A stretch of 64,000 nt of DNA from the NCBI RefSeq assembly GCF_014696435.1, contig NZ_JACJQG010000036.1, positions 1-64,000 on the forward strand. The letters are read 5' to 3'. The position numbers and the translations under genes are program-made. The notes below the pieces were generated by a model. It saw nothing but the letters and a program-made list of their open reading frames with translations, had not been told where the DNA came from and searched no databases. Position 1 is the stretch's first letter. Each line of letters begins with the position of its first letter. This DNA comes from Calothrix anomala FACHB-343 (GTDB taxonomy: Bacteria > Cyanobacteriota > Cyanobacteriia > Cyanobacteriales > Nostocaceae). Positions 1 through 64,000 of the stretch are shown here, in pieces.

Positions 1-45
1 GCCTGCCTTCGCAGGCTAAAAGTTTGATAGCCTGCGAAGGCAGGC
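1..45. repeat. Perfect 16-bp inverted repeat (dispersed palindrome)
   Basis: Bases 1-16 and 30-45 are exact reverse complements separated by 13 nt. Related GCCTGC..GCAGGC palindromes occur near 42932 and 55052, so this is a dispersed repeat rather than a gene-specific terminator. Confidence 0.7.
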
Positions 46-225
46 TTCGTATTTCTAGCCCCACCCTTATAGGGTGAGGGCGTTTTTGCACATTTGGGAT
101 GCTCCCAGTTGAGCTTAATTTGATCCTCCTTTAGTCCCCCCTTTCTAAGGGGGAACAGGGAAGCCGGGGGGTAATTATTAGGCGCATTGTTACAGAGAAT
201 TGCTATCAGGGTTTCAAGGTTAGGT

Positions 226-330
226 AATACCAATTGGAAAAAAGAATGCACCAGATTGTAGGGGCACTGGCACTGCCATGCCCTCTAGAATATTTTGATG
301 TGTCGCAAAGATTATTTGAATTGGTATATT
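226..330. repeat. Possible MITE-like repeat in the gap before the first gene
   Basis: The segment begins AATACCAATT and ends AATTGGTAT, an imperfect terminal inverted repeat. It contains a GGGGCA..TGCCC hairpin (about 255-285) that recurs in reverse orientation at about 35832-35860. A shorter relative with the same ends lies at 46772-46832. No gene is seen in 1-396; a stretch of C- and G-runs at 121-178 is another common dispersed repeat. Confidence 0.45.
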
Positions 331-396
331 TTTAGTAAAATAGTTAAGTTTATTTGCATTGACTTACTTATGTAAAATTATTGGATTTATATCAAT

Positions 397-1323
397 ATGT
401 CGAGATTATTCTTAATATCTATTTTTGTAGTTTTGCTGAATTTATTATCAGGCTGTAAGAGTCTGGAATCTAATGCAGCGCAAGAGCAAGGGAAATCTAC
501 TACTTGTATTGGCAAGAATCCTAATTTTAGTATTGAGTTTTTCAAAACCAATAACCAGGGTAAAAAATTTGCTAAAGGGATAAATCATGTAATTATTTTT
601 AACCCTAGATCGGCACAATTAGATTTTAAAGTAAATGTGGGTTTAGCTCATAAACTTTATGCTAAAGATAATCGCGGAAATTTGCGCAAGGAATATATAC
701 CAAAGCAATTTCGCGAAATTATTACTGATGAAAATTCGCGATTAAATGGACAAAAACCTATAGCGGCAATTAATGCTGATTATATAGATACAGATAATAA
801 ACCCCAAGGATTAAATATTTCTCGTGGGTTTGAGTATTCTGGAGCTTTTAAAACTAAACGTTCTTCTTTTGGTATTTCTGCAGGTAAACCTCAAGAGAGA
901 AAAGCTACTATTCAGGCGGGAAGAAGAAGTAATGAAATTTTGAATTACAACTTAGTAGGAGGTAATGGCAGGTTTTACCGGAATGGTAAATTTAAAGATA
1001 TTTGTGCAGATTTGGGGGAACTTGCTTGTAAGCAAGCTACTAATCGCTCTTTAGCGGCTATCACAGACAAAGGTTATGTGATTTTATTAGTGAATGATGC
1101 TAAGGCTAATTCCAATATTGAATTTTCTGCGATTAATCAAGAACTATTCCCCGATCAATTTGATGATGTTCTACAAGGTATTGCGCGGAATAATTGTTTG
1201 GGGAATATTCAAGAAGGAATTTTGTTTGATGGGGGAATGTCGCCAGGATTGTATTACAACAATCAAATTTATGTAGAAAATCCCGGGCCGATTGGTTCGG
1301 TGTTTTTGGTATATAAAAGATAG
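397..1323 (+). CDS. Lipoprotein, phosphodiester glycosidase (NAGPA/DUF2233) family
   Basis: The product has 308 residues. It starts with a hydrophobic signal ending in a lipobox (LLSGC, Cys at about residue 20), so it should be lipid-anchored on the periplasmic or outer side of a membrane. The body matches the NAGPA/DUF2233 fold: an early AINADYID stretch, a GGNGRFYRNG segment and a late LFDGGMSPGLYYNN segment typical of these phosphodiester glycosidases. The substrate is unknown; relatives hydrolyse phosphate-linked sugars. It stands alone and is low in GC. The family is fairly clear, the reaction is inferred. Confidence 0.75.
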   Translation: MSRLFLISIFVVLLNLLSGCKSLESNAAQEQGKSTTCIGKNPNFSIEFFKTNNQGKKFAKGINHVIIFNPRSAQLDFKVNVGLAHKLYAKDNRGNLRKEYIPKQFREIITDENSRLNGQKPIAAINADYIDTDNKPQGLNISRGFEYSGAFKTKRSSFGISAGKPQERKATIQAGRRSNEILNYNLVGGNGRFYRNGKFKDICADLGELACKQATNRSLAAITDKGYVILLVNDAKANSNIEFSAINQELFPDQFDDVLQGIARNNCLGNIQEGILFDGGMSPGLYYNNQIYVENPGPIGSVFLVYKR

Positions 1324-1325
1324 TG

Positions 1326-1378
1326 GGCATGGGGCATTGGGCATTGGGCATTGGGCATTGGGCATGGGGCATTGGGTA
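1326..1378. repeat. GGCATTG heptanucleotide tandem repeat
   Basis: About seven imperfect 7-bp units of the GGGCATT/GGGCATG type directly follow the stop codon at 1323. The same motif recurs at 25494-25538 and 55572-55603. Short tandemly repeated heptamers are typical of Nostoc-type genomes. Confidence 0.8.
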
Positions 1379-1390
1379 AACAGTTTTTAA

Positions 1391-2983
1391 TTATTTACCG
1401 AGATTGCGTTTACGTTGCCAATAGCGTTTTTGTTTTTGTGTTTCGATGTATTCTCGTTTGAGTTGTTGGATGTCGCTACCTTCAGCAAATAAACTATCTA
1501 AGCCGATGACTTCTTCTTGAGGTAAAACGCGCAAGGATTTAAAAACTTTAAATCGAGAACCAGAGGTACTAGAGGTAAGATACATAAAATAGCTGATGCC
1601 AATCCAGGCGATCGCACTAAATATAACTGTGAACTCGCTAACTAGCAAAATCCCTACAAGTTGCGCAAACAACAGATTTGTTCCCCCACCAAAAAATAAC
1701 CCGCCTTTTAATGAGCTTTCTTGAGTGAAAAAGTCTTTAGCCCAGGCATAAGTGCTAGGATCTTGGCTAAATAAGCCTACTGCTAATGTTCCCCAAATTC
1801 CACATACAAGATGAACTGGAATCGCACCGACGGGATCGTCAATTTCGCACTTGTCTAAAATTACAGCTGCATACACAACCAGCGCGCCACCCAGAAAGCC
1901 GATAAAGGCTGCACTGGGAATATTCACAAAAGCACAAGCAGCGGTAATACTTACACAACCTGCTAAGATACCGTTAATCATAAATGAGAGACTAGGTTTC
2001 TCATAAAATTGCCACGACCAAAAAGTAGCGCCAAGTGCGCCCATTGCACCTGCTATAAGTGTGGCGATCACAATATGAGCGATCGCCTCAGGATGAGCTG
2101 TGAGTGTTGAGCCGGCGTTAAAACCATACCAACCCAGCCATAGAATAAAACAACCGAGAGTAGCCGCGCTGAGGTTATGTCCTGGAACAGCAACGATTTT
2201 TTTGCCGTAAAAGCTGGTTCGCCGCCAAGAGCGTTTTTCATCTGGGTTAAATTTTCTATATTTTCCTAACCTTGGTCTTAACAATACAGTGCCCATTAAA
2301 GCCGCCCAACCGCCAACTGAGTGAACTACAGTTGAACCCGCGAAATCTCTAAAACCTAATGTGTAGAGAAAACCACCTCCCCAGATCCAGTGACCGGTAA
2401 TAGAATAGCTCAACACTAAGAAAAAACTGAAAATCATAAATGCAGCGAATTTAATTCTTTCTGCAACCGCACCGGAAACAATAGTTGCAGCTGTACCAGC
2501 AAAGGTTAATTGAAAGAAAAATTTCGCACTCAGAGGAATTGCCGCCCAGCTTAATGAATCAAAGACTCCCTGGTAATCATTAGCGATCGCTGGGCTATTG
2601 TCATAACCTTGTAACAAAAAACCGTTTGTGCCAATAAATTCGCTTCCATCACCAAACATCAAGCCGAAGCCTAAAAGCCAGAAGGCTAAAGTAGCAATAG
2701 CAAACACAATCAGGTTTTTGGCTAAGACAGTTATGGCATTGGCGCTACGACAAAAGCCAGACTCTAACATCGCGAAGCCGGAGTTCATAAAAAACACTAA
2801 ACATCCTGTCAACATTACCCACTGAGTGTTATCAGCTACTTTATAACTCGCTGCGGGAGCGGTTTGGGCATTAGTGGCATGAGATATACACAGCAGGATG
2901 ATGAAAGTTAATACAGGTAACAGAGCATACTTGAAAAGCCGACTTTTTTTTTGTTTCGCTTTCTGGCTTTTTGGCTTCAGCAT
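1391..2983 (-). CDS. amt: Ammonium transporter (Amt family)
   Basis: The product has 530 residues: a cleavable-looking hydrophobic N-terminus (about 18-40), then about eleven membrane helices. Amt hallmarks are present: the FMNSGFAMLESGF segment after the signal, the conserved VHSVGGWAALMG stretch with a pore histidine, and the second pore histidine in PVHLVCGIWGT. It should conduct ammonium across the cytoplasmic membrane. A charged C-terminal tail of about 70 residues would carry the GlnB contact region. No glnB-like gene is adjacent. In cyanobacteria amt genes are usually under NtcA control, but I found no perfect GTA-N8-TAC site upstream. Confidence 0.95.
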   Translation of the reverse strand: MLKPKSQKAKQKKSRLFKYALLPVLTFIILLCISHATNAQTAPAASYKVADNTQWVMLTGCLVFFMNSGFAMLESGFCRSANAITVLAKNLIVFAIATLAFWLLGFGLMFGDGSEFIGTNGFLLQGYDNSPAIANDYQGVFDSLSWAAIPLSAKFFFQLTFAGTAATIVSGAVAERIKFAAFMIFSFFLVLSYSITGHWIWGGGFLYTLGFRDFAGSTVVHSVGGWAALMGTVLLRPRLGKYRKFNPDEKRSWRRTSFYGKKIVAVPGHNLSAATLGCFILWLGWYGFNAGSTLTAHPEAIAHIVIATLIAGAMGALGATFWSWQFYEKPSLSFMINGILAGCVSITAACAFVNIPSAAFIGFLGGALVVYAAVILDKCEIDDPVGAIPVHLVCGIWGTLAVGLFSQDPSTYAWAKDFFTQESSLKGGLFFGGGTNLLFAQLVGILLVSEFTVIFSAIAWIGISYFMYLTSSTSGSRFKVFKSLRVLPQEEVIGLDSLFAEGSDIQQLKREYIETQKQKRYWQRKRNLGK

Positions 2984-3472
2984 AGATAAACAGACTATTG
3001 TGATGGGAATACTGGATGGATGTATTTATAACTTATTTATACTTGTATCAGAGATATTTTCAAAGTAAAACTTTTAACAAGCTTGTTCCGGATTCAAGTG
3101 CTGACCAAGCGATCGTAATATAATCAAAAATACATATTGGTAAGTATTAGGATGTGCTAAGAAATTTCGTAAAGTATTTTATACTACGTTAAATTTCGGA
3201 CTCTTAAGGTAATAATAAAACTTCACAAACTAACTAATAATTTCCAGGAAAAGTGTGAAAAATATCGCAATAAGTCAATATCTTGAGCTTGCTCCATCTT
3301 TTTAACCCGGATAATTTTTCATTTTTAGATAAATATTGGCTGTTAGGGGAGAGCAAAAATTATCCCATATTGTTGATATATGTAGGCTCAAAAAATATTT
3401 TATTTTTTACCTAAATAGAAAAATTTATCTACCTTTTTTCATCGTCTTTAATCCCCCAATAAATCTAAAATA
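2984..3472. other. Non-coding gap between amt and the kinase gene
   Basis: This AT-rich 489-bp gap lies between divergently transcribed genes and must hold both promoters. I see no ORF of substance, no tRNA and no strong terminator. Confidence 0.6.
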
Positions 3473-4837
3473 ATGGCAATTTTTGACTCATTCAAATCAT
3501 CTAATTCACCAGGAAGTATTTGCTTATGTATTAATTTGACTTGTCTACATAAGCCCAAAAATTTTAATGAGCTTTATTGTCAAGACTGTGGTGCTGATTT
3601 GCTATTAAATGGCCGTTATCGGGTGATTGGCTTATTAAATCAAACGCAAATTAAAGAGTCTATGGTTTATGATGCCATTGATATGCTCGATGGGGGAAAG
3701 CCTAAAGTTATCAAAGCGTTGTATACAGATAACGAAGAAGCAATCTCCCGGTTTAATCGAGGAGCCTATGTATTAGCAAAACACTGGTTTCCCGGACTAC
3801 CTCAGTTAGATCCGGGGGGATACTTCCCGATGAATTTTCCGAATCAAATGATAGCTTATTGTTTAGCTATGGAGAAAATTGCTGGCTTAGATTTACAAGA
3901 ATTAATTGAAAGTGGCAATAATCGAGCGCTTACAGAACAGCAAGCAATTAATTTGTTAGAACAACTGACTATCATTTTAGGTAATCTTCATCAAAAAAAT
4001 TTCTTTCACCGTGATATCAAACCTGCAAATATCATGGTCAGAAGCCAGAATGAAGAGTTGGTGTTAATTGGTATTGATGCTATTCGCTCTATTACTGAAG
4101 CTGCTTTAAAGGGAAAAAATTTGAGCAGAATTGGCACAAAGGGTTACGTTGCACCAGAGCAAGAAAAAGGTAAGCCTGTAGCTCAATCTGATTTTTATGC
4201 TATGGGACGTACTTTTGTGCATTTATTAACAGGTAAAGCTCCAAATGATTTAGCTGAAGGAGCAGATAGAAAACTGCTATGGCGTCACAGCGTACCCAAA
4301 TTATCAAATGATTTAGCTGCTTTGATTGATAGTTTGATGGCTTTTTCTCCAGAAGATAGACCGAGAAATACAGAGGAAATTTTACAGCGATTAGCAGAAA
4401 TTAAACAGAATTTACAAAACGAAAATCAAAGTAAAAAACGGCTAAGTTTTAAAAAGATTGTCGGCTTGATAGTGTTTTTATTAGTTGGGGTTTTGGGCTA
4501 CATAGGGATTCAATCACCAAAAACTGACAATATTAGCCCCCAAAATGCGACTTCATCCCATCCAAAATGTCAAATACGTCAGGGAAAAACTGTACCAGAG
4601 GAAAACGCTCTGGCTAAGGATGTATATCAGATTTTGCTAGAGCAAAAACTTAGCGGAAAAGATCCAGAAATTCGCCAAATTGAGCTGCTGAATGTGATGC
4701 AATCTAATTGTGACTTAAATATATATGTCAGTTTAGCGGAAAATAATCTCCTCAGTTCTAGCCTAGAAAATAAAATTACCGATTTAATCAGAAGTCGCTT
4801 TGATTATGCTGGTAAGATTAAAGTGAATAAATATTAA
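3473..4837 (+). CDS. Atypical Ser/Thr protein kinase with N-terminal zinc ribbon and one TM helix
   Basis: The product has 454 residues. It opens with a Cys-rich ribbon (C17, C19, C24, C36, C39). The kinase domain runs about 48-315 and has a normal HRD motif (H179-R180-D181, followed by IKPAN) and a GYVAPEQ activation-segment end. The glycine-rich loop is absent and the magnesium-binding DFG is replaced by G200-I201-D202, so activity is doubtful. A single membrane helix (about 323-344) leads to a 105-residue C-terminal domain that should lie outside the cytoplasm. Ribbon-kinase-TM proteins are common in filamentous cyanobacteria. It may be a pseudokinase sensor. Confidence 0.85.
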   Translation: MAIFDSFKSSNSPGSICLCINLTCLHKPKNFNELYCQDCGADLLLNGRYRVIGLLNQTQIKESMVYDAIDMLDGGKPKVIKALYTDNEEAISRFNRGAYVLAKHWFPGLPQLDPGGYFPMNFPNQMIAYCLAMEKIAGLDLQELIESGNNRALTEQQAINLLEQLTIILGNLHQKNFFHRDIKPANIMVRSQNEELVLIGIDAIRSITEAALKGKNLSRIGTKGYVAPEQEKGKPVAQSDFYAMGRTFVHLLTGKAPNDLAEGADRKLLWRHSVPKLSNDLAALIDSLMAFSPEDRPRNTEEILQRLAEIKQNLQNENQSKKRLSFKKIVGLIVFLLVGVLGYIGIQSPKTDNISPQNATSSHPKCQIRQGKTVPEENALAKDVYQILLEQKLSGKDPEIRQIELLNVMQSNCDLNIYVSLAENNLLSSSLENKITDLIRSRFDYAGKIKVNKY

Positions 4838-5193
4838 GAGATATTAATAGAAAGTTGGACATTGGTATTGTTGACCAAAGAGGCAGGGGAGCAGGGAGCA
4901 GGGAGCAGGGGGGAAAGTTGAGTAAATTCCACTGCCAAAAGGGATACAGAGCAACTAAATTTATTTATGAAAAAAAGAAAAAATATGTATTTCGAGACAC
5001 GTAGTGCAAGAAATACTGCGTCTTTATTTCAGAGTCACCGGAATTTATGTATGGGGTTCTCCCCTCTGCCCCCTGCCCCCTGCCCCTTGTCCTCTTCGTT
5101 GACGGTTGACGGTTGAATGATGCGATCGCCTCAAGGTAGAGCAGTTGCGATCGCCGAAAGCTGTACTCTAGAGGTGATGGCTTAAAAAAACCT
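4838..5193. repeat. Gap with GCAGGGA and CCCCTG heptamer repeats
   Basis: Heptamer arrays at about 4882-4914 (GGAGCAG type) and 5065-5090 (CCCCCTG type) are roughly complementary and could pair. Two HIP1 sites (about 5122 and 5147) lie just before the next gene. No gene is seen. Confidence 0.55.
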
Positions 5194-5763
5194 ATGACAC
5201 CTGAAGAAATTGCGGGTACGCTAACAAAATTGTTCGGTACAGCAGCTGTAGCAGCGATCGCGCCTGGATCGTGGCAAGTAGAGACGGCTAATTTTCGGCT
5301 GTTGGTGTTGCTGGCTGAGGATCGCACTTGGTTGCGAGTGTTAATCCCAATTGTGCCCATAGAAGCAGCCCAACCATTCTTAGAACAGTTCCTCGAAGCA
5401 AACTTTGATGAGACGCAGGAAGTACGCTACGCCTTATATCAAGGCGCAATGTGGGGAGTATTTCAGCACAACAACGCCACTTTAGCTAGTGAGGATTTGT
5501 CAAGAGCGATCGCTCACCTGATAGCTTTACATGAAGCTGGTTTAAATGATGTCTTTAATCGCTTGATTGAAAATCGCATCAGACAAATTGTCCAAGCAGC
5601 TAAAAAACAAGGACAATCTCTCCAATTCACAATGCAAAACTTAGAACGTTTTTATACAGAGGGATTACTGGGAGAAATTGAGCAAACCCAAGAAGCAAGA
5701 GACCAAGTGCTATCTATATGGCGGTATCAACTAGAACGCCTATGGGACGAAATCGAAGCGTAA
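5194..5763 (+). CDS. Conserved hypothetical protein, possible YbjN/secretion-chaperone-like fold
   Basis: The product has 189 residues, no signal peptide and no membrane helix. The first 120 residues alternate strands and helices in a way that recalls YbjN or type III chaperone-like domains (a WQVET..FRLLVLLAEDR..LRVLIPI strand pair, then an acidic helix). The C-terminal 70 residues are helical. I do not recognise a catalytic motif. It is followed 47 bp later by a DUF2358-like gene on the same strand, so the two may share a transcript. The function is unknown. Confidence 0.7.
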   Translation: MTPEEIAGTLTKLFGTAAVAAIAPGSWQVETANFRLLVLLAEDRTWLRVLIPIVPIEAAQPFLEQFLEANFDETQEVRYALYQGAMWGVFQHNNATLASEDLSRAIAHLIALHEAGLNDVFNRLIENRIRQIVQAAKKQGQSLQFTMQNLERFYTEGLLGEIEQTQEARDQVLSIWRYQLERLWDEIEA

Positions 5764-5809
5764 AATATTTAAAAACCGTAACTGTGCGATCGCAAATATT
5801 TCTGGTGGT

Positions 5810-6223
5810 ATGGGTGCTATGGATATAATTCAAATTCTCAAAGAAGACTATCAAAGATTTCCTGTCAATCAAACTTATAGTATTTATGCAGCAGATGTTT
5901 ATTTTCAAGATGCTGTATTTAAATTTCGTGGTGTAACTCTGTACAAGCTGATGATTAATTTCATCAAGACTTTTTTTCTCAATCCCCAGATGGATTTACA
6001 TGACATTCAATTATTGGGAGACACCATTAAAACCGAGTGGACGCTCAGTTGGAATAGTCCCCTACCTTGGAAACCGAGAATTTCTATTGCTGGCTGGAGT
6101 GAATTACGTCTCAATGCTGAAGGTTTAATTAGTTCTCACATTGATTATTGGCACTGTTCGCAACTGGATGTGATCAAACAACATGGTTTTTCGGGAAAAA
6201 ATCGTTCAGATACTTCCAAATAA
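5810..6223 (+). CDS. DUF2358 family protein (SnoaL/NTF2-like)
   Basis: The product has 137 residues. The pattern DIIQILKEDYQRFP, then YAADVYFQDAVFKFRG, then an SGW-type strand and a final SHIDYWHCSQ matches the cyanobacterial and plant-plastid DUF2358 family, which has an NTF2-like cone fold. No catalytic residue can be named. An in-frame ATG four codons in (5819) is an alternative start. It lies 47 bp after the previous gene. Confidence 0.75.
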   Translation: MGAMDIIQILKEDYQRFPVNQTYSIYAADVYFQDAVFKFRGVTLYKLMINFIKTFFLNPQMDLHDIQLLGDTIKTEWTLSWNSPLPWKPRISIAGWSELRLNAEGLISSHIDYWHCSQLDVIKQHGFSGKNRSDTSK

Positions 6224-6404
6224 TCAACGAGCCAATTTCAGTATAAAGGCGGAAATAGGTAATATTTTCTATTTCCCCCTTGCTCCCTGCTCTGCTTCCC
6301 CCTGCCTCTGACATGCACTGCCCTAGCATTTATGATCTTGAAACATCGATAATAGAGATAGCGTAAATAAATGTAAACAATTCTCAGGCAGGATAAAATC
6401 ATTC

Positions 6405-7577
6405 ATGCGGGTAATTTTGATGACAGGCAAGGGCGGCGTGGGAAAAACTTCTGTAGCCGCTGCTACTGGACTCCGGTGTGCAGAGTTAGGTTATCGCACA
6501 TTGGTGTTAAGTACAGATCCCGCCCATTCCTTAGCCGATAGTTTTGATTTGGAACTAGGACACGCACCAAAACAAATTCGCCCTAATTTATGGGGTGCGG
6601 AACTAGATGCACTGCAAGAACTAGAAGGAAACTGGGGTTCTGTGAAGCGTTACATTACCCAAGTTCTCCAAGCTAGAGGTTTAGAAGGAGTACAGGCGGA
6701 AGAATTAGCTATTCTACCAGGCATGGATGAAATTTTCGGTTTGGTGAGAATGAAACGCCATTATGATGAAGGCGAGTATGATGTCTTGATTATTGATTCA
6801 GCGCCTACTGGTACTGCTTTGCGATTGCTGAGTTTACCGGAAGTTGGCGGTTGGTATATGCGCCGTTTCTACAAACCCTTTCAAAATATCTCGGTAGCGC
6901 TGCGTCCTTTGGTAGAACCGCTATTTCGCCCAATTGCTGGTTTTTCCCTCCCAGATAAAGAAGTGATGGATGCGCCTTATGAGTTCTATGAACAAATAGA
7001 AGCTTTGGAAAAAGTACTGACTGATAATACCCAAACTTCAGTTCGCCTAGTCGCCAATCCAGAAAAGATGGTGATTAAAGAATCTCTGCGCGCTCATGCT
7101 TACTTGAGTTTATATAATGTTGCCACAGATTTAGTGATCGCTAATCGCATTATCCCAGAGGAAGTCAAAGATCCATTTTTCCAACGCTGGAAGGAAAATC
7201 AGCAACAGTATCGTCAGGAAATTCATGATGATTTTCATCCGCTCCCGGTGAAAGAAGTTCCTCTATTTTCGGAGGAAATGTGTGGTTTAGCCGCCTTAGA
7301 AAGACTGAAAGAGACACTTTACAAAGACGAAGATCCCACGCAAGTTTATTATAAAGAAACAACTATTAGAGTTGTTCAAGAGAATAACCAATACAGTTTA
7401 GAACTGTATTTACCGGGGATTCCCAAAAGTCAAGTCAATTTGAGTAAAATAGGAGATGAATTAAACATTACTATTGGCAATCATCGGCGTAATTTAGTAT
7501 TACCACAAGCTCTAGCGGCGCTCCAACCTGCTGGTGCAAAAATGGATGAAGACTATCTAAAAATTCGGTTTGCTTAA
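6405..7577 (+). CDS. ArsA/Get3-like ATPase with C-terminal Hsp20-like domain
   Basis: The product has 390 residues. A deviant Walker A motif lies at residues 8-16 (GKGGVGKTS), followed by the switch [12 protein letters not shown] typical of ArsA/TRC40. The second nucleotide contact [15 protein letters not shown] is present. Residues from about 318 to the end form an all-beta alpha-crystallin-like domain ([16 protein letters not shown]). This ArsA plus Hsp20-like architecture is usual in cyanobacteria and plastids and suggests handling of membrane proteins rather than arsenite export. No arsenic genes are near. The substrate is inferred. Confidence 0.9.
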
Positions 7578-7634
7578 AATATAAGAGTTTAATTCTACTT
7601 TCAAGAGCATCAGAATTAAACTTTGTTTTTTGTC

Positions 7635-7665
7635 CAGACGCGATCGCGATCGCGTCTGTTTTTTT
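7635..7665 (+). terminator. Intrinsic terminator built from overlapping HIP1 sites
   Basis: Bases 7635-7658 are a perfect 24-nt palindrome containing two overlapping GCGATCGC octamers, followed by seven T. It lies 58 bp after the ArsA-like stop codon and suits termination of that gene. The rest of the gap up to 8062 is AT-rich and holds no recognisable gene. Confidence 0.8.
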
Positions 7666-8062
7666 AAGTAATAAATTTGTATATAATTACACTTGCACAA
7701 GAGTCATTTTCTGTTGTTTATCAAGGCTCAAGGGGCTTTAGTAGCAGCAGTTATTAATTAGTATTAATTAATCAAAGCTAGCTAAAGCGAGTATTAGCAA
7801 GCCATGTATAGATTTTCCATCCGGACGATTTAGACACATTTATTTAATGCAATCATAACAGCGATTAATTGTTTCATCATGTTGCTTAAAAGAAATTTTT
7901 TATATTATAAATGATGATTTTTTAGGGGTGATTTACCTAATGTCTATAGGTGCGTATACCGTAGTTTTACTGAAGACATTATATTAAATAAATTTAATAA
8001 TATCTTTAGATATAATCTTTTATTTTTTCTGAATAAAAAATAATTTATATAATTTACGAGCA

Positions 8063-11000
8063 ATGACCCCGATCGCCAAAATCAACTTGCAATTAAACCT
8101 TGAGCAAGAAGGTTTATTACGACGGATTACAAACAGTATCCGGGAAACGTTGGATTTAGAAGATATTCTCACAACAACGACAAAGGAAGTGCGATCGCTA
8201 CTCAAAACCGATCGAGTGATGATTTATAAATTTCATACTGATGGTAGCGGTCAGGTCATTGCTGAATCAATTTATAACAATAGATTACCATCCCTTTTCG
8301 GACTAAATTTTCCGGCTGATGACATTCCACCTCATGCGCGAGAACTATTCAAGAATTCACAGGTACGTTCTGTAGTCAATGTGGAAAAACAGCAGATTGG
8401 CTACAGTCATCTGCGTCACTCACAAACCGGAGAACAGCTAGCAGATGATATTCATTATCGCCCGGTCGATCCCTGCCACGTGCAATACCTAACGGCTATG
8501 GGAGTGAAGTCTTCTTTAGTAGCGCCTATTATTTGTCACGCAGAACTCTGGGGGCTTTTGGTATCCCATCATGCAGACAGCCATGAGATTTCAGCAGATG
8601 AAATTGACATAGTACAGATGGTAGTAGAGCAATTATCAATAGCGATCGCTCAAAGTCACCTGCTGATTCAAGCCCATAACAAAGCCGAACGAGAAGCTAA
8701 TATTAACCGGATTGCAGCTCTATTGCATTCATTGCCAACAATTGTACTACAACCTGCCTTAGAAGCCACTGTAGCAGCTTTAGGTGGTTCTGGTGGTAGG
8801 CTTTGTATTAGAAATAATGCTTTTAACTTCCAAAATAGTACATTTAGACCCTTCACAGAATGTTTAATTCCGGGAAGTGATTGTATTCGGCTGTTCATTT
8901 GTGGAGAGCAACCAGCATTCAAAGAACCAACCATTTATCCCCTCATCGAGCAGTTTAATATCTGGCAAGAACATTATCAATCTGGTGAATGTGATGTCTG
9001 GGCAATTTCTGACATCTACGAAACACCAAATATGCGAACTATGCAACTTGCTTTTCAAGGCACAAAGATTCGCAGTATATTAATGATTCCGTTGAATTAT
9101 CGCCAGGAATTAGTTGGTTATTTAAGCATTTTTCGGAATGAAATCGATACAGAAACTTTGTGGGCAGGTCGATTTGATACCGATAGCAGACAACTATATC
9201 CGCGTCAATCCTTTGAATTATGGCGCGAAACTAAAACAGCACAAATTCAAAAATGGACAGATGAAGAAATAGAAATGTCCAGAGAAATTGGTAAAAATTT
9301 TGCTTCAGCAATTCAGCAATATGAACTTTACCAACAAGTACAAGTATTTAATCTCAATTTAGAAAAACAAGTAAGAAGACGCACAATTGAAGTTCACAAG
9401 ACAGCCGAACAACAACAGGCTGTGTTTGGAGTCATTGCCAAAATTCGCGAATCCCTAGATATTAAAAATATTTTTCAAATCACTACTAAAGAAGTTTGTC
9501 AGTTAATTAAAGCCGATCGCGTTTGTATTTATCGCTTTGATGGTGATTGGGGTGGTGAATTTGTCGGTGATTTTGAAGTAGCTAGTCCCCACTGGTCAAA
9601 TGAGTCAAAGTTGAAAGTGAATACAGTTTGGAATGACACTTATTTACAAGATACTCAGGGTGGACGTTATCGCTACAACGAAACATTTGCAGTTAATGAC
9701 ATTTACAAGATGGGCTTTACTCAGTGTCATCTTGATAATTTAGAAGAGTACCAAATTTACGCTTTTGTTTTAGCGCCCATCTTTGTAGGACAACAATTAT
9801 GGGGTTTGCTGTGTAGTTATCAACATTCTGGCCCCCGTCAATGGCAAAATTCAGAAGTTAACTTTCTCAGTCAAATTGCCGCTCAACTTGGGGTAGCACT
9901 CCAGCAAGCAGAATTACTCAGACGTACCCAAGAGCAAGCCTTAGATTTAAAACAAGCAGCAGAGCAGCAACGGGTATTATTTGAAGTTGTGGCTAAAATT
10001 CGCGAATCTTTAGACTTAGAGGCAATTTTTCAAACCACAACCCAAGAAATATGTAAAGCTCTCCAAGCAGATCGGGTAGCTGTGTATCAATTTCATGCAG
10101 ATTGGAGTGGTGAGTTCATTGCTGAGTTTGTTGGTGAGGGTTGGATAAAGTTAGTCAGCCCAGAAAGTAAGACAATTTGGCAGGATAGTTATTTACAAGA
10201 AACCCAAGGTGGACGCTATCGTCAAAATGAAACCTTTGCAGTCCATGATATCTATCGCGCTGGTCATTCTCATTGTCATATTGAGTTATTAGAGCAATTT
10301 CAAATTAAAGCATACGCGATCGCGCCAATTTTTATCGGTCAAAAACTCTGGGGTTTGCTAGCAGCTTATCAAAACTCTGCACCGCGCCACTGGGAACCCT
10401 CAGAAATTCAGTTTTTAGCCCAGATTGCTAATCAGTTAGGGGTAGCACTCCAGCAAGTTAACTTATTTTTGCAAACTCAGCAGCAAACACAACAGCTAAC
10501 TCAAGCCTTATACGATTTGCAAGAAACCCAAACCCAACTCATTCAAACCGAGAAAATGTCCTCGTTAGGACAACTAGTGGCAGGTATTGCCCATGAAATT
10601 AATAACCCTGTAAACTTTATTTACGGTAATTTAGTTCATGTCAGCGAATATGCTGATGATTTACTGAAGATGCTAGATTTATATGAGCAAGAATTACCTC
10701 ATCCCAGTCAGAAAATTTGGCAACTAAGAGAAGAAATTGACTTAGAATTTATCAACGAAGATTTACCCAAAACTCTCACTTCCATGAAAGTGGGAATCGA
10801 CCGCATTCGTCAAATTGTCTTAGGTTTAAGAAATTTCTCCCGTCTAGATGAAGCGGAAATGAAAGCGGTAAATATTCACGAAGGTATTGATAATACCCTG
10901 TTAATTTTGCAACATCGCCTCAAAGCGAAGCCAGAAAGCCCAGCGATTAATATAGTTAAGAATTACGATGAACTTCCCTTAGTAGAATGCTACGCCGGAC

Positions 11001-11371
11001 AGTTAAATCAAGTATTTATGAATGTCTTGAGTAATGCGATTGATGCATTAGAAGAATATCGAGAATCTCATCCAGAAAATCATCAAAGTCAAATTACAAT
11101 TTACACTTCTATTGGCAATATGAAGGGTAATATGAAGAGTGTAGTAATTCGCATTGCTGATAACGGGGCTGGTATTCCTGAAGCTTTAAAAACCAGAATT
11201 TGTGACCCATTTTTTACCACTAAGCCAGTAGGTAAAGGTACTGGCTTAGGGTTATCAATTAGTTACAAAATTGTTGTAGAAAAACATGGTGGTATTTTTA
11301 AATCTGATTCTGAACCAGGTTTAGGTACAGAATTCTGGATTGAAATTCCTATTCAACAGAATGGTTATTAG
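8063..11371 (+). CDS. Cyanobacteriochrome hybrid sensor: four GAF domains plus histidine kinase
   Basis: The product has 1102 residues and is soluble. GAF1 (about 20-196) has phytochrome-like [10 protein letters not shown] and a PCHVQYL motif (C138-H139). GAF2 (about 225-430) lacks a bilin Cys. GAF3 and GAF4 (about 445-630, 628-815) are near-repeats with C555-H556 and C738-H739 in the CH(L/I)(D/E) context of red/green cyanobacteriochromes and a DW near the second strand. A coiled linker leads to HisKA (H844 in GIAHEINNP) and a HATPase with N, G1 and G2 boxes. It should bind up to three bilins and autophosphorylate. No response regulator gene is adjacent. Confidence 0.93.
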
Positions 11372-11397
11372 AGACGCGATTAATCGCGTCTGTACAA

Positions 11398-11486
11398 TTG
11401 TCATTTGTCATTGGTCATTTGTCATTTGTCATTGGATTTCAATCCAAAATCCAAAATCTAAAATCCAAAATTCTTTCAATGCCCAA
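11398..11486. repeat. TCATTTG heptamer array and AATCCAAA repeat
   Basis: At 11398-11435 there are five imperfect units of TCATTTG/TCATTGG. They are followed by AATCCAAA/AATCTAAA units to about 11475. These lie between the convergent ends of the sensor kinase and dnaN and are typical intergenic repeats. Confidence 0.7.
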
Positions 11487-11496
11487 TGCCCCATAT

Positions 11497-12654
11497 TTAA
11501 CTTCTCAGTTGTACTGGCATAGCTAAATAAGTCATTTTTAAAGCGCCTAAAGGTGTAAAAATTACTGGAGTTAGGCTTTGATTGAGGTGCATTTGGATTT
11601 CTGAAGATGGTAATTCTTTTAAGCCTTCCATGAGATATTTGATATTAAAAGCAATATCTATATCTTCACCAGAAATTTGGGCTGGCATGGATTCTCTACC
11701 GCTACCTATATCTTGAGATTCACAAGATAATGTAATTTCTTGGTTAGCGCCATTAATGGTGAGTTTGACAATATTATTTTTCTGATCGGCTAGAACTGCA
11801 ATTCGTTCTAAAGTGCTGACAAATTGTTTTCTATCAAGAGTAACTTGGCGCTCAAATTGACGGGGTATCAATTGACGATACGCAGGATATTGCCCTTCTA
11901 AAGTGCGGCTGGTTAAGCGTTGATTTTTCCAAGCAAAGACAACTTGACCTTGATCTAAATATAAAGCTACAGGTTCATCATCAGCAGAACTATGAGCTAA
12001 CATTCTTTGGAGTTCCCGCAGCGCTCTGGCTGGTACTGTCACTTCTAATTGGTTACTATTTTCCATAGGACGCTCGTTTGTAGTTTCTACGACTGCTAAA
12101 CGATGTCCATCAGTAGCGGCAAATTCGAGGGTGTCTTGTTTAACTGTTAAATGTACGCCTGTGAGTACTTGTTTAGTTTCATCGCCACTGGTAGCAAATA
12201 AGGAACCGCGTAAGCCTTCAATTAAGGCGGCGGCGGTTAGGTGAATGACTTCGGAATTTTCAATTATAGGTAATTCGGGAAACTCTTCTGCACCCATTGC
12301 GCGTACTTGGTAATGTCCGCTTTTTGGTGTCAGAGTAACGATTAAACCCTCGCCTGTGTTGGTTTCGGTTGCTGATTCATCATCGAGGGTGATTTCGCCT
12401 TCTGGGAGACGAGAGGTAATATCTACGAGTAATTTAGCAGGAAGAGCGATCGCACCTCCTTGCCACACCTCAGCATTAAAGCTGGTACGGATACCCAAGC
12501 TGAGATCGAAGGCGGTGAGGCTTACTTGGTTAGTTTGTGCATCTGCTTGTAGCAGCACATTAGCAAGTACTGGATGTGTCGGTCGTGAAGGGACAGCACG
12601 GCTAACAAGGGAAAGGTTTGTACTGAGGTCACTTTGGGCGCAAACTAATTTCAT
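11497..12654 (-). CDS. dnaN: DNA polymerase III sliding clamp, beta subunit
   Basis: From the ATG at 12654 the product has 385 residues, beginning MKLVCAQSDLSTNLS as cyanobacterial clamps do. An upstream in-frame ATG at 12711 would add 19 residues and is less likely. Three clamp domains are visible: AVPSRPTHPVLANVLL at the start, a middle domain around SGDETKQVLTGVHL and TDGHRLAVVE, and the C-terminal end MTYLAMPVQLRS. The ring-shaped dimer tethers the replicative polymerase to DNA. The gene is monocistronic here and convergent with the sensor kinase. Confidence 0.97.
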   Translation of the reverse strand: MKLVCAQSDLSTNLSLVSRAVPSRPTHPVLANVLLQADAQTNQVSLTAFDLSLGIRTSFNAEVWQGGAIALPAKLLVDITSRLPEGEITLDDESATETNTGEGLIVTLTPKSGHYQVRAMGAEEFPELPIIENSEVIHLTAAALIEGLRGSLFATSGDETKQVLTGVHLTVKQDTLEFAATDGHRLAVVETTNERPMENSNQLEVTVPARALRELQRMLAHSSADDEPVALYLDQGQVVFAWKNQRLTSRTLEGQYPAYRQLIPRQFERQVTLDRKQFVSTLERIAVLADQKNNIVKLTINGANQEITLSCESQDIGSGRESMPAQISGEDIDIAFNIKYLMEGLKELPSSEIQMHLNQSLTPVIFTPLGALKMTYLAMPVQLRS

Positions 12655-12770
12655 GGTCAAGTTCAGCTTGTGAATGTCTATACTACCACTGTAGAAAGAT
12701 TTTTCAGTCATTGTTCGCTAGCAGCTTTGATTACCAAGCTGAACAGTTCTGACCATTGAGCGTGAATTAC

Positions 12771-12891
12771 GGGACATCCAATTTTTAAATACCCAATCAA
12801 TTTGTAGTGCGAGCGTCTCGCTCGCTGGTTTTCAAAAGCGAGCAAGATGCTCGCACTACGGAATTTGGGTAATTTATTTTTTGTAAGTACC
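12771..12891. mobile_element. MITE-like element, copy A (121 bp)
   Basis: It begins GGGACATCCA and ends GTAAGTACC, has a large internal stem (GTAGTGCGAGC..GCTCGCACTAC) and is flanked by the direct triplet TAC. Copy B at 43011-43132 is nearly identical in reverse orientation. Its last base joins the triplet to form the stop codon of the radical SAM gene. It has no coding capacity. Confidence 0.85.
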
Positions 12892-14480
12892 TACATATTC
12901 TTAACTAGGGTTCGTTCCACCTGAGGTAGTACAGAAACTTCTAATGGGTCGTAGCCTAGCTGTTGCGTAATGCGTTCCCTGGCTAAAACTCGATATTCCC
13001 AAAAATGCTCACCCGCAGCGCATAACGCCAAATACATATTCAGAACTTGGGGTTTTGTCCACAGCAGTGTCCATAGTTGTCCCCAAAATTGCCCTCTAAT
13101 TTCTGGTCGTCGTAAGCCTTGATGCCAGATTAACTGGGCAAAAAGCCGCAACTTTCTACCTACAGGAATCTGCATTGTTTGTGTTCCCCTTTTAGAGGGC
13201 ACAATATTGAGGCACTGTTGAAAAGCTCTGCGCAGATAGTTTACAGGTTCGTATAACGTCCAGAAGCCTTCTACATACTCTCTAGCAATTTCGGCAATGG
13301 GGCGGGTGGGAATAAAATTCATCAGAGTATTCTGATCTCCCGTGGGATGAATGCTATCACCCTCAATTAAACGCTGTTCCTGTTGGAGGCGATTCCAGAG
13401 GGCTGTGTTGGGTGGAGCTTGGAGGATGCCCAACATAGGTTGAGGAATACTGGTTTGTTCCACAAAGGCTTGAATTCTTTCTCCTGCACCAGTGCGTTCT
13501 CCATCAAACCCCAGAATGAACCCAGCATAGATCAGCAAACCTGCTTCATTGATTTTGTGACAGGCTTCTACTAAGGGGTTGCGTGTATTTTGCACTTTGC
13601 GCGTTACGACGAGGCTATCTTGATCGGGAGTTTCAATACCGAGAAAGACAGCATAAAATCCTGCTTCTACCATCAGTTCTAGCAGTTCATCATCTTCTGC
13701 TAAGTTCACAGAGGCTTCGGTCATGAAGGTGAAGGGATAGTTGTGCTGCTGCATCCAAGGAATCAATTCTCTTAAAAAGCGTTTTACATTACGCTGATTG
13801 CCAATAAAGTTGTCATCGACAATGAATAGCGAGCCTCGCCAACCTAAATCATAGAGATATTGCAACTCTGCTAAGGTTTGAGCAGGTTCTTTAGTCCGCG
13901 ATTTGCGACCGTAGAGAGAGATAATGTCACAAAATTCGCAATTGAAGGGACAACCGCGAGAAAACTGAATTGCCATCATGAAGTAGGCATCAAGTTCCAG
14001 CAGGTCAAAGCGAGGCATAGGGCTTTGAGTCACATCCGGCTTTTCTGGGGAGCGGAAGATTCCTTGAGTTTGACCTTGAGCGATCGCTTCTAAGAATAGC
14101 GGAACTGTCATCTCTCCTTCATCTAGGATGAGATAATCTGCTCCAGAAGCTTGGGCTTCCTGTGGGACTGATGTGGGATAAGGCCCGCCTACTGCTACTT
14201 TTTTACCTAACCTTACAGCTTTTTTAATCAGAGCGTGGAAATCTGGTCTCTGCACCAGCATGGCAGAGATAATCACTAGGTCACACCACTCCCAATCTGC
14301 CTCTGTCTCTAGGCGGACATTGCGGTCATAAAATCTTACTTGCCAATCTTCGGGTAATAATGCTGCAACAGTAATGATTCCCAAGGGTGGAATGACGGCT
14401 TTGAGTCCAGCGATTTCCATAGCGCGATCGTAAGACCAAAAAGACTGAGGAAACTGGGGGTAGAGCAACAGTGTTTTCAT
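12891..14480 (-). CDS. B12-binding radical SAM protein (DUF4070 C-terminus)
   Basis: The product has 529 residues. The N-terminal B12-binding domain (about 1-150) starts with a KTLLLYPQFP strand and has a PPLGI motif and a VAVGGPYPT segment. The radical SAM core (about 165-390) has the CxxxCxxC cluster motif in GCPFNCEFCD. The C-terminal 130 residues resemble DUF4070. HpnP, the hopanoid C-2 methylase, has this architecture, but so do other cyanobacterial enzymes and no hopanoid genes are adjacent, so the substrate is left open. Its stop codon TAG is partly made by MITE copy A; before insertion it would have been TAA at the same codon. Confidence 0.88.
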   Translation of the reverse strand: MKTLLLYPQFPQSFWSYDRAMEIAGLKAVIPPLGIITVAALLPEDWQVRFYDRNVRLETEADWEWCDLVIISAMLVQRPDFHALIKKAVRLGKKVAVGGPYPTSVPQEAQASGADYLILDEGEMTVPLFLEAIAQGQTQGIFRSPEKPDVTQSPMPRFDLLELDAYFMMAIQFSRGCPFNCEFCDIISLYGRKSRTKEPAQTLAELQYLYDLGWRGSLFIVDDNFIGNQRNVKRFLRELIPWMQQHNYPFTFMTEASVNLAEDDELLELMVEAGFYAVFLGIETPDQDSLVVTRKVQNTRNPLVEACHKINEAGLLIYAGFILGFDGERTGAGERIQAFVEQTSIPQPMLGILQAPPNTALWNRLQQEQRLIEGDSIHPTGDQNTLMNFIPTRPIAEIAREYVEGFWTLYEPVNYLRRAFQQCLNIVPSKRGTQTMQIPVGRKLRLFAQLIWHQGLRRPEIRGQFWGQLWTLLWTKPQVLNMYLALCAAGEHFWEYRVLARERITQQLGYDPLEVSVLPQVERTLVKNM

Positions 14481-14645
14481 AGTCTCTTTTTAAGATCCTT
14501 AGTGCATGGTTGCTTATTTTTGCACAAGCGCATAGAGAAAGAGTCTAGCAAAAGTTAGATTTATGGAAGAAGAAATCAGAATTTATTTTTCTGGAGTTGA
14601 ATGGTAGCACTGAAGGGTGGGTTTAAGGAAATTTTTGTGATTGAT

Positions 14646-14906
14646 TTATCTTAATTCGATGTCTTGTTCAAAAACTAATATCAAATCATTTATAGTTTTT
14701 TTGTATTGAAACCCATAGTCTAACAAAGCTTGCTTTAAAGTTTCTCCTTCAGATGCTTCGAGTTTATGTTTGGGGCTAATCTCAATAGTTGCCTCATTTA
14801 CTGTAAAATCGAAATAGTCTTTAAATTGACTATAATCCCAGTTTAGTTTTCTCGCTGCATTTAACTCAATGGCAGCTAATGTATCATCAAATTTGCTGTT
14901 AACCAT
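14646..14906 (-). CDS. Small hypothetical protein (86 aa)
   Basis: It has no signal peptide or membrane helix. It reads as a compact alpha/beta protein (KLNWDYSQFKDYFDF, then TVNEATIEISPKHKLEA). A weak purine-rich stretch precedes the ATG. I recognise no family. AT content matches neighbouring small genes. Confidence 0.55.
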   Translation of the reverse strand: MVNSKFDDTLAAIELNAARKLNWDYSQFKDYFDFTVNEATIEISPKHKLEASEGETLKQALLDYGFQYKKTINDLILVFEQDIELR

Positions 14907-15462
14907 GAGTTGGTCTCTCCCAGGAGCTTAAAAATATATCTTAACAAAAATTAGAACTAAAAAACTCAATGTCACCCTTAATGAAGAGCGAAGACTAACT
15001 GCTAAGTATAGCGAAGTTAACAATTATAGTTATTGAAAAGCAGATGACAGATGCTACAAAGAAAGATTGTTTAAATGCGATTTAAATTGGTAAATCTAAT
15101 TATGTTTGTTTGCCATTTTATCCTAATACATTTTGAAAATCTCAAAAATCCATCTTTTGGTTAATATAAAAAATTAAATTATAAAGTTATCGTACATAAA
15201 AGGGTTTAAGACCCCTACGTCTATACGTAGTATCATTTTCAGTCGGGGTTTAAATCCCCGACTGAAAATGCCTTTAATTTTGAATTTTGAATTTTGAATT
15301 TTGAATTGTTAAGATTTAAAGTTATTTATTCAAATTTACAATCTATAAATTAAGTTGATTTTATAGTCAATCAAGATTGACAAGACTATTAGTATTCATG
15401 TTTATGAGTCGATCAATTCTGAAGCAGAACCGCAATCCTCAGACAAATAATATTCTTTTGAT
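14907..15462. repeat. Gap with a perfect 15-bp hairpin and a TTTTGAA array
   Basis: Bases 15234-15248 and 15256-15270 are exact reverse complements around a 7-nt loop. A TTTTGAA/TGAATTT heptamer array follows at about 15277-15308. The hairpin has no T-run and is more likely a dispersed repeat than a terminator. No gene is seen in the gap. Confidence 0.6.
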
Positions 15463-16437
15463 TTAATTGCAATCGCAATTTTTGACAATATGCAAAATTG
15501 CTTTGACAATCAACTCTGGTTGATCGATCCAGACAAAATGACTACTTATATCAGTTTGAATTTGCATAGAATTTGTAGATAAATTCATTAATTCATCGTG
15601 CATTTTGTCGCGTAAATCGTTAGCGGCTTTACTAGGTAAAAGTAGCGTCCAAAAAGAAGGATGAAAAAAAGTATTGGCTTTAATATTAACTATAGGTAAT
15701 TCCCCAAAATCATTAGCTGACATAACTTGGCGACTACTATTATCTAAATTTAAGATTTCCCGACTCATGGTAATCCAGTGTTTAGGACGACAAAAAGAAC
15801 GCTTAACTGATTTGAGAGTTTTTTTGGGAAATTTCCCTAATTCACGCTTGATGAGTTCAAATGTGCCAATCAATTTCAGTAATCTGACAATACCGAGAAC
15901 TGAGCCTAAAAAGGACATCACAAAGCCGGAGAGAAAAAAGTATTTCAGACATTGTAAAGGAATGGGCATTTTCAACATAGCCGTTTCATGAAGCCCATCA
16001 GTCAGAACCATGCCGATAACTTTGTGGGGAAATCGCTTTGCATACAAGCGCACGTTATAGCTACCGAAGGAATTACCCACGAGAATATAAGGGGGTTCAA
16101 TTCCGGCTTGAGTTAACAGACAATCGAGTTCTGTGACGATTTGCTGACTGGTTCGGGGATAAGGACTATGATCGCTCCAACCATAGCCAGCGCGATCGTA
16201 AATACAAACTTTTGTCAGTTTGGCTATCTCTGGTAGGAGTAAATAACCTTCAATTCCGCCTAAACTGTGGTCGATTACCACTGTCGGCCCGGATTCGCCG
16301 GCTGTGTAAAGGTGTAGGTTATAACCACCTACATCAATGAGCTTTCCTGGTGGGGGGTGACGATCTTCGAGCAAGCAAGCGATCGCCTGATAGCAAGTTG
16401 TAGCCAACAGTATCATACTGTTGATAGATGGCAACAT
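15463..16437 (-). CDS. Alpha/beta hydrolase
   Basis: The product has 324 residues. The fold is shown by a DHSLGG oxyanion segment, the nucleophile elbow GNSFGSYNVRL (Ser as nucleophile), a TDGLHETA acid strand and a late HFVWIDQPELIV with the catalytic His. An N-terminal hydrophobic stretch (about 6-20) could be a weak membrane anchor. The substrate cannot be told. The gene starts 21 bp after the stop of the upstream minus-strand gene, so the two are probably co-transcribed. Confidence 0.85.
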   Translation of the reverse strand: MLPSINSMILLATTCYQAIACLLEDRHPPPGKLIDVGGYNLHLYTAGESGPTVVIDHSLGGIEGYLLLPEIAKLTKVCIYDRAGYGWSDHSPYPRTSQQIVTELDCLLTQAGIEPPYILVGNSFGSYNVRLYAKRFPHKVIGMVLTDGLHETAMLKMPIPLQCLKYFFLSGFVMSFLGSVLGIVRLLKLIGTFELIKRELGKFPKKTLKSVKRSFCRPKHWITMSREILNLDNSSRQVMSANDFGELPIVNIKANTFFHPSFWTLLLPSKAANDLRDKMHDELMNLSTNSMQIQTDISSHFVWIDQPELIVKAILHIVKNCDCN

Positions 16438-16457
16438 GTTGTAAGTATGATTGATTA

Positions 16458-17069
16458 TTAGTTTTTAGACCAGCGCCAATTATAACGGTTCCATTCGTAA
16501 ATTCCTTGAATTTCATATTCAGCACCATTATTGAAGCGGACAATACAATTGCTACAGAAAGTATCGCCATTCTCAATTTCCGCAACTTGTAGCACCACAC
16601 AGCCGAACCATTCTCGCTTACAGGGGCCATCATCCTGCACCCATTCCCACATTGCATTACAAATTTCAATGCGATCGCCCGCTTTTAATTTGAGCGCATC
16701 CTCAAAATATACATATTTATCAAAATGATATGGCTGAAGGCGATTGAGCCATTGCAAACCGTAACGTTCCCGAATAAATTGTACTTCTCCAGAATCTGAC
16801 GCATTCAGCCAATCATTCAAGAATTGCGCTTTCCAGTTACCATTGTCTTGTTCGTGTGTTTTCACGAATTGCAAAAATGCTGCTAATTCTTCTGAGGTCA
16901 GTTCATCTAAGGGATTAGCAATTTCTAGCACCCCACAATGAGAATTTTCGGGAATTTGCTCAATTACTTGCAGTAGTATCTGTTTCTGTGTCTCAGTGAG
17001 AGGACAGCTGGCTACATCACAACACTTAAAGGCTGCTTGCAAAGCTGCTTTAATCTCATCCGGAGTCAT
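16458..17069 (-). CDS. Conserved hypothetical protein with Cys pairs (203 aa)
   Basis: The product is soluble. Two halves are visible: an N-terminal helical region with KCCDVASCP, and a C-terminal beta-rich region with a DDGPCKREWFGCVVL stretch and FCSNCIVRF, which gives a possible metal site of four Cys. I do not recognise the family. It is followed closely by the alpha/beta hydrolase gene on the same strand. Confidence 0.65.
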   Translation of the reverse strand: MTPDEIKAALQAAFKCCDVASCPLTETQKQILLQVIEQIPENSHCGVLEIANPLDELTSEELAAFLQFVKTHEQDNGNWKAQFLNDWLNASDSGEVQFIRERYGLQWLNRLQPYHFDKYVYFEDALKLKAGDRIEICNAMWEWVQDDGPCKREWFGCVVLQVAEIENGDTFCSNCIVRFNNGAEYEIQGIYEWNRYNWRWSKN

Positions 17070-17454
17070 AAGTTAATAGCAAGTTAAGGGTTGTTTTCCC
17101 TAATTATTACAAAAGTTTAATCAAAGTCTCCAATATCTTTTGGTTAGTTGTCAGTTGTCAGTTGTTAGAGACGCGATAACCCTTGTCTGTACAATGGTCA
17201 ATGGTCAATGGTCAATAGTCAATGGTTACTAGGGGCGGGTTTATGCGAGATCGTCATGAATCAGTGAGGATATCTGTGAACCCGCCCGTACAGTTTTCAG
17301 TTATCATTAGACCTCTGTGTCTCTCAGTCTGTGCATCTACTTCACTTCATACGGATTGAGACAGGTATACCGATGAATGCGTTAGTGATATATGTAAGAA
17401 AACAGCAAACAATAAATTATCCCGTAGAAACCTTGGTAAGATTAGTTTTTAGAT
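17070..17454. repeat. Gap with GTTGTCA and GGTCAAT heptamer repeats
   Basis: Arrays of GTTGTCA (about 17146-17168) and GGTCAAT (about 17193-17226) lie between divergent genes. No gene is seen; promoters for both flanking genes must lie here. Confidence 0.6.
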
Positions 17455-17943
17455 ATGGAAAATAAAAGTAGCAGCAAATCTTGGTTAAATTTACTAGACT
17501 TAGCTAAGTCATTTTATCCCAGAGAAATCAAGGTAATCTTTATTTCTTGTCTCATCAGTGTTTTTCTCTGGATATTTACTCCCCCGGCTGTAGCGCTGAC
17601 ACAAATTAAACTCTTTGATATTTCTTATAAAGACTGTCCTCCAGAACTGGCGGAAGGTGCTGTGATTAGTAGCGGTTCTGGGGCGGCTAACTGTTTTATT
17701 GTTACAGGTAAAGCGGAAAATGGTACATATAAAACCGTCTACGATGCAGATATTTTCGGACGGATTTATGATGCTAACAACGATCCAATACTCCAAAATC
17801 GCACTCGTTTAGGTTCAATTGCGGAGATACCACCAGGTATCAGTGATTTTGAATTGCGAATTTCTGTACCTGCAAACCAGCCAACCCCGTTGAAGCTGAA
17901 GCAGTTTAAAGCTGCTGGGTTTAGCGGTCAGGTGCGCAAGTAA
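17455..17943 (+). CDS. Exported hypothetical protein (162 aa)
   Basis: A membrane helix or late signal sequence spans about 25-47 (VIFISCLISVFLWIFTPPA) and ends in AVAL, a plausible cleavage site. The mature part is a beta-rich domain of about 110 residues containing two Cys (KDCPPELAEG and ANCFIVTG) that could form a disulfide. It is probably periplasmic. The family is not recognised. Confidence 0.65.
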   Translation: MENKSSSKSWLNLLDLAKSFYPREIKVIFISCLISVFLWIFTPPAVALTQIKLFDISYKDCPPELAEGAVISSGSGAANCFIVTGKAENGTYKTVYDADIFGRIYDANNDPILQNRTRLGSIAEIPPGISDFELRISVPANQPTPLKLKQFKAAGFSGQVRK

Positions 17944-18074
17944 TCAGCTAATCTGCTTTTAAGTTGCATAATCCATTGTGAGGGCTGTTGACTGTTGACT
18001 GTTGACAGTCCTCATTAGGAGTTATGTAATTTAGATGCGCATTAGCTTAACCTTTAATAAATTTTTAACCATCA

Positions 18075-18104
18075 AATAGGGTGGGTATTACCCACCCTAT
18101 TTTT
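18075..18104 (+). terminator. Hairpin terminator
   Basis: A 12-bp perfect stem (AATAGGGTGGGT and its complement) with a 3-nt loop is followed by a short T-run. It lies 131 bp downstream of the exported protein gene and just upstream of the transposon. Confidence 0.65.
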
Positions 18105-18252
18105 CATCAGCTGCACAATAGTGATTACATAATATAGCGTTTTCCCATCCAACCAAAAGCCTCAAGGGGTCGCCCATCATACCAAAGGTTGATGGGTGGG
18201 GAATTGAGGCAAACATTCTCTGACTGAGCAAAGCGAATCCTTATTTTTGAGG

Positions 18253-18654
18253 TCATTGTTGTTGCTGCACATATTCTTTTAACTGCTCAACTGTGACCCC
18301 ACCACAACTAGCAACAAAGTAAGAACCTGTCCACAGCACAGGTTTTGTATACACTTGGTTCAAGATAGGTTCAAACTCTTTACGAATTAATCGACTAGAA
18401 ACAGTTTTGAGGTTAGCAATAAATTTGCTGAGTTCAATTTGTGGATGGTAACGAATGAGTAAATGTACATGATCAACTTCACCGTTAAATTCTACTAATG
18501 TACATTCCCATTTAGTACAGGTATCTTTAAATATTTCTGCCAGCCTAGAAAGCATAGCCTCATTAATCACCATTCTCCTGTATTTAGTCACAAAAACTAT
18601 ATGAGCAGTAAGAGAATAAACTGAGCGAAAACCTTTATCATATAAATCTTCCAT
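18253..18654 (-). CDS. tnpA: Y1-type HUH transposase TnpA
   Basis: The product has 133 residues, the full length for IS200/IS605 TnpA. The metal-binding HUH motif is H62-V-H64 in DHVHLLI, and the nucleophile is probably Y128 in LKEYVQQQ near the C-terminus. It would cut and rejoin single-stranded DNA at the hairpin-marked ends. It is divergent from tnpB with 29 bp between the start codons. Everything needed for activity appears present. Confidence 0.95.
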   Translation of the reverse strand: MEDLYDKGFRSVYSLTAHIVFVTKYRRMVINEAMLSRLAEIFKDTCTKWECTLVEFNGEVDHVHLLIRYHPQIELSKFIANLKTVSSRLIRKEFEPILNQVYTKPVLWTGSYFVASCGGVTVEQLKEYVQQQQ

Positions 18655-18683
18655 CGATAAGCAATAAATGATATACTGATATT

Positions 18684-19976
18684 ATGATTTTAACTTACTG
18701 CTACCGAATTTTACCTAATGCCGCGCAAATAGCTTTGATGTCAAATACATTAGAGCTACTACGCCGTCATTGGAATTACGCATTTGGGCAGAGGTTAGAT
18801 GCACTCCACAGAAGTCGCTGTCAAATTGATCGATGTTCAATAGTTAGTGAACCAATTGGAGAAATCCCACAGCGAGTTAATTACTATACTCAGCAAGCGG
18901 ATTTAAAGCAAACGAAAATACTGTTTCCCGATTACAAAAATATCTGGGCAGAATCTCAGCAAATCAATTTACAGCGTTTAAATCAAGCATGGGAACGCTG
19001 GTTAATTCCTGACGCATCAGGAAAACGCGGCGGTCGTCCCAGATTTAAAAAGCCTGGAGAATTAAGGTCTTTTGTTTATCCACGAGTGAACTGTCCAAAG
19101 GCAGGTGCTAACCTCAAAGACGGCATATTGAAACTCAGTAAAATTGGTGAGATGCCAGTCATCTTACACCGACCATTACCAGAGGGCTTTGTACTCAAAA
19201 CTTGTACGATTGTGTGCAAAGCAGATGGATGGTACTGCTGCATTGCCATGCAAGATAATTCTGTGCCGCAATTATTACCTCTTGATGAGGTTAAATCTGC
19301 GATAGGGGTTGATGTTGGGCTAAAAGAATTTTTGACAACATCAGATGGTGATACAGTTGCTATTCCACAGATTTATCGTCAAACTCAACATCATTTAGCA
19401 CGACAACAACGTCAACTAGCTCGTCAACAAAAAGGCTCTCGGCGACAAGCTAAAAAGAAAAACCACATAGCCAGAATTCATCAAAGGATTGAGCGTCAAA
19501 GGAAAGATTTTCACCACAAAACAGCACACAAACTAGTCAAAAATTTTGACTTAATCGCAGTGGAAGACTTGAATATCAAAGGTCTTGCTAAAACACGATT
19601 GAGTAAATCAATTCTGGATGCCGCATGGGGGGCATTTATCAATATCTTGGAAGCAGTGGCGGTCAAACGCGGTGTCCGAGTCGTGAAAGTTAACCCCCAT
19701 TCTACTAGCCAGGATTGTTCCGGTTGCGGTCATAAAGTCCCGAAAAGTCTCTCTGTTCGTTTGCATCATTGTCCGAAATGCGGGTTATTGATGGATAGAG
19801 ATGAGAATGCCGCAGTTAATATTTTAAATCGGGCAATTAGCGAGGTGGGACTCATCTTGCCTGCGCGTGGAGGCTTCGGGGTTGCCCCGCCTGTGAAGCG
19901 CGAAGCTTTTTTAGAATTTGATTGTTCTCAACTATCTGGTTCTAGATTAGAAGCTCCCGTTATACCGCAAGGTTAA
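18684..19976 (+). CDS. tnpB: TnpB, RNA-guided nuclease of the IS605 family
   Basis: The product has 430 residues. The split RuvC site is complete: D210 (GVDVGLKEF), E294 (VEDLNIKGL) and D373 (DRDENAAVN). The zinc ribbon has two CxxC pairs (CSGCGHK and CPKCG). A basic helical segment (HLARQQRQLARQQKG) precedes the second RuvC part. Family members cut DNA next to a short target motif under guidance of an RNA made from the transposon right end. The stop codon lies inside the right-end hairpin, as is usual. Confidence 0.95.
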   Translation: MILTYCYRILPNAAQIALMSNTLELLRRHWNYAFGQRLDALHRSRCQIDRCSIVSEPIGEIPQRVNYYTQQADLKQTKILFPDYKNIWAESQQINLQRLNQAWERWLIPDASGKRGGRPRFKKPGELRSFVYPRVNCPKAGANLKDGILKLSKIGEMPVILHRPLPEGFVLKTCTIVCKADGWYCCIAMQDNSVPQLLPLDEVKSAIGVDVGLKEFLTTSDGDTVAIPQIYRQTQHHLARQQRQLARQQKGSRRQAKKKNHIARIHQRIERQRKDFHHKTAHKLVKNFDLIAVEDLNIKGLAKTRLSKSILDAAWGAFINILEAVAVKRGVRVVKVNPHSTSQDCSGCGHKVPKSLSVRLHHCPKCGLLMDRDENAAVNILNRAISEVGLILPARGGFGVAPPVKREAFLEFDCSQLSGSRLEAPVIPQG

Positions 19977-20000
19977 CGGGAGAGAACGTCACTGAAGTAG
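19850..20000 (+). ncRNA. Probable TnpB guide RNA (omega/reRNA) scaffold
   Basis: In this family the guide RNA is made from the 3' end of tnpB and the right end. Here the tnpB tail and the 19954-19982 hairpin would form the scaffold, and the bases just beyond the element (about 19997-20016) would be the guide. This is inferred by analogy; the limits are approximate. Confidence 0.45.
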
Positions 20001-20053
20001 AGGAAAAAGTTGTTTACCACAGATGAACACAGATGAATTCATCGCTCAGTAGA

Positions 20054-20332
20054 CTAGAAAGGGCTATAAGTTAACTTTTGCAAAATCGGTAGCAGCCAGT
20101 CGCCAATGAATTGCAGTAGCAAGAAGGCGATGATGGGAGAAAAATCTATACCGCCTAGTGGGGGAATAATTGAACGGAAAAGATTGAGATAAGGGTCAGT
20201 AATCTGGGCTAAGGCCGCAAATGGTTGACTGTAAAAGTCAATATTGGGGAACCAGGTCAAAAGAACCCGAATAATCAGTAAAACAGTATAAATCTGGATA
20301 AAAGTAGCCAGTGTGGTAATCAGTAGATTCAT
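20054..20332 (-). CDS. YggT family membrane protein
   Basis: The product has 92 residues with two membrane helices (about 5-25 and 66-84). Family signatures are present: RVLLTWFPNID and the following DPYLNLFRSIIPPLGGIDFSPI. YggT/Ycf19-like proteins in cyanobacteria and plastids have been linked to membrane-complex assembly and cell or nucleoid organisation; the exact role here is unknown. Confidence 0.88.
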   Translation of the reverse strand: MNLLITTLATFIQIYTVLLIIRVLLTWFPNIDFYSQPFAALAQITDPYLNLFRSIIPPLGGIDFSPIIAFLLLQFIGDWLLPILQKLTYSPF

Positions 20333-20464
20333 GGATAGCTTGGTTTTGGGCTAAGTTGACAAACAAGGTCTTATCATAGATTTTAATTTAGTCTCGGTCA
20401 TGGCGTCTGCGATTAGTGCAGGCACATCGCACCACACTTAAGCGCTGCACCAAGTCGTAATTAT

Positions 20465-20818
20465 CTAAGAATCCTTTGTCAAAGAACGCTCGTTTACTGC
20501 TTGCGGTGCAGTGCCATTGACATTGCCGAGTTGCTTACGTACCTCATCTATTGTGGCATTTAGCTGGGCAATTTTATCTTCTAGCGATCGCCTTGCTGTT
20601 TCCATTTCTAGTCCTTCTGTTTGAGAAGGGGGCATTTGACGCCTTTTTCCAGCTATTTTCCGGGTTTCTTCGGCGTTGGGTGTCAGTTCTGCTTCTTCAT
20701 CTCCTGTTAATTCTAAATCTTGACGATTAGCAATCAAAGAGCCGACAACGCCACCAACAACACTACCGAAAATTGCTCCGGCCAAAAATCCACTGAAAAA
20801 ACCATCACGCTGACTCAT
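20465..20818 (-). CDS. Small membrane protein with glycine-zipper helix
   Basis: The product has 117 residues. One Gly-rich helix at about 8-28 (GFLAGAIFGSVVGGVVGSLI) resembles YtxH-like or glycine-zipper segments. The rest is acidic and ends in a coiled-coil helix (about 75-98). Similar small proteins are common in cyanobacteria; no function can be given. Confidence 0.65.
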   Translation of the reverse strand: MSQRDGFFSGFLAGAIFGSVVGGVVGSLIANRQDLELTGDEEAELTPNAEETRKIAGKRRQMPPSQTEGLEMETARRSLEDKIAQLNATIDEVRKQLGNVNGTAPQAVNERSLTKDS

Positions 20819-20904
20819 ATCCTTAACCGCCTTGACGAAACTTTGGGACTTTTATACTAGTAATCCTAGTTAAAGTTATTTTCCTACCCTAGCTGCATAG
20901 TAGC

Positions 20905-21555
20905 TTAAGTCCCGTAGGTGCGATCGCCTGCATCTCCTAATCCCGGTACAATAAATCCTTGGTCATTGACTGTTTCATCAATGGTAGCCGTGTAAATAAT
21001 TAAACCTGGATAAGCAGCGCTGAGTTTTTGCAAAGCAGGTGGAGCCGCCACTACGCAAACAATTCTGGTTAAAGATGGATCTATGCCACGTTGTGTCAAT
21101 TCTGCCATTGCAGCCATCATTGAACCGCCTGTAGCCAACATCGGATCGGTAATTAATACCCTTGTTTGCGGATCGAATTTTTCTGGTAATTTGTTGAGGT
21201 AACACGTAGGCTGTAGTGTTTCCTCGTCGCGGACTAAGCCCAAATGATAAATCGAAGCTAGGGGTAACAAAGTCTGCGCCCCTTCTAATAGCACTAACCC
21301 AGCCCGCAAAATCGGTACTACCGCCACAGGTACTTGTGGATCGATTAAAGTCGCTGGCGTAGAATCTAAAGGAGTTTCTACCGTCGTTTCTTGCGTCGGT
21401 AACCACTCTCTTGCAGCTTCATAGGTTAACCATCTTCCTAACTCTACCATCGCACTGCGGAATAATACCGAAGGTGTGGCAGCATCACGAGCAACTGCTA
21501 ACCAGTGCTTAATCAGAGGATGGGGTGGAACATAAACACGCAGTTGTAGCGTCAT
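20905..21555 (-). CDS. upp: Uracil phosphoribosyltransferase
   Basis: From the ATG at 21555 the product has 216 residues; a TTG six bases upstream is less likely. Features are VVPILRAGLVLLEGA, the PRPP-binding loop LITDPMLATGGSMMAA, and the uracil-binding end GFIVPGLGDAGDRTYGT. It salvages uracil to UMP using PRPP. The enzyme is cytosolic and the gene appears monocistronic. Confidence 0.96.
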   Translation of the reverse strand: MTLQLRVYVPPHPLIKHWLAVARDAATPSVLFRSAMVELGRWLTYEAAREWLPTQETTVETPLDSTPATLIDPQVPVAVVPILRAGLVLLEGAQTLLPLASIYHLGLVRDEETLQPTCYLNKLPEKFDPQTRVLITDPMLATGGSMMAAMAELTQRGIDPSLTRIVCVVAAPPALQKLSAAYPGLIIYTATIDETVNDQGFIVPGLGDAGDRTYGT

Positions 21556-21674
21556 AGCCAAAAATCGGCGTTTTTAATATATAAGAACTGAAACATCATG
21601 ATACTCTGTCCTGCCTCTGACTGGCAGCTAAAATCCACAACCTAAAAATTATTGATAATCTTTTGCATTAATAG

Positions 21675-21704
21675 TTGACAGCCATTCTCAATCAAGGTTA
21701 TATT
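21675..21704 (+). promoter_or_regulatory. Sigma-70-type promoter of an orphan small RNA
   Basis: TTGACA at 21675-21680 and TATATT at 21699-21704 are separated by 18 nt. No ORF follows; a hairpin plus T-run comes about 65 nt downstream. Confidence 0.6.
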
Positions 21705-21710
21705 ATTAAT

Positions 21711-21783
21711 CAGTGTTCTCCTCTCTTTAAGGATCGGCAGACGGGATTAGCCAGCAGTAGCAGGCTCGTCCCTCTTTTTTTGG
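21711..21783 (+). ncRNA. Predicted small RNA between upp and crtH
   Basis: From the predicted start near 21711 a transcript of about 70 nt would end at a terminator hairpin (21743-21772, 10-bp stem with one mismatch) followed by TCTTTTTTT. The 5' half is pyrimidine-rich and largely unpaired (TTCTCCTCTCTTTAAGG). It resembles the size and layout of cyanobacterial Yfr-type RNAs, but the Yfr1 core motif ACTCCTCACAC is absent. The remaining gap, 21784-22109, shows no gene. Confidence 0.5.
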
Positions 21784-22109
21784 CAAGAAATCGACATATT
21801 TTACATTTAAAAAGAACAAGCCCAGGAAAATAGATAGACTTTTTTTGAAAATTAAATCAAAATTCCCTCTTCAATTAAATTTTGATCGACAATTTAGCGA
21901 TTTAATCTATACAAGCTCATCAGATTAAATTGGTTAAGTAGGAGATTTGCTCTTAAAAGTAATATGGGCTACAATTTTTAGAAAAATTTTATGTAGCAAC
22001 TGACAATCCCTTGGCAATTGGGGCATTTGCATCAAAATTAATTTGTCAGTATACTGCTCAAGGCTAACTATTCTGTTTTTGAATTGTGAATTTTAAATTT
22101 TGAATTATT

Positions 22110-23612
22110 ATGACTTCTAGTTCCTTATTTGATGTAATTGTTATTGGCTCTGGGATTGGGGGATTAGTCACCGCAACCCAGCTAGCAGCAAAGGGAGCTA
22201 AAGTACTGGTTTTAGAAAGCTATATGATACCTGGTGGTAGTGCGGGCTATTTTGAACGCCAGGGCTATCGTTTTGATGTAGGAGCATCAATGATTTTTGG
22301 TATGGGTGACAAGGGAACTACAAATTTACTCACCCGCGCCCTTGATGCTGTGAACGTTAGCATCGAAACAATAGCCGACCTCGTACAGATTCACTACCAT
22401 CTACCTGATGGTTTAGATTTGAAAGTTGACCGCGTTTATGAAAAATTTTTGCAAAATCTTGGTGCATATTTTCCGCAAGAAAGATATGGGATTCGTAGGT
22501 TTTATGACGAATGTTGGCAAGTTTTTCATTGCTTAAACAGTATAGAGTTACTGTCATTAGAAGAACCTCGGTATTTGCTGCGGGTATTTTTACAACGTCC
22601 TTTAGCTTGTTTGGGATTAGCTAAATATTTGCCACAAAATGCAGGAGATGTGGCGCGACGCTACATCAAAGATCCGTTATTGTTGAAATTTATTGATATG
22701 GAATGTTATTGCTGGTCGGTAGTTCCAGCCAATATGACACCCATGATTAATGCAGGTATGGTATTTTCTGATAGACATTATGGTGGAGTTAATTACCCCA
22801 AAGGTGGAGTAGGAACAATTGCTCAAGCATTAGTTAGCGGTTTAGAAAAAGCTGGGGGAACAATTAAGTATCAAGCAAGAGTAAAGCAGATTATCACCGA
22901 AAAAGGCAAAGCTATAGGGGTAAAACTGGCTAATGGTGAAATCTATCGGGGTAAACGCATAGTTTCTAATGCTACACGCTGGGATACTTTTGAAAAATTA
23001 TTACCTGTAGATGCCATGCCCCATAATGAGAAAAAGTGGCAACAAACTTATCAGAAATCACCTAGCTTTTTGAGTTTGCACATGGGAGTTGAGCAGTCGG
23101 TTCTGCCACAAGGAACCGAATGTCATCATATATTGTTAGAAGATTGGCAACAAATGACTGTCTCCCAAGGCACAATTTTTGTGTCAATTCCGACATTGCT
23201 TGACCCAGATTTAGCGCCAGAGGGTTATCACATCATTCATGCTTTTACCCCTGATTGGCTAGATAATTGGCAAGGATTAAGTGAAAGGGAGTATGAGACT
23301 AAGAAAGAAGCGGCAGCATGGGCAATTATTCAGCGATTAGAGCATATTTTCCCTGGTTTAATTGCGGGATTGGATTATTTAGAAGTAGGAACACCCCGCA
23401 CCCATCGCCGCTTTTTGGGAAGACAAGATGGTACTTACGGGCCTATTCCCCGACGTAAGTTATGGGGGTTATTGGGGATGCGATTTAACCGCACAGCGAT
23501 TCCCGGATTGTACTGTGTAGGGGATAGTACGTTTCCTGGTCAAGGATTAAATGCTGTTGCATTTTCTGGTTTTGCTTGCGCCCATAGAATTGCTGTAGAT
23601 TTGGGGTTGTAG
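22110..23612 (+). CDS. crtH: Prolycopene (cis-carotene) isomerase, CrtH/CRTISO type
   Basis: The product has 500 residues. The N-terminal FAD-binding dinucleotide fold is clear (VIVIGSGIGGLVTATQLA, then VLVLESYMIPGGSAG). The FDVGASMIFGMGD segment and the C-terminal FAD contact GLYCVGDSTFPGQGLNAV match CRTISO-type enzymes rather than phytoene desaturases. It converts poly-cis lycopene to the all-trans form in carotenoid synthesis at the membrane. The gene is monocistronic; a TTTTGAA-like repeat ends just before the ATG. Confidence 0.93.
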   Translation: MTSSSLFDVIVIGSGIGGLVTATQLAAKGAKVLVLESYMIPGGSAGYFERQGYRFDVGASMIFGMGDKGTTNLLTRALDAVNVSIETIADLVQIHYHLPDGLDLKVDRVYEKFLQNLGAYFPQERYGIRRFYDECWQVFHCLNSIELLSLEEPRYLLRVFLQRPLACLGLAKYLPQNAGDVARRYIKDPLLLKFIDMECYCWSVVPANMTPMINAGMVFSDRHYGGVNYPKGGVGTIAQALVSGLEKAGGTIKYQARVKQIITEKGKAIGVKLANGEIYRGKRIVSNATRWDTFEKLLPVDAMPHNEKKWQQTYQKSPSFLSLHMGVEQSVLPQGTECHHILLEDWQQMTVSQGTIFVSIPTLLDPDLAPEGYHIIHAFTPDWLDNWQGLSEREYETKKEAAAWAIIQRLEHIFPGLIAGLDYLEVGTPRTHRRFLGRQDGTYGPIPRRKLWGLLGMRFNRTAIPGLYCVGDSTFPGQGLNAVAFSGFACAHRIAVDLGL

Positions 23613-23702
23613 TTATTTGTCATTTGCCATTTGTCATTTGGTAAGTGTTTCCATTGAATTTAGGTTCATTATGAAAAGATTATCCAGAGGATACTCAGAT
23701 TA

Positions 23703-23801
23703 TAGGTTGGATTGAGGAACGTAGACCCGTTCGCGGAGCGTTGCCGAAGGCTAGGGGCTTCCCGCAGGGTAACCCAACATTTTCGGCGATTTGTTGGGTT
23801 T
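23703..23801. repeat. TAGGTTGGGTTGAGGAACG repeat interrupted by a small dispersed repeat
   Basis: The outer repeat has relatives at 29313-29386 and 32698-32792. Here 50 nt running TAGAC..GGGTA (23722-23771) interrupt it after GAACG. The inserted unit is a long version of the repeat found in three tRNA genes at 37.6-38.8 kb. Confidence 0.7.
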
Positions 23802-23827
23802 ACACACGGTAAGGTTTTTGACGCTAA

Positions 23828-24025
23828 CTGAACGATTTAGAACAAGGTGAATACTTAGAATTACTAGCTGATGATGCTGGAGTTATGCACAGTCGAGTTT
23901 TTCCTGGTTTGTGGTTAGCCACATCAGAACTTTTAGCCGGGAATATGCAGGTTGTGTTGGCAACTTTACAAGCAGGGTTGCAATCTGCTGAATATGCAGC
24001 ATTTGTCAAGCAATTATCCACTTGA
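23828..24025 (+). pseudogene. Truncated Uma2-family (DUF820) endonuclease remnant
   Basis: Sixty-five codons remain open to a TGA at 24023-24025. The peptide contains YLELLADDAGVMHSRVFPGL, then LWLATSELLAG, the conserved C-terminal part of Uma2 proteins. The N-terminal two thirds, including the catalytic core, are missing and a repeat lies directly upstream. There is no ATG at the proper place. It is a dead fragment. Confidence 0.75.
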
Positions 24026-24162
24026 TTGATTTTCAGGACTTGATGACATTGTTGAAGTCAATCATCTAGGATACAGGACTACCAAAGCCCCAAGCAGTGA
24101 CGTAGCAGACTGTACAGTACGTTATTGTGAATTTAAGGCACATTTATGAGTTGTAGCGTAAA

Positions 24163-24215
24163 CTTTTTCAACATAAACACCATTCACTAGTTATAATTTC
24201 CTATATGTTGAAAAA
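24163..24215 (+). promoter_or_regulatory. Inverted repeat around a TATAAT box upstream of the aldolase gene
   Basis: TTTTTCAACATA (24164-24175) and TATGTTGAAAAA (24204-24215) are exact inverted copies 28 nt apart and bracket TATAAT at 24192-24197. This is a candidate promoter with an operator. The rest of the gap 24026-24307 holds no gene. Confidence 0.5.
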
Positions 24216-24307
24216 ACTCTTAAGATTAGCGTAACAATTACAATAATGGTAAATAATTACGCTTCTCTCACACCGACTAGCTGACAACCACATTAGGAGG
24301 ACTATCT

Positions 24308-25387
24308 ATGGCGCTTGTACCCTTACGGCTGTTGTTGGATCACGCGGCTGAAAACGGTTACGGCATCCCAGCTTTCAACGTTAACAACTTGGAACAAATT
24401 CAGGCAATCCTGAAGGCTGCTGCTGAGACAGATAGCCCCGTAATTTTACAAGCTTCTCGTGGCGCTCGTAACTATGCAGGGGAAAACTTCCTCCGTCACT
24501 TGATTTTAGCGGCGGTAGAAACCTATCCTCATATTCCCATCGTGATGCACCAAGATCACGGTAATGCTCCTTCTACCTGCTACTCAGCAATTAAGAACAA
24601 CTTCACCAGCGTCATGATGGACGGTTCCTTGGAAGCTGATGCTAAGACTCCAGCAAGCTTCGAGTACAACGTTCGTGTTACCAGCGAAGTTGTGAATGTA
24701 GCTCATGCTTTGGGCGTCAGCGTTGAAGGCGAACTCGGTTGCTTAGGTTCTCTAGAAACTGGTGCGGGTGAAGCTGAAGATGGTCATGGTTTTGAAGGTA
24801 CACTCGACCACTCTCAATTGCTGACCGACCCCGATGAAGCTGTTAGCTTTGTAGAACAAACCCAAGTAGATGCTTTGGCTGTTGCTATCGGTACCAGCCA
24901 CGGTGCTTATAAGTTTACCCGCAAGCCAACTGGCGAAATTTTGGCAATCAGCCGCATTGAAGAAATTCACCGCCGCTTACCCAACACCCACTTGGTAATG
25001 CACGGTTCTTCTTCTGTACCTGAAGATTTGATTGCTTTAATTAACGAGTACGGCGGTGCTATTCCTGAAACCTACGGCGTACCTGTAGAAGAAATTCAAA
25101 AAGGTATCAAGAGCGGTGTACGTAAGGTAAATATTGACACCGACAACCGTTTGGCTATTACTGCTGCGGTACGTGAAGCTTTAACCAAGAATCCTAAGGA
25201 ATTTGACCCCCGTCACTTCCTCAAGCCTTCTATCACTTACATGCAGAAGGTTTGTGCAGAACGCTATCAGCAATTTGGTACTGCTGGTAATGCTAGCAAG
25301 ATTAAGCAAGTTTCCTTGGAAGATTTTGCTGCTAAGTACGCTAAAGGCGAACTCAAAGTTGTTACCAAGTCTGCTGCTGCAGTTTAA
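24308..25387 (+). CDS. fba: Class II fructose-1,6-/sedoheptulose-1,7-bisphosphate aldolase
   Basis: The product has 359 residues. The zinc site is visible in [10 protein letters not shown], with later ligand regions in VEGELGCLG and [24 protein letters not shown] binds the substrate phosphate. Length and sequence fit the Calvin-cycle type of class II aldolase. It catalyses aldol condensation of triose phosphates in the cytosol. A perfect AGGAGG (24295-24300) sits 7 nt before the ATG, and codon use is strongly biased, both signs of high expression. Confidence 0.97.
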
Positions 25388-25450
25388 TTTGGTTAGGTAT
25401 TTAGGAGCATAGTACAGCTTTGCTCCTATCAGTCTGGAAATTGTGATTTT

Positions 25451-25486
25451 AAAAAACCAGGTAGCAATTGAGTTACCTGGTTTTTT
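25451..25486. terminator. Bidirectional intrinsic terminator
   Basis: A perfect 13-bp stem (AAAAAACCAGGTA and its complement) with a 10-nt loop has A-run and T-run at its two sides. It lies 64 bp after the aldolase stop and can serve the convergent hisD transcript too. Confidence 0.85.
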
Positions 25487-25493
25487 GTTATTG

Positions 25494-25680
25494 GGCATTG
25501 GGCATGGGGCATTGGGCATGGGGCATTGGGCATGGGGCAGAAAAAGTCAAAAGTCAAAAATATTTCTGAATACTTCGACAAGCTCAGTACAAGTTTTGAA
25601 TTGATTTTGTCCCCCTTCCCTTGTCCCCCTTGTCCTCCTTGTCCTCCTTATCCTCCTTGTCCCCCTTTCCCTCCCTTCCC
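25494..25680. repeat. GGGCATT heptamers and CCTTGTCCTC pyrimidine repeat
   Basis: A GGGCATTG/GGGCATGG array (25494-25538) is followed at about 25611-25680 by a pyrimidine tract of CCTTGTC-type units that runs up to the hisD stop codon. Confidence 0.7.
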
Positions 25681-26966
25681 TATTCTGCTGCTAATCGTAT
25701 GGCTACGCTACCGCCGTGTGCGGGTAGTCCTTCGGCTGTGGCTAGGGTGACTGCTGCTTGACCGATTGTTTGTAATGCTTGTTGGTTGCATTCTAAGTAG
25801 GTGATGCGCTTTAAGAAGTCGTAGACGCTTAAGCCAGAAGCAAAACGGGCGGAACGGGAGGTAGGTAATACGTGATTTGGCCCGCCTAAATAATCGCCAA
25901 TGGCTTCTGGGGTGTAGCGTCCTAAAAATAGGCTACCAGCGCATTTGATTTGATTGGCGAGTAATTGGGGGTTATCAATACACAATTCTATGTGTTCTGG
26001 TGCTAGCTGGTTTATTAGGGGAATACTTTCGGCTAAATCGTTGACAATTATTACCGCCCCATGCTTTTCCCAACTGGCGCTAGCTACTGCTTTGGTAGCG
26101 AGGTTATTTAAAACTTGCGCCACAGATGCGATCGCTTTTTCGGCAAATTCAGCTGAGTCGGTAATTAAAATAGATTGGGCGCTAGGATCGTGTTCGGCTT
26201 GTGATAGTAAATCCCAAGCAATCCATTCGGGATTATTTTGATTATCGGCAACTACGAGAATTTCTGATGGCCCGGCAATACTATCAATTCCTACCGTACC
26301 AAATACTTGGCGTTTAGCTTCGGCAACATAAGCGTTACCAGGGCCGACGATTTTATCCACAGGGGCGATAGTTTCTGTACCATAAGCTAAAGCTGCGATC
26401 GCTTGTGCCCCACCAATACCATATATTTCTGTGACACCAGCAATTTTAGCAGCTGCCAACACTGCGGGATTAATCTCACCGCGAGGCATGGGTACTGTCA
26501 TCACAATTCGTTCAACGCCAGCAATTTTGGCTGGTAAGGCGTTCATTAATACTGAACTCGGATAACTAGCGCGTCCCCCCGGTACATAAATCCCAACTTT
26601 CGACAGCGCTACCCAATTTAAGCCCAATTTTACGCCGACTGTATCGGTATAGCCGATATCTTGGGGTAGTTGTTTTTCATGAAACGCCGCGATTCTTTGG
26701 GCGGCTAGTTCTAAAGCTGCTGTCACATCCGCCGGACATTTGGCAGCTAGTTCGGCAATAAAGCGATCGCTTAAACGCAAAGACTGAGCATTATAATTGT
26801 CAAAGCGGCTGGTATATTCATTCACTGCCGCATCACCACGAGCTTTGACATCAGCCAGAATCTCTCTTACTGTCCCGCTAACATCAACAGTTGCTTCCCG
26901 GCGATCGTTTACAAGTGCTTTGAATTGGGTAGAAAAATCTTTGTCGGTTGTGTGAAGTAGCTGCAT
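25680..26966 (-). CDS. hisD: Histidinol dehydrogenase
   Basis: The product has 428 residues, the usual length. Landmarks are YVPGGRASYPSSVLMNA, GPGNAYVAEAKRQVFG, LLSQAEHDPSAQ, and the catalytic NQLAPEHIELCID; the C-terminus has SGLSVYDFLKR. It oxidises L-histidinol to L-histidine in two NAD-dependent steps, with zinc. His genes are scattered in cyanobacteria and no other his gene is adjacent. Confidence 0.97.
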   Translation of the reverse strand: MQLLHTTDKDFSTQFKALVNDRREATVDVSGTVREILADVKARGDAAVNEYTSRFDNYNAQSLRLSDRFIAELAAKCPADVTAALELAAQRIAAFHEKQLPQDIGYTDTVGVKLGLNWVALSKVGIYVPGGRASYPSSVLMNALPAKIAGVERIVMTVPMPRGEINPAVLAAAKIAGVTEIYGIGGAQAIAALAYGTETIAPVDKIVGPGNAYVAEAKRQVFGTVGIDSIAGPSEILVVADNQNNPEWIAWDLLSQAEHDPSAQSILITDSAEFAEKAIASVAQVLNNLATKAVASASWEKHGAVIIVNDLAESIPLINQLAPEHIELCIDNPQLLANQIKCAGSLFLGRYTPEAIGDYLGGPNHVLPTSRSARFASGLSVYDFLKRITYLECNQQALQTIGQAAVTLATAEGLPAHGGSVAIRLAAE

Positions 26967-27130
26967 GGACAGTATCTTAAATGCGCTAAGGTCAATAATA
27001 AATCGGAGTACGATCTATAACATTTTACCCTAAATGTATGTCGAAAAACGCTGAATTTTGCGAGTATTATTTTGTCGTTTCACACATCTAGGTATAGCTT
27101 TCTCTTGAAAAATTATCTACATTTTTACTT

Positions 27131-27790
27131 TTAGTAAACAGATTTCCAACCTTCTACAGTTCCTTTACCGATTTGGCTATCAACAGCTTCCCCACTTTCT
27201 GATAAAAGTCTAATAGTGACATTTTTCGCAGGTGAATTTTTCAAAGCAGTTGCTAACTCATCACTAACTTTAAATGTACCGTTGTTTCCTGCTAACCGAA
27301 AAACCTGTTCGCCAATTTTGATATACAGGTTATTAATCTTGAGGGTGTTGTGAGAAACTAAACATTCAGGTGCAGCTAGCAAAGTATGATAGTATGAACG
27401 ATAAGCACAATTGCGAGAGCTATAAGCTAAAAGTACGCGAATAGAATTGCGACTCCACAGGCTAATTACTTCTACTCTGGCATTATTATTAACAAAGTTA
27501 CTCCAGAAATAATTGCGGTCAAAAATACCCAAATAATTACCTTCAAAAGGGTCTTCAATTTTCACCAGCTTTGACCAAGGTACATCCATATTTGCACCCA
27601 AAGCCGCAGATTTAACTACTGGTATTTCCCCAGATGTTTTAGCTAGTCTATTACTTGACTGTGCAACAACTGGTTGGGAATGAATCATGCTTGTTGTTGC
27701 TAAATTTAGAGATACTAGACCTAATCCTACTATTGCCAGTCTAGCCAAACTCCAAATTCTGTGATTTTTATCCTTGGAGTGCATTAACAT
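27131..27790 (-). CDS. Exported hypothetical protein (219 aa)
   Basis: A signal peptide is clear: basic start, hydrophobic core (LARLAIVGLGLVSLNLATT) and a likely cleavage after VVAQ near residue 44. The mature domain of about 175 residues is beta-rich, with two Cys in a RNCAYRSYYHTLLAAPEC stretch that could form a disulfide. The function is unknown; it is probably periplasmic. A second ATG two codons in is an alternative start. Confidence 0.7.
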   Translation of the reverse strand: MLMHSKDKNHRIWSLARLAIVGLGLVSLNLATTSMIHSQPVVAQSSNRLAKTSGEIPVVKSAALGANMDVPWSKLVKIEDPFEGNYLGIFDRNYFWSNFVNNNARVEVISLWSRNSIRVLLAYSSRNCAYRSYYHTLLAAPECLVSHNTLKINNLYIKIGEQVFRLAGNNGTFKVSDELATALKNSPAKNVTIRLLSESGEAVDSQIGKGTVEGWKSVY

Positions 27791-28084
27791 AACTGAATCT
27801 AAAACTTAGCTATCAAATTTATCTGCAAATGAATCATGAGTATTTATCCTTGATGGTGCTCAACTTAATTAGCAGATAGGTATATTACAAATATAGCTAC
27901 AATTTTTATCCGTGCCGATGCGATCGCAGAGTCTCAACTAAACTTTACTTAGTTAATAAAGTAGATAATTTTGCTATATAAAAAATCTCAGTTTATGCGT
28001 GAATAAATTCTTAAACCTGTATTTTATGCTTTAAAAGCTGATATTCATCCTGAGCGCCAAATTTATCTAAAGATTTCGTCTTAA

Positions 28085-28207
28085 GGGACTTCCAGAAAAT
28101 AAATTATCGCATTTTCATAGTTGCAAATTATTTCTCCTCTGCTTCCTCTACCTCCTCTGCTTCCTCTGCATACACAGCGATGGAATATTTTTTTAGTTGG
28201 AAGTTCC
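28085..28207. mobile_element. MITE-like element, copy C (123 bp)
   Basis: It starts GGGACTTCCA and ends TGGAAGTTCC, and is flanked by direct TAA triplets. Its two ends resemble those of copies A and B, but the interior is different: a CCTCTGCTT-type repeat in place of the GCGAGC stem. Its last base completes the TAG stop of the acylphosphatase gene. Confidence 0.75.
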
Positions 28208-28503
28208 TAACGCCTCACTTCAAAACCTCGCAAACCCTCCGGTTCTTCGTACTCCACCACTACATTTTGTACCACAGCCGCCGGAGGGCCGCTATGACAC
28301 CAGCGCACCATATCTTCTACGACTTCACGCGCACCTTCAAAAACTGCTTCCACGCGACTATCACCGAGATTGCGCACCCAGCCAGTTAATCCCAACTGAC
28401 TAGCTGTATCTACTGTAGCGTAGCGATAACCAACCCCTTGGACTCGTCCAGAAATCCAAACATGGGCGCGAATTAGCTTTGGTATTGGTGTAGAATTCGG
28501 CAT
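28207..28503 (-). CDS. acyP: Acylphosphatase
   Basis: The product has 98 residues. It contains the family signature HVWISGRVQGVGYRYAT, with the phosphate-binding loop and catalytic Arg, and GWVRNLGDSRVEAVFEG with the catalytic Asn. It hydrolyses acyl phosphates in the cytosol. The gene is single. Its stop codon is split between host DNA (TA) and MITE copy C (G). Confidence 0.95.
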   Translation of the reverse strand: MPNSTPIPKLIRAHVWISGRVQGVGYRYATVDTASQLGLTGWVRNLGDSRVEAVFEGAREVVEDMVRWCHSGPPAAVVQNVVVEYEEPEGLRGFEVRR

Positions 28504-28738
28504 TGACTGGTATATGGTTGACGATTTCCAGTTTAGCGGGTTTTGCGACCGGGATTAAATCATCCCGACATTTAGCTCTGTGAGTGGGTAATAGTGATAA
28601 ATTGTTGGTCACTGAAATTGCGATCGCTCTTGAGGATGCTTGTCCACAATCGAGACTGGAGACTGTCAACCAGCAAATACATCCCAAAGTTGCAATTACC
28701 AATTACCCAACCTGTCAATTTCAACTTTTCACGTACTT

Positions 28739-29122
28739 ATGTCTAATTTGCCACCACTCACTACAGAAACTATTTGGGCAATTCTCAACGAAACCATTGA
28801 TGATGCAACAGTCAACCAATTGTTATGGTATCACTTAGGTTATCGCTACAATTCATCAACAGAAGATTGGGACAATAGCCAAGTCGCACCAGAATGGCGA
28901 GACGAATACCCACAACCACCAGATTTTATTGACAGTCGTCCCGCCATAGTCAAATTAACTCGTTCCATTCCCAAAGAAAACAAACAAATACTCAAAGAAA
29001 AGTTAGGTTTCAAAGGTTATAAAATTGGTGAATTCGGCCCAAGACAAACTCGCAGAGCAACTGCCGCCAATTGGTTGTATAGTTACATGAATCCACCTAG
29101 CAGCAACCTCGAACCAGTTTAA
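28739..29122 (+). CDS. DUF1823 family protein
   Basis: From the ATG at 28739 the product has 127 residues, beginning MSNLPPLTTETIWAIL. An upstream in-frame start at 28640 would add 33 residues without family-like sequence. The conserved core includes LLWYHLGYRY, then WRDEYPQPPDFIDSRPA and KLTRSIPKENKQ. The family is confined to cyanobacteria and plastid-bearing eukaryotes and has no assigned function. The protein is soluble. Confidence 0.8.
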   Translation: MSNLPPLTTETIWAILNETIDDATVNQLLWYHLGYRYNSSTEDWDNSQVAPEWRDEYPQPPDFIDSRPAIVKLTRSIPKENKQILKEKLGFKGYKIGEFGPRQTRRATAANWLYSYMNPPSSNLEPV

Positions 29123-29651
29123 GAATAATCAAGTTCATTATTTAGGGTGTCCTATTACGCACCCTAAAATCTCAACATAATACCGTTTCTTTTTAAAACT
29201 GTGCCAAATTCTCCTCATCTCTAATTCTTGGCGTACTTGGCGTCTTCTCTGCGAGACGCTACGCGAAGGCGGTTAATTTTTTTCATATTTATTTAAGTCA
29301 CACTAGTAGCTAGTAGGTTGGGTTGAACGAAGTGAAACCCAACATTTCCGGTGGCTTGTTGGGTTTCGTTCCTCAACCCAACCTACAGTTTGTCTTTATT
29401 ATCTCAAACAAAACACTTTATTGATGCATAAAGTATAGAAATAGTAAGGCTAAATTTTTTGAAATAAATAATTATTTGTACCTCACCAATTGGTAATCTG
29501 CTGTTAATTAAAACATAATATATAAGAAATTTAAAACTTATATCCCTAGATAGAGGAACTCATCAGTTAATTATCTCCACAGGTCTATTGGCGAATGTAA
29601 TCTGTGAATAAGAGAATAATCTTAACAAGATTTGCTACTCCAAATAATTAT
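29123..29651. repeat. Gap with dispersed repeats
   Basis: A nested repeat at about 29229-29276 (TCTCTGCGAGACGCTACGCG inside a CTTGGCGTCTT..GGCGG unit) recurs in reverse at 58019-58068. The TAGGTTGGG palindromic repeat occupies 29313-29386. No gene is seen. Confidence 0.6.
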
Positions 29652-31310
29652 ATGTCGAAGCCAATTGAATTTAATTTATTTGCTCCCTACAACAAAGGTG
29701 CAGTATTAATTGGGTCTTTTTCTGATTGGCAAGAAATACCCATGCAAAAAGGAGATGATGGTTATTTCCGCACAACCGTAGATTTAGAAGATGGCGCTTA
29801 TCAATATAAATTCCGCGTCCAAACAAACTCTTGGTTCTTTGAGGCAGAACAATGGGTAGATGTCACAGATCCTTATGCAACTGACATAGACGAAATAGGG
29901 GGTAAAGATAATGGTGTAGTACGCATCAAAGATGGGGAAAGAATAGTTGATACCTATGTTTGGCACCATGATGATAAACATTTACCTGCAGATCATGAAT
30001 TAGTAATTTATGAATTGCATGTTGCAGATTTTTCTGGTGGAGAAGACGATCCCTATGCACGCGGAAAGTATAAACATGTAATTGAAAAATTAGATTATTT
30101 GTGTGAATTAGGAATTAACGCCATCGAATTAATGCCAGTTAAAGAATATCCGGGAGATTATAGCTGGGGATACAATCCGCGTCACTTTTTTGCAACAGAA
30201 TCTAGTTATGGTTCTACAGCAGAATTAAAAAATTTAATTGATGAATGTCATGCTAGAGGCATTCGCATTATCATGGATGGTATTTATAATCATTCAGAAG
30301 CTAGCGCACCTTTAACCCAAATCGATCACGATTATTGGTATCATCACGCGCCTCGCGATCCTGATAATAGCTGGGGGCCTGAGTTTAACTACGAACATTA
30401 CGATGAGAATTTAGAAACCTATCCCGCCAGAAAATTTATTGGTGATACTATTCGTTTTTGGATTGAAGAATATCATGTAGATGGTATTCGCTATGATGCG
30501 GCACGACAAATTGCCAACTACGATTTTATGCACTGGATTGTGCAAGAAGCAAAGAACACTGCTGGTGCAAAACCTTTTTATAATATTGCCGAACATATTC
30601 CCGAAACTACCAGTATTACCAATGTAGACGGGCCGATGGATGGTTGCTGGCATGATAGTTTCCGTCATACAGTTACAGTACATATTTGTGGCGATACCTT
30701 TGATTTAGAAAGCCTAAAAGACGTAATTGATGCCAAACGTCAAGGTTTTTTGGGTGCGACAAATGTGGTAAATTATCTCACAAACCATGACCACGATCGC
30801 CTCATGGTAGAATTAGGTAAGCGGGAAATTTTCGATGAAGAAGCTTTTAGACGAGCTAAATTAGGAGCAGCAATTCTTTTTACTGCAGTTGGTGTACCTT
30901 TGGTCTGGATGGCGGAAGAATTTGGAGAATACAAACCAAAACAACAAGAATCAGCGAAAATTGATTGGACAATATTAGCTAATGACCTCAATTCTAGCTT
31001 ACTTGCATACTATAAAGGCTTAATTCACTTGCGTAAAAATAGCCATGCACTTTACACCGAGAATATAGACTTTATTCATGAAAATGCCGAAGCAAAAGTA
31101 CTTGCTTATAGCCGTTGGAATGATGAAGGTTCTCGCGTTGTTGTAGTCGCCAATTTTTCTGAAAATTTCCTAGCTGGATATCATGTACCTAATTTTCCTT
31201 GTGGTGGTACCTGGCACGAGTGGACAGCCGATTATGATGTAGAAGCTGGTGATGATGGCATCATCACTGATATCGGGCCTTATGAAGCTAAAGTATTTGT
31301 GTTGCAGTAA
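29652..31310 (+). CDS. Alpha-amylase family (GH13) glucan-active enzyme with CBM48
   Basis: From the ATG at 29652 the product has 552 residues; an in-frame GTG at 29604 is an alternative start. An N-terminal CBM48-like domain (about 1-85, IGSFSDWQEIPM) precedes the catalytic barrel. The barrel motifs are VDGIRYDAARQ (nucleophile Asp), NIAEHIPET (acid Glu) and YLTNHDHDR (third Asp). There is no signal peptide, so it acts in the cytosol on glycogen or malto-oligosaccharides. Branching, debranching or hydrolysis cannot be told apart by eye. A terminator hairpin follows. Confidence 0.9.
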   Translation: MSKPIEFNLFAPYNKGAVLIGSFSDWQEIPMQKGDDGYFRTTVDLEDGAYQYKFRVQTNSWFFEAEQWVDVTDPYATDIDEIGGKDNGVVRIKDGERIVDTYVWHHDDKHLPADHELVIYELHVADFSGGEDDPYARGKYKHVIEKLDYLCELGINAIELMPVKEYPGDYSWGYNPRHFFATESSYGSTAELKNLIDECHARGIRIIMDGIYNHSEASAPLTQIDHDYWYHHAPRDPDNSWGPEFNYEHYDENLETYPARKFIGDTIRFWIEEYHVDGIRYDAARQIANYDFMHWIVQEAKNTAGAKPFYNIAEHIPETTSITNVDGPMDGCWHDSFRHTVTVHICGDTFDLESLKDVIDAKRQGFLGATNVVNYLTNHDHDRLMVELGKREIFDEEAFRRAKLGAAILFTAVGVPLVWMAEEFGEYKPKQQESAKIDWTILANDLNSSLLAYYKGLIHLRKNSHALYTENIDFIHENAEAKVLAYSRWNDEGSRVVVVANFSENFLAGYHVPNFPCGGTWHEWTADYDVEAGDDGIITDIGPYEAKVFVLQ

Positions 31311-31349
31311 TTAATTACACTTGTACTTACGAATAGTTTAGGCAGCAAA

Positions 31350-31380
31350 AAAAGGGGGAAATATTGCCCCCTTTTAATTT
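31350..31380 (+). terminator. Terminator after the GH13 gene
   Basis: AAAAGGGGG (31350-31358) pairs with CCCCCTTTT (31367-31375) around an 8-nt loop. The T-run is short, so this is moderately convincing. Confidence 0.65.
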
Positions 31381-31574
31381 AGAAGAATTTTGCAAGTAAT
31401 AAAAACTCTTTTCTTGGTCTAATAAAATACAACTTTCTGTAGAGCGTTACAAACTATATATAAATATATAAAATTTAGTTTTCTCACAATTTTCTGATTT
31501 CTTTAAATTTGGCGTTCGTTTGGGCCTAGAAACTGTGTATAATTTTTAAGCCTCAGTATAGTAGCATAAATCAC

Positions 31575-32630
31575 ATGATCTGCTCCATGCGCCACACATT
31601 GTTTGATGCCAACATTGAGAACTCTCACGTTTTATTAACTCCGAACGAAGTAAAATCAAAATTACCATTAACTAAATTAGCCGAAGAGACAGTTCTAAAA
31701 TATAGGGAAGAACTAGAACAAATTCTCGATTTTCAAGACAGAAGAAAATTTATCGTTGTCGGCCCTTGCTCAATCCACGATCCAAAAGCCGCATTAGAAT
31801 ATTCACATAAACTCAAGGCTTTAGCAGAGCAAGTCAAAGATAAACTATTGTTAGTGATGCGAGTTTATTTTGAAAAACCCAGAACTACAGTAGGTTGGAA
31901 AGGATTAATCAACGATCCAGAAATGGATGATTCCTTCCATGTAGAAAATGGTTTATTAATTGCACGGGAATTACTGTTACAAATTTCCGAATTAGGATTA
32001 CCTACCGCAACAGAAGCACTTGACCCTATTGTACCTCAATACATTAGCGAACTAGTTGCTTGGTCAGCAATTGGCGCACGCACAACCGAATCACAAACCC
32101 ATCGAGAAATGGCTAGTGGACTTTCCATGCCTGTGGGTTTTAAAAATGGTACAGATGGTAATATTCAAGTAGCCTTAAATGCTTTACAATCTGCGAGAAC
32201 TCCCCATAATTTTCTCGGCATTAATCAAGACGGACAGGTTAGTGTATTTCAAACTAAAGGAAATCCTTACGGCCATGTGATTTTACGGGGTGGTTATCAA
32301 CCTAACTTTGATGCAGATAGTGTCAAAGTAGTAGAAGAGAAATTGAAAGAGGCGAAATTACCACCCAGAATTGTCATTGATTGTAGTCATGGTAATACCA
32401 ATAAAGATTACAGATTGCAATCTGCCGTGTTAGAAAACGTCATTCAACAAGTAGTTAATGGCAATACTTCGATTGTGGGTATGATGCTGGAATCAAACTT
32501 GTATGAAGGTAATCAACCAGTAAATTGTAAAAAAGAAGAATTAAAATATGGCGTTTCGGTGACCGATAAATGTATTAGTTGGGAGGAAACCGAAAGAATT
32601 ATTTTGGCTGCATACGAAAAGCTAAAATAG
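31575..32630 (+). CDS. aroF: 3-deoxy-7-phosphoheptulonate (DAHP) synthase, class I
   Basis: The product has 351 residues. Motifs are FIVVGPCSIHDPKAAL, the metal/PEP segment MRVYFEKPRTTVGWKG, GARTTESQTHREMAS, DCSHGNTNKDY and GMMLESNLYEGNQ. It joins PEP and erythrose 4-phosphate in the first step of aromatic synthesis. The roughly 350-residue AroF/G/H type is normally feedback-inhibited by an aromatic amino acid; which one cannot be told. An ATG four codons in (31587) is an alternative start. No other aro gene is adjacent. Confidence 0.94.
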   Translation: MICSMRHTLFDANIENSHVLLTPNEVKSKLPLTKLAEETVLKYREELEQILDFQDRRKFIVVGPCSIHDPKAALEYSHKLKALAEQVKDKLLLVMRVYFEKPRTTVGWKGLINDPEMDDSFHVENGLLIARELLLQISELGLPTATEALDPIVPQYISELVAWSAIGARTTESQTHREMASGLSMPVGFKNGTDGNIQVALNALQSARTPHNFLGINQDGQVSVFQTKGNPYGHVILRGGYQPNFDADSVKVVEEKLKEAKLPPRIVIDCSHGNTNKDYRLQSAVLENVIQQVVNGNTSIVGMMLESNLYEGNQPVNCKKEELKYGVSVTDKCISWEETERIILAAYEKLK

Positions 32631-32697
32631 AGAGATTAGGGACTAGGGGCTAGCAATTTGTAGTGGACTGACACGACTAAAATGATGCAGAAAAATT

Positions 32698-32792
32698 GTA
32701 GGTTGGGTTGAGGAACGAAACCCAACATTTATCCGGGTGTTGGGTTACCCTGCGGTAAGGCTGCGCCTACGCAAAGTCTCAACCCAACCTAC
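32698..32792. repeat. GTAGGTTGGG palindromic repeat with an internal SDR-like variant
   Basis: The ends GTAGGTTGGGTTGAG and its inverse are about 95 bp apart. Inside, TACCCTGCGG..CGCCTACG is a diverged, inverted relative of the repeat found in the tRNA T loops. Confidence 0.7.
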
Positions 32793-32863
32793 ACCTAATG
32801 CAACTAGGGGCTAGCAATTTATAAGGTGCGTTATGGTGTTTTACCTAACGCGCCTTATGAATT

Positions 32864-32897
32864 AATTAGTAATTCTTTTAATTAAGAATTACTAATT
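32864..32897. terminator. Perfect 14-bp inverted repeat between convergent genes
   Basis: AATTAGTAATTCTT (32864-32877) and its complement (32884-32897) flank a 6-nt loop. The stem is AT-rich. It sits between aroF (+) and the SpoIIM-like gene (-) and may act as a weak bidirectional terminator. Confidence 0.45.
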
Positions 32898-32907
32898 AAG
32901 AATTATT

Positions 32908-33867
32908 TTAGGTTTTAGTTTTTTTCCGCCGACAATAATTCACTAAAAGCACAAATAATCCCATACCAACAAGATACTTAAAAGCGTCTGGTACCCTGGG
33001 ATTAGGAGAGAAAAAACCCTCGATTGTACCAGCAATAACTAACATCGGCACAATTCCATATACTAACTGCACCGCCTGATAACCATAAAATTTGATTGCA
33101 TCGCGACGACGGTATTTACCAGGAAATAAAATCGCTTTCCCTAAGAGAAACCCAGCAGCGCCTGCGAAAAATATCGCTGGTAATTCTAGAGAACCATGTG
33201 GAAACACAAAAGCCCAAAAGGGATAGGCGAGATGATTTTGCCCGACTAGAGTACCAATAGCACCAATTAATAAACCATTAAATAACATTAAATATGCTGT
33301 ATATGCTCCGGCTGTCATCCCACCAGCAACAGCGCCGAAGGAAACTGATAAATTATTCACCATAATACTGCTGGATGCCCAAGGTTCAATACCCACAATC
33401 GAACCCATCCACAATTGGCGATCGTCGCGCACTTTAGAAATTAAATGTTCAGGTACAATTAATGCCATAAAGCTGGGATCTTGCCAAGCGTACCACCAAG
33501 CAACTAACGCCGCCAATAAAAATAAGGATGTAGCAAATGCAATATATGCAAATGTTTGCTGCACTACTGCTGGTAATCCCCATTTGTAGAATTCCACTAC
33601 AGCTTGCCATTCTTGTCGTCGCGAACCTTGATAAATCTGCGTATAGGCGCGAGTTGTTAAAGATTGTAAACTATGTATCAATGTGTTTCCGACTTTCTGA
33701 GTCCGGGCACGGGCGAGATCTGCCGCTACTGACCGATATAAACTTGCTAAGTCGCGAATTTCACCATATTGCAGCGATTTTAGCCCTTTTTTTTCTACTT
33801 GCCGTAAAAGTTTGTCCAAACGCTGCCAATTTATTTCTCGTCGTGCAATCCAACGTTGAATATTCAT
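32908..33867 (-). CDS. Stage II sporulation protein M-like (SpoIIM/DUF95) membrane protein
   Basis: The product has 319 residues. A basic helical N-terminal domain (about 1-95) is followed by about six membrane helices. Family signatures are seen in the MVNNLSVSFGAVAGG segment and in FPHGSLELPAIFFAGAAGF. In non-sporulating bacteria these proteins occur beside RDD and related membrane proteins, as here, and their function is unclear. It is divergent from the next gene with 79 bp between. Confidence 0.9.
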   Translation of the reverse strand: MNIQRWIARREINWQRLDKLLRQVEKKGLKSLQYGEIRDLASLYRSVAADLARARTQKVGNTLIHSLQSLTTRAYTQIYQGSRRQEWQAVVEFYKWGLPAVVQQTFAYIAFATSLFLLAALVAWWYAWQDPSFMALIVPEHLISKVRDDRQLWMGSIVGIEPWASSSIMVNNLSVSFGAVAGGMTAGAYTAYLMLFNGLLIGAIGTLVGQNHLAYPFWAFVFPHGSLELPAIFFAGAAGFLLGKAILFPGKYRRRDAIKFYGYQAVQLVYGIVPMLVIAGTIEGFFSPNPRVPDAFKYLVGMGLFVLLVNYCRRKKTKT

Positions 33868-33946
33868 AAATTTTAGAAGGATTCGCTTGCCTGTACTTTA
33901 AGATAGCGTCAATTCATTTCCGTACTAGCAAGGATAATTTAACATC

Positions 33947-34801
33947 ATGTCTGGTGATTTTGGTTCCCCTAGTCCTATGCAACCCCTTAGTGTGGGAAAT
34001 GTCGTGAGTGCAGGAATACGATTATATCGTTCTCACCTAAAAGAATACTTTTTATTGGCTTTGAAGGCTTATATTTGGATATTAGTTCCAGTTTATGGCT
34101 GGGCAAAGTTTTATGCTTTGATAGCCTTGATTTCTCGCTTGGCTTTTGGGGATTTAGTCGATCAACCCGAAAGCATTAGTGCTGGCGAACGTTTTGTCAA
34201 TTCCCGAATATGGCAGTTTTTAATGACTATGCTGCTAATGTCGATTGTCGGGATGGGAGTTGTTTTTGGGATTGTATTTGTATTTGTGTTAGTCGGTGCT
34301 TTAGCGGCTGTAGTAGTGGGCGGGATAGGGCAACAAACTAGTCCGGCTGCTGGTTTACTTGTGGCTTTAGTGGCGTTTGTTTTAGGTTTAGCCGCATTTG
34401 TAGCGATTTTATGGCTATTGACACGTTTTTATTTAGTAGATGTACCCCTTGCTGTTGAAGATAACGTTGATGCGACTTCAACTATTGGTCGTAGTTGGGA
34501 ATTAACTCAAGGTCATGTTTGGCGGATTTTACTGATTGGATTTGTAGCTTTTTTGATTACAATACCTATTCAAGTGTTGGTGCAAATCCTCACTACTATT
34601 ATTCAGTTAATCTTTATGCCTTTGCTGCAACAGGGTTCTAATTTAGCAGCTTTGCTAATGGTATTACTGATAGTGGCTTTAAGTTTTGTGAGTGGAGCGG
34701 TGATTGTACCATTTTGGCAAACTATCAAAGCTGTGATTTATTATGACTTGCGGAGTCGGCGTGAAGGCTTAGGCTTAAGGTTACGCGATCGCGATATTTA
34801 A
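33947..34801 (+). CDS. Multi-pass membrane protein, probable glycerophosphodiesterase-type membrane domain
   Basis: The product has 284 residues with about six helices. The beginning PLSVGNVVSAGIRLYRSHLKEY and the TIGRSWELTQGHVWRIL segment before the last helices are typical of the GPDPase membrane domain/DUF7847-like group. No catalytic domain is attached. It lies between a SpoIIM-like and an RDD gene, a neighbourhood that recurs in cyanobacteria and actinobacteria. The function is unknown. Confidence 0.75.
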   Translation: MSGDFGSPSPMQPLSVGNVVSAGIRLYRSHLKEYFLLALKAYIWILVPVYGWAKFYALIALISRLAFGDLVDQPESISAGERFVNSRIWQFLMTMLLMSIVGMGVVFGIVFVFVLVGALAAVVVGGIGQQTSPAAGLLVALVAFVLGLAAFVAILWLLTRFYLVDVPLAVEDNVDATSTIGRSWELTQGHVWRILLIGFVAFLITIPIQVLVQILTTIIQLIFMPLLQQGSNLAALLMVLLIVALSFVSGAVIVPFWQTIKAVIYYDLRSRREGLGLRLRDRDI

Positions 34802-34870
34802 ATATTAATCATTAGTCATTGGTCATTTGTTCTTCTGCCATCTGCCTTTTCGTAAAATTTTAAATTGCTT

Positions 34871-35650
34871 ATGCACCTTTTTAATCGTGTTAAATTCCGC
34901 ACTCCCGAAAGTGTAGAACTAGAATTTACCCTGGCGGGAATTGGTAATCGCGCGTGGGCTTTGATAATTGACTATCATATTTTGGCTTTTATTTTACTAC
35001 TGTTATACATAATTTTCGCGGTAATTTTAGTCCAATTATCAGATTTTTGGGTCACAGCTTTAGGTTCTAATTTAGGTTTGTGGATGATAGCGATATTTTT
35101 CATCACCACTTTTGCTATTTATACAGGTTATTTCGTATTTTTTGAAACTTTATGGCAAGGACAAACCCTTGGTAAACGCTGGGCTAAAATTCGTGTAATC
35201 CGAGATGATGGTAGACCAATTGGATTACCACAAGCCGCTTTACGAGGCTTACTGCGTCCCTTAGATGAATTTTTATATATTGGTGCTTTTTTTATTATGT
35301 TGGGACGCAACGAAAAGCGCTTAGGAGATTTCGCTGCTGGTACAGTTGTCATTCAAGACCAAATACCCACTGGTACAGCTACTTTAACTATTTCTGAACA
35401 GGCAAATTTAGTTTATGAGGAATTGAACCAAATTGCTGATTTTTCGGCATTATTACCAGATGATTTTGCGGTAATTCGAGAATATTTACAAAGACGTAAT
35501 GGCATGTCACCTAGAGCCAAATCTTCTCTGTCTTTGAAGTTGTCTCAACAAGTTCAAGCTATTATTAATTTAGAGCAAATACCTATAGGTGTAGCACCTG
35601 ATGTATTTTTAGAAGCGATTTATCTTGCTTATAAACAAACAGAATATTAA
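34871..35650 (+). CDS. RDD family membrane protein
   Basis: From the ATG at 34871 the product has 259 residues (a TTG two codons upstream is less likely). The RDD domain covers about 15-155, with RAWALIIDYHILAF, GQTLGKRWAKIRVI and RNEKRLGDFAAGTVV, and three or four membrane helices. The C-terminal 100 residues are a soluble helical extension. It probably forms a unit with the preceding membrane gene, 69 bp upstream. Confidence 0.88.
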   Translation: MHLFNRVKFRTPESVELEFTLAGIGNRAWALIIDYHILAFILLLLYIIFAVILVQLSDFWVTALGSNLGLWMIAIFFITTFAIYTGYFVFFETLWQGQTLGKRWAKIRVIRDDGRPIGLPQAALRGLLRPLDEFLYIGAFFIMLGRNEKRLGDFAAGTVVIQDQIPTGTATLTISEQANLVYEELNQIADFSALLPDDFAVIREYLQRRNGMSPRAKSSLSLKLSQQVQAIINLEQIPIGVAPDVFLEAIYLAYKQTEY

Positions 35651-35831
35651 ATATAAAATCTAGAATTAATAAAATGTTTAATACTCAATTATATAGGATT
35701 AGAATTAATACCAACCGAAATCTGAATATATTGTAAATTGCCTAGCCTACATATAAAGAAAAATTTTCAGGCATACAATTGGATTTCTATATTTTGTAGA
35801 TACAGCATATTTCAGGTACATGAGGTACGCG

Positions 35832-35860
35832 CTTCGGGGCATGGCAGTGCCAGTGCCCCT
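35832..35860. repeat. GGGGCATGGCAGTGCC hairpin repeat
   Basis: It is an inverted copy of the hairpin at about 255-285. It lies in the non-coding stretch 35651-36346. Confidence 0.6.
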
Positions 35861-35935
35861 ACAATCAACGATTATCTGTACCTCACTAACTGGCAATCTG
35901 CTGTATGTAGATATAATTTATCGAAAACTTGGGTC

Positions 35936-36284
35936 TACAACCCCGTCCTAGAAGGACGGCTTTTGATAAAATAAGTACAACCGGAAAATCAGATGTGTAG
36001 TCGTGGCACGCGAACTGACCGTTGGATAAAAGCTAGTGTCACCAGCCCTCAAGGGTTGCCCCAATACCTCACTGCCCTCTAAAAATATGGCATAGGTGGG
36101 AGATTAAAGAAATTAAATACCCTGGGACACAGGGAAATTTACGCTTGGGGAGTAGTCCATTAGAGCGCTTGCCGCAAGGTGTAGTCGGACTAAACATGAG
36201 ACTGTAAGACCAAGATTAGCATCGCGCTTTGGAGGCAAGATTCAGCCCAAGAATCACCGCACTTTTAGAGCGGTGAGTGTCAAC
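35936..36284 (+). ncRNA. Orphan structured element resembling an IS200/IS605-type end with guide-RNA scaffold
   Basis: It starts near a 6-bp hairpin (35943-35959, CCGTCC/GGACGG). It continues with several short stems (CCCTCAAGGG near 36050; CCCTGGGACACAGGG near 36120; AGTCC..GGACT with an inner CTTGCCGCAAG near 36155-36200). It ends with a 7-bp hairpin (36254-36276) followed by GTGTCAA. The last part looks like the right end of TnpB- or IscB-bearing elements. No ORF is present. It may be a non-autonomous element carrying an omega/HEARO-like RNA; I could not confirm the family. Confidence 0.5.
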
Positions 36285-36289
36285 CTCAG

Positions 36290-36364
36290 TCAATAGTCAA
36301 AAGTACAGAAGCTAACGACTAATGACTATTGACCATTGACTAATGACTATTGACTAATGACTAA
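36290..36364. repeat. TAGTCAT/TAGTCAA heptamer array
   Basis: About nine imperfect 7-bp units run into the 3' end of the next minus-strand gene and encode its last five residues and stop codon. Confidence 0.75.
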
Positions 36365-37144
36365 ACTTGGCCAATCTGGCTGACGCTGATAGCTTGTCAT
36401 ATCCTCAAATTTTCTCATTTCCACACGATCTATGAAAAAGTCTGGTGAATTTAACGGCCATTGTTGATTCAATTCAGATAGCTTTGTACTCAAAGCTGTA
36501 CGGTCTAATTCAGGTGAAATTTCGCCAAAATAACCTAATGTAATATGGGCAGTGAAGTGATAATGTTGTTCAATGCCCAACGCCATTAATTGAGAAGTTT
36601 GATAAACAGTGCGGCGAAATTTAATCACCTGTTCGTAACAATTTTCATCCTGTGGTACTAGACAAACTCCTATTGCTCTTGGCATGACCATTAGTCCTAG
36701 TACTTGCCAATATATTGGTTGACTATCGGCGGTAAGAGATTTTTTATAGTCCTCAAATATATTAGCGATACAAGAACTTAAGTCTTGTTCAAATTGTGGG
36801 TTTTCCTCCAAAGCATGACGGTAGGCACTATCCCAAATTAAGTCTGCTAAAGTCAAATGAAAGCTAGTAGAAGGTACAGGTACAATCAAATTACTGTCAG
36901 CAGACAATTGTAATAATTGTTGCTGATAACTTTGCAATTGGGCATAGAAAGCAGAGTTTTCTGTTGCTTCTACTGCTGGTGGGGTAATTAGTGTGTAGCC
37001 AGGAAATGGTACGGCTTTTCTCGATCCAGTAGCATCTGGCTGGAATTTAGAAGATTCCTGGATACGCTGAACTTGGGATCTGTAGGCTTCTGGTAGCGTC
37101 ATTCTGGCTACCCGATTTAGGTAAGTTTGATAATTGTCGTCCAA
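36347..37144 (-). CDS. DUF1868 / 2H phosphoesterase (RNA ligase-like) protein
   Basis: The product has 265 residues. Two HxTx motifs (SFHLTLADL and FTAHITLGYF) form the 2H phosphoesterase site, about 100 residues apart. The start is a TTG (37144), supported because MDDNYQTYLNRVAR reads like the family N-terminus; the next Met is 15 codons in. The last residues (LVISQ) come from the heptamer array, so the original C-terminus has been rewritten. The natural substrate is unknown; relatives open cyclic phosphates. Confidence 0.85.
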   Translation of the reverse strand: MDDNYQTYLNRVARMTLPEAYRSQVQRIQESSKFQPDATGSRKAVPFPGYTLITPPAVEATENSAFYAQLQSYQQQLLQLSADSNLIVPVPSTSFHLTLADLIWDSAYRHALEENPQFEQDLSSCIANIFEDYKKSLTADSQPIYWQVLGLMVMPRAIGVCLVPQDENCYEQVIKFRRTVYQTSQLMALGIEQHYHFTAHITLGYFGEISPELDRTALSTKLSELNQQWPLNSPDFFIDRVEMRKFEDMTSYQRQPDWPSLVISQ

Positions 37145-37357
37145 TCTCGTTGGCCTCGCGCGCTCACTTGATAGATTTTAGCTGAATAGGCAGTAAGCGC
37201 TGCAATCTAACTGTAATGTAATACCTTTGCTCAATTATAATGAAGGCGATTGTAGTTTTTCTGAGTTGGATTTGATGATAATCCACCAGGAAGGTACTGC
37301 CCCTTCTGTATCTGTGTTATCAGCACAGCGCCTCACTTTTCGGCTTCTGGTGGAAGG

Positions 37358-37440
37358 CGGAAGATGGAGGAATCGAACCCCTAGGTGTTACCCTACCCCG
37401 GTTTTCAAGACCGGTTGCCGACCATTTAGCGGCATCTTCC
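37358..37440 (-). tRNA. trnS-TGA: tRNA-Ser(TGA)
   Basis: Anticodon loop CTTGAAA closed by CCGGT/ACCGG; long variable arm; acceptor GGAAGAT/ATCTTCC; discriminator G; no encoded CCA. It is the last tRNA of the array in the direction of transcription. Confidence 0.93.
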
Positions 37441-37446
37441 ATTTAG

Positions 37447-37521
37447 GGTATCTGACGGGGCTTGAACCCGTTATGACTGGTTCCACAAACCAGCGCCGCG
37501 ACCGCTTTGGCTTCAGATACC
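37447..37521 (-). tRNA. trnH-GTG: tRNA-His(GTG)
   Basis: Anticodon loop TTGTGGA; acceptor GTATCTG/CAGATAC with an encoded extra G at -1 facing discriminator C, the tRNA-His hallmark. Confidence 0.93.
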
Positions 37522-37525
37522 ACAG

Positions 37526-37599
37526 TGGAATCAAGGGGATTTGAACCCCTAACCTTCCGCTTGCAAGGCGGATGCTCTAGCCAGTTGAGCTATGACCCC
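37526..37599 (-). tRNA. trnA-TGC: tRNA-Ala(TGC)
   Basis: Anticodon loop CTTGCAA on a TCCGC/GCGGA stem; acceptor GGGGTCA pairs with TGATTCC through two G-T pairs. Confidence 0.92.
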
Positions 37600-37605
37600 A
37601 TACAG

Positions 37606-37703
37606 CAGGAGTGGTAGGACTCGTAGACGCGGAGCGGCTTCCCGCAGGGTACCTACATCGCTCGATTTAGAAGATCGATGCCCATCCATTAGGCGACACT
37701 CCC
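37606..37703 (-). tRNA. trnR-TCT: tRNA-Arg(TCT) with T-loop insertion
   Basis: Anticodon loop CTTCTAA on TCGAT/ATCGA; acceptor GGGAGTG/CACTCCT. The gene is 98 nt. In the T loop, between T54 and C56, 28 nt (37624-37651, TAGAC..GGGTA on the plus strand) stand where two bases are expected. Without them it is a normal 72-nt tRNA. Confidence 0.85.
37624..37651 (-). repeat. Small dispersed repeat inside the tRNA-Arg T loop
   Basis: A 28-nt unit that can form two short hairpins (CCC-TGC-GGG and CGC-TCC-GCG in tRNA sense). Same position and ends as at 37731-37755 and 38724-38751; a free copy is at 55026-55053. Confidence 0.85.
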
Positions 37704-37712
37704 ATGAATTAG

Positions 37713-37808
37713 TAGCCCTGACAGGATTTGTAGACACGGAGCATAAGGCAGGGTACCTGCGACTTCCTCTTTGTCAGAGAAGCACTCTCCCCACTGAGCT
37801 ACAGGGCT
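37713..37808 (-). tRNA. trnV-GAC: tRNA-Val(GAC) with T-loop insertion
   Basis: Anticodon loop CTGACAA; acceptor AGCCCTG/CAGGGCT; discriminator A. The 96-nt gene has a 25-nt insert (37731-37755) at the T-loop position where two bases are expected. Confidence 0.85.
37731..37755 (-). repeat. Small dispersed repeat inside the tRNA-Val T loop
   Basis: A 25-nt, partly deleted version of the TAGAC..GGGTA unit with the same boundaries as in tRNA-Arg and tRNA-Gln. Confidence 0.8.
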
Positions 37809-37813
37809 ACGAG

Positions 37814-37884
37814 AGCGGACGACGAGATTTGAACTCGTATCTGAAGCTTGGCATACTTCGGTGTTGCCCTTACACCACATCCGC
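37814..37884 (-). tRNA. trnG-GCC: tRNA-Gly(GCC)
   Basis: Anticodon loop ATGCCAA; acceptor GCGGATG/CGTCCGC; discriminator T as usual for Gly. Confidence 0.92.
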
Positions 37885-37892
37885 GTTATTGG

Positions 37893-37963
37893 AGCGATCG
37901 CCGAGAATCGAACTCGTACCGTGAGTTTGGAAGACTCTGATGCTACCTTTACAGTGCGATCGC
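37893..37963 (-). tRNA. trnG-TCC: tRNA-Gly(TCC)
   Basis: Anticodon loop CTTCCAA; discriminator T. Both acceptor strands are HIP1 octamers (GCGATCGC), so each strand is itself palindromic. The outermost anticodon-stem pair is A-A. Confidence 0.88.
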
Positions 37964-37970
37964 ATTCTGG

Positions 37971-38044
37971 AGCTGGTGACAGGAATTGAACCTGCAACCT
38001 ACTGATTACAAATCAGTTGCTCTGCCAGATTGAGCTACACCAGC
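37971..38044 (-). tRNA. trnT-TGT: tRNA-Thr(TGT)
   Basis: Anticodon loop TTTGTAA on ACTGA/TCAGT; acceptor GCTGGTG/CACCAGC. Confidence 0.93.
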
Positions 38045-38069
38045 ATTTCTGGATCTGAAAGTAGAAATT

Positions 38070-38093
38070 GTAGTCGCCCAAAAGAGCGACTAC
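38070..38093 (-). other. Intergenic hairpin inside the tRNA array
   Basis: GTAGTCGC and GCGACTAC (8 bp, exact) flank an 8-nt loop in the longest ordinary spacer of the array (66 nt). It may guide processing; a similar 8-bp hairpin (TTCTGCTT/AAGCAGAA) lies at 38603-38622. Confidence 0.5.
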
Positions 38094-38110
38094 CCGCTCC
38101 ATCTCAGCCA

Positions 38111-38184
38111 TACCCCTGACTGGATTTGAACCAGCATCTTCCAAATTTTAAGTTTGGCACCTCTTCCAATTGGGTTACAGGGGC
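38111..38184 (-). tRNA. trnL-TAA: tRNA-Leu(TAA), short variable arm
   Basis: Anticodon loop CTTAAAA on CCAAA/TTTGG; acceptor GCCCCTG/CAGGGGT. The variable region is only 5 nt (AAGAT), unlike normal class II leucine tRNAs, and there is no group I intron. Confidence 0.85.
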
Positions 38185-38190
38185 ATAATT

Positions 38191-38265
38191 TGGTGGGTCG
38201 CCCAGGGGTTGAACCTGGATAAGTCTACTTAAAAGGTAGCTGCATATCCGCTCTGCCAACGACCC
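38191..38265 (-). tRNA. trnK-TTT: tRNA-Lys(TTT)
   Basis: Anticodon loop CTTTTAA; acceptor GGGTCGT/GCGACCC; CCA encoded. Confidence 0.92.
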
Positions 38266-38269
38266 AATT

Positions 38270-38350
38270 TGGTACTCCCGACAGGATTTGAACCTGTAAC
38301 AAGAAACTCAGCGCTCAACTGAGTGCGTCTACCTATTCCGCCACGGGAGC
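38270..38350 (-). tRNA. trnL-GAG: tRNA-Leu(GAG), short variable arm
   Basis: Anticodon loop TTGAGCG on CTCAG/CTGAG; acceptor GCTCCCG/CGGGAGT; CCA encoded. Variable region about 9 nt without a stem. Confidence 0.88.
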
Positions 38351-38355
38351 ATCAG

Positions 38356-38429
38356 TACCCCTGACAGGAGTCGAACCTGCAAAACACTCGGTCTAAACGA
38401 GCGACGGTTTCCAATTACGTCACAGGGGC
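38356..38429 (-). tRNA. trnL-TAG: tRNA-Leu(TAG), short variable arm
   Basis: Anticodon loop TTTAGAC on GCTCG/CGAGT; acceptor GCCCCTG/CAGGGGT, identical to that of Leu(TAA). Variable region 5 nt. Confidence 0.85.
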
Positions 38430-38432
38430 AAA

Positions 38433-38509
38433 TGGTCGGGATGGTAGGATTTGAACCTACGACTCCTTGTCCCCAAAACAAGGCTTCTAGACCACTGAAT
38501 TACATCCCG
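38433..38509 (-). tRNA. trnP-TGG: tRNA-Pro(TGG)
   Basis: Anticodon loop TTTGGGG on CTTGT/ACAAG; acceptor CGGGATG/CATCCCG; CCA encoded. Confidence 0.93.
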
Positions 38510-38514
38510 ATATC

Positions 38515-38595
38515 TGGTACTCCTGACGGGAGTTGAACCCGTACAAAATAGACTGTTTTTGAGACAGCCGCCTCTTCCAATTGGGCTACAGGAGC
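38515..38595 (-). tRNA. trnL-CAA: tRNA-Leu(CAA), short variable arm
   Basis: Anticodon loop CTCAAAA on GCTGT/ACAGT; acceptor GCTCCTG/CAGGAGT; CCA encoded. Variable region about 9 nt without a stem. Confidence 0.87.
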
Positions 38596-38622
38596 ATAAT
38601 TTTTCTGCTTTGATAAGCAGAA

Positions 38623-38697
38623 CTGGGAAGGCAGGAATCGAACCCGCGAGATCCTGAGCCAAAATCAGGTGGCTTTGCCAACGTCGCCTACTTCCCA
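38623..38697 (-). tRNA. trnQ-TTG: tRNA-Gln(TTG)
   Basis: Anticodon loop TTTTGGC on CCTGA/TCAGG; acceptor TGGGAAG/CTTCCCA; discriminator G. Confidence 0.92.
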
Positions 38698-38705
38698 ATA
38701 ATTGG

Positions 38706-38805
38706 TTGCCGAGGTTGGGGTCGTAGACACGAAGTGGCTTCCCGAAGGGTACCAACTTCTCTGTGATTCAGAGTCACAGCGACTTTCCAAGTCGTCCACT
38801 CGGCA
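38706..38805 (-). tRNA. trnQ-CTG: tRNA-Gln(CTG) with T-loop insertion
   Basis: Anticodon loop CTCTGAA on TGTGA/TCACA; acceptor TGCCGAG/CTCGGCA; discriminator A, unusual for Gln. The 100-nt gene carries a 28-nt insert (38724-38751) in the T loop at the same point as Arg(TCT) and Val(GAC). Its body resembles Glu(CTC) of the same array. Confidence 0.8.
38724..38751 (-). repeat. Small dispersed repeat inside the tRNA-Gln T loop
   Basis: 28 nt, TAGAC..GGGTA. Relative to the copy in tRNA-Arg it has a paired change in the second hairpin (CGC/GCG to CAC/GTG), so pairing is kept. Confidence 0.83.
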
Positions 38806-38810
38806 ATGAA

Positions 38811-38885
<75 letters not shown>

Positions 38886-38894
38886 ATGTGCCAG

Positions 38895-38968
38895 TCCCCC
38901 AGATCCGGATTGAACGGATGACCTCCTGTTCTTCAAACAGGCGCTACTACCAACTGAGCTACCAGGGG
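38895..38968 (-). tRNA. trnF-GAA: tRNA-Phe(GAA)
   Basis: Anticodon loop TTGAAGA on CCTGT/ACAGG; acceptor CCCCTGG/CTGGGGG with G-T pairs. Confidence 0.92.
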
Positions 38969-38974
38969 ATAAGG

Positions 38975-39048
38975 CGAGAACGGAGGGACTTGAACCCCCA
39001 ACCTTCAGGTTCGTAATCTGAGATGCAATCCAGTTACACCACGTTCTC
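38975..39048 (-). tRNA. trnR-ACG: tRNA-Arg(ACG)
   Basis: Anticodon loop TTACGAA; acceptor GAGAACG/CGTTCTC; discriminator G. The innermost anticodon-stem pair is A-C. Confidence 0.9.
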
Positions 39049-39054
39049 ATCAGG

Positions 39055-39139
39055 CGGAGAGAGAGGGAGTTGAACCCACAGTGGACTTACATCCACGACT
39101 GTTTAGCAAACAGCTTGCCCTGCCGATAGCAATCTCTCC
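39055..39139 (-). tRNA. trnS-GCT: tRNA-Ser(GCT)
   Basis: Anticodon loop TTGCTAA; long class II variable arm; acceptor GGAGAGA/TCTCTCC. One T-stem mismatch (T-T). Confidence 0.9.
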
Positions 39140-39143
39140 ATAA

Positions 39144-39228
39144 TGGGTCGGGTAGGATTTGAACCTACGAGGCTCATAGGCATCCGTTTTACAGACGGCT
39201 TCCTTCAACCGGACTTGGATACCGACCC
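39144..39228 (-). tRNA. trnY-GTA: tRNA-Tyr(GTA)
   Basis: Anticodon loop CTGTAAA; long variable arm; acceptor GGGTCGG/CCGACCC. Confidence 0.93.
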
Positions 39229-39235
39229 ATCAATT

Positions 39236-39312
39236 TGGTAGTGCAGACGGGACTCGAACCCGCTAATTACACGCTTGAAAGACGTGCCGCTCGGCCACTT
39301 CGCTTCTGCACC
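39236..39312 (-). tRNA. trnE-TTC: tRNA-Glu(TTC)
   Basis: Anticodon loop CTTTCAA on CACGT/GCGTG; acceptor GGTGCAG/CTGCACT; CCA encoded. The D stem pairs poorly (about 2 bp), so function is less certain. Confidence 0.8.
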
Positions 39313-39370
39313 AAGAGTGAAATTTCTACCACATGCAAGTTTGAGAAGCTGTTTTTTCAGCCCCCTGGTT

Positions 39371-39437
39371 TGGTGGAGGCTGTAGGATTTGAACCTACTC
39401 TGATTGAGATAATCAGATGACCAGTTTGTAAGCTTCT
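39371..39437 (-). pseudogene. Degenerate tRNA (intact 3' half, ruined 5' half)
   Basis: A normal T arm (GTAGG/CCTAC), acceptor 3' strand AGCCTCC, discriminator A and CCA are present. The 5' acceptor strand (AGAAGCT) has mismatches and no D arm can be formed. The anticodon loop reads TATCTCA with A at position 33. Imperfect inverted repeats TTCTACCAC/GTGGTAGAA (about 39325 and 39450) flank it. Confidence 0.6.
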
Positions 39438-39459
39438 GATGTTGGGGCACGTGGTAGAA

Positions 39460-39530
39460 CGCACAGACAAGGATTTGAACCCTGACCAAAGGTTTTGGAG
39501 ACCCTGGTGCTGCCGTTACACCATCTGTGC
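39460..39530 (-). tRNA. trnW-CCA: tRNA-Trp(CCA)
   Basis: Anticodon loop CTCCAAA on AGGGT/ACCTT; acceptor GCACAGA/TCTGTGC; discriminator G. Confidence 0.92.
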
Positions 39531-39532
39531 AT

Positions 39533-39607
39533 TGGTCGCAGTGGTGGGAATTGAACCCACATATCCTCGATTATGAGCCGAGTACCTTGCCGTTAGGTTA
39601 CACTGCA
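39533..39607 (-). tRNA. trnM-CAT: tRNA-Met(CAT) (elongator, or Ile reading ATA)
   Basis: Anticodon loop CTCATAA on CTCGG/TCGAG; acceptor TGCAGTG/CACTGCG; CCA encoded. It lacks initiator features. CAT could also be an Ile tRNA after lysidine modification; sequence alone does not decide. Confidence 0.88.
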
Positions 39608-39612
39608 ACGTT

Positions 39613-39686
39613 TGGAGTCCAGGGCGAGAATTGAACTCGCACAGTCGGTTTTGCAGACCAATACCCTACCATTAGGCGACCTGGAC
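39613..39686 (-). tRNA. trnC-GCA: tRNA-Cys(GCA)
   Basis: Anticodon loop CTGCAAA; acceptor GTCCAGG/CCTGGAC; discriminator T as expected; CCA encoded. Confidence 0.93.
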
Positions 39687-39693
39687 ATTTTTG

Positions 39694-39767
39694 AAGCCTC
39701 GACGGGAGTTGCACCCGCTTCTCTCTGACTGAGAATCAGAGCGACTTTTCTATTCGTCCACAAGGCT
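39694..39767 (-). tRNA. trnE-CTC: tRNA-Glu(CTC), aberrant T and D loops
   Basis: Anticodon loop TTCTCAG on TCTGA/TCAGA; acceptor AGCCTTG/CGAGGCT. The T loop is TGCAACT (G at position 55 instead of T) and the D loop lacks GG, so the elbow contact is lost. It is paralogous to Gln(CTG). Confidence 0.75.
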
Positions 39768-39773
39768 ACAAGG

Positions 39774-39848
39774 CGGGGATGACGAGACTTGAACTCGCGA
39801 CTTCCTATTCGACAGATAGGCACTCTTAACCGACTGAGTTACACCCCC
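39774..39848 (-). tRNA. trnD-GTC: tRNA-Asp(GTC)
   Basis: Anticodon loop CTGTCGA on CCTAT/ATAGG; acceptor GGGGGTG/CATCCCC; discriminator G. It is the first tRNA of the array. Confidence 0.93.
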
Positions 39849-39934
39849 ACGTTGGGTGGCAATTATTTAGTTTTCATGGTTCAGAGGTGTGAGCGCTGTG
39901 CCTTTTGCTGAGGCTCTTTTGCTTCACTACATAT

Positions 39935-39963
39935 ATACTACATATATACTACAAAGCTGTCAA
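39935..39963 (-). promoter_or_regulatory. Promoter of the tRNA array
   Basis: On the minus strand TTGACA (39963-39958) is followed after 17 nt by TAGTAT (39940-39935). This lies about 85 nt before tRNA-Asp and is the only strong promoter seen for the array. A duplicated CTACATATATA motif overlaps the spacer and -10 and could bind a regulator. Confidence 0.7.
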
Positions 39964-40052
39964 GGGTATACTACAAATTTTTTTTGAGAAATGAGAGGGC
40001 GGTGTTATTTAATGGCTGTATTGCCCTCTCTGACTGGGTTTAGGGGAGTGAA

Positions 40053-40589
40053 TTACTCATTCTCAGTTAGGCGTTGTGCGTTCCAGAACTGTTCGGCAAA
40101 TGCAACGGCTGGGTGAATTGGCGCTTTGGGTTTGGTTTTGAGTACCATTCCTGCTTCATGGGGAAGGCGATCGCTTTTTGTCGAGTTACAACGTTCACAA
40201 GCTGTGACAACGTTGTCCCAGGTATGCTGTCCACCTTTGGAACGAGGTATTACATGGTCGAGGGTGAGACGCTTAGTACTACCGCAATATTGACAGCTAT
40301 GGCTATCACGCTTGAGGACTTCACGGCGATTGACAGGTGGTACTTTCCAATGACGTTCGGGGTTACCGACAGTCAAACGAATGTGTTCGGGAACTTGTAG
40401 TACGATGCTAGGCGATCGCACTTCCCAAAGCGTTGAACTGCCAAACTCTAAGGATTCAGCCTGTCCGCTAACTAGCAAGACAATAGCGCGTTTGATATTA
40501 ATCCTGGCCAATGGTAGGTAGTTCTTAGAGAACACCACTACCGAGTTTTGTAATACGTTTGCTTTCTGAGTCTGTGGTTGAGGTTCCAT
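40053..40589 (-). CDS. HNH endonuclease
   Basis: From the ATG at 40589 the product has 178 residues; a GTG at 40601 is an alternative, but GGAG 11 nt before the ATG favours the shorter form. The zinc/HNH core is complete: CQYCG..LTLDHVIPRSKGGQHTWDNVV..CERCN. The N-terminal 80 residues form the small domain usual in this cyanobacterial family. It lies upstream of the tRNA array on the same strand, an association known from Nostocales arrays. Whether it acts on DNA of the array is unknown. Confidence 0.9.
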   Translation of the reverse strand: MEPQPQTQKANVLQNSVVVFSKNYLPLARINIKRAIVLLVSGQAESLEFGSSTLWEVRSPSIVLQVPEHIRLTVGNPERHWKVPPVNRREVLKRDSHSCQYCGSTKRLTLDHVIPRSKGGQHTWDNVVTACERCNSTKSDRLPHEAGMVLKTKPKAPIHPAVAFAEQFWNAQRLTENE

Positions 40590-40605
40590 AGGTGAATTCA
40601 CTCCG

Positions 40606-40647
40606 AAAAAAATAACCCCCGTTTCTTGGCATCAGAAGCGGGGGTTA
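40606..40647 (-). terminator. Strong intrinsic terminator upstream of the HNH gene
   Basis: A 13-bp stem (40613-40625 with 40635-40647, one G-T pair) is followed on the minus strand by seven T. It overlaps the stop codon of the 80-codon ORF upstream and lies only about 17 nt before the HNH start, so it may act as an attenuator for HNH or simply end the upstream transcript. Confidence 0.8.
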
Positions 40648-40887
40648 AGTAGTTAACACTTTTTTCCTTATCTGCGGTACAAGAATGCACTTGCACCTCC
40701 CGCTATCTATCAGCCGGTCTGGATTTAGCCAGGCGACTAGCACTTCAATAATCCCGTCCATTGCAGATTTACTGCTGGAACATTGATATGTACCCTCAAA
40801 ACCAAATAGGGCGTTGTTTTTGCCCAAACCCTTGCGGGGTCGGTCATGTCTTGCTCTATCTATATTTGAGGCAAAGTTGTGGATCAT
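40645..40887 (-). CDS. Possible small protein or small RNA gene (80 codons)
   Basis: The ORF codes for an 80-residue basic peptide with an RPRKGLGKNNALFGFEG stretch and no recognised domain. The strong terminator at its stop codon suggests a real minus-strand transcript; whether the peptide or the RNA is the product cannot be decided. The gap beyond it (40888-41244) holds no gene. Confidence 0.4.
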   Translation of the reverse strand: MIHNFASNIDRARHDRPRKGLGKNNALFGFEGTYQCSSSKSAMDGIIEVLVAWLNPDRLIDSGRCKCILVPQIRKKVLTT

Positions 40888-41244
40888 CGAATTTCTGTAG
40901 TATTTGTAATGAAGGAATAACTTATTTTCATATTACATTTGTAGTATGAAATTGTCTACCGTACAATTTTGAAGAATGAGTGTGGCGCTTGCACATCGAA
41001 GCCAGCATCTTTAAGTTAATGCGATCGGTCAGTTCTCTAGAGCGATTGAGCATAACTATATGAAGAAGGGTAAAGGGAAAGGAAGAAATATTTACCCGAT
41101 AATATATAGATTAACGCAAAGCATGATTGCTGTAATCTTGCTCTAAACTCCGAAAAACCCCATACTCAAGATGTATATCTAGCTAAAATTCAAACATCCG
41201 CCATTTTAGCCTTGCTTTTGGGCTACTGTGGTTGAAACTTCATA

Positions 41245-42846
41245 ATGAGTAACCAAAATTACATTCGGAAAATTTTACTGTTATCTGCAAATCCTAGAGG
41301 AAGCAGTCCGTTGCGTTTGGGTGAAGAGATGCGCGAAATTAAGGAGGGGTTGAAAAGGTCAAAAAATCGTGAGCAATATTCTATTGATACAGTAGAAACT
41401 GTCCGCTACAGGGATATACACAGAGCTATTTTGGAATACGAACCGCAAATTATTCACTTTTCGGGACATGGGGTGGGTGAAGAAGGCTTAGTATTTGAAG
41501 ATGAATCCGGTCAAATTAAGTTAGTTGATGCGGAAGCTTTAGCTGGGCTATTTCAATTATTTGCTAATCAAGTAGAATGTGTAATTCTCAATGCTTGTTA
41601 CTCTAAATACCAAGCTCAGGAGATAGCAAAACATATTAATTATGTTGTGGGGATGAGTCAAGCAATTGGCGATCGCGCAGCTATTGAATTTGCAGTAGGT
41701 TTTTATGATGCACTTGGTGCAGATAAAGATTATGAGTTTGCTTATAAATTAGGTTGTAGTTCGATGCTTGTAGCTGGGATAGCAGAAAATCTGACACCTA
41801 AATTAATCATGAAATCAGATATATTATTATCCAATTCTTCAGCAGAGGCGACGACAATATATGTAGAAAGACCGCCAATTGAGGCGAAATGTTATGCAGC
41901 AATTTTACAAGCTGGGGCGCTAATTCGCATTAGGTCGCCGCAGAGAATGGGTAAAACGTTACTTTTGGAGAAAGTGCTAAATTCTGCCAGAGAGCAGGGT
42001 TATCAAACAGCAAAATTAGATTTAAAACTTGCTGATAGTGATATTTTGGCTGACACCAAAACATTTTTACAATGGTTATGTGTTAATGTTTCCGATAGCC
42101 TAGATATAGAACCACAATTAGATAAATACTGGCAAGATGTTTTTGGGGTAAATAAAAATTGTACTCGATATTTTCAAAAATATTTATTAGGAGTTAATGA
42201 TAGTCCTCTAGTTTTAGCTATAGATAACTTTGAGCGACTGTTTCCATATCCAGAGATTTTTCCCCAATTCTGCTTATTATTGCGGGGATGGTATGAAGCA
42301 GCAAAACAAGGAGATAAAATTGGTAATCTCTGGAAGAAACTACGATTAGTGGTAGTTCATTCCACAGAATCATATCCTACTTTAGATACTAATCATTCAC
42401 CATTTAATGTAGGAATTGCCATTGAGTTACCGGAATTTAACCTGCAACAAGTAGAATCTCTTACCCAGCAGTATGAATTAGCAGATAAATTGGGACAACA
42501 AGATTTGAGTAAATTGATGGAGTTAATAGGAGGACATCCCGATTTAATACAGCAAGCAGTTAGTTATCTGAAAAATCCCCAAGCTAGTATGGAAGAACTT
42601 TTGCAACTTGCGCCAACAGAACAGGGAATTTTTAGCGATCATTTGCGACAGCAATTGTGGCATTTACAACATAATTCTCAGCTTGAGTTAGGGTATAAAA
42701 AGGTGGTAATGGCGAATGCGCCTGTACGCTTAGATACTGAGGTTGCATTCAAGTTACATAGTTTAGGATTGGTTAAACTTTCAGGTAATGATTGCGTTCC
42801 CAGTTGTGAATTATATCGTCAGTATTTCTCCGTGCGCTTGGGGTAA
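41245..42846 (+). CDS. CHAT-domain protease fused to an AAA-like ATPase
   Basis: The product has 533 residues. Residues 8-190 form a CHAT (caspase-like) domain: the catalytic His in HFSGHG (H75) and Cys in VILNACYS (C118) are both present. A STAND/AAA-like ATPase follows, with a P-loop in RMGKTLL (K237) and a Walker B-like LVLAIDNFERLF. The C-terminal 100 residues resemble a winged-helix end. There is no signal peptide. The next gene has a related ATPase and lies 336 bp downstream, so the two may work together. Target and trigger are unknown. Confidence 0.85.
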   Translation: MSNQNYIRKILLLSANPRGSSPLRLGEEMREIKEGLKRSKNREQYSIDTVETVRYRDIHRAILEYEPQIIHFSGHGVGEEGLVFEDESGQIKLVDAEALAGLFQLFANQVECVILNACYSKYQAQEIAKHINYVVGMSQAIGDRAAIEFAVGFYDALGADKDYEFAYKLGCSSMLVAGIAENLTPKLIMKSDILLSNSSAEATTIYVERPPIEAKCYAAILQAGALIRIRSPQRMGKTLLLEKVLNSAREQGYQTAKLDLKLADSDILADTKTFLQWLCVNVSDSLDIEPQLDKYWQDVFGVNKNCTRYFQKYLLGVNDSPLVLAIDNFERLFPYPEIFPQFCLLLRGWYEAAKQGDKIGNLWKKLRLVVVHSTESYPTLDTNHSPFNVGIAIELPEFNLQQVESLTQQYELADKLGQQDLSKLMELIGGHPDLIQQAVSYLKNPQASMEELLQLAPTEQGIFSDHLRQQLWHLQHNSQLELGYKKVVMANAPVRLDTEVAFKLHSLGLVKLSGNDCVPSCELYRQYFSVRLG

Positions 42847-43010
42847 TAGGGTGAGTTATAGTAATAAATATTTTCTGTGAAGCTGCACATTAACGCCCTC
42901 AGGCTGGAAGCCTGGGGCTAAACAAACAAAGCCTGCCTGCGCAGGCTAAATTATATGTATCTTCTGATTGAATTGGTCTTAGGACTAAAATCCATAACGC
43001 ACCCTACTAA
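42847..43010. repeat. Dispersed palindromes between the CHAT and GUN4 genes
   Basis: CCTCAGGCTGGAAGCCTGGGG (about 42898) and GCCTGCCTGCGCAGGC (about 42932) are small palindromic repeats, the second related to that at 1-45. No gene is seen. Confidence 0.5.
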
Positions 43011-43132
43011 GGGACTTACAAAAAATAAATTACCCATATTCCGTAGTGCGAGCATCTTGCTCGCGGTTGTTCAAAAGCGAGCAAGATGCTCGCACTACAA
43101 ATTGATTGGGTATTTAAAAAATTGGATGTCCC
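43011..43132. mobile_element. MITE-like element, copy B (122 bp)
   Basis: Reverse-orientation copy of element A: begins GGGACTTACA, ends GGATGTCCC, and is flanked by direct TAA triplets. The central stem GTAGTGCGAGC..GCTCGCACTAC is kept. It separates the CHAT and GUN4 genes. Confidence 0.87.
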
Positions 43133-43136
43133 TAAG

Positions 43137-43189
43137 ACAAATGACAAATGACAAATGACAAATGACAAATGACAAATGACAAATGACAA
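43137..43189 (+). repeat. AAATGAC heptamer array that contains the start codon of the GUN4 gene
   Basis: Seven ATGs occur every 7 nt from 43141 to 43183; the last is the start codon of the downstream gene. Each earlier ATG opens MTNDK and stops at a TGA, in most cases as an ATGA overlap with a later ATG of the array. Confidence 0.9.
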
Positions 43190-46100
43190 ATGACCAATAT
43201 ATATTCTCTGGAAGTCTACCGGAAAATGCTAGCACTTACGTCACACGCCAAGCTGACGGTGATTTGTATGCGGGATTAAAAGCGGGAAAGTTTTGTTATG
43301 TTTTGAACTCCCGACAAAGCGGAAAGTCTAGCTTGCGTGTGCGAACCATGCAAAGACTTAGAGAAGAAGGTGTACAATGTGCAGCAATTGACCTTTCGGC
43401 TGGGGGTGTTCAAAATGTACCGCCGGAACAGTGGTATGCGGATTTAATTGATAATTTAATTGAAAATTTTGATTTAGATGTAGATTTTGGTGATTGGTGG
43501 GAAGCTAATCAATTAAATTCGCTGGTAACGAGATTTCGCAAGTTTTTAGAAGAGATATTACTGGTTGAAGTTAAAGAGAATATCGTTATTTTTATTGATG
43601 AAATTGATAGCGTACTTAGCCTAAAATTTCCTACAGATGATTTTTTTGCACTAATTCGCGCCTGTTATAATAAGCGGGTTGATAATCCTGAATATAATCG
43701 CCTGACTTTTTGTTTGTTGGGAGTCACATCACCTAGCAATTTGATTGAGGATAAACAACGGACTCCGTTTAATATTGGTCAAGCTATCTCTTTGACTGGT
43801 TTTCAATTACATGAAGTTGAGCCATTAGCTAAGGGGATGTCGGAGAGATTTTCTCATTCTCAAGCAGTCATGGAGGAAATTTTATATTGGACAGGAGGAC
43901 AACCATTTTTGACACAAAAATTGTGTCAGTTGATGATTGAAGAATCTTTGCAAGACAATTCTCGCACTGTTGAGCAGGTAGTAAAATCGCGGATTATTGA
44001 AAACTGGGAATCGCAAGATGAGCCTGAGCATTTACGCACGATTCAAGCCAGAATTTTGCGTGATGAACAACGGGCGGGATATTTATTAGAACTGTATCAG
44101 CAAATTAGATTGAGGGATGAACAATCTGAGATTAAAGCCGATGATACTTTAGAGCAAAGTGAGTTACAGCTTTCAGGTTTGGTTTTTAGGCAGCAAAATA
44201 ATTTAAGAGTTTATAATCGCATATACCAAGAGGTTTTTAATCGAGATTGGATAGATAAGCAATTAAAAAATCTGCGTCCATATTCCGAGAACTTTCGCTT
44301 TTGGGTGGCTTCTGAGGGGAAGGATACATCAAGATTATTGCGGGGAAAGGCTTTAGAAGAAGCGGAAGTATGGGCAAAGGATAAAAGTTTAAGTTATCAA
44401 GATAGGCAGTTTTTAGCAGCTAGTAAAGAGCAAGAAATTCAAGAAGAGATTGCTGCTAAAGAAAAAGAAGCTGCTTTAGAGAGAGAAAGAAAAGATAAGG
44501 AAGCAGCCGAGTCAAGAAATGAACTACTAAGTGAAGCTAATAGGAAATCTCAAAAGCAAATTCGTAACGGGGCTGCTATTTTATTTGTGGCTGTATTTAT
44601 TGCTGTAATTTTAGGAGTATTTGCAGCAAGAGAAGGAAATAAAGCATTACAAGCACAAAAAAGGTTTGAAGATGCTAACACAAAAGCTCAACAAGCTAAT
44701 ACAAAAACTCAAGAAGCAGAACAAAAAGTTATAGCCTTACAGCAGCAGGCTCAACAAGTGCAAAAAATTGCTGATGGTGCTAAACAAGAAGCACAAAAAG
44801 CGACAGAAAAAGCTAAAGAAGAACAAAAAAAAGCTGACGATGCTAATCAAAAAGCGACAGCAGCAAGAGAAGAAGCTAAAAATGCACAAATAAAGGCTGA
44901 TGAAGCTAACAAACAAGCTAAAGTTGAACAACAAAATGCTGAAGAAGCACAAAAAAATGCTGCTGAAGCTAACCAACAAGCTACAAAAGCCAAAGAACAA
45001 GCTAAAGTTGAACAGCGTAAAGCTGAAGAAGCACAAAAAAATGCTGATGACGCTAAACGACAAGCGCAAGTAGCCAAAAAAGAAGCAGAAAATTTACAAG
45101 CTAAACTGGCTGATGCAAAGAAAGATGTTGAAAATGTGCAAAAACTGTCTGAATTAGCTGGAGAGTTACGCAATGCAAATCTTACATCTGAATCAGATGA
45201 AGCCTTAAGATTAGCAGGTTTATCATTCAACGTTAAAGACTATAACCTTAAGCAAGCTCTACTACTTGCTTCTAGTTCACAAGCATATCAGCATTTAAAA
45301 AAGTGGGATGAAGCAGAAAAAGAAATTCAAGAAAGCAATATTTTTTTAGCACAAGCAGATAAAAGTATTAACTCTAGCGAAGGGTTACAAATTCAAGTTT
45401 TAGTTAATAAAGTTAAAGGTAATTTGATATCAGAAAAAAAAGAAATAAATCAAGCTATAGAATTTTATGAATCTGCATTTAAAATTCTTAGTAATTACCA
45501 GGAGCAAACAAGTCCATTTATAAAAAGTAACCAATTGCTTGCAGCAGAAGATGTTGAATCTGTTCATCGCAATTTACTTAAACTACTCTCAACTAACACC
45601 TCAGCAGCAGAATTGAGAGTAAGGGTAGAACAATTTCTAAGAGACCATTTATATGCTCAACTTGAATACTCTTTGAAAGCTCAAAATTGGCAAGCAGCCG
45701 ATTACCAAACATACCAACTCATGCTCAATATTGCTAAAAGAGAAGAACAAAGATATCTAAATTTGGATGATATTAATAATTTTTCTTGTCCAGACTTAAA
45801 AACAATAGACCAGCTTTGGGTCAATAATTCAGACAAACGTTTTGGCTTTAGTGTGCAAAAGGAAATATGGATTAGCATGGGACATCGGCTGGGTATAAAA
45901 CCAGAAGAGTGGAATGCCAAAGATCATGAAAATTTTCTTCGGATTGCCAAGGTCGTTGGATGGTATGTTGATAAAAAAACAAGGGAAGAAGAAACAGGCA
46001 GCAGAGACGGCTACTGGGTGAGCTACAACGAACATCTAATGCGTATAAAAAATGACATGAGTTATAGTTATGGCAGGGGAAGCCTACCGTGGATCGTGTC

Positions 46101-46209
46101 GCGTTCCATAATTATTACAAAAACCAGTTCGTCGTCTGGTGGGGTGGGTTTTGCGATTCCAGGAGAACCCACGATCTTCTTGTCTCGCGTTGCGACTTGT
46201 AAAGTGTAA
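43183..46209 (+). CDS. AAA-like ATPase with TM helix, coiled coil and C-terminal GUN4 domain
   Basis: The product has 1008 residues. The ATPase domain (about 8-340) has the P-loop NSRQSGKSS and Walker B IVIFIDEIDSVL, in the AAA_35-like group of cyanobacteria. A membrane helix lies at about 460-482, then a long Ala/Lys/Gln-rich coiled coil (490-660). Residues from about 845 form a GUN4 domain: REEQRYLNLDDINNF, then LKTIDQLWVNNS and KRFGFSVQKE, ending in LSRVATCKV. GUN4 domains bind porphyrins. The start codon lies in a heptamer array without a Shine-Dalgarno sequence. It probably works with the CHAT gene upstream. Confidence 0.88.
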   Translation: MTNDQYIFSGSLPENASTYVTRQADGDLYAGLKAGKFCYVLNSRQSGKSSLRVRTMQRLREEGVQCAAIDLSAGGVQNVPPEQWYADLIDNLIENFDLDVDFGDWWEANQLNSLVTRFRKFLEEILLVEVKENIVIFIDEIDSVLSLKFPTDDFFALIRACYNKRVDNPEYNRLTFCLLGVTSPSNLIEDKQRTPFNIGQAISLTGFQLHEVEPLAKGMSERFSHSQAVMEEILYWTGGQPFLTQKLCQLMIEESLQDNSRTVEQVVKSRIIENWESQDEPEHLRTIQARILRDEQRAGYLLELYQQIRLRDEQSEIKADDTLEQSELQLSGLVFRQQNNLRVYNRIYQEVFNRDWIDKQLKNLRPYSENFRFWVASEGKDTSRLLRGKALEEAEVWAKDKSLSYQDRQFLAASKEQEIQEEIAAKEKEAALERERKDKEAAESRNELLSEANRKSQKQIRNGAAILFVAVFIAVILGVFAAREGNKALQAQKRFEDANTKAQQANTKTQEAEQKVIALQQQAQQVQKIADGAKQEAQKATEKAKEEQKKADDANQKATAAREEAKNAQIKADEANKQAKVEQQNAEEAQKNAAEANQQATKAKEQAKVEQRKAEEAQKNADDAKRQAQVAKKEAENLQAKLADAKKDVENVQKLSELAGELRNANLTSESDEALRLAGLSFNVKDYNLKQALLLASSSQAYQHLKKWDEAEKEIQESNIFLAQADKSINSSEGLQIQVLVNKVKGNLISEKKEINQAIEFYESAFKILSNYQEQTSPFIKSNQLLAAEDVESVHRNLLKLLSTNTSAAELRVRVEQFLRDHLYAQLEYSLKAQNWQAADYQTYQLMLNIAKREEQRYLNLDDINNFSCPDLKTIDQLWVNNSDKRFGFSVQKEIWISMGHRLGIKPEEWNAKDHENFLRIAKVVGWYVDKKTREEETGSRDGYWVSYNEHLMRIKNDMSYSYGRGSLPWIVSRSIIITKTSSSSGGVGFAIPGEPTIFLSRVATCKV

Positions 46210-46513
46210 CATTTAGTGTGATTCGTTGGCTAGGAAGTATTACCAGCAGTAAATAGGAGGATTAGCCGCTAGGGAAAGGGAAAATATCCCAATTACCTTG
46301 ATAACTGCATAATAATATAGGTGAGGTATTAGAAGCCAAGTCCTATCCCGTAGGCGGAATAGTGACAGCATATCGCCCAGCAGTGATGTGATAACAAAAT
46401 CCTAGTTGAAGGTTATGTGAGGGACGAGACATTGTCAAGAGTAAAACCGATCACATCGGGTGACAATGCCATTGTATAGAATTACACTGCCATTACATCA
46501 ACTTGCATTGCGA
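46210..46513. other. Non-coding gap after the GUN4 gene
   Basis: No ORF or RNA family is recognised. The segment is less AT-rich than neighbouring gaps, and stretches such as ATCACATCGGGTGAC could form weak hairpins. Confidence 0.4.
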
Positions 46514-46734
46514 TCGCATCGACTCAGATTGCAATCAGATCAACTTTGACGACAATCAGATCAAGTTTGATTGCAATCAGATCAACTTTGACGACAATCG
46601 GATCAAGTTTGATTGCAATCAGATCAACTTTGACGACAATCAAATCAAGTTTGACGACAATCAGATCGACTTTGATTGCAATCAGATCAAGTTTGACGAC
46701 AATCAAAACGACTTTGATTGCGATCGCATCGGCT
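46514..46734. repeat. 21-bp minisatellite, about ten units, with HIP1 at both ends
   Basis: Units read CAGATCAASTTTGAYKRCAA-like, with two alternating endings (GACGACAAT and GATTGCAAT). The first and last units contain GCGATCGC in phase. Because 21 is a multiple of three, several frames stay open, giving peptides such as NQIKFDD repeats. No start signal supports translation. Single-base drift between units suggests an old array. Confidence 0.85.
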
Positions 46735-46771
46735 GAAAAAGCTCAGACAGAGGCTATTTCTAGCTTAAGTT

Positions 46772-46832
46772 AACACCAATGGGCAATGCCATGCGCCTAC
46801 GATTTGTCGAATTATTTTTTTAATTGGTATAA
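46772..46832. repeat. Short inverted-repeat element
   Basis: Ends ACACCAAT and AATTGGTAT match those of the element at 226-330. It lies in the gap before the next gene. Confidence 0.4.
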
Positions 46833-46865
46833 TTTTTATCTAAAAATTACTGATTACTTAAATTT

Positions 46866-47411
46866 ATGTTAAGAGAAATTTCCTTAGCGATCGCAACTGC
46901 GACTATATCTTTAACCGGCTTTATTCAAAGTCCTGTAGATGCTAATATTCCGGCTAAATATCAAATTGCCCAAAATCCTCATCAAGTCAAAGGAATCACT
47001 ATCGAACGCCTGGGAATTGGTGGTGTAAAACTTGATATGTCGGAAGCACAGGTAAGAAAAATTTTAGGTAAGCCTGTAAAAGTAGAAAATCAATTTATGC
47101 CTGCTATTGGTAAAGTACGCACGCTGAAATATCGGGGTATTTCTATTGATTTAGCGGAAGATTTTCCGGAAAATAAATTCACTGTTTATCAAATAAAAGC
47201 AACTAGTAATAAATATGCAACTCTAGATGGTGTCAAAGTTGGTGATAGTCCATCGAAAATTACTAGAACCTATGGTAACACTGATGCTTATAAAGAAGGT
47301 AATCTCACTCGCTTAAGTTACTCAATTGAAAATCCCAGTCCTGCAGGTTTAAATTTCACTCTGGAAAAAGGAAAGATTACAGAAATTCTCTGCTTTTATC
47401 TGATGAATTAA
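46866..47411 (+). CDS. Exported protein with SmpA/BamE-like repeats
   Basis: The product has 181 residues with an N-terminal signal (LAIATATISLTGFIQSPVDA, cleavage near residue 28). The mature part has two similar units, GVKLDMSEAQVRKILGKP and DGVKVGDSPSKITRTYGN, the loop-helix pattern of SmpA/OmlA (BamE-like) domains. It is probably periplasmic. It lies 21 bp before the Kelch gene and the two may be co-transcribed. Confidence 0.7.
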   Translation: MLREISLAIATATISLTGFIQSPVDANIPAKYQIAQNPHQVKGITIERLGIGGVKLDMSEAQVRKILGKPVKVENQFMPAIGKVRTLKYRGISIDLAEDFPENKFTVYQIKATSNKYATLDGVKVGDSPSKITRTYGNTDAYKEGNLTRLSYSIENPSPAGLNFTLEKGKITEILCFYLMN

Positions 47412-47432
47412 GCCTTTTTTATCAAAATAACT

Positions 47433-48551
47433 ATGTCATTACATACCCCTCGCTTCATTTGGCGAAAACGCCAAATCCAGGGACAACCTCCCTCACCTAG
47501 ATATGGACATTCTGCAATTTTGTATGAAAATTCCATGATTGTATTTGGTGGAGAAAGTAACGATACTGGCGATACCCTCAACGATGTTCACGTGCTAGAT
47601 TTAGAAACTTGGACTTGGAAGCAACCTGAGATTTTTGGCAATATTCCTGATAGTAGAGGCTTTCATACTGCGGTTTTATATCAAGATAAAATGCTGGTTT
47701 GGGGAGGATATAAAGAAGCAAAAGACGGCGGATATATTTTTACAGATATTGATTTGCATATTCTCAATCTTACAACCTGGGAATGGTCGCAAGTTATCCC
47801 TAATGGTACAGCACCAGCACCTCGTTCTCATCACAGCGCAGCTTTATATCAAGATAAGTTATTTATTGATGGTGGTTCTTTTGATATTTACGCAGCCTAT
47901 GAAGATATTCATCTATTAGATATCACACAAATGTGCTGGATTGATATCCAAGTTGATAACTGTGTTGATGCTGCTTTAGCCGGATTAAAAGTACGTGGTA
48001 ATACATTAATTAAGTTTCTGGGTGATGCGGCTTACGGCGGATTCTGCGAAGATATTTTTACTTTAGAATTGGGTAATTTAGATTCGCAAAGTCAAATTAA
48101 ATTAGAATGGCAGAAAGCTGAATTTAGCGGTATAGAGAATTATTCATATCAAATTATTCTGCCGGATGATGATGAGGAAGGATACTCTGATGAGTTTGAT
48201 GATGATAGGGGAATTCCCTATCGTACTATTCACGGCTATGGAGAATTTGGCGATAATTTAGTTTTATTTGCAGGTATGGCTCCAGGTAATGGTGTGAGCC
48301 ATGTGACTATTGGCGATTTGGTATTATTAAATCTGCCTGCCATTGGCGATAGTAATAGCGGAACTTATAGGGCGATTTTTCCTGAAGTGGAAGGTAAATT
48401 TCCACCGCCGAGATTTGGTCATTCGACAATTCAGTTTAAGCAGCAAATGATTATTTATGGAGGTTTATGGATTGATACTCAAGTTGGTAATAATAGCTAT
48501 GATAATGATGTTTATATTTTAGCAGGTTTAGGTTATACCAATTTAGGATGA
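47433..48551 (+). CDS. Kelch-repeat beta-propeller protein
   Basis: The product has 372 residues without a signal peptide. At least four Kelch units are clear (YGHSAILYENSMIVFGGES; FHTAVLYQDKMLVWGGY; HHSAALYQDKLFIDGG; FGHSTIQFKQQMIIYGG), each with the GG pair and downstream W. An acidic stretch (DDDEEGYSDEFDDD) lies near 245. It should fold as a propeller that binds another protein or glycan. The last bases of the gene are included in a tandem duplication. Confidence 0.88.
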   Translation: MSLHTPRFIWRKRQIQGQPPSPRYGHSAILYENSMIVFGGESNDTGDTLNDVHVLDLETWTWKQPEIFGNIPDSRGFHTAVLYQDKMLVWGGYKEAKDGGYIFTDIDLHILNLTTWEWSQVIPNGTAPAPRSHHSAALYQDKLFIDGGSFDIYAAYEDIHLLDITQMCWIDIQVDNCVDAALAGLKVRGNTLIKFLGDAAYGGFCEDIFTLELGNLDSQSQIKLEWQKAEFSGIENYSYQIILPDDDEEGYSDEFDDDRGIPYRTIHGYGEFGDNLVLFAGMAPGNGVSHVTIGDLVLLNLPAIGDSNSGTYRAIFPEVEGKFPPPRFGHSTIQFKQQMIIYGGLWIDTQVGNNSYDNDVYILAGLGYTNLG

Positions 48552-48722
48552 AGTTGCATAAAAGTATAGTTTATTTTTAACGCAAAGGTACACTAAGGTT
48601 TACGCATAGGTACGCAGAGTTTTTTCAGTTACTAGGATGAAGTTGCATAAAAGTGTACTTTATTTTTAACGCAGAGGTACGCTAAGGTTTACGCAAAGGT
48701 ACGCAGAGTTTTTTAAGTTACA
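48545..48722. repeat. 89-bp tandem duplication overlapping the Kelch stop codon
   Basis: AGGATGAAGTTGCATAAAAG at 48545 recurs at 48634, with 89-bp periodicity and only scattered changes over the unit. The units contain the AACGCAGAGGTACGC-type dispersed repeat. The remaining gap up to 48842 has no gene. Confidence 0.85.
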
Positions 48723-48842
48723 TTTTGGTTATTGGGAAGGGTTTCAAGCATGTTTACATTAGTTACTTATCTATTTTTGCTTGTTTTGGTGAAATAAATT
48801 GTCGATGTGGGAATACTAAGCCCGGTAGTTAAGGTTGATGCT

Positions 48843-51800
48843 ATGCTGAATATTTCCGGATACAAGATTGCTAAAGAAATCTACAATGGCTCAAGAACAT
48901 TGGTTTATCGGGCTATTCGCGAGACTGACGCATTACCTGTTGTGATTAAACTGCTGAAAAATCCCTATCCTAGCTTTAGCGAACTCTTATCTTTTTGCAA
49001 TCAGTACAGCATTGCCAAAAATCTCAACTCACCTCTAATTATTCAAATCTATAGCCTCGAACCATACCAAAATGGTTACGCCCTCATTATGGAAGACTTT
49101 GGGGGAATTTCTCTGCTGGAATGGCAAGCTAATAGTAGGGGAAGCTTTCTGCGAGAGTTTTTAGAAATTGCGATCGCACTTTGCAAAGCGTTAGATATAT
49201 TATACCACGAGCGCATAATTCATAAAGATATTAAACCCAGCAATATATTAATTAATCCGGAAACTCAACAAGTTAAATTAATTGATTTTAGTATTGCTTC
49301 TTTATTACCGCGAGAAACGCCAGCGATAGTTAATCCTAATGTGTTGGAAGGAACACTGGCTTATATTTCTCCAGAACAGACGGGGAGAATGAATCGCCCA
49401 ATTGATTACCGGACTGATTTTTATTCTTTGGGTGTGACTTTCTATGAATTACTCACAGGTGAATTACCATTTCCCGCCAATGATGCGATGGAATTGGTAC
49501 ATTCACATATTGCGAAAAAGCCGCCTAGCCTAGAAGGCAGGAGGCAGGAGGCAGGAGGCAGAAGGGAAGAAATTCCCCTGGTGATTTCTGATATTGTGAT
49601 GAAATTGATGGCAAAAAATGCTGAAGATAGATATCAAAGTGCTTTGGGATTAAAATATGATTTAGAAAAATGTTTGTCTCAACTTGCAGAAACTGGTAAT
49701 ATCAAAAGCTTTGCCATTGGAGAACGAGATATTAGCGATCGCTTTATTATCCCCGATCAACTTTATGGTAGAGAAGCGGAAGTATCTACCCTACTGCAAG
49801 CATTTGAGCGCGTGAGCCTTGGTGCTACAGAAATGATGCTGGTGGCTGGGTTATCTGGAATTGGTAAAACAGCAGTTGTCAATGAGGTTCATAAACCAAT
49901 TCTCAGACAACGCGGTTATTTTATCAAGGGTAAATACGACCAATTTCAACGGAATATTCCTTTTTCAGCGTTTGTGCAAGCATTCCGCGATTTTATTGGT
50001 CAAATATTAACTGAAAGCGATACACAAATTCAACAATGGAAACATAAAATTTTAGAAGCGGTGGGAGAAAATGGCGGGGTAATTATTGAAGTTATTCCCG
50101 AATTGGAAATCATTATTGGCGCACAGCCTCCGGCGATAGAATTATCAGGTACAGCAGCACAAAATAGATTTAATTTATTATTTAATAAATTTACGCAAGT
50201 ATTTACCAGTGTTGAACATCCATTAGTCATATTTTTAGATGATTTGCAATGGGCAGATTCAGCATCATTAAACTTGATTCAGCTTTTGATGTCTGATACC
50301 AGTTATCTTTTCTTAATTGGGGCATACCGCGATAACGAAGTCAAACCAGCAGATCCGTTAATGTTGACTTTGCAGGAAATTCAAAAAAACCAATCAATAA
50401 TTAATACTATTACCTTAACGCCACTGAATCAAGTAGAAGTAAATCAGTTAGTGGCTGATACCCTGAAATGCTCAGAAAATTTAGCATGGAATCTTTCTGT
50501 ATCAATTTATCAAAAAACTCAGGGTAATCCGTTTTTTACTACACAGTTTCTCAAATCATTATATCAAGAAAATTTTATTCAATTTGATTTTGCACTAGGT
50601 TGTTGGCAATGCGATATTACCCAGATAAATCAGCTAGTGCTTACAGATGATGTTGTGGCTTTTATGGCATGGCAATTACAAAAAATGCCACAATTAACGC
50701 AAAATATTTTACAATTAGCTGCTTGTATTGGCAATTCTTTTGATTTAGCAACTTTGGCAATTGTTTCCCAACAGTCAGAAATAGAAACGGCTGCTGATTT
50801 GTGGAAAGCATTGCAAGAAGGATTGATTTTACCAATTAGTGAAGTTTATAAATTTTATCAGGCAAATGAGAGCGAACGCTTAGAAAAATTGAGTCTAGAA
50901 AAAGGACATCATAAGCAATTAGCAAAATATAAATTCTTACATGACAGGGTACAGCAAGCCGCCTATTCCCTGATTCCCCAAGAGCGAAAACAAGCCACCC
51001 ATCTGCAAATTGGACAATTACTCCAGCAAAATCTTTCGCCAATCCAACAAGAAGAAAAATTGTTTGATATTGTTGGGCATTTGAATAAAGGTATTAAGTT
51101 AATTGTTGAACCGTGTGAACAAGAAAAATTAGCTCAACTAAACTTAAAAGCCGGAGCTAAGGCGAGAAATTCTACAGCATATTCAGCAGCTAGAACATAT
51201 TTTCAAATCGGACTGGAACTCCTAACAGAAAATTGCTGGATGCATCAATATGAATTGGCTTTAAATCTGCATATTGCGGCGGCTGAAGCGAGTTATTTAA
51301 ATAGTGACTTTGAAAGTATGGAACAGATAGCAACCATAGTCTTGCTATCAGCGCGAACAATTTTAGATCGAGTGAAAATTTATGAAATTCAAATTGCCGC
51401 CCAAGTTTTACAAAGTAATGTATTAGGAGCGATCGCGGTTGGTAGAAAAGCATTAGCACAATTAGGGGTGGAACTGCCAACAGAACCTAACCCAGACTTG
51501 ATTGGCGCAATGCTACAACAGCTTACCACCCAACTTGCAGGTAGACAAATTGCCGACTTGATAAATCTCCCCTTAATGACAGATACCACCACAGAAGCGG
51601 CTATGGAACTGTTGGGTATGTTGTTTTCACCAATTATCCAAGGAATGCCCGGTTTATTACCCTGGTTGAGTTCGATGATGGTAAGTTTATCTCTACAATC
51701 GGGTAATACTGCGGCATCCACAACCGGATATGGTATTCACGGTATGGTATTGTGTGGATTCTTGGAAGATCCTGCCACAGGCTATGCTTTTGGTCAATTG

Positions 51801-54671
51801 GCGCTGAATTTACTGGAAAAATTACATATTAAACCGAATAAATCCGGAGTACTTTCTCTGTTTGGCTGCTTTATTCAACATTACCAAGAGCGATTAGATG
51901 CCACAATTCCACTTTTGTTAACAGCCTACCAAACTGGCATCGAAACCGGAGATTTTTTACATGCTGGTTTTGCTCTGGGTGGTCATAGTGATGGTAGGTT
52001 TTTCAGTGGTGAAGAACTGAATAGTTTTGTTCAAGTCATGGCTGATTATAGTTTGGCATTGGCTCAGGTGAAACAATATTCGGCTCAAATATATCTAAAT
52101 TTGGGAAAACAAGCCGCAGAAAATTTCATAGAACCAGTCAGCCAACCAGATTACTTGATTGGCAATACCTACAATGAAACCTTGATGTTAACCAAGCATC
52201 ACCAGGATCATGACTTGATTGCGATCGCGCAAGCTTATATCTATAAACTGCTACTTGCTTGCTATTTTGCTAATTATACAGATGCACGGGACTATATCGC
52301 CCAAGCCCAGCCTTGTTTAATGGCCGTTTCCGGCACGATTTTTGTGCCCATTTTCCATTTTTATGCGGCGCTAACTTATCTCGGACTTGTCCCCACCCAG
52401 CCAGAATCACAGCAAGCAGAACTGCTAACTGCTGCTAGCAACCATCAAACAATTCTGCACCAGTGGGCGCAATATGCACCCATGAACCACTTGCATAAAT
52501 GGTATTTAGTGGAAGCGGAACGTCATCGAGTTTTAGGTGAAAAATTTGCTGCTAGCGAATGTTACGATCGAGCAATAAATTTGGCTCAAGAACATCAATT
52601 TATCAACGAAGAAGCCCTCGCCAACGAGTTAGCAGCCAAATTTTATCTGCAATGGGATAAACAGCGCCTTGCTGAAGAATACACAATCAAAGCCTACTAT
52701 AACTATGCTCGTTGGGGTGCAAAAGCCAAAGTTAACGACTTGGAAAGGCGTTACCCGCAACTTTTGACTGCTATTTTACAGTCAACTCGCCCTCACCTCT
52801 CAATCAAAGAAACCCTCTTGGCAAGGGAAACCTTCACCTCAGCTAGTTCTTCTGCTCACAGTATCTCTAATTCCCTGGACTTAGCTGCAATTCTCAAAGC
52901 TACTCATGCTATCTCTGGGGAAATTGAACTAGAAAAACTGCTTTCCTTGTTGCTTTCGATTGTGATTGAAAATGTGGGGGCTGATAAATGTGTGTTCATG
53001 ATGCTGCGAGACGAACGCCTGTTAATCAAAGGGTTAGTTACCGTAGGAACCGAACCTGTGATTTTGCCCCGTATTCCCATTGAGGAGAGCCAAGATATTC
53101 CCCTGAAGCTCATCTACAAAGTCAAGCACAATCAACAGACTGTTGTGTTATTGGATGCAACTGCCGATTTGACTTTAGCAAATGACCCATATATTATGCG
53201 TCAACAGCCAAAAAGTATCTTGTGCAGTCCAATTTTACGTCAAGGTCAATTGCTAGGTATTTTGTATCTAGAGAATAACTTAGCCACAGGAGCCTTTACC
53301 AGCGAACGAGTGGAACTGCTGAACTTAATTTGCACTCAAGCAGCAATTTCTCTAGAAAATGCCCGACTTTATCAAAAGTCTCAAGAATCTCTCGTAAAAT
53401 TGCAGGCTAGCGAAACCCGCTTCCAAAATTTGGCAAATAATATTCCGGGGATGGTGTATCAATTCCGTCTAGCTGCTGACGGTTCAACTTCTACACCTTA
53501 TGTGAGTTCTGGCTGTTTTGACTTGTATGAATTACAGCCAGAATTAGTCATGGCTGGTGTACATAGCCTGAGTGCTATGCATCATCCTGATGATGATCTG
53601 AATATAATCCAAGCAACGATGGAATCTGCCCAAAATTTAACACCGTTTGAGCATGAATGGCGGATTGTTTTGCCTTCAGGAAGCGTAAAATGGGTACGTT
53701 CTGCTGCTAGGCCAGAACGACAAGCCGATAATGCAATTTTATGGGATGGGGTGCTAATTGATATTAGCGATGGTAAAAAAGCCGAACTGGCTTTGCAACA
53801 ACAATCACTTGACTTAGAACAAGCCCTAACAGATCTCCGAAACGCCCATTTACAAATTGTACAAAGTGAAAAAATGTCTGCATTGGGTAACTTAGTTGCT
53901 GGTGTCGCTCACGAAATGAATAATCCGTTGGGCTTTATTTTTGCTACTCTTCAACAGAGTAAACCAAATTTTGCCGATATCGCTGAACACTTGCAACTCT
54001 ATCAAGAAATAGTCGCAAATCCCGGCGATGAAATTCAAGAACACGCCGCAGAAATTGATTTAGATTATCTCTTAGAAGACTTACCCAAAACCATCGATGC
54101 AATGGTGATGGCGTGCGACAGACTGAAAAATATTAGTACCAGTCTGCGGACATTTTCCCGCGCCGATAAAGATTACAAAGTGCCATTTAATATTCATCAA
54201 GGTATTGATAGCACGATTCTTATTCTTAAACATCGTCTCAAAGCTAACGATCAACGCCCAGCAATTGAAGTCATCACTCAGTATGGAGATATACCCCAAA
54301 TTGAATGTTTTCCCGGACAATTAAATCAAGTATTTATGAATATTCTGGCTAATGCGATTGATGCTTTAGAAGAAGCAAATATTGGTAAGAGCTTTAAAGA
54401 AATTCAAGCCCAGCCTAACTGCATTACAATTACAACTGCATTAGTAAATAAAGTGGTGAAAATTGTCATTAATGATAATGGTAAAGGGATGAATGCAGAA
54501 ATTCAACAAAAAATATTCGCTCATTTATTTACAACTAAAGCCGTGGGCAAAGGAACGGGATTAGGATTAGCGATCGCGCGCCAAATTGTAGAAGAAACTC
54601 ATGGCGGTAAATTAAGTTGCAATTCTGTTTTAGGGGCAGGTACAGAGTTTATTATTGAAATTCCCGTCTGA
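48843..54671 (+). CDS. Giant hybrid: Ser/Thr kinase - AAA ATPase - GAF - PAS - histidine kinase
   Basis: From the ATG at 48843 the product has 1942 residues (a GTG at 48807 is in frame). Order: Ser/Thr kinase (about 5-270; HKDIKPSN at 127-134, DFS in place of DFG), AAA_16-type ATPase (about 300-600; P-loop GIGKTA with K342), a long TPR-like helical region (600-1330), GAF (1343-1510), PAS (1525-1650), HisKA (H1690 in GVAHEMNNP) and HATPase to the end. This class is frequent in Nostoc-type cyanobacteria. The kinase domain has an insertion coded by an AGGCAGG heptamer array (residues about 232-242). Confidence 0.94.
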   Translation: MLNISGYKIAKEIYNGSRTLVYRAIRETDALPVVIKLLKNPYPSFSELLSFCNQYSIAKNLNSPLIIQIYSLEPYQNGYALIMEDFGGISLLEWQANSRGSFLREFLEIAIALCKALDILYHERIIHKDIKPSNILINPETQQVKLIDFSIASLLPRETPAIVNPNVLEGTLAYISPEQTGRMNRPIDYRTDFYSLGVTFYELLTGELPFPANDAMELVHSHIAKKPPSLEGRRQEAGGRREEIPLVISDIVMKLMAKNAEDRYQSALGLKYDLEKCLSQLAETGNIKSFAIGERDISDRFIIPDQLYGREAEVSTLLQAFERVSLGATEMMLVAGLSGIGKTAVVNEVHKPILRQRGYFIKGKYDQFQRNIPFSAFVQAFRDFIGQILTESDTQIQQWKHKILEAVGENGGVIIEVIPELEIIIGAQPPAIELSGTAAQNRFNLLFNKFTQVFTSVEHPLVIFLDDLQWADSASLNLIQLLMSDTSYLFLIGAYRDNEVKPADPLMLTLQEIQKNQSIINTITLTPLNQVEVNQLVADTLKCSENLAWNLSVSIYQKTQGNPFFTTQFLKSLYQENFIQFDFALGCWQCDITQINQLVLTDDVVAFMAWQLQKMPQLTQNILQLAACIGNSFDLATLAIVSQQSEIETAADLWKALQEGLILPISEVYKFYQANESERLEKLSLEKGHHKQLAKYKFLHDRVQQAAYSLIPQERKQATHLQIGQLLQQNLSPIQQEEKLFDIVGHLNKGIKLIVEPCEQEKLAQLNLKAGAKARNSTAYSAARTYFQIGLELLTENCWMHQYELALNLHIAAAEASYLNSDFESMEQIATIVLLSARTILDRVKIYEIQIAAQVLQSNVLGAIAVGRKALAQLGVELPTEPNPDLIGAMLQQLTTQLAGRQIADLINLPLMTDTTTEAAMELLGMLFSPIIQGMPGLLPWLSSMMVSLSLQSGNTAASTTGYGIHGMVLCGFLEDPATGYAFGQLALNLLEKLHIKPNKSGVLSLFGCFIQHYQERLDATIPLLLTAYQTGIETGDFLHAGFALGGHSDGRFFSGEELNSFVQVMADYSLALAQVKQYSAQIYLNLGKQAAENFIEPVSQPDYLIGNTYNETLMLTKHHQDHDLIAIAQAYIYKLLLACYFANYTDARDYIAQAQPCLMAVSGTIFVPIFHFYAALTYLGLVPTQPESQQAELLTAASNHQTILHQWAQYAPMNHLHKWYLVEAERHRVLGEKFAASECYDRAINLAQEHQFINEEALANELAAKFYLQWDKQRLAEEYTIKAYYNYARWGAKAKVNDLERRYPQLLTAILQSTRPHLSIKETLLARETFTSASSSAHSISNSLDLAAILKATHAISGEIELEKLLSLLLSIVIENVGADKCVFMMLRDERLLIKGLVTVGTEPVILPRIPIEESQDIPLKLIYKVKHNQQTVVLLDATADLTLANDPYIMRQQPKSILCSPILRQGQLLGILYLENNLATGAFTSERVELLNLICTQAAISLENARLYQKSQESLVKLQASETRFQNLANNIPGMVYQFRLAADGSTSTPYVSSGCFDLYELQPELVMAGVHSLSAMHHPDDDLNIIQATMESAQNLTPFEHEWRIVLPSGSVKWVRSAARPERQADNAILWDGVLIDISDGKKAELALQQQSLDLEQALTDLRNAHLQIVQSEKMSALGNLVAGVAHEMNNPLGFIFATLQQSKPNFADIAEHLQLYQEIVANPGDEIQEHAAEIDLDYLLEDLPKTIDAMVMACDRLKNISTSLRTFSRADKDYKVPFNIHQGIDSTILILKHRLKANDQRPAIEVITQYGDIPQIECFPGQLNQVFMNILANAIDALEEANIGKSFKEIQAQPNCITITTALVNKVVKIVINDNGKGMNAEIQQKIFAHLFTTKAVGKGTGLGLAIARQIVEETHGGKLSCNSVLGAGTEFIIEIPV

Positions 54672-54714
54672 GAGGATGTTTTAAAAGTCCTGTCGTTGGT
54701 AGCAAAAAGTTTTA

Positions 54715-54835
54715 GATCCCCCTAAATCCCCCTTAAAAAGGGGAGCCACTGCGTTGGGCGGGTTCCCCGACTTGTAGCAAGTGGCGTGGACTTTGATTGT
54801 ATTTCCCCCCTTTTTTAAGGGGGGTAGGGGGGATC
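54715..54835. repeat. GATCCCCC-ended inverted-repeat element
   Basis: It begins GATCCCCCTAAATCCCCC and ends in the inverse (AAGGGGGGTAGGGGGGATC). About 121 bp, no ORF. Similar C/G-run repeats are widespread in cyanobacterial intergenic DNA; a diverged relative may be at 121-178. Confidence 0.65.
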
Positions 54836-55074
54836 AATAAGTATCTAAAGGCACAGCCAAAAACTTTTCAAACAACCTCTGAGCATCCCCCGCAGGTGTA
54901 TAGGCGAACCCGCCAGACATCAAGATTCCAGCAGCAAACCCTACGCTTCCCGGAGTCCGATTTAAACTAACTGCGGTGATTGATATCTTGCACCTACAGC
55001 CTATCAGGGTGAGGCTATACAAACATAGACGCGAAGCGGCTTCCCACAGGGTAGCCTGCGTAGGCAGGCTCATA
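54836..55074 (-). other. Open frame with possible gene fragment
   Basis: A minus-strand frame ends at 54837 with SVGFAAGILMSGGFAYTPAG. It overlaps a TAGAC..GGGTA dispersed repeat at 55026-55053. It has no recognised domain or ribosome site and is likely spurious or a relic. From 55075 to 55725 I see no gene; a GGGGCAT heptamer array lies at about 55572-55603. Confidence 0.3.
55026..55053. repeat. Free copy of the TAGAC..GGGTA small dispersed repeat
   Basis: 28 nt, differing at three positions from the unit in the tRNA-Arg T loop. It lies in non-coding DNA. Confidence 0.8.
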
Positions 55075-55725
55075 AACTTATTTTTGCGGTTTATTGCTAA
55101 AATACAATGTTTATTAAAAGCTTATTAATTCAGTATAAATACCATGATGCAAGATGTAAGATGATTTTTGTCTCATATCAATTATTTCCCTACCCCATAA
55201 ATACAACAACACCCAAGCTGCGACTTGCTTAGTGATTTCCTCTGTTTACTCAGGACACACGGGGCTACAATTACTAATTACATTCTCGCTATGTAATTGC
55301 GTTTACTTGTATTACCCCCTCTTTACCACATTGAGGAAATATTAGCTTTCGAGTTGGGTGTTGTTGTTTGTTGACGAGACAGACTATGTAACAGCGTTTT
55401 TTACCTCTTAACTAGCGTGGACTTTGTCTACTTGGCTGTTGTATCTGCCAGGGAAGCTTTGTAGCTTCAATTATTAAAATAGCACTATTAATTTATGGTG
55501 TCTCATTTTGAAAGCAAACTTTACTGATATGCAAATATACACTCATTTTGTGTAACGGTTTATTAAATGTAGGGCATGGGGCATGGGGCATGGGGCATGG
55601 GATATTTATTAAACGTAATAGTGTTTATCTGGAAAAAAGCGATCGCTGTTTGTAGTCGAAAATTAAAGAACAAATGTTCTAATTATAATTAGCACTTTTA
55701 TTTAAAGTTGTGATGGAGTGGGGGG

Positions 55726-56775
55726 ATGGAGTCATTAAGTCAAAAGCTAATTGTGGGGATATGTCTGACAGCATCTTGGATAACTCCAGCATTGGCGCAG
55801 CAAGATTTACTTACCCGTGCAGAAGTTTACAAGTTGCAAAATCAAGTGCAATTGTTATTGAAAGATAAACCACCACGGGCTGCGAAAAAGGCTGATGTTT
55901 TGGTTCCTTTAGATGCACTACAAACAAAAACGCGATCGCGGGCTGAATTATTATTTAACGAAGGTGCGCTAGCTAGGATTGGTTCTAGTGCGACTTTTCT
56001 ATTTAAGCCGGGACTACGGCGCTATGAAATTACTAACGGCGTTTACAAAGCAGAAACTATTTTTCAATTGCAAAATGGTACAGCTGTAATCGCCAGTGCA
56101 GCTGGTAGTACAGGAACGACAATTGAAACACCTCAAAGTCGGATTAATATTATTGCAGCCGCACCACCACCAGGTTCAGATATATTACCCCCAAATGTTA
56201 CTAGTGGGGCTGTAGCTGTAACTCATAACGGTGCTACTAATACTACTCAAGTTTTTAATTTAACTAATTTACCTGTTACAGTTACCAATCTTAACGGAAC
56301 TCAAACCCAAACTTTACAAGCTGGTCAAACAGTTACCGTTAACAATGGGGTAATTAGTCCAGTACAAAACTTTGACTTGCAGAAATTTTATCAAACCAGC
56401 CAATTAGCTACGGGATTAGGGCCGGGACAAGAAGCTTTAGTTGCTCAAGAATCTCCGAATGTGCAGGTAATTCTGAATAAAGTGAGAAAAGAAACTTTAG
56501 CCGGATTAGAGACTCAAAAAGTCTGGATTGAAGGTTTATGTAATGTCAATTCTCGTGGTGGAGCTAGTACGCTCTCTACGAATTGTATCACCACTAACGA
56601 TGACCCACTGCGGAAATTTGAAGACGATCGCAATCCTGTGACTCCCCAACCACCAAGAACAGACCAAGATAATCCAACCGTAGGGGATACTGGCGGTCAA
56701 ACTGGCGGTCAAACTGGAAGGGATACGGGTGTGCAAACTGGCGGTCAAACTGGTGGTCAAAGACAAATACCTTAA
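55726..56775 (+). CDS. Exported FecR-domain protein
   Basis: The product has 349 residues with a signal peptide (cleavage after PALAQ, about residue 25). The FecR-like beta domain (about 35-150) includes VPLDALQTKTRSRAELLFNE and GALARIGSSATFLF. A second beta-rich region follows, then a low-complexity tail with TGGQ repeats (about 320-345), coded by a GGCGGTCAAACT repeat. FecR domains sense or scaffold in the periplasm. It is followed 52 bp later by an outer-membrane protein gene, so the two probably work together. Confidence 0.85.
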   Translation: MESLSQKLIVGICLTASWITPALAQQDLLTRAEVYKLQNQVQLLLKDKPPRAAKKADVLVPLDALQTKTRSRAELLFNEGALARIGSSATFLFKPGLRRYEITNGVYKAETIFQLQNGTAVIASAAGSTGTTIETPQSRINIIAAAPPPGSDILPPNVTSGAVAVTHNGATNTTQVFNLTNLPVTVTNLNGTQTQTLQAGQTVTVNNGVISPVQNFDLQKFYQTSQLATGLGPGQEALVAQESPNVQVILNKVRKETLAGLETQKVWIEGLCNVNSRGGASTLSTNCITTNDDPLRKFEDDRNPVTPQPPRTDQDNPTVGDTGGQTGGQTGRDTGVQTGGQTGGQRQIP

Positions 56776-56827
56776 AATGCGATCGCACAATCAAGCAAAC
56801 TGAATTTATTTTAAATTTTAAATAACC

Positions 56828-57799
56828 ATGCGTACTTATAAGATTGCGCTTTGTTCGTTAGCTACCTTACTAACTTGGGACATTCATTCTAGTATCGCCG
56901 CAGATTCTCCGCAACCATCACCAGAAGATACAATTGTCGTCCAACTACCTGTAGTTCCTGGCGATCCCAATAATCCCGCAGATTTTCCTGTCAATGACAC
57001 CAATCAAACAATAGATCCAGAAGATGTAAAAGATGAATTAGGCGAGATTGAAATCATTACTCCTCGTCAACAACAACCACCCCAACGTCGCCAACCTGAT
57101 GTGCAACTATTACTGCGTTCCTCAGCTTTTACCAGTTCTAATATTACAGGTTTTGAAGCATTTCAACCGAGCGATACAGTATTTATTAATAGCGCCACCT
57201 TACTAGCAACACCTAAACTAGGAGAAGAAACCCGGTTAGTAGCGGCTGCTAGTGGTGGTTTGGTGAGATATGCTGACCAAGGAGACTTTAATTACAACTA
57301 TCTCAACTTTAATGTAGGGATACAGCAAAGAATTGCTAGGGGAATGTATGGTCAACTAGGATGGGTGCAGGAGAGACTATATAGAGATGGAAATGGCGAT
57401 CGCTTATTATTAGATGATTCAGTTCGCTTAAGTATAGGACGACAAGACCAATTAAGCGATCGCCTGAGATTAGATTCATTTTACGAACTCCGCGCCAGCT
57501 TTGCCACACCTAGCGAGCAAAATCGCGTTGCTAACAGCTTAGGGGCGCGTTTGCGCTATGATATTACACCCCAACTTCAAGGTGCATTAGATTATCGCTT
57601 AAGTTTAAGAGACTTCACTCAACAAGAGAGATTTGATACGCAAAATCAAATCGGGTTAGAAGCAATTTACAGTATTAATCCTGATTTGTTTATTAGTGGT
57701 TCAGCATCCTACCTTTTCGGTGCTTCATCCGATCCAAATGTGGATTTAGATAATTTTTCTGTAGGGATAAGTATCGGGTTAAATGTGCCTTTATTCTAA
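56828..57799 (+). CDS. Probable outer-membrane beta-barrel protein
   Basis: The product has 323 residues. A signal peptide (ending SSIAAD, about residue 25) is followed by a Pro-rich linker and about ten amphipathic strands (for example RLDSFYELRASFATPS, LGARLRYDITPQLQGALDYR). The chain ends in phenylalanine (NVPLF), the outer-membrane insertion signal. The function is unknown. The gene follows the FecR-domain gene and is probably in the same transcript. Confidence 0.75.
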   Translation: MRTYKIALCSLATLLTWDIHSSIAADSPQPSPEDTIVVQLPVVPGDPNNPADFPVNDTNQTIDPEDVKDELGEIEIITPRQQQPPQRRQPDVQLLLRSSAFTSSNITGFEAFQPSDTVFINSATLLATPKLGEETRLVAAASGGLVRYADQGDFNYNYLNFNVGIQQRIARGMYGQLGWVQERLYRDGNGDRLLLDDSVRLSIGRQDQLSDRLRLDSFYELRASFATPSEQNRVANSLGARLRYDITPQLQGALDYRLSLRDFTQQERFDTQNQIGLEAIYSINPDLFISGSASYLFGASSDPNVDLDNFSVGISIGLNVPLF

Positions 57800-58212
57800 A
57801 TAAATATTAAATCCATCATTCCAGCAAATTGTTATTAACTTTTATCGCCTAGTTTTGAAATTATCTCGTGATTATTTAACTTAAAAAATCTGTTTTTCTC
57901 TCTGCGCTCTCTGCGCCCTCTGCGGTTTAAAATTCATTTATTGAACCACAGAGACACAGAGAACACAGAGATAAGAGTAATACCATTTCGCTATGATGCA
58001 GGGAATATTTATTTAATGAACCGCCTTCGCGAAGCGTCTCGCAGAGAAGACGCCAAAAACGCCAAGAGAAAGAAAGTAATTATCAAGTGCAAGTTTACAG
58101 AGAATTTGGTATGACTCAATAAATCTGTTTTCTCTCTGCGCTCTCTGTCTTGAAAAGTTGTTCATGGGGGAAACCCCCAAGACCACACTTTTCGCTGCGC
58201 TCTCTGCGGTTT
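57800..58212. repeat. Gap packed with dispersed repeats
   Basis: TCTCTGCGCTCTCTGCG-type and ACAGAGACACAGAG-type repeats (57900-57975), the CGCGAAGCGTCTCGCAGAG nested repeat (58019-58068), and at 58131-58215 a TCTCTGCGCTCTCTG unit that appears split by about 50 nt holding a CATGGGGGAAACCCCCAAG hairpin. No gene is seen. Confidence 0.6.
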
Positions 58213-61200
58213 TCAATTCATTTGTTGAACTACAGAGGGAATAGGGGCATCTTGCGATTTTGATTTTTTACCCCGCCACACCTTATAATATAAAATTGGC
58301 ACAGCCGACCGCGATAATATCAAAGATGCCACTTCCCCAGCCATTAAGGAAATTGCTAATCCCTGAAAAATTGGGTCAGTCAAAATAATTGCCGAACCAA
58401 CTATTACTGCTGCGGCTGTTAATAGCATCGGACGGAATCGCACTGCACCAGCATCAATTACCGCTTCTTCTAAAGGTATTCCCTCTTTCAATCGCAATTC
58501 AATAAAATCTACCAAAATGATTGAATTTCGCACCACAATTCCAGCCCCCGCAATAAAGCCAATCATGGAGGTAGCGCTGAAAAATGCTCCCATTAACCAA
58601 TGTGCTGGCATAATTCCTACTAAAGAAAAGGGAATAGCTGCCATAATTACTAAGGGAGTAATAAACGATTGAAACCAACCGACAACAAGGGCATAAATTA
58701 ACACCAACACCACAGCAAAAGCAATTCCTAAATCGCGGAATACTTCAAATGTAACGTGCCATTCACCATCCCATTTAATACCAAATTTTTCTGTAGTTGG
58801 CGGTTGTTCGGTAAAGTAGGTGGCAATGTTATAGCCTTTAGTATGGGAGAGTTTATCGATTTGAGATTGCACGTTGAGCATGGCATAAACTGCACTTTCA
58901 ACTTTGCCGGCGACATCAGCAGTTACATAAACAACAGGCTGTAAGTTTTTGTGATAAATACTGTGATCTGCTGTGGTGGTTTCGGTTTTAATTAAGTCGC
59001 TGACGGCTACTAAATGACCGTTTACTCCTTTGATTTTTAATGATTTCAGGTCTGCTAAACTGGTACGATTTGCCTGATTTAAGCGTAAATTAATCGCTAC
59101 ATCTTCGCGGGAATTAGCATCATGTAGTAAACCCGCATTTTGACCAGATAGAGCAATTTGTAAAACTTGGGAAATTTGCGCCGGACTAATACCATTAAGG
59201 GCAGCTTTTTCTCTGTCAATTATCAAATTATATTCTGTTTGTGGTGATTCCATGTACCAATCCACATCGACAATATCGGCGGTATTATGATAAATTTGCC
59301 GGATTTGTCGCGCTAGTTCAATTTGTTTTTCGTAATCTGCACCGTAGACTTCAGTGACCAAAGTTTGCAATACTGGTGGCCCTGGGGGTATTTCTGCTAC
59401 TTGTACGCGGGCGTTATACTGATCGGCAATTTGCTTTAATTGCGGGCGGATAGCTTTAGCAATATCATGGCTTTGTCTGTTGCGATCGCCTTTTGGTAAA
59501 AAATTCACCTGCATATCTGCGATATTCGCACCAGAACGCAAAAAGTAATGTCGCACTAAGCCATTAAAGTTGTAAGGTGAAGCAGTGCCGATATAGCTTT
59601 GGTAATTAGTGACTTCTGGGACTGTGGTTAAATATTGTCCCATTTCCCGCGTTACCCTCGCCGTTTGTTCTAGGGTTGTCCCTTCTGGCATATTTAAAAC
59701 AATCTGCAATTCGCTTTTGTTGTCGTAGGGTAGCATTTTCAGAATTACTAACCGAAATCCCGCTAATCCTAAAGCTGCTATTAATAAGGCTAGTGTTCCC
59801 GCAATAAAGGCGTTTCCCCATTGACGACGCGCAATTAATGGACTCATGAAACGGCGATACAATCGGCTGAGAAAGTCTTCCTCCTCATGTCCATGATTAT
59901 GAGTGTTATAATTCCTAAAAAATCGCATCGTCGCCCAAGGGACAACAATAAACGCCACTAAAGCTGAGAATATCATGGCGGCGGAGGCTCCTAAAGGAAT
60001 TGGGCGCATATATGGCCCCATTAAGCCGCCTACAAACGCCATTGGTAAAATCGCCGCAATTACGGTTAATGTCGCCAAAATCGTCGGATTTCCCACCTCG
60101 TCTACAGCTTCGAGGACAATTTTTTGTAGCGTCTTTTGGCGGTTCCGCGATAATTGCATTCGGGTTTTGTTTTCGGGAAGCTGCAAATGACGACCAACAT
60201 TTTCTACCACCACGATCGCATCATCAACTAAAATCCCAATGGAGAAGATTAGCGCAAAAAATGTTACCCGGTTTAAGGTAAAGCCGTAAAATACAAAACT
60301 AGCCAGAGTTAGCGCTAAGGTTACAGGGATGGATACAGCCACCACCATCGCCTCTTTTTTACCCAGTGCAAACCACATCAGGAGAGTTACAGAAATTACT
60401 GCAATCCCCATGTGGACTAACAACTCGTTAGAACGTTCGGCGGCGGTTTCGCCATAATCCCGCGTGACTGTTAGCTGTACATAGTTGGGGATGTAATTGT
60501 GCTGAATTTCCTTTAATTTATGCAATACATGGTGGGAAACTTGAATTGCATTTGCACCCTGACGTTTTGCGATCGCAATTGTCACCGCATCCGCTTCACC
60601 CTGAGTTGCTTTTTTACCCTGTCCAAAAAATACATAACTAGCTGGTTCTTCTGCACCATCGGTAATATTAGCTACATCACGCAAATATACAGGTTGATTA
60701 TTCGCTACACTCACAACTAAATTTTGTGCATCTGATGCCGAGCGAATAAAGCTTTGAGTTCTAATTAATAAAGATTGATTATTTTGACTTAAAGCACCAC
60801 TTGCTAGTTCGGTATTTTGTAACTGTAATGCTTGAGAAATATCTAAGGGAGTTAAGCCAAAGGCATTTAATCTCACCGGGTCAAGTTCGATGCGTAACTG
60901 TCGTTTTTGTCCGCCAATAATTGTAGTTTCTGAAACATCTGGTACTTGCTTAATCTGCTCATCTAACTGCGCCGCTATTTGGCGTAAGTCGGTAGCGTTG
61001 GCTTGATTACTCCACAAAGTAAGCGTAAGAATTGGGACATCATCAATGGCGCGAGATTTAATTAAAGGTTGAGAAACACCAGCAGGAATTTTATCGAAGT
61101 TAGCATAGAGTTTGTTGTACAATTGGACAATAGCATCTTCGGTTTTTTGACCAACATAAAACCGGACAATGGCAACAGATGAACCAGGGCGAGAAGTAGA

Positions 61201-61479
61201 ATAAACATACTCAACACCGGGTAATTCTTTAATTAACTTCTCCATTGGGAAGGTAACACGCTGTTCTACCTCCTTGGCTGTAGCACCGGGCATTTGCACA
61301 AATACATCTGCCATTGGCACTGTAATTTGCGGTTCTTCTTCACGGGGGAGAATTATCGTTGCGCCAATGCCTAATAATAATGAAACTAAAATAATTAGGG
61401 GAGTTAATTTAGAGGCTATAAATTTTTTGGCTAGATTGCCAACAAAACCAAGTTTAGGTTGTGAACTTTTACCGTTCAT
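58213..61479 (-). CDS. RND-family efflux permease
   Basis: The product has 1088 residues with twelve membrane helices and two large periplasmic loops. The proton-relay motif in helix 4 is [20 protein letters not shown]. Other marks are the N-terminal [11 protein letters not shown] and the AMPFAFVGG-type turn ([16 protein letters not shown]). It would export compounds using the proton gradient, together with the HlyD-type adaptor encoded 135 bp upstream and an outer-membrane channel that is not in this window. The substrate is unknown; the sequence is closer to the multidrug/lipophile branch than to the metal branch. Confidence 0.94.
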
Positions 61480-61614
61480 AAGATATGCAGTTTTGTAAGA
61501 TTTGGAAAAAACGAACCGCGAAGTACACGAAGTACACGAAGTAAAGAGAGTAGAAGATAGTTCATGATTCGTTGCACCTTTGCGCCTTTGCGCCTCTGCG
61601 TGAGATAAAACCCT

Positions 61615-63048
61615 TTATTTATTAGTAACAACCTGCTGTCCATCATGCAGTTCTTCAATATTACTAATAATAATGCGATCGCCTGTTTCTAACCCGGAAA
61701 CAATTTCTACTTTGTTATCTTGCGCTTTGCCAGTTTTTACCCAGCGTAATTGAGCAATATTATTCGCTGTAATTACATAAACACCTTCTAATTGACCGCG
61801 CTGAAAAACAGCATTTTTCGGAATCATCATCACTGTGCGCGTTTCACGAGGTAATTCTAAGCGCCCAAACATTCCTGGCATTAATTGATAGGAGTTATCT
61901 AAAGCAACTTTTACCGTGAAACTACGGGAAGTTAAGTTAGCAGAAGGTACAATTTGCCGCACACGACCACTGACGGAACGGTTAACAGTATCTAACTGTA
62001 CTGTCACTTCGTCCCCTAATTTAACTAGAGAAATCAATGATTCTGGGACTGCGACAGTTAAACGTAGGCGATTGGTGCTTTCTAATGTCACTATAGGCTG
62101 TCCTGGCCCCGCGATCGCACCCACTTCTGTATGCTTTTTGGTAATCACGCCGGTAAAGGGGGCGGTGACAGTGCCATAGTTTAAGTTAGCCAGGGTTTGC
62201 TGTTGTCCGGCTTTGGCTTGCTGAACTTGAGAACGTGCTTGTTCTACACCGGCTTTGGCTTGCTGGACTTGGGAACCGGCTTGTTGTACGCCGGCTTTGG
62301 CGCGATCGATACCCCGTTTGGCTTGATCGATACCGGCTTTGGCTTGTTTAATTCTGGCTTGGATTAATGCGACTTGTGTATTTGCTTGATCTAACTGTGA
62401 CTGACTCACAGCGCCATCTTTTTGTAACATCGCCATGCGGCGTTGATTTAATTGGGCATCAGCTAGCTGTGCTTCTGCTTCCTGTAGTTGGGCTTCGGCT
62501 TCACGTTGAGCTGCTTCCGCTTGATTTAACTGTGCTTCAGCTTGAGATTTACTAGCTATTGCTTGAGTTTCTGCGGCTGAAGCGACTGTAACGCCAGCTT
62601 GCGCTTGAGCAATGGCGGCTAATGCTTGATTACCTTGGGCTTGGATATCTTTAACATCAATAATGGCGAGGACTTGACCGGCTTTAACTTTGTCACCTTC
62701 TGCTACAGGTAAACTTTGAATTTGTCCTTGAATGCGGCTGGTTGTCGTGACGGTTTCTACAGATTCGATAGTACCAGTGAGACTGCTGCCACCAGCAATA
62801 GATTCTGGGGCGGCTGTTGTCGTTTCCACTTCTAGGGGTTCGAGATGCGCCATTATCGTTTCCGTTGATTCTGAAGGATGACGCAATAACCACAACCAAG
62901 CCACACCCCCAAAAGCGATTGCAAAAACGCTAATTAAAGCGATCGTCCGCAGCCGCTTGGGTTTTTTGGGTTGTAGTTCTGGGGCTGGTTCTGTGGTAAT
63001 TTCTGTATGAGTAGCTTCCAAGTGAACGGACGATTGATCGTTAAACAT
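61615..63048 (-). CDS. Periplasmic adaptor subunit (HlyD/AcrA type) of the RND pump
   Basis: The product has 477 residues. One N-terminal helix (about 33-53) anchors it. A split biotinyl-lipoyl domain (IQSLPVAEGDKVKAGQVLAI) flanks a long coiled-coil hairpin (about 150-290) in which QQAKAGVEQARSQ-type units are tandemly repeated, visible in the DNA at about 62200-62345. A beta-barrel and membrane-proximal domain follow. It bridges the inner-membrane permease to an outer-membrane channel. Confidence 0.93.
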   Translation of the reverse strand: MFNDQSSVHLEATHTEITTEPAPELQPKKPKRLRTIALISVFAIAFGGVAWLWLLRHPSESTETIMAHLEPLEVETTTAAPESIAGGSSLTGTIESVETVTTTSRIQGQIQSLPVAEGDKVKAGQVLAIIDVKDIQAQGNQALAAIAQAQAGVTVASAAETQAIASKSQAEAQLNQAEAAQREAEAQLQEAEAQLADAQLNQRRMAMLQKDGAVSQSQLDQANTQVALIQARIKQAKAGIDQAKRGIDRAKAGVQQAGSQVQQAKAGVEQARSQVQQAKAGQQQTLANLNYGTVTAPFTGVITKKHTEVGAIAGPGQPIVTLESTNRLRLTVAVPESLISLVKLGDEVTVQLDTVNRSVSGRVRQIVPSANLTSRSFTVKVALDNSYQLMPGMFGRLELPRETRTVMMIPKNAVFQRGQLEGVYVITANNIAQLRWVKTGKAQDNKVEIVSGLETGDRIIISNIEELHDGQQVVTNK

Positions 63049-63061
63049 AAGTTTTATCTAG

Positions 63062-63409
63062 CTAGGGATTGTTTCCGCGTTGCAGAGGATAGCCCAACTG
63101 TTGCCATGTCATAATGCCGCCTTGCAAGTTGTAAACTTTAAAGTAGCCTTGCTCCACTAACCAACGGGCTGTAGCTAAACTGCGGTGTCCTGACAGACAA
63201 GTAACAACTATTAATTCGTCTTTGGGAATTTCCTCTAAGATACTGCTTTGGCTGAGGTAACGCGCTCCGGGAATATGCCCAAGAAGGTACTCCATCCAAC
63301 TGCGAGCATCGATAATTGTGAATTGTGCTTGACGCGATCGCAGTTGTCTAGCATTTAAGTCAAAAGGTTGGGCTTGATTTTGTTGGTTATCTTTGAGAGT
63401 ACGTTTCAT
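63062..63409 (-). CDS. Rhodanese-like sulfurtransferase
   Basis: From the ATG at 63409 the product has 115 residues. An upstream in-frame start (63508) would translate dispersed-repeat sequence and is unlikely. The active loop is CLSGHRS with the catalytic Cys, preceded by IIDARSWMEYLLGHIPGA. It ends 14 bp before the adaptor gene start, so it may belong to the pump operon. Sulfur transfer or a redox role is inferred from the family only. Confidence 0.9.
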   Translation of the reverse strand: MKRTLKDNQQNQAQPFDLNARQLRSRQAQFTIIDARSWMEYLLGHIPGARYLSQSSILEEIPKDELIVVTCLSGHRSLATARWLVEQGYFKVYNLQGGIMTWQQLGYPLQRGNNP

Positions 63410-63534
63410 CAGGATTTTGGATTTTGGATTGGGGTAATTCTCTTGCGCCTGTTTCACGCGCAGAGGCGTAGAGGCGCAGAGAGAGTGTGATTTTAATTCA
63501 ATATTCAAGCCCTGAATTTATTAGGTGGGGTCTT

Positions 63535-63566
63535 TAATTTTGAATTTTGAATTTTGAATTTTGAAT
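63535..63566. repeat. TTTTGAA heptamer array
   Basis: Four to five units of TTTTGAA lie between the SCP2-like and rhodanese genes. The same heptamer occurs at 15277-15308 and, degenerate, at 22082-22108. Confidence 0.75.
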
Positions 63567-63578
63567 TCCCTAAAAGGG

Positions 63579-63974
63579 CTAAACTTTACCCATAACGGAA
63601 AAGGATTTGATAAATGGCCCTGCCATGCGTGGATCTTTAATCATGGCAAGATAATCTCCGACACGGAATTGCAGTTTACGTGACATATAGGCCATGCTTA
63701 ATCCCATCATGTTTAAGCCCTTAGTTACCCACTGTTGCCAATGATCCTTGTCGGCGCGTAAGTCCCAATTGAGTGTTTGCCCATTGTAGGTCTCTGCATG
63801 GATGGCTTTTCCATCGATAATAGTGAGTACACCTCTTGGTTCTGGCTCATCTTCAAACCCATAACCAATTACGGAACTGAAATGAATTTGTTTGAGTGCA
63901 TCTGCTAACTCAGGCTCTTGATTCCATTTTTCTGCGTAAGCTTGCATCCATTCTGAGGAAAATAATTCTGTCAT
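63579..63974 (-). CDS. SCP2 sterol-transfer-like family protein
   Basis: The product has 131 residues and is soluble. The pattern EWMQAYAEKWNQEPEL, then GVLTIIDGKAIHAET, then a late KLQFRVGDYLAMIKDP and FSVMGKV fits the SCP2 fold, which binds lipids in a hydrophobic tunnel. It is the first of four minus-strand genes leading to the RND pump, but the 170-bp spacing with repeats leaves co-transcription uncertain. The ligand is unknown. Confidence 0.75.
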   Translation of the reverse strand: MTELFSSEWMQAYAEKWNQEPELADALKQIHFSSVIGYGFEDEPEPRGVLTIIDGKAIHAETYNGQTLNWDLRADKDHWQQWVTKGLNMMGLSMAYMSRKLQFRVGDYLAMIKDPRMAGPFIKSFSVMGKV

Positions 63975-64000
63975 GTTTTTACTCCATTTAGGGACTAGGG

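Follow-up and report, generated by a model that had tools for sequence, protein, structure and literature searches.

Why three genes of one cyanobacterial tRNA gene array are lengthened at the same point, and what becomes of the tRNAs they encode, is the question raised by the window analysed here, a 64,000-nt stretch of the Calothrix anomala FACHB-343 genome. ARAGORN (23 genes), Rfam (one extra, at 37893-37963) and inspection of the three insert-bearing genes together give an array of 27 tRNA genes in 2.5 kb, and 46 further tRNA genes lie outside it in the same genome; long tRNA arrays are recognised by more than 20 tandem genes in addition to a housekeeping set. All features lie on the minus strand, which is the tRNA sense for the three inserts:

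37356..39848, minus strand: long array of 27 tRNA genes (ARAGORN, Rfam and inspection of inserts)
37607..37703, minus strand: tRNA-Arg(TCT) gene, T loop of 33 nt
37624..37650, minus strand: 27-nt element replacing T55 of tRNA-Arg(TCT)
37714..37808, minus strand: tRNA-Val(GAC) gene, T loop of 30 nt
37731..37754, minus strand: decayed 24-nt element replacing T55 of tRNA-Val(GAC)
38707..38805, minus strand: tRNA-Gln(CTG) gene, T loop of 33 nt
38724..38750, minus strand: 27-nt element replacing T55 of tRNA-Gln(CTG), with a CAC/GTG second hairpin
55026..55052, minus strand: the 27-nt element again, as a free copy lying in none of the tRNA genes found

The first-pass annotation had proposed that one dispersed repeat occupies one point of the T loop in these three genes, and this is borne out, with inserts of 27 nt (Arg), 24 nt (Val) and 27 nt (Gln). 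It had placed the repeat between T54 and C56 in exchange for two bases; the position is correct, whereas T54 is kept in all three genes and only one base, T55, is exchanged (T -> A...A). ARAGORN missed all three, and Rfam at gathering score found only the Val gene, as 96 nt. Other genes for the same anticodons are present among the 46 examined outside the array for Arg(TCT) and Val(GAC); Gln(TTG) is also present there, and no second Gln(CTG) gene was found among the 46.

Recurrence across genomes and empty sites

Inserts in the T loop are not special to Calothrix anomala FACHB-343. With the window's own three left out, 108 of them were found in 48 of 80 array stretches and 41 of 68 related genomes, in 24 anticodons and from several repeat subfamilies, while the same array segments read reversed gave no T-loop insert match. 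The 80 stretches were hand-picked among the matches listed, where at least 215 of 218 genomes matched, often through single tRNAs, and the 108 inserts include related copies, 111 insert rows collapsing to 96 distinct anticodon-insert pairs. Another 30 rows give 21 distinct pairs, of which about 12 are by eye true non-T-loop repeats and the remainder misplaced T-loop cases, chimeras or doubtful; one further non-T-loop repeat, in L037, was missed by the filter. An insert-tolerant scanner recovered 78 genes with a long loop (score at least 22), three of them without a fit to the junction and at least two of these apparently chimeras of neighbouring genes. Scanning a species-level collection with one exact pattern, which covers some subfamilies, gave matches in cyanobacteria only (93 T-loop inserts, 92 distinct sequences, 34 of them common to the first set). 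The viral collection held no exact match of the T-loop pattern, and phages were set aside as carriers of the element. An assembly or sequencing artefact is hardly credible, since the same junction, with different elements, appears in a large number of separate assemblies. Some of these are large chromosomes that are closed or nearly so, and the 9.0-Mb chromosome of PCC 7712 (L034) is among the assemblies. Culturable relatives that carry inserts include Tolypothrix sp. PCC 7712 and Nostoc sp. CMAA1605.

The 27-mer occurs in the FACHB-343 genome in 49 copies with at most two mismatches, 33 of them matching the pattern perfectly, versus none for the reversed pattern, and the copy at 55026-55052, the one free copy in the window, confirms the annotated presence of free copies outside tRNA genes. 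Units of other subfamilies measure 20-27 nt, and the subfamilies share a two-hairpin fold: in the 77 of 108 inserts of standard length, a count from which inserts with gained or lost bases fall out, 27 of 445 expected pairs are broken, 21 of them in four inserts that fold differently, leaving 6 of 421 broken in the other 73. Nested T-loop inserts of 44-78 nt, one element standing inside the loop of another at the same kind of junction, extend the overall range to 20-78 nt. The annotation had read the differences between copies as changes that preserve pairing. The CAC/GTG form in the Gln insert is real, and it matches free copies letter for letter (C61:68596 and C68:42651), so it represents a subfamily rather than compensation inside the tRNA; compensatory evolution of inserts within tRNAs was accordingly rejected, and the Val insert has lost its first hairpin.

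Insert-free counterparts of all three genes exist in relatives. The Gln(CTG) gene of Tolypothrix sp. PCC 7712 (G014) has a plain T55 and is otherwise identical throughout, an exact empty site; the gene also lacks the insert in G012, G013, G015, G017, G018 and G019, and Tolypothrix sp. FACHB-123 (L194) has the same insert. The Arg(TCT) element recurs in G013 and is absent from G014, G015, G017, G018 and G019, and the Val gene holds 27-nt copies in G013, G014 and G017 and none in G019. Compared with its relatives, the FACHB-343 Val gene has base changes that leave its pairing intact, and the insert in it has decayed. More generally, 48 of the 108 inserted genes are zero or one position away from an intact gene of another genome (T54/T55 left out). 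These empty sites, taken with the copy number, suggest that the element is mobile. In Leu(CAA), the same element subtypes stand in several haplotypes, several of which have identical or one-base-different insert-free genes, a pattern that precise loss of the element would also fit.

Target site inside and outside tRNA genes

In DNA, the elements enter mainly at T^CR; both strands are used, and such insertions are not confined to tRNAs. Among the 30 of 49 FACHB-343 copies whose flanks were read, the Arg insert itself included, the 5' neighbour is T in 30 and the 3' neighbour C in 26. Outside the T-loop class, in 40 contexts left after collapsing, which include some tRNA sites and one nested case, T precedes the element in 34, C follows in 34, and R stands at +2 in 38. 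Most subfamilies replace the second T, and some keep both (L101). Inserts in the opposite orientation occupy GAA sites, in the Phe anticodon and at positions 37 and 43 of Arg(ACG). RNA-level targeting of the T loop was set aside, as the antisense and non-tRNA inserts share the T^CR junction.

The supply of sites may account for much of the T-loop placement. Across 692 distinct intact tRNAs from arrays, T loops hold 686 TTCRA sites and all other positions 126. T loops hold about 84-88% of inserts, a range that reflects the uncertain tally of non-T-loop repeats, versus 84% of TTCRA sites and 63% of plain TTCR sites, TTCRA having been chosen after the fact and several non-T-loop sites being TTCAG. 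They are hit above the plain-TTCR expectation (P = 5e-7; 96 pairs vs 18 anticodon-position cases, which are unequal units). Because a tRNA gene has its most frequent TTCRA site in the T loop, the placement can be explained without recognition of the tRNA, which may still contribute. The recurrent T-loop placement noted in the first-pass annotation is upheld, and the T loop need not be the target as a tRNA feature.

Alternatively, what the element recognises might be not a sequence but a hairpin loop that contains TTC, whether in single-stranded DNA or in RNA. The T arm, the element's own hairpin loop, the loop of the GTTGGGTT^C...CAACCC repeat and the anticodon loops are all hairpin loops, and the excess of T loops over the plain-TTCR prediction points the same way. 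Against this, stems around the 40 other contexts are not clearly above TTCR controls (at least 5 bp in 8, or 20%, vs 14.8% of 16574 controls; at least 4 bp in 15, or 37.5%, vs 33.2%), and some sites lie in stems or unpaired regions. General hairpin-loop targeting was not adopted, and we regard it as rather unlikely.

Fate of the inserted genes

The reading that we hold with good confidence is that very small mobile repeats insert at T^CR, are tolerated in surplus array tRNAs and most likely inactivate the copies they enter. The inserts would form a superfamily of non-autonomous, SDR-like mobile repeats of 20-27 nt with two hairpins, entering T^CR, often TT^CR, and leaving T-A...A-CR, in most subfamilies with loss of the second T. 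One good site, T54-T55^C56-R57-A58, is present in almost all tRNA genes. Hits in housekeeping tRNAs would be lethal or strongly counter-selected; in the long arrays, which are supernumerary and, in Anabaena 7120, normally silent, inserts would be tolerated and accumulate, the tRNA copy most likely being inactivated through destruction of its T arm. Selection would then be the cause of the near-restriction to arrays.

Housekeeping genes fit this proposal as far as they go. Scoring of tRNA candidates in the FACHB-343 genome (best 150 of 605) recovered just one of the three inserted genes. As ARAGORN and candidate scoring both miss such genes, a housekeeping insert could have escaped them; the insert-tolerant scanner is the better test. 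It found 42 housekeeping tRNAs in 40 stretches of this genome, all with a 7-nt T loop and no insert, a null for one genome that has a chance of 0.04 at the array rate and is weak alone.

Predicted minimum-energy folds contain the T stem in 12 of 76 inserted RNAs vs 814 of 1151 intact ones, a comparison limited to 76 scanner-found genes with loops of 16-60 nt, not the 108, because a gene needs an almost complete T stem to be picked up by the scanner. Inserted genes also bear more private stem changes (0.59 per gene in 95 genes vs 0.25 in 1280 insert-free genes), of which few are compensated double changes (2 of 87, vs 143 of 563). Speaking against dead genes, most cloverleaves are still intact: no stem pair is broken in 77 of 108 inserted genes relative to the nearest intact gene, compared with 1290 of 1535 insert-free genes (1141 scanner-intact and 394 failing the scanner), and the share of private stem changes that keep pairing is equal with the insert (19/56) and without it (116/321). 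Dead, trimmed or otherwise used were the fates first envisaged for these tRNAs; of these, dead is the best supported, on indirect evidence. The inserts are most likely recent insertional knock-outs of redundant tRNA copies.

The mostly unbroken stem pairs would also suit intron-like inserts whose transcripts are cut and rejoined, or trimmed, to give functional tRNAs, a reading that would explain the fixed position and the mostly intact cloverleaves. The single constant junction, the retention of C56, A58 and T8 in all 108 aligned inserted genes, the hairpin form of the elements and the Val gene, whose stems are kept while its insert decays, add to the case. What makes this very improbable is that the same elements and junction occur outside tRNAs, in the element's own hairpins and antisense across the Phe anticodon, and that inserted genes are richer in private stem changes, few of them compensated; moreover, since T55 is usually replaced, cutting the insert out between T54 and C56 would fail to restore TTC, except where both T's are kept (L101). 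Alternatively, the elongated tRNAs might work with the insert in place or serve as another RNA (decoy, sponge or regulator). T54, C56, R57 and A58 survive, so that the T54-A58 and G19-C56 contacts would be possible in principle, and cyanobacterial RNase P RNA likewise carries repeats. Yet 64 of 76 predicted folds lack the T stem, and the inserts are spread over many kinds of tRNA and vary among close relatives, which is unlike a conserved function; we consider such use improbable. There is likewise a small chance that some long-standing inserted genes, such as Val in several relatives, yield working tRNAs, the insert being tolerated at 55 or removed, in which case the elements, with the long arrays as their recurrent landing place, would be acting much like introns, as minimal mobile elements borne by tRNAs. 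Compensatory T-stem changes in Leu(CAA), once considered a sign of selection for function, were withdrawn, as several haplotypes have identical or nearly identical insert-free genes.

Some stress-inducible array tRNAs have probably been knocked out strain by strain. The arrays offer about 100 insertions in a fixed frame, their empty sites known or nearly known, and these bear on the means by which elements of about 25 nt are moved. They provide both a junction rule (T^CR, the second T being replaced as a rule) and a setting for watching new events. They also warn that tRNA finders miss insert-bearing genes, as ARAGORN did here.

Relation to known arrays, repeats and introns

The array in the window appears to be of the same kind as the trn operon, or L-array, of Anabaena sp. 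PCC 7120. In that array, 23 of 26 tRNAs have reportedly been called functional. An inducible trn operon on plasmid delta, with 26 tRNA genes on one strand besides the housekeeping set, is described for that strain, and the terms insertion, T-loop and pseudogene had no match in the paper (PMC10272220).

A literature search that did not reach the most relevant papers gave no recognised report of repeats in bacterial tRNA T loops. The small dispersed repeats (SDRs) of Nostoc attributed to Elhai et al. in 2008 are said to be dispersed, self-nested, two-hairpin units of 21-27 nt that reportedly also lie inside minitransposons and heptamer repeats. The elements described here agree with them in unit size, two hairpins, dispersal and nesting, and in comparable settings; a resemblance to the Nostoc repeats had been noted in the first-pass annotation. 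That work is not known to contain a tRNA T-loop insertion; unlike the SDRs it is said to describe, the present elements have a recurrent site in the T loop of long tRNA arrays and many near-exact empty sites. SDR5 lies within HIP1, following its third base (PMC4390886), and on the other strand this site would read GCGAT^CGC, the same T^CR junction. As very short, hairpin-forming, non-autonomous dispersed repeats, the elements also resemble REP elements and REPINs, the latter being tied to RAYT transposases (PMC3116915).

Rfam at gathering score returned tRNA only in the window. Group I introns have a conserved catalytic core of about 200 nt or more, and the T-loop inserts measure 20-78 nt; introns in the T arm of tRNA genes, found in archaea among others, are spliced out. 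Cyanidioschyzon is another case of T-arm introns (PMC9602550). Extra sequence in the T arm is common to these and to our genes, whereas here T55 is replaced and the insert is also dispersed elsewhere. 'Group I introns' of 22-49 nt have been reported in cyanobacterial tRNA-Arg, -Gly and -Lys (PMC5733544). Such inserts are far too short for that class, and those found here resemble dispersed repeats placed at T^CR. In Nostoc sp. PCC 7524, the reported 22-nt 'intron' of tRNA-Arg(ACG) probably corresponds to a 21-nt SDR-like insert near position 43 (L055), and at least one published cyanobacterial tRNA 'group I intron' is probably such a repeat.

T-loop inserts in the array and its relatives

The window carries a tRNA array similar in kind to the trn operon of Anabaena sp. 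PCC 7120, which is inducible (PMC10272220).

37356-39848, minus strand: array of 27 tRNA genes (23 by ARAGORN, 1 by Rfam, 3 with inserts)
37607-37703, minus strand: tRNA-Arg(TCT) with insert
37714-37808, minus strand: tRNA-Val(GAC) with insert
38707-38805, minus strand: tRNA-Gln(CTG) with insert

The first-pass annotation held that one dispersed repeat stands at the same T-loop point in the three genes, and each indeed has a unit between T54 and C56. T54, C56, R57 (R, purine) and A58 are kept; T55 alone is exchanged for 27 nt in Arg(TCT), 24 nt in Val(GAC) and 27 nt in Gln(CTG), giving T loops of 33, 30 and 33 nt with the common tRNA-sense junction ...GGT-ACCC...TCTA-CRA.... The Val(GAC) insert is decayed, being 3 nt shorter and having lost the first hairpin. 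ARAGORN detected none of these genes in the window, and Rfam reported only Val(GAC) among them.

The amino acid identity of two array tRNAs with the Leu anticodons TAA and TAG (window 38110-38185 and 38355-38429) is in doubt, because they have 5-nt variable loops in place of a long arm. Between tRNA-Glu(TTC) and tRNA-Trp (window 39313-39458) lies a remnant that resembles a tRNA and retains its T arm; it is absent from ARAGORN and Rfam output.

Arrays from 68 genomes (80 stretches, chosen among the matches listed in an array search of 218 family genomes) were examined with a cloverleaf scanner permitting long T loops. It returned 1154 tRNAs with a 7-nt T loop and 78 with a longer one at a score of 22 or more, the junction fitting in 75 of the 78; sequences read backwards gave no score above 20. 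When every array segment still unexplained was aligned, with no position favoured, to a set of 692 distinct intact tRNAs, the result was 159 tRNAs with an insert of at least 10 nt, 105 of them at T54/T55, and zero inserts in the reversed control. With limits widened by one position, the search for T-loop inserts in other arrays that had been proposed at first pass gives 108, covering 24 anticodons, 48/80 stretches and 41/68 genomes (maximum nine per stretch). They form several subfamilies, 20-27 nt long with two hairpins, and some are nested.

The same three genes vary among close relatives (genomes G012-G019 of the genus, without G016, where the array search gave a weak match). Gln(CTG) is insert-free in the main arrays of G012, G013, G014, G015, G017, G018 and G019; in G014, T55 is present and every other position equals the window gene. 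Tolypothrix sp. FACHB-123 (stretch L194) has the same Gln(CTG) insert as the window. For Arg(TCT), G013 likewise carries an insert, and G014, G015, G017, G018 and G019 lack one; for Val(GAC), inserts are present in G013, G014 and G017 but absent from G019.

One exact pattern, searched in a collection of one genome per species (84,980 species), matched 102 stretches, all cyanobacterial by record title and extending beyond Nostocales; the viral collection gave no match to this pattern. Applied to these stretches, the scanner located 93 T-loop inserts, spread over 52 of them (92 distinct sequences, 34 common to the family set); carriers include Leptolyngbya sp. PCC 7375, Adonisia turfae, Stenomitos frigidus, Pantanalinema, Oculatella and Elainella. 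At least one ordinary tRNA lies within 700 bases of 89 of the 93; the exceptions are three inserts at a Stenomitos contig end, with no ordinary tRNA detected there, and a single Calothrix brevissima insert that lies some 1.6 kb away from the remainder of an array.

The element and its target motif

The 27-mer, the form found in Arg(TCT) and Gln(CTG), has 49 copies at up to two mismatches in its own genome (33 with none), against 0 for the reversed pattern. Among 30 copies whose flanks were inspected, one being the Arg(TCT) insert, a 5' T precedes all 30 and a 3' C follows 26; 19 lie inside a slightly variable palindromic repeat, GTTGGGTT^CGTTCCTCAACCCAAC (^, insertion junction), and two inside tandem heptamers TAATTCG. 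One copy (L259, G000:C58:19070) sits in a T-arm-like hairpin, GCGGGT^CAATCCCCGC, with no tRNA 5' half seen in the preceding bases.

Array-tRNA inserts outside the T loop are likewise at T^C: those in the Phe anticodon (GAA, TTC on the other strand), in Arg(ACG) at 37 and 43 and in Arg(TCT) at 28 (GAT^CGA) run opposite to the tRNA, and those in the Glu anticodon TTC run in tRNA sense. Of 40 collapsed contexts outside the T-loop class, 34 have a T at -1, 34 a C at +1 and 38 a purine at +2, with no clear general preference for hairpin loops. T loops hold 96/114 inserts (84%; about 88% once cleaned by eye). In the 692 intact array tRNAs they supply 686 TTCRA sites versus 126 elsewhere (84%), and 686 TTCR sites versus 411 elsewhere (63%); the insert share fits the former (P = 0.90) and departs from the latter (P = 5e-7). 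A slightly extended sequence motif is therefore enough to explain placement, but TTCRA was picked post hoc, several non-T-loop sites are TTCAG, and part of the surplus relative to TTCR may come from tolerance or structure.

The tRNA-Phe(GAA) anticodon is split by reverse-orientation repeats in 11/80 stretches, by one element in seven (L039, L045, L064, L067 with one base different, L071, L076, L081) and by others in L059, L101, L103 and L105; the remainder of the gene is unchanged or little changed. In tRNA-Leu(CAA), the same element subtypes occur across several haplotypes (L105/L112, L116, L123, L160 and L178, plus L045, L047, L052 and L090), several having insert-free counterparts that are identical or one base off, a pattern of repeated precise gain or precise loss.

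State of the inserted genes

Minimum-energy folds contain the T stem in 12/76 inserted versus 814/1151 intact RNAs, and lack it in all three window genes. Private stem changes were counted against the nearest intact gene from another genome under two divergence caps. At the lower cap they number 0.59 per inserted gene (95 genes) versus 0.25 per insert-free gene (1280 genes), and compensated double changes make up 0/56 versus 33/321 of them; at the higher cap the latter are 2/87 (105 genes) versus 143/563 (1381 genes). Continued function could be argued from the cloverleaf, still intact in most inserted genes, from an equal share of pairing-preserving private changes (19/56 versus 116/321), and from the window Val(GAC), whose own changes preserve pairing while its insert decays. 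Genes without a broken stem pair, however, make up 77/108 inserted versus 1290/1535 insert-free, and the tRNA stems of inserted genes are kept no better than the insert hairpins (58/2160 compared pairs broken versus 6/421, the latter from 73 inserts whose length and fold are standard, decayed ones excluded). We read the stem and fold data as suggesting recent insertion followed by relaxed selection.

ARAGORN finds 46 tRNA genes outside the array in the own genome (40 fetched stretches). As to other genes for the three anticodons, they include Arg(TCT) and Val(GAC) but no second CTG; Gln(TTG) is present. The insert-tolerant scanner found 42 tRNAs in these stretches, every T loop 7 nt and none with an insert. 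If inserts were as frequent here as in the arrays, 46 genes without any would have a probability of 0.04, so restriction to arrays leans more on the species-wide scan. One tRNA outside the array (L246, G000:C106, about 9108) has anticodon CTA and the ARAGORN label Pyl; it is possibly an amber suppressor.

Relation to known elements

A 2017 survey lists 'group I introns' of 22-49 nt in cyanobacterial tRNAs, including a 22-nt example in the Arg(ACG) gene of Nostoc sp. PCC 7524 (PMC5733544). The plasmid array L055, taken as that strain, has an Arg(ACG) with a 21-nt insert near position 43 resembling a small dispersed repeat (SDR), present also in L047 and L099; it is probably the 22-nt 'intron' of that survey. 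The searched literature, which leaves out the three papers likeliest to mention them, gave no account of repeats in the T loop of tRNA genes from bacteria.

Elhai and colleagues reportedly described SDR elements from Nostoc in 2008. The resemblance to these repeats proposed at first pass holds for size, two hairpins, nesting and genomic settings. SDR5 is placed between bases 3 and 4 of HIP1, according to PMC4390886; on the other strand that site reads GCGAT^CGC, giving the same T^CR junction as the elements described here.
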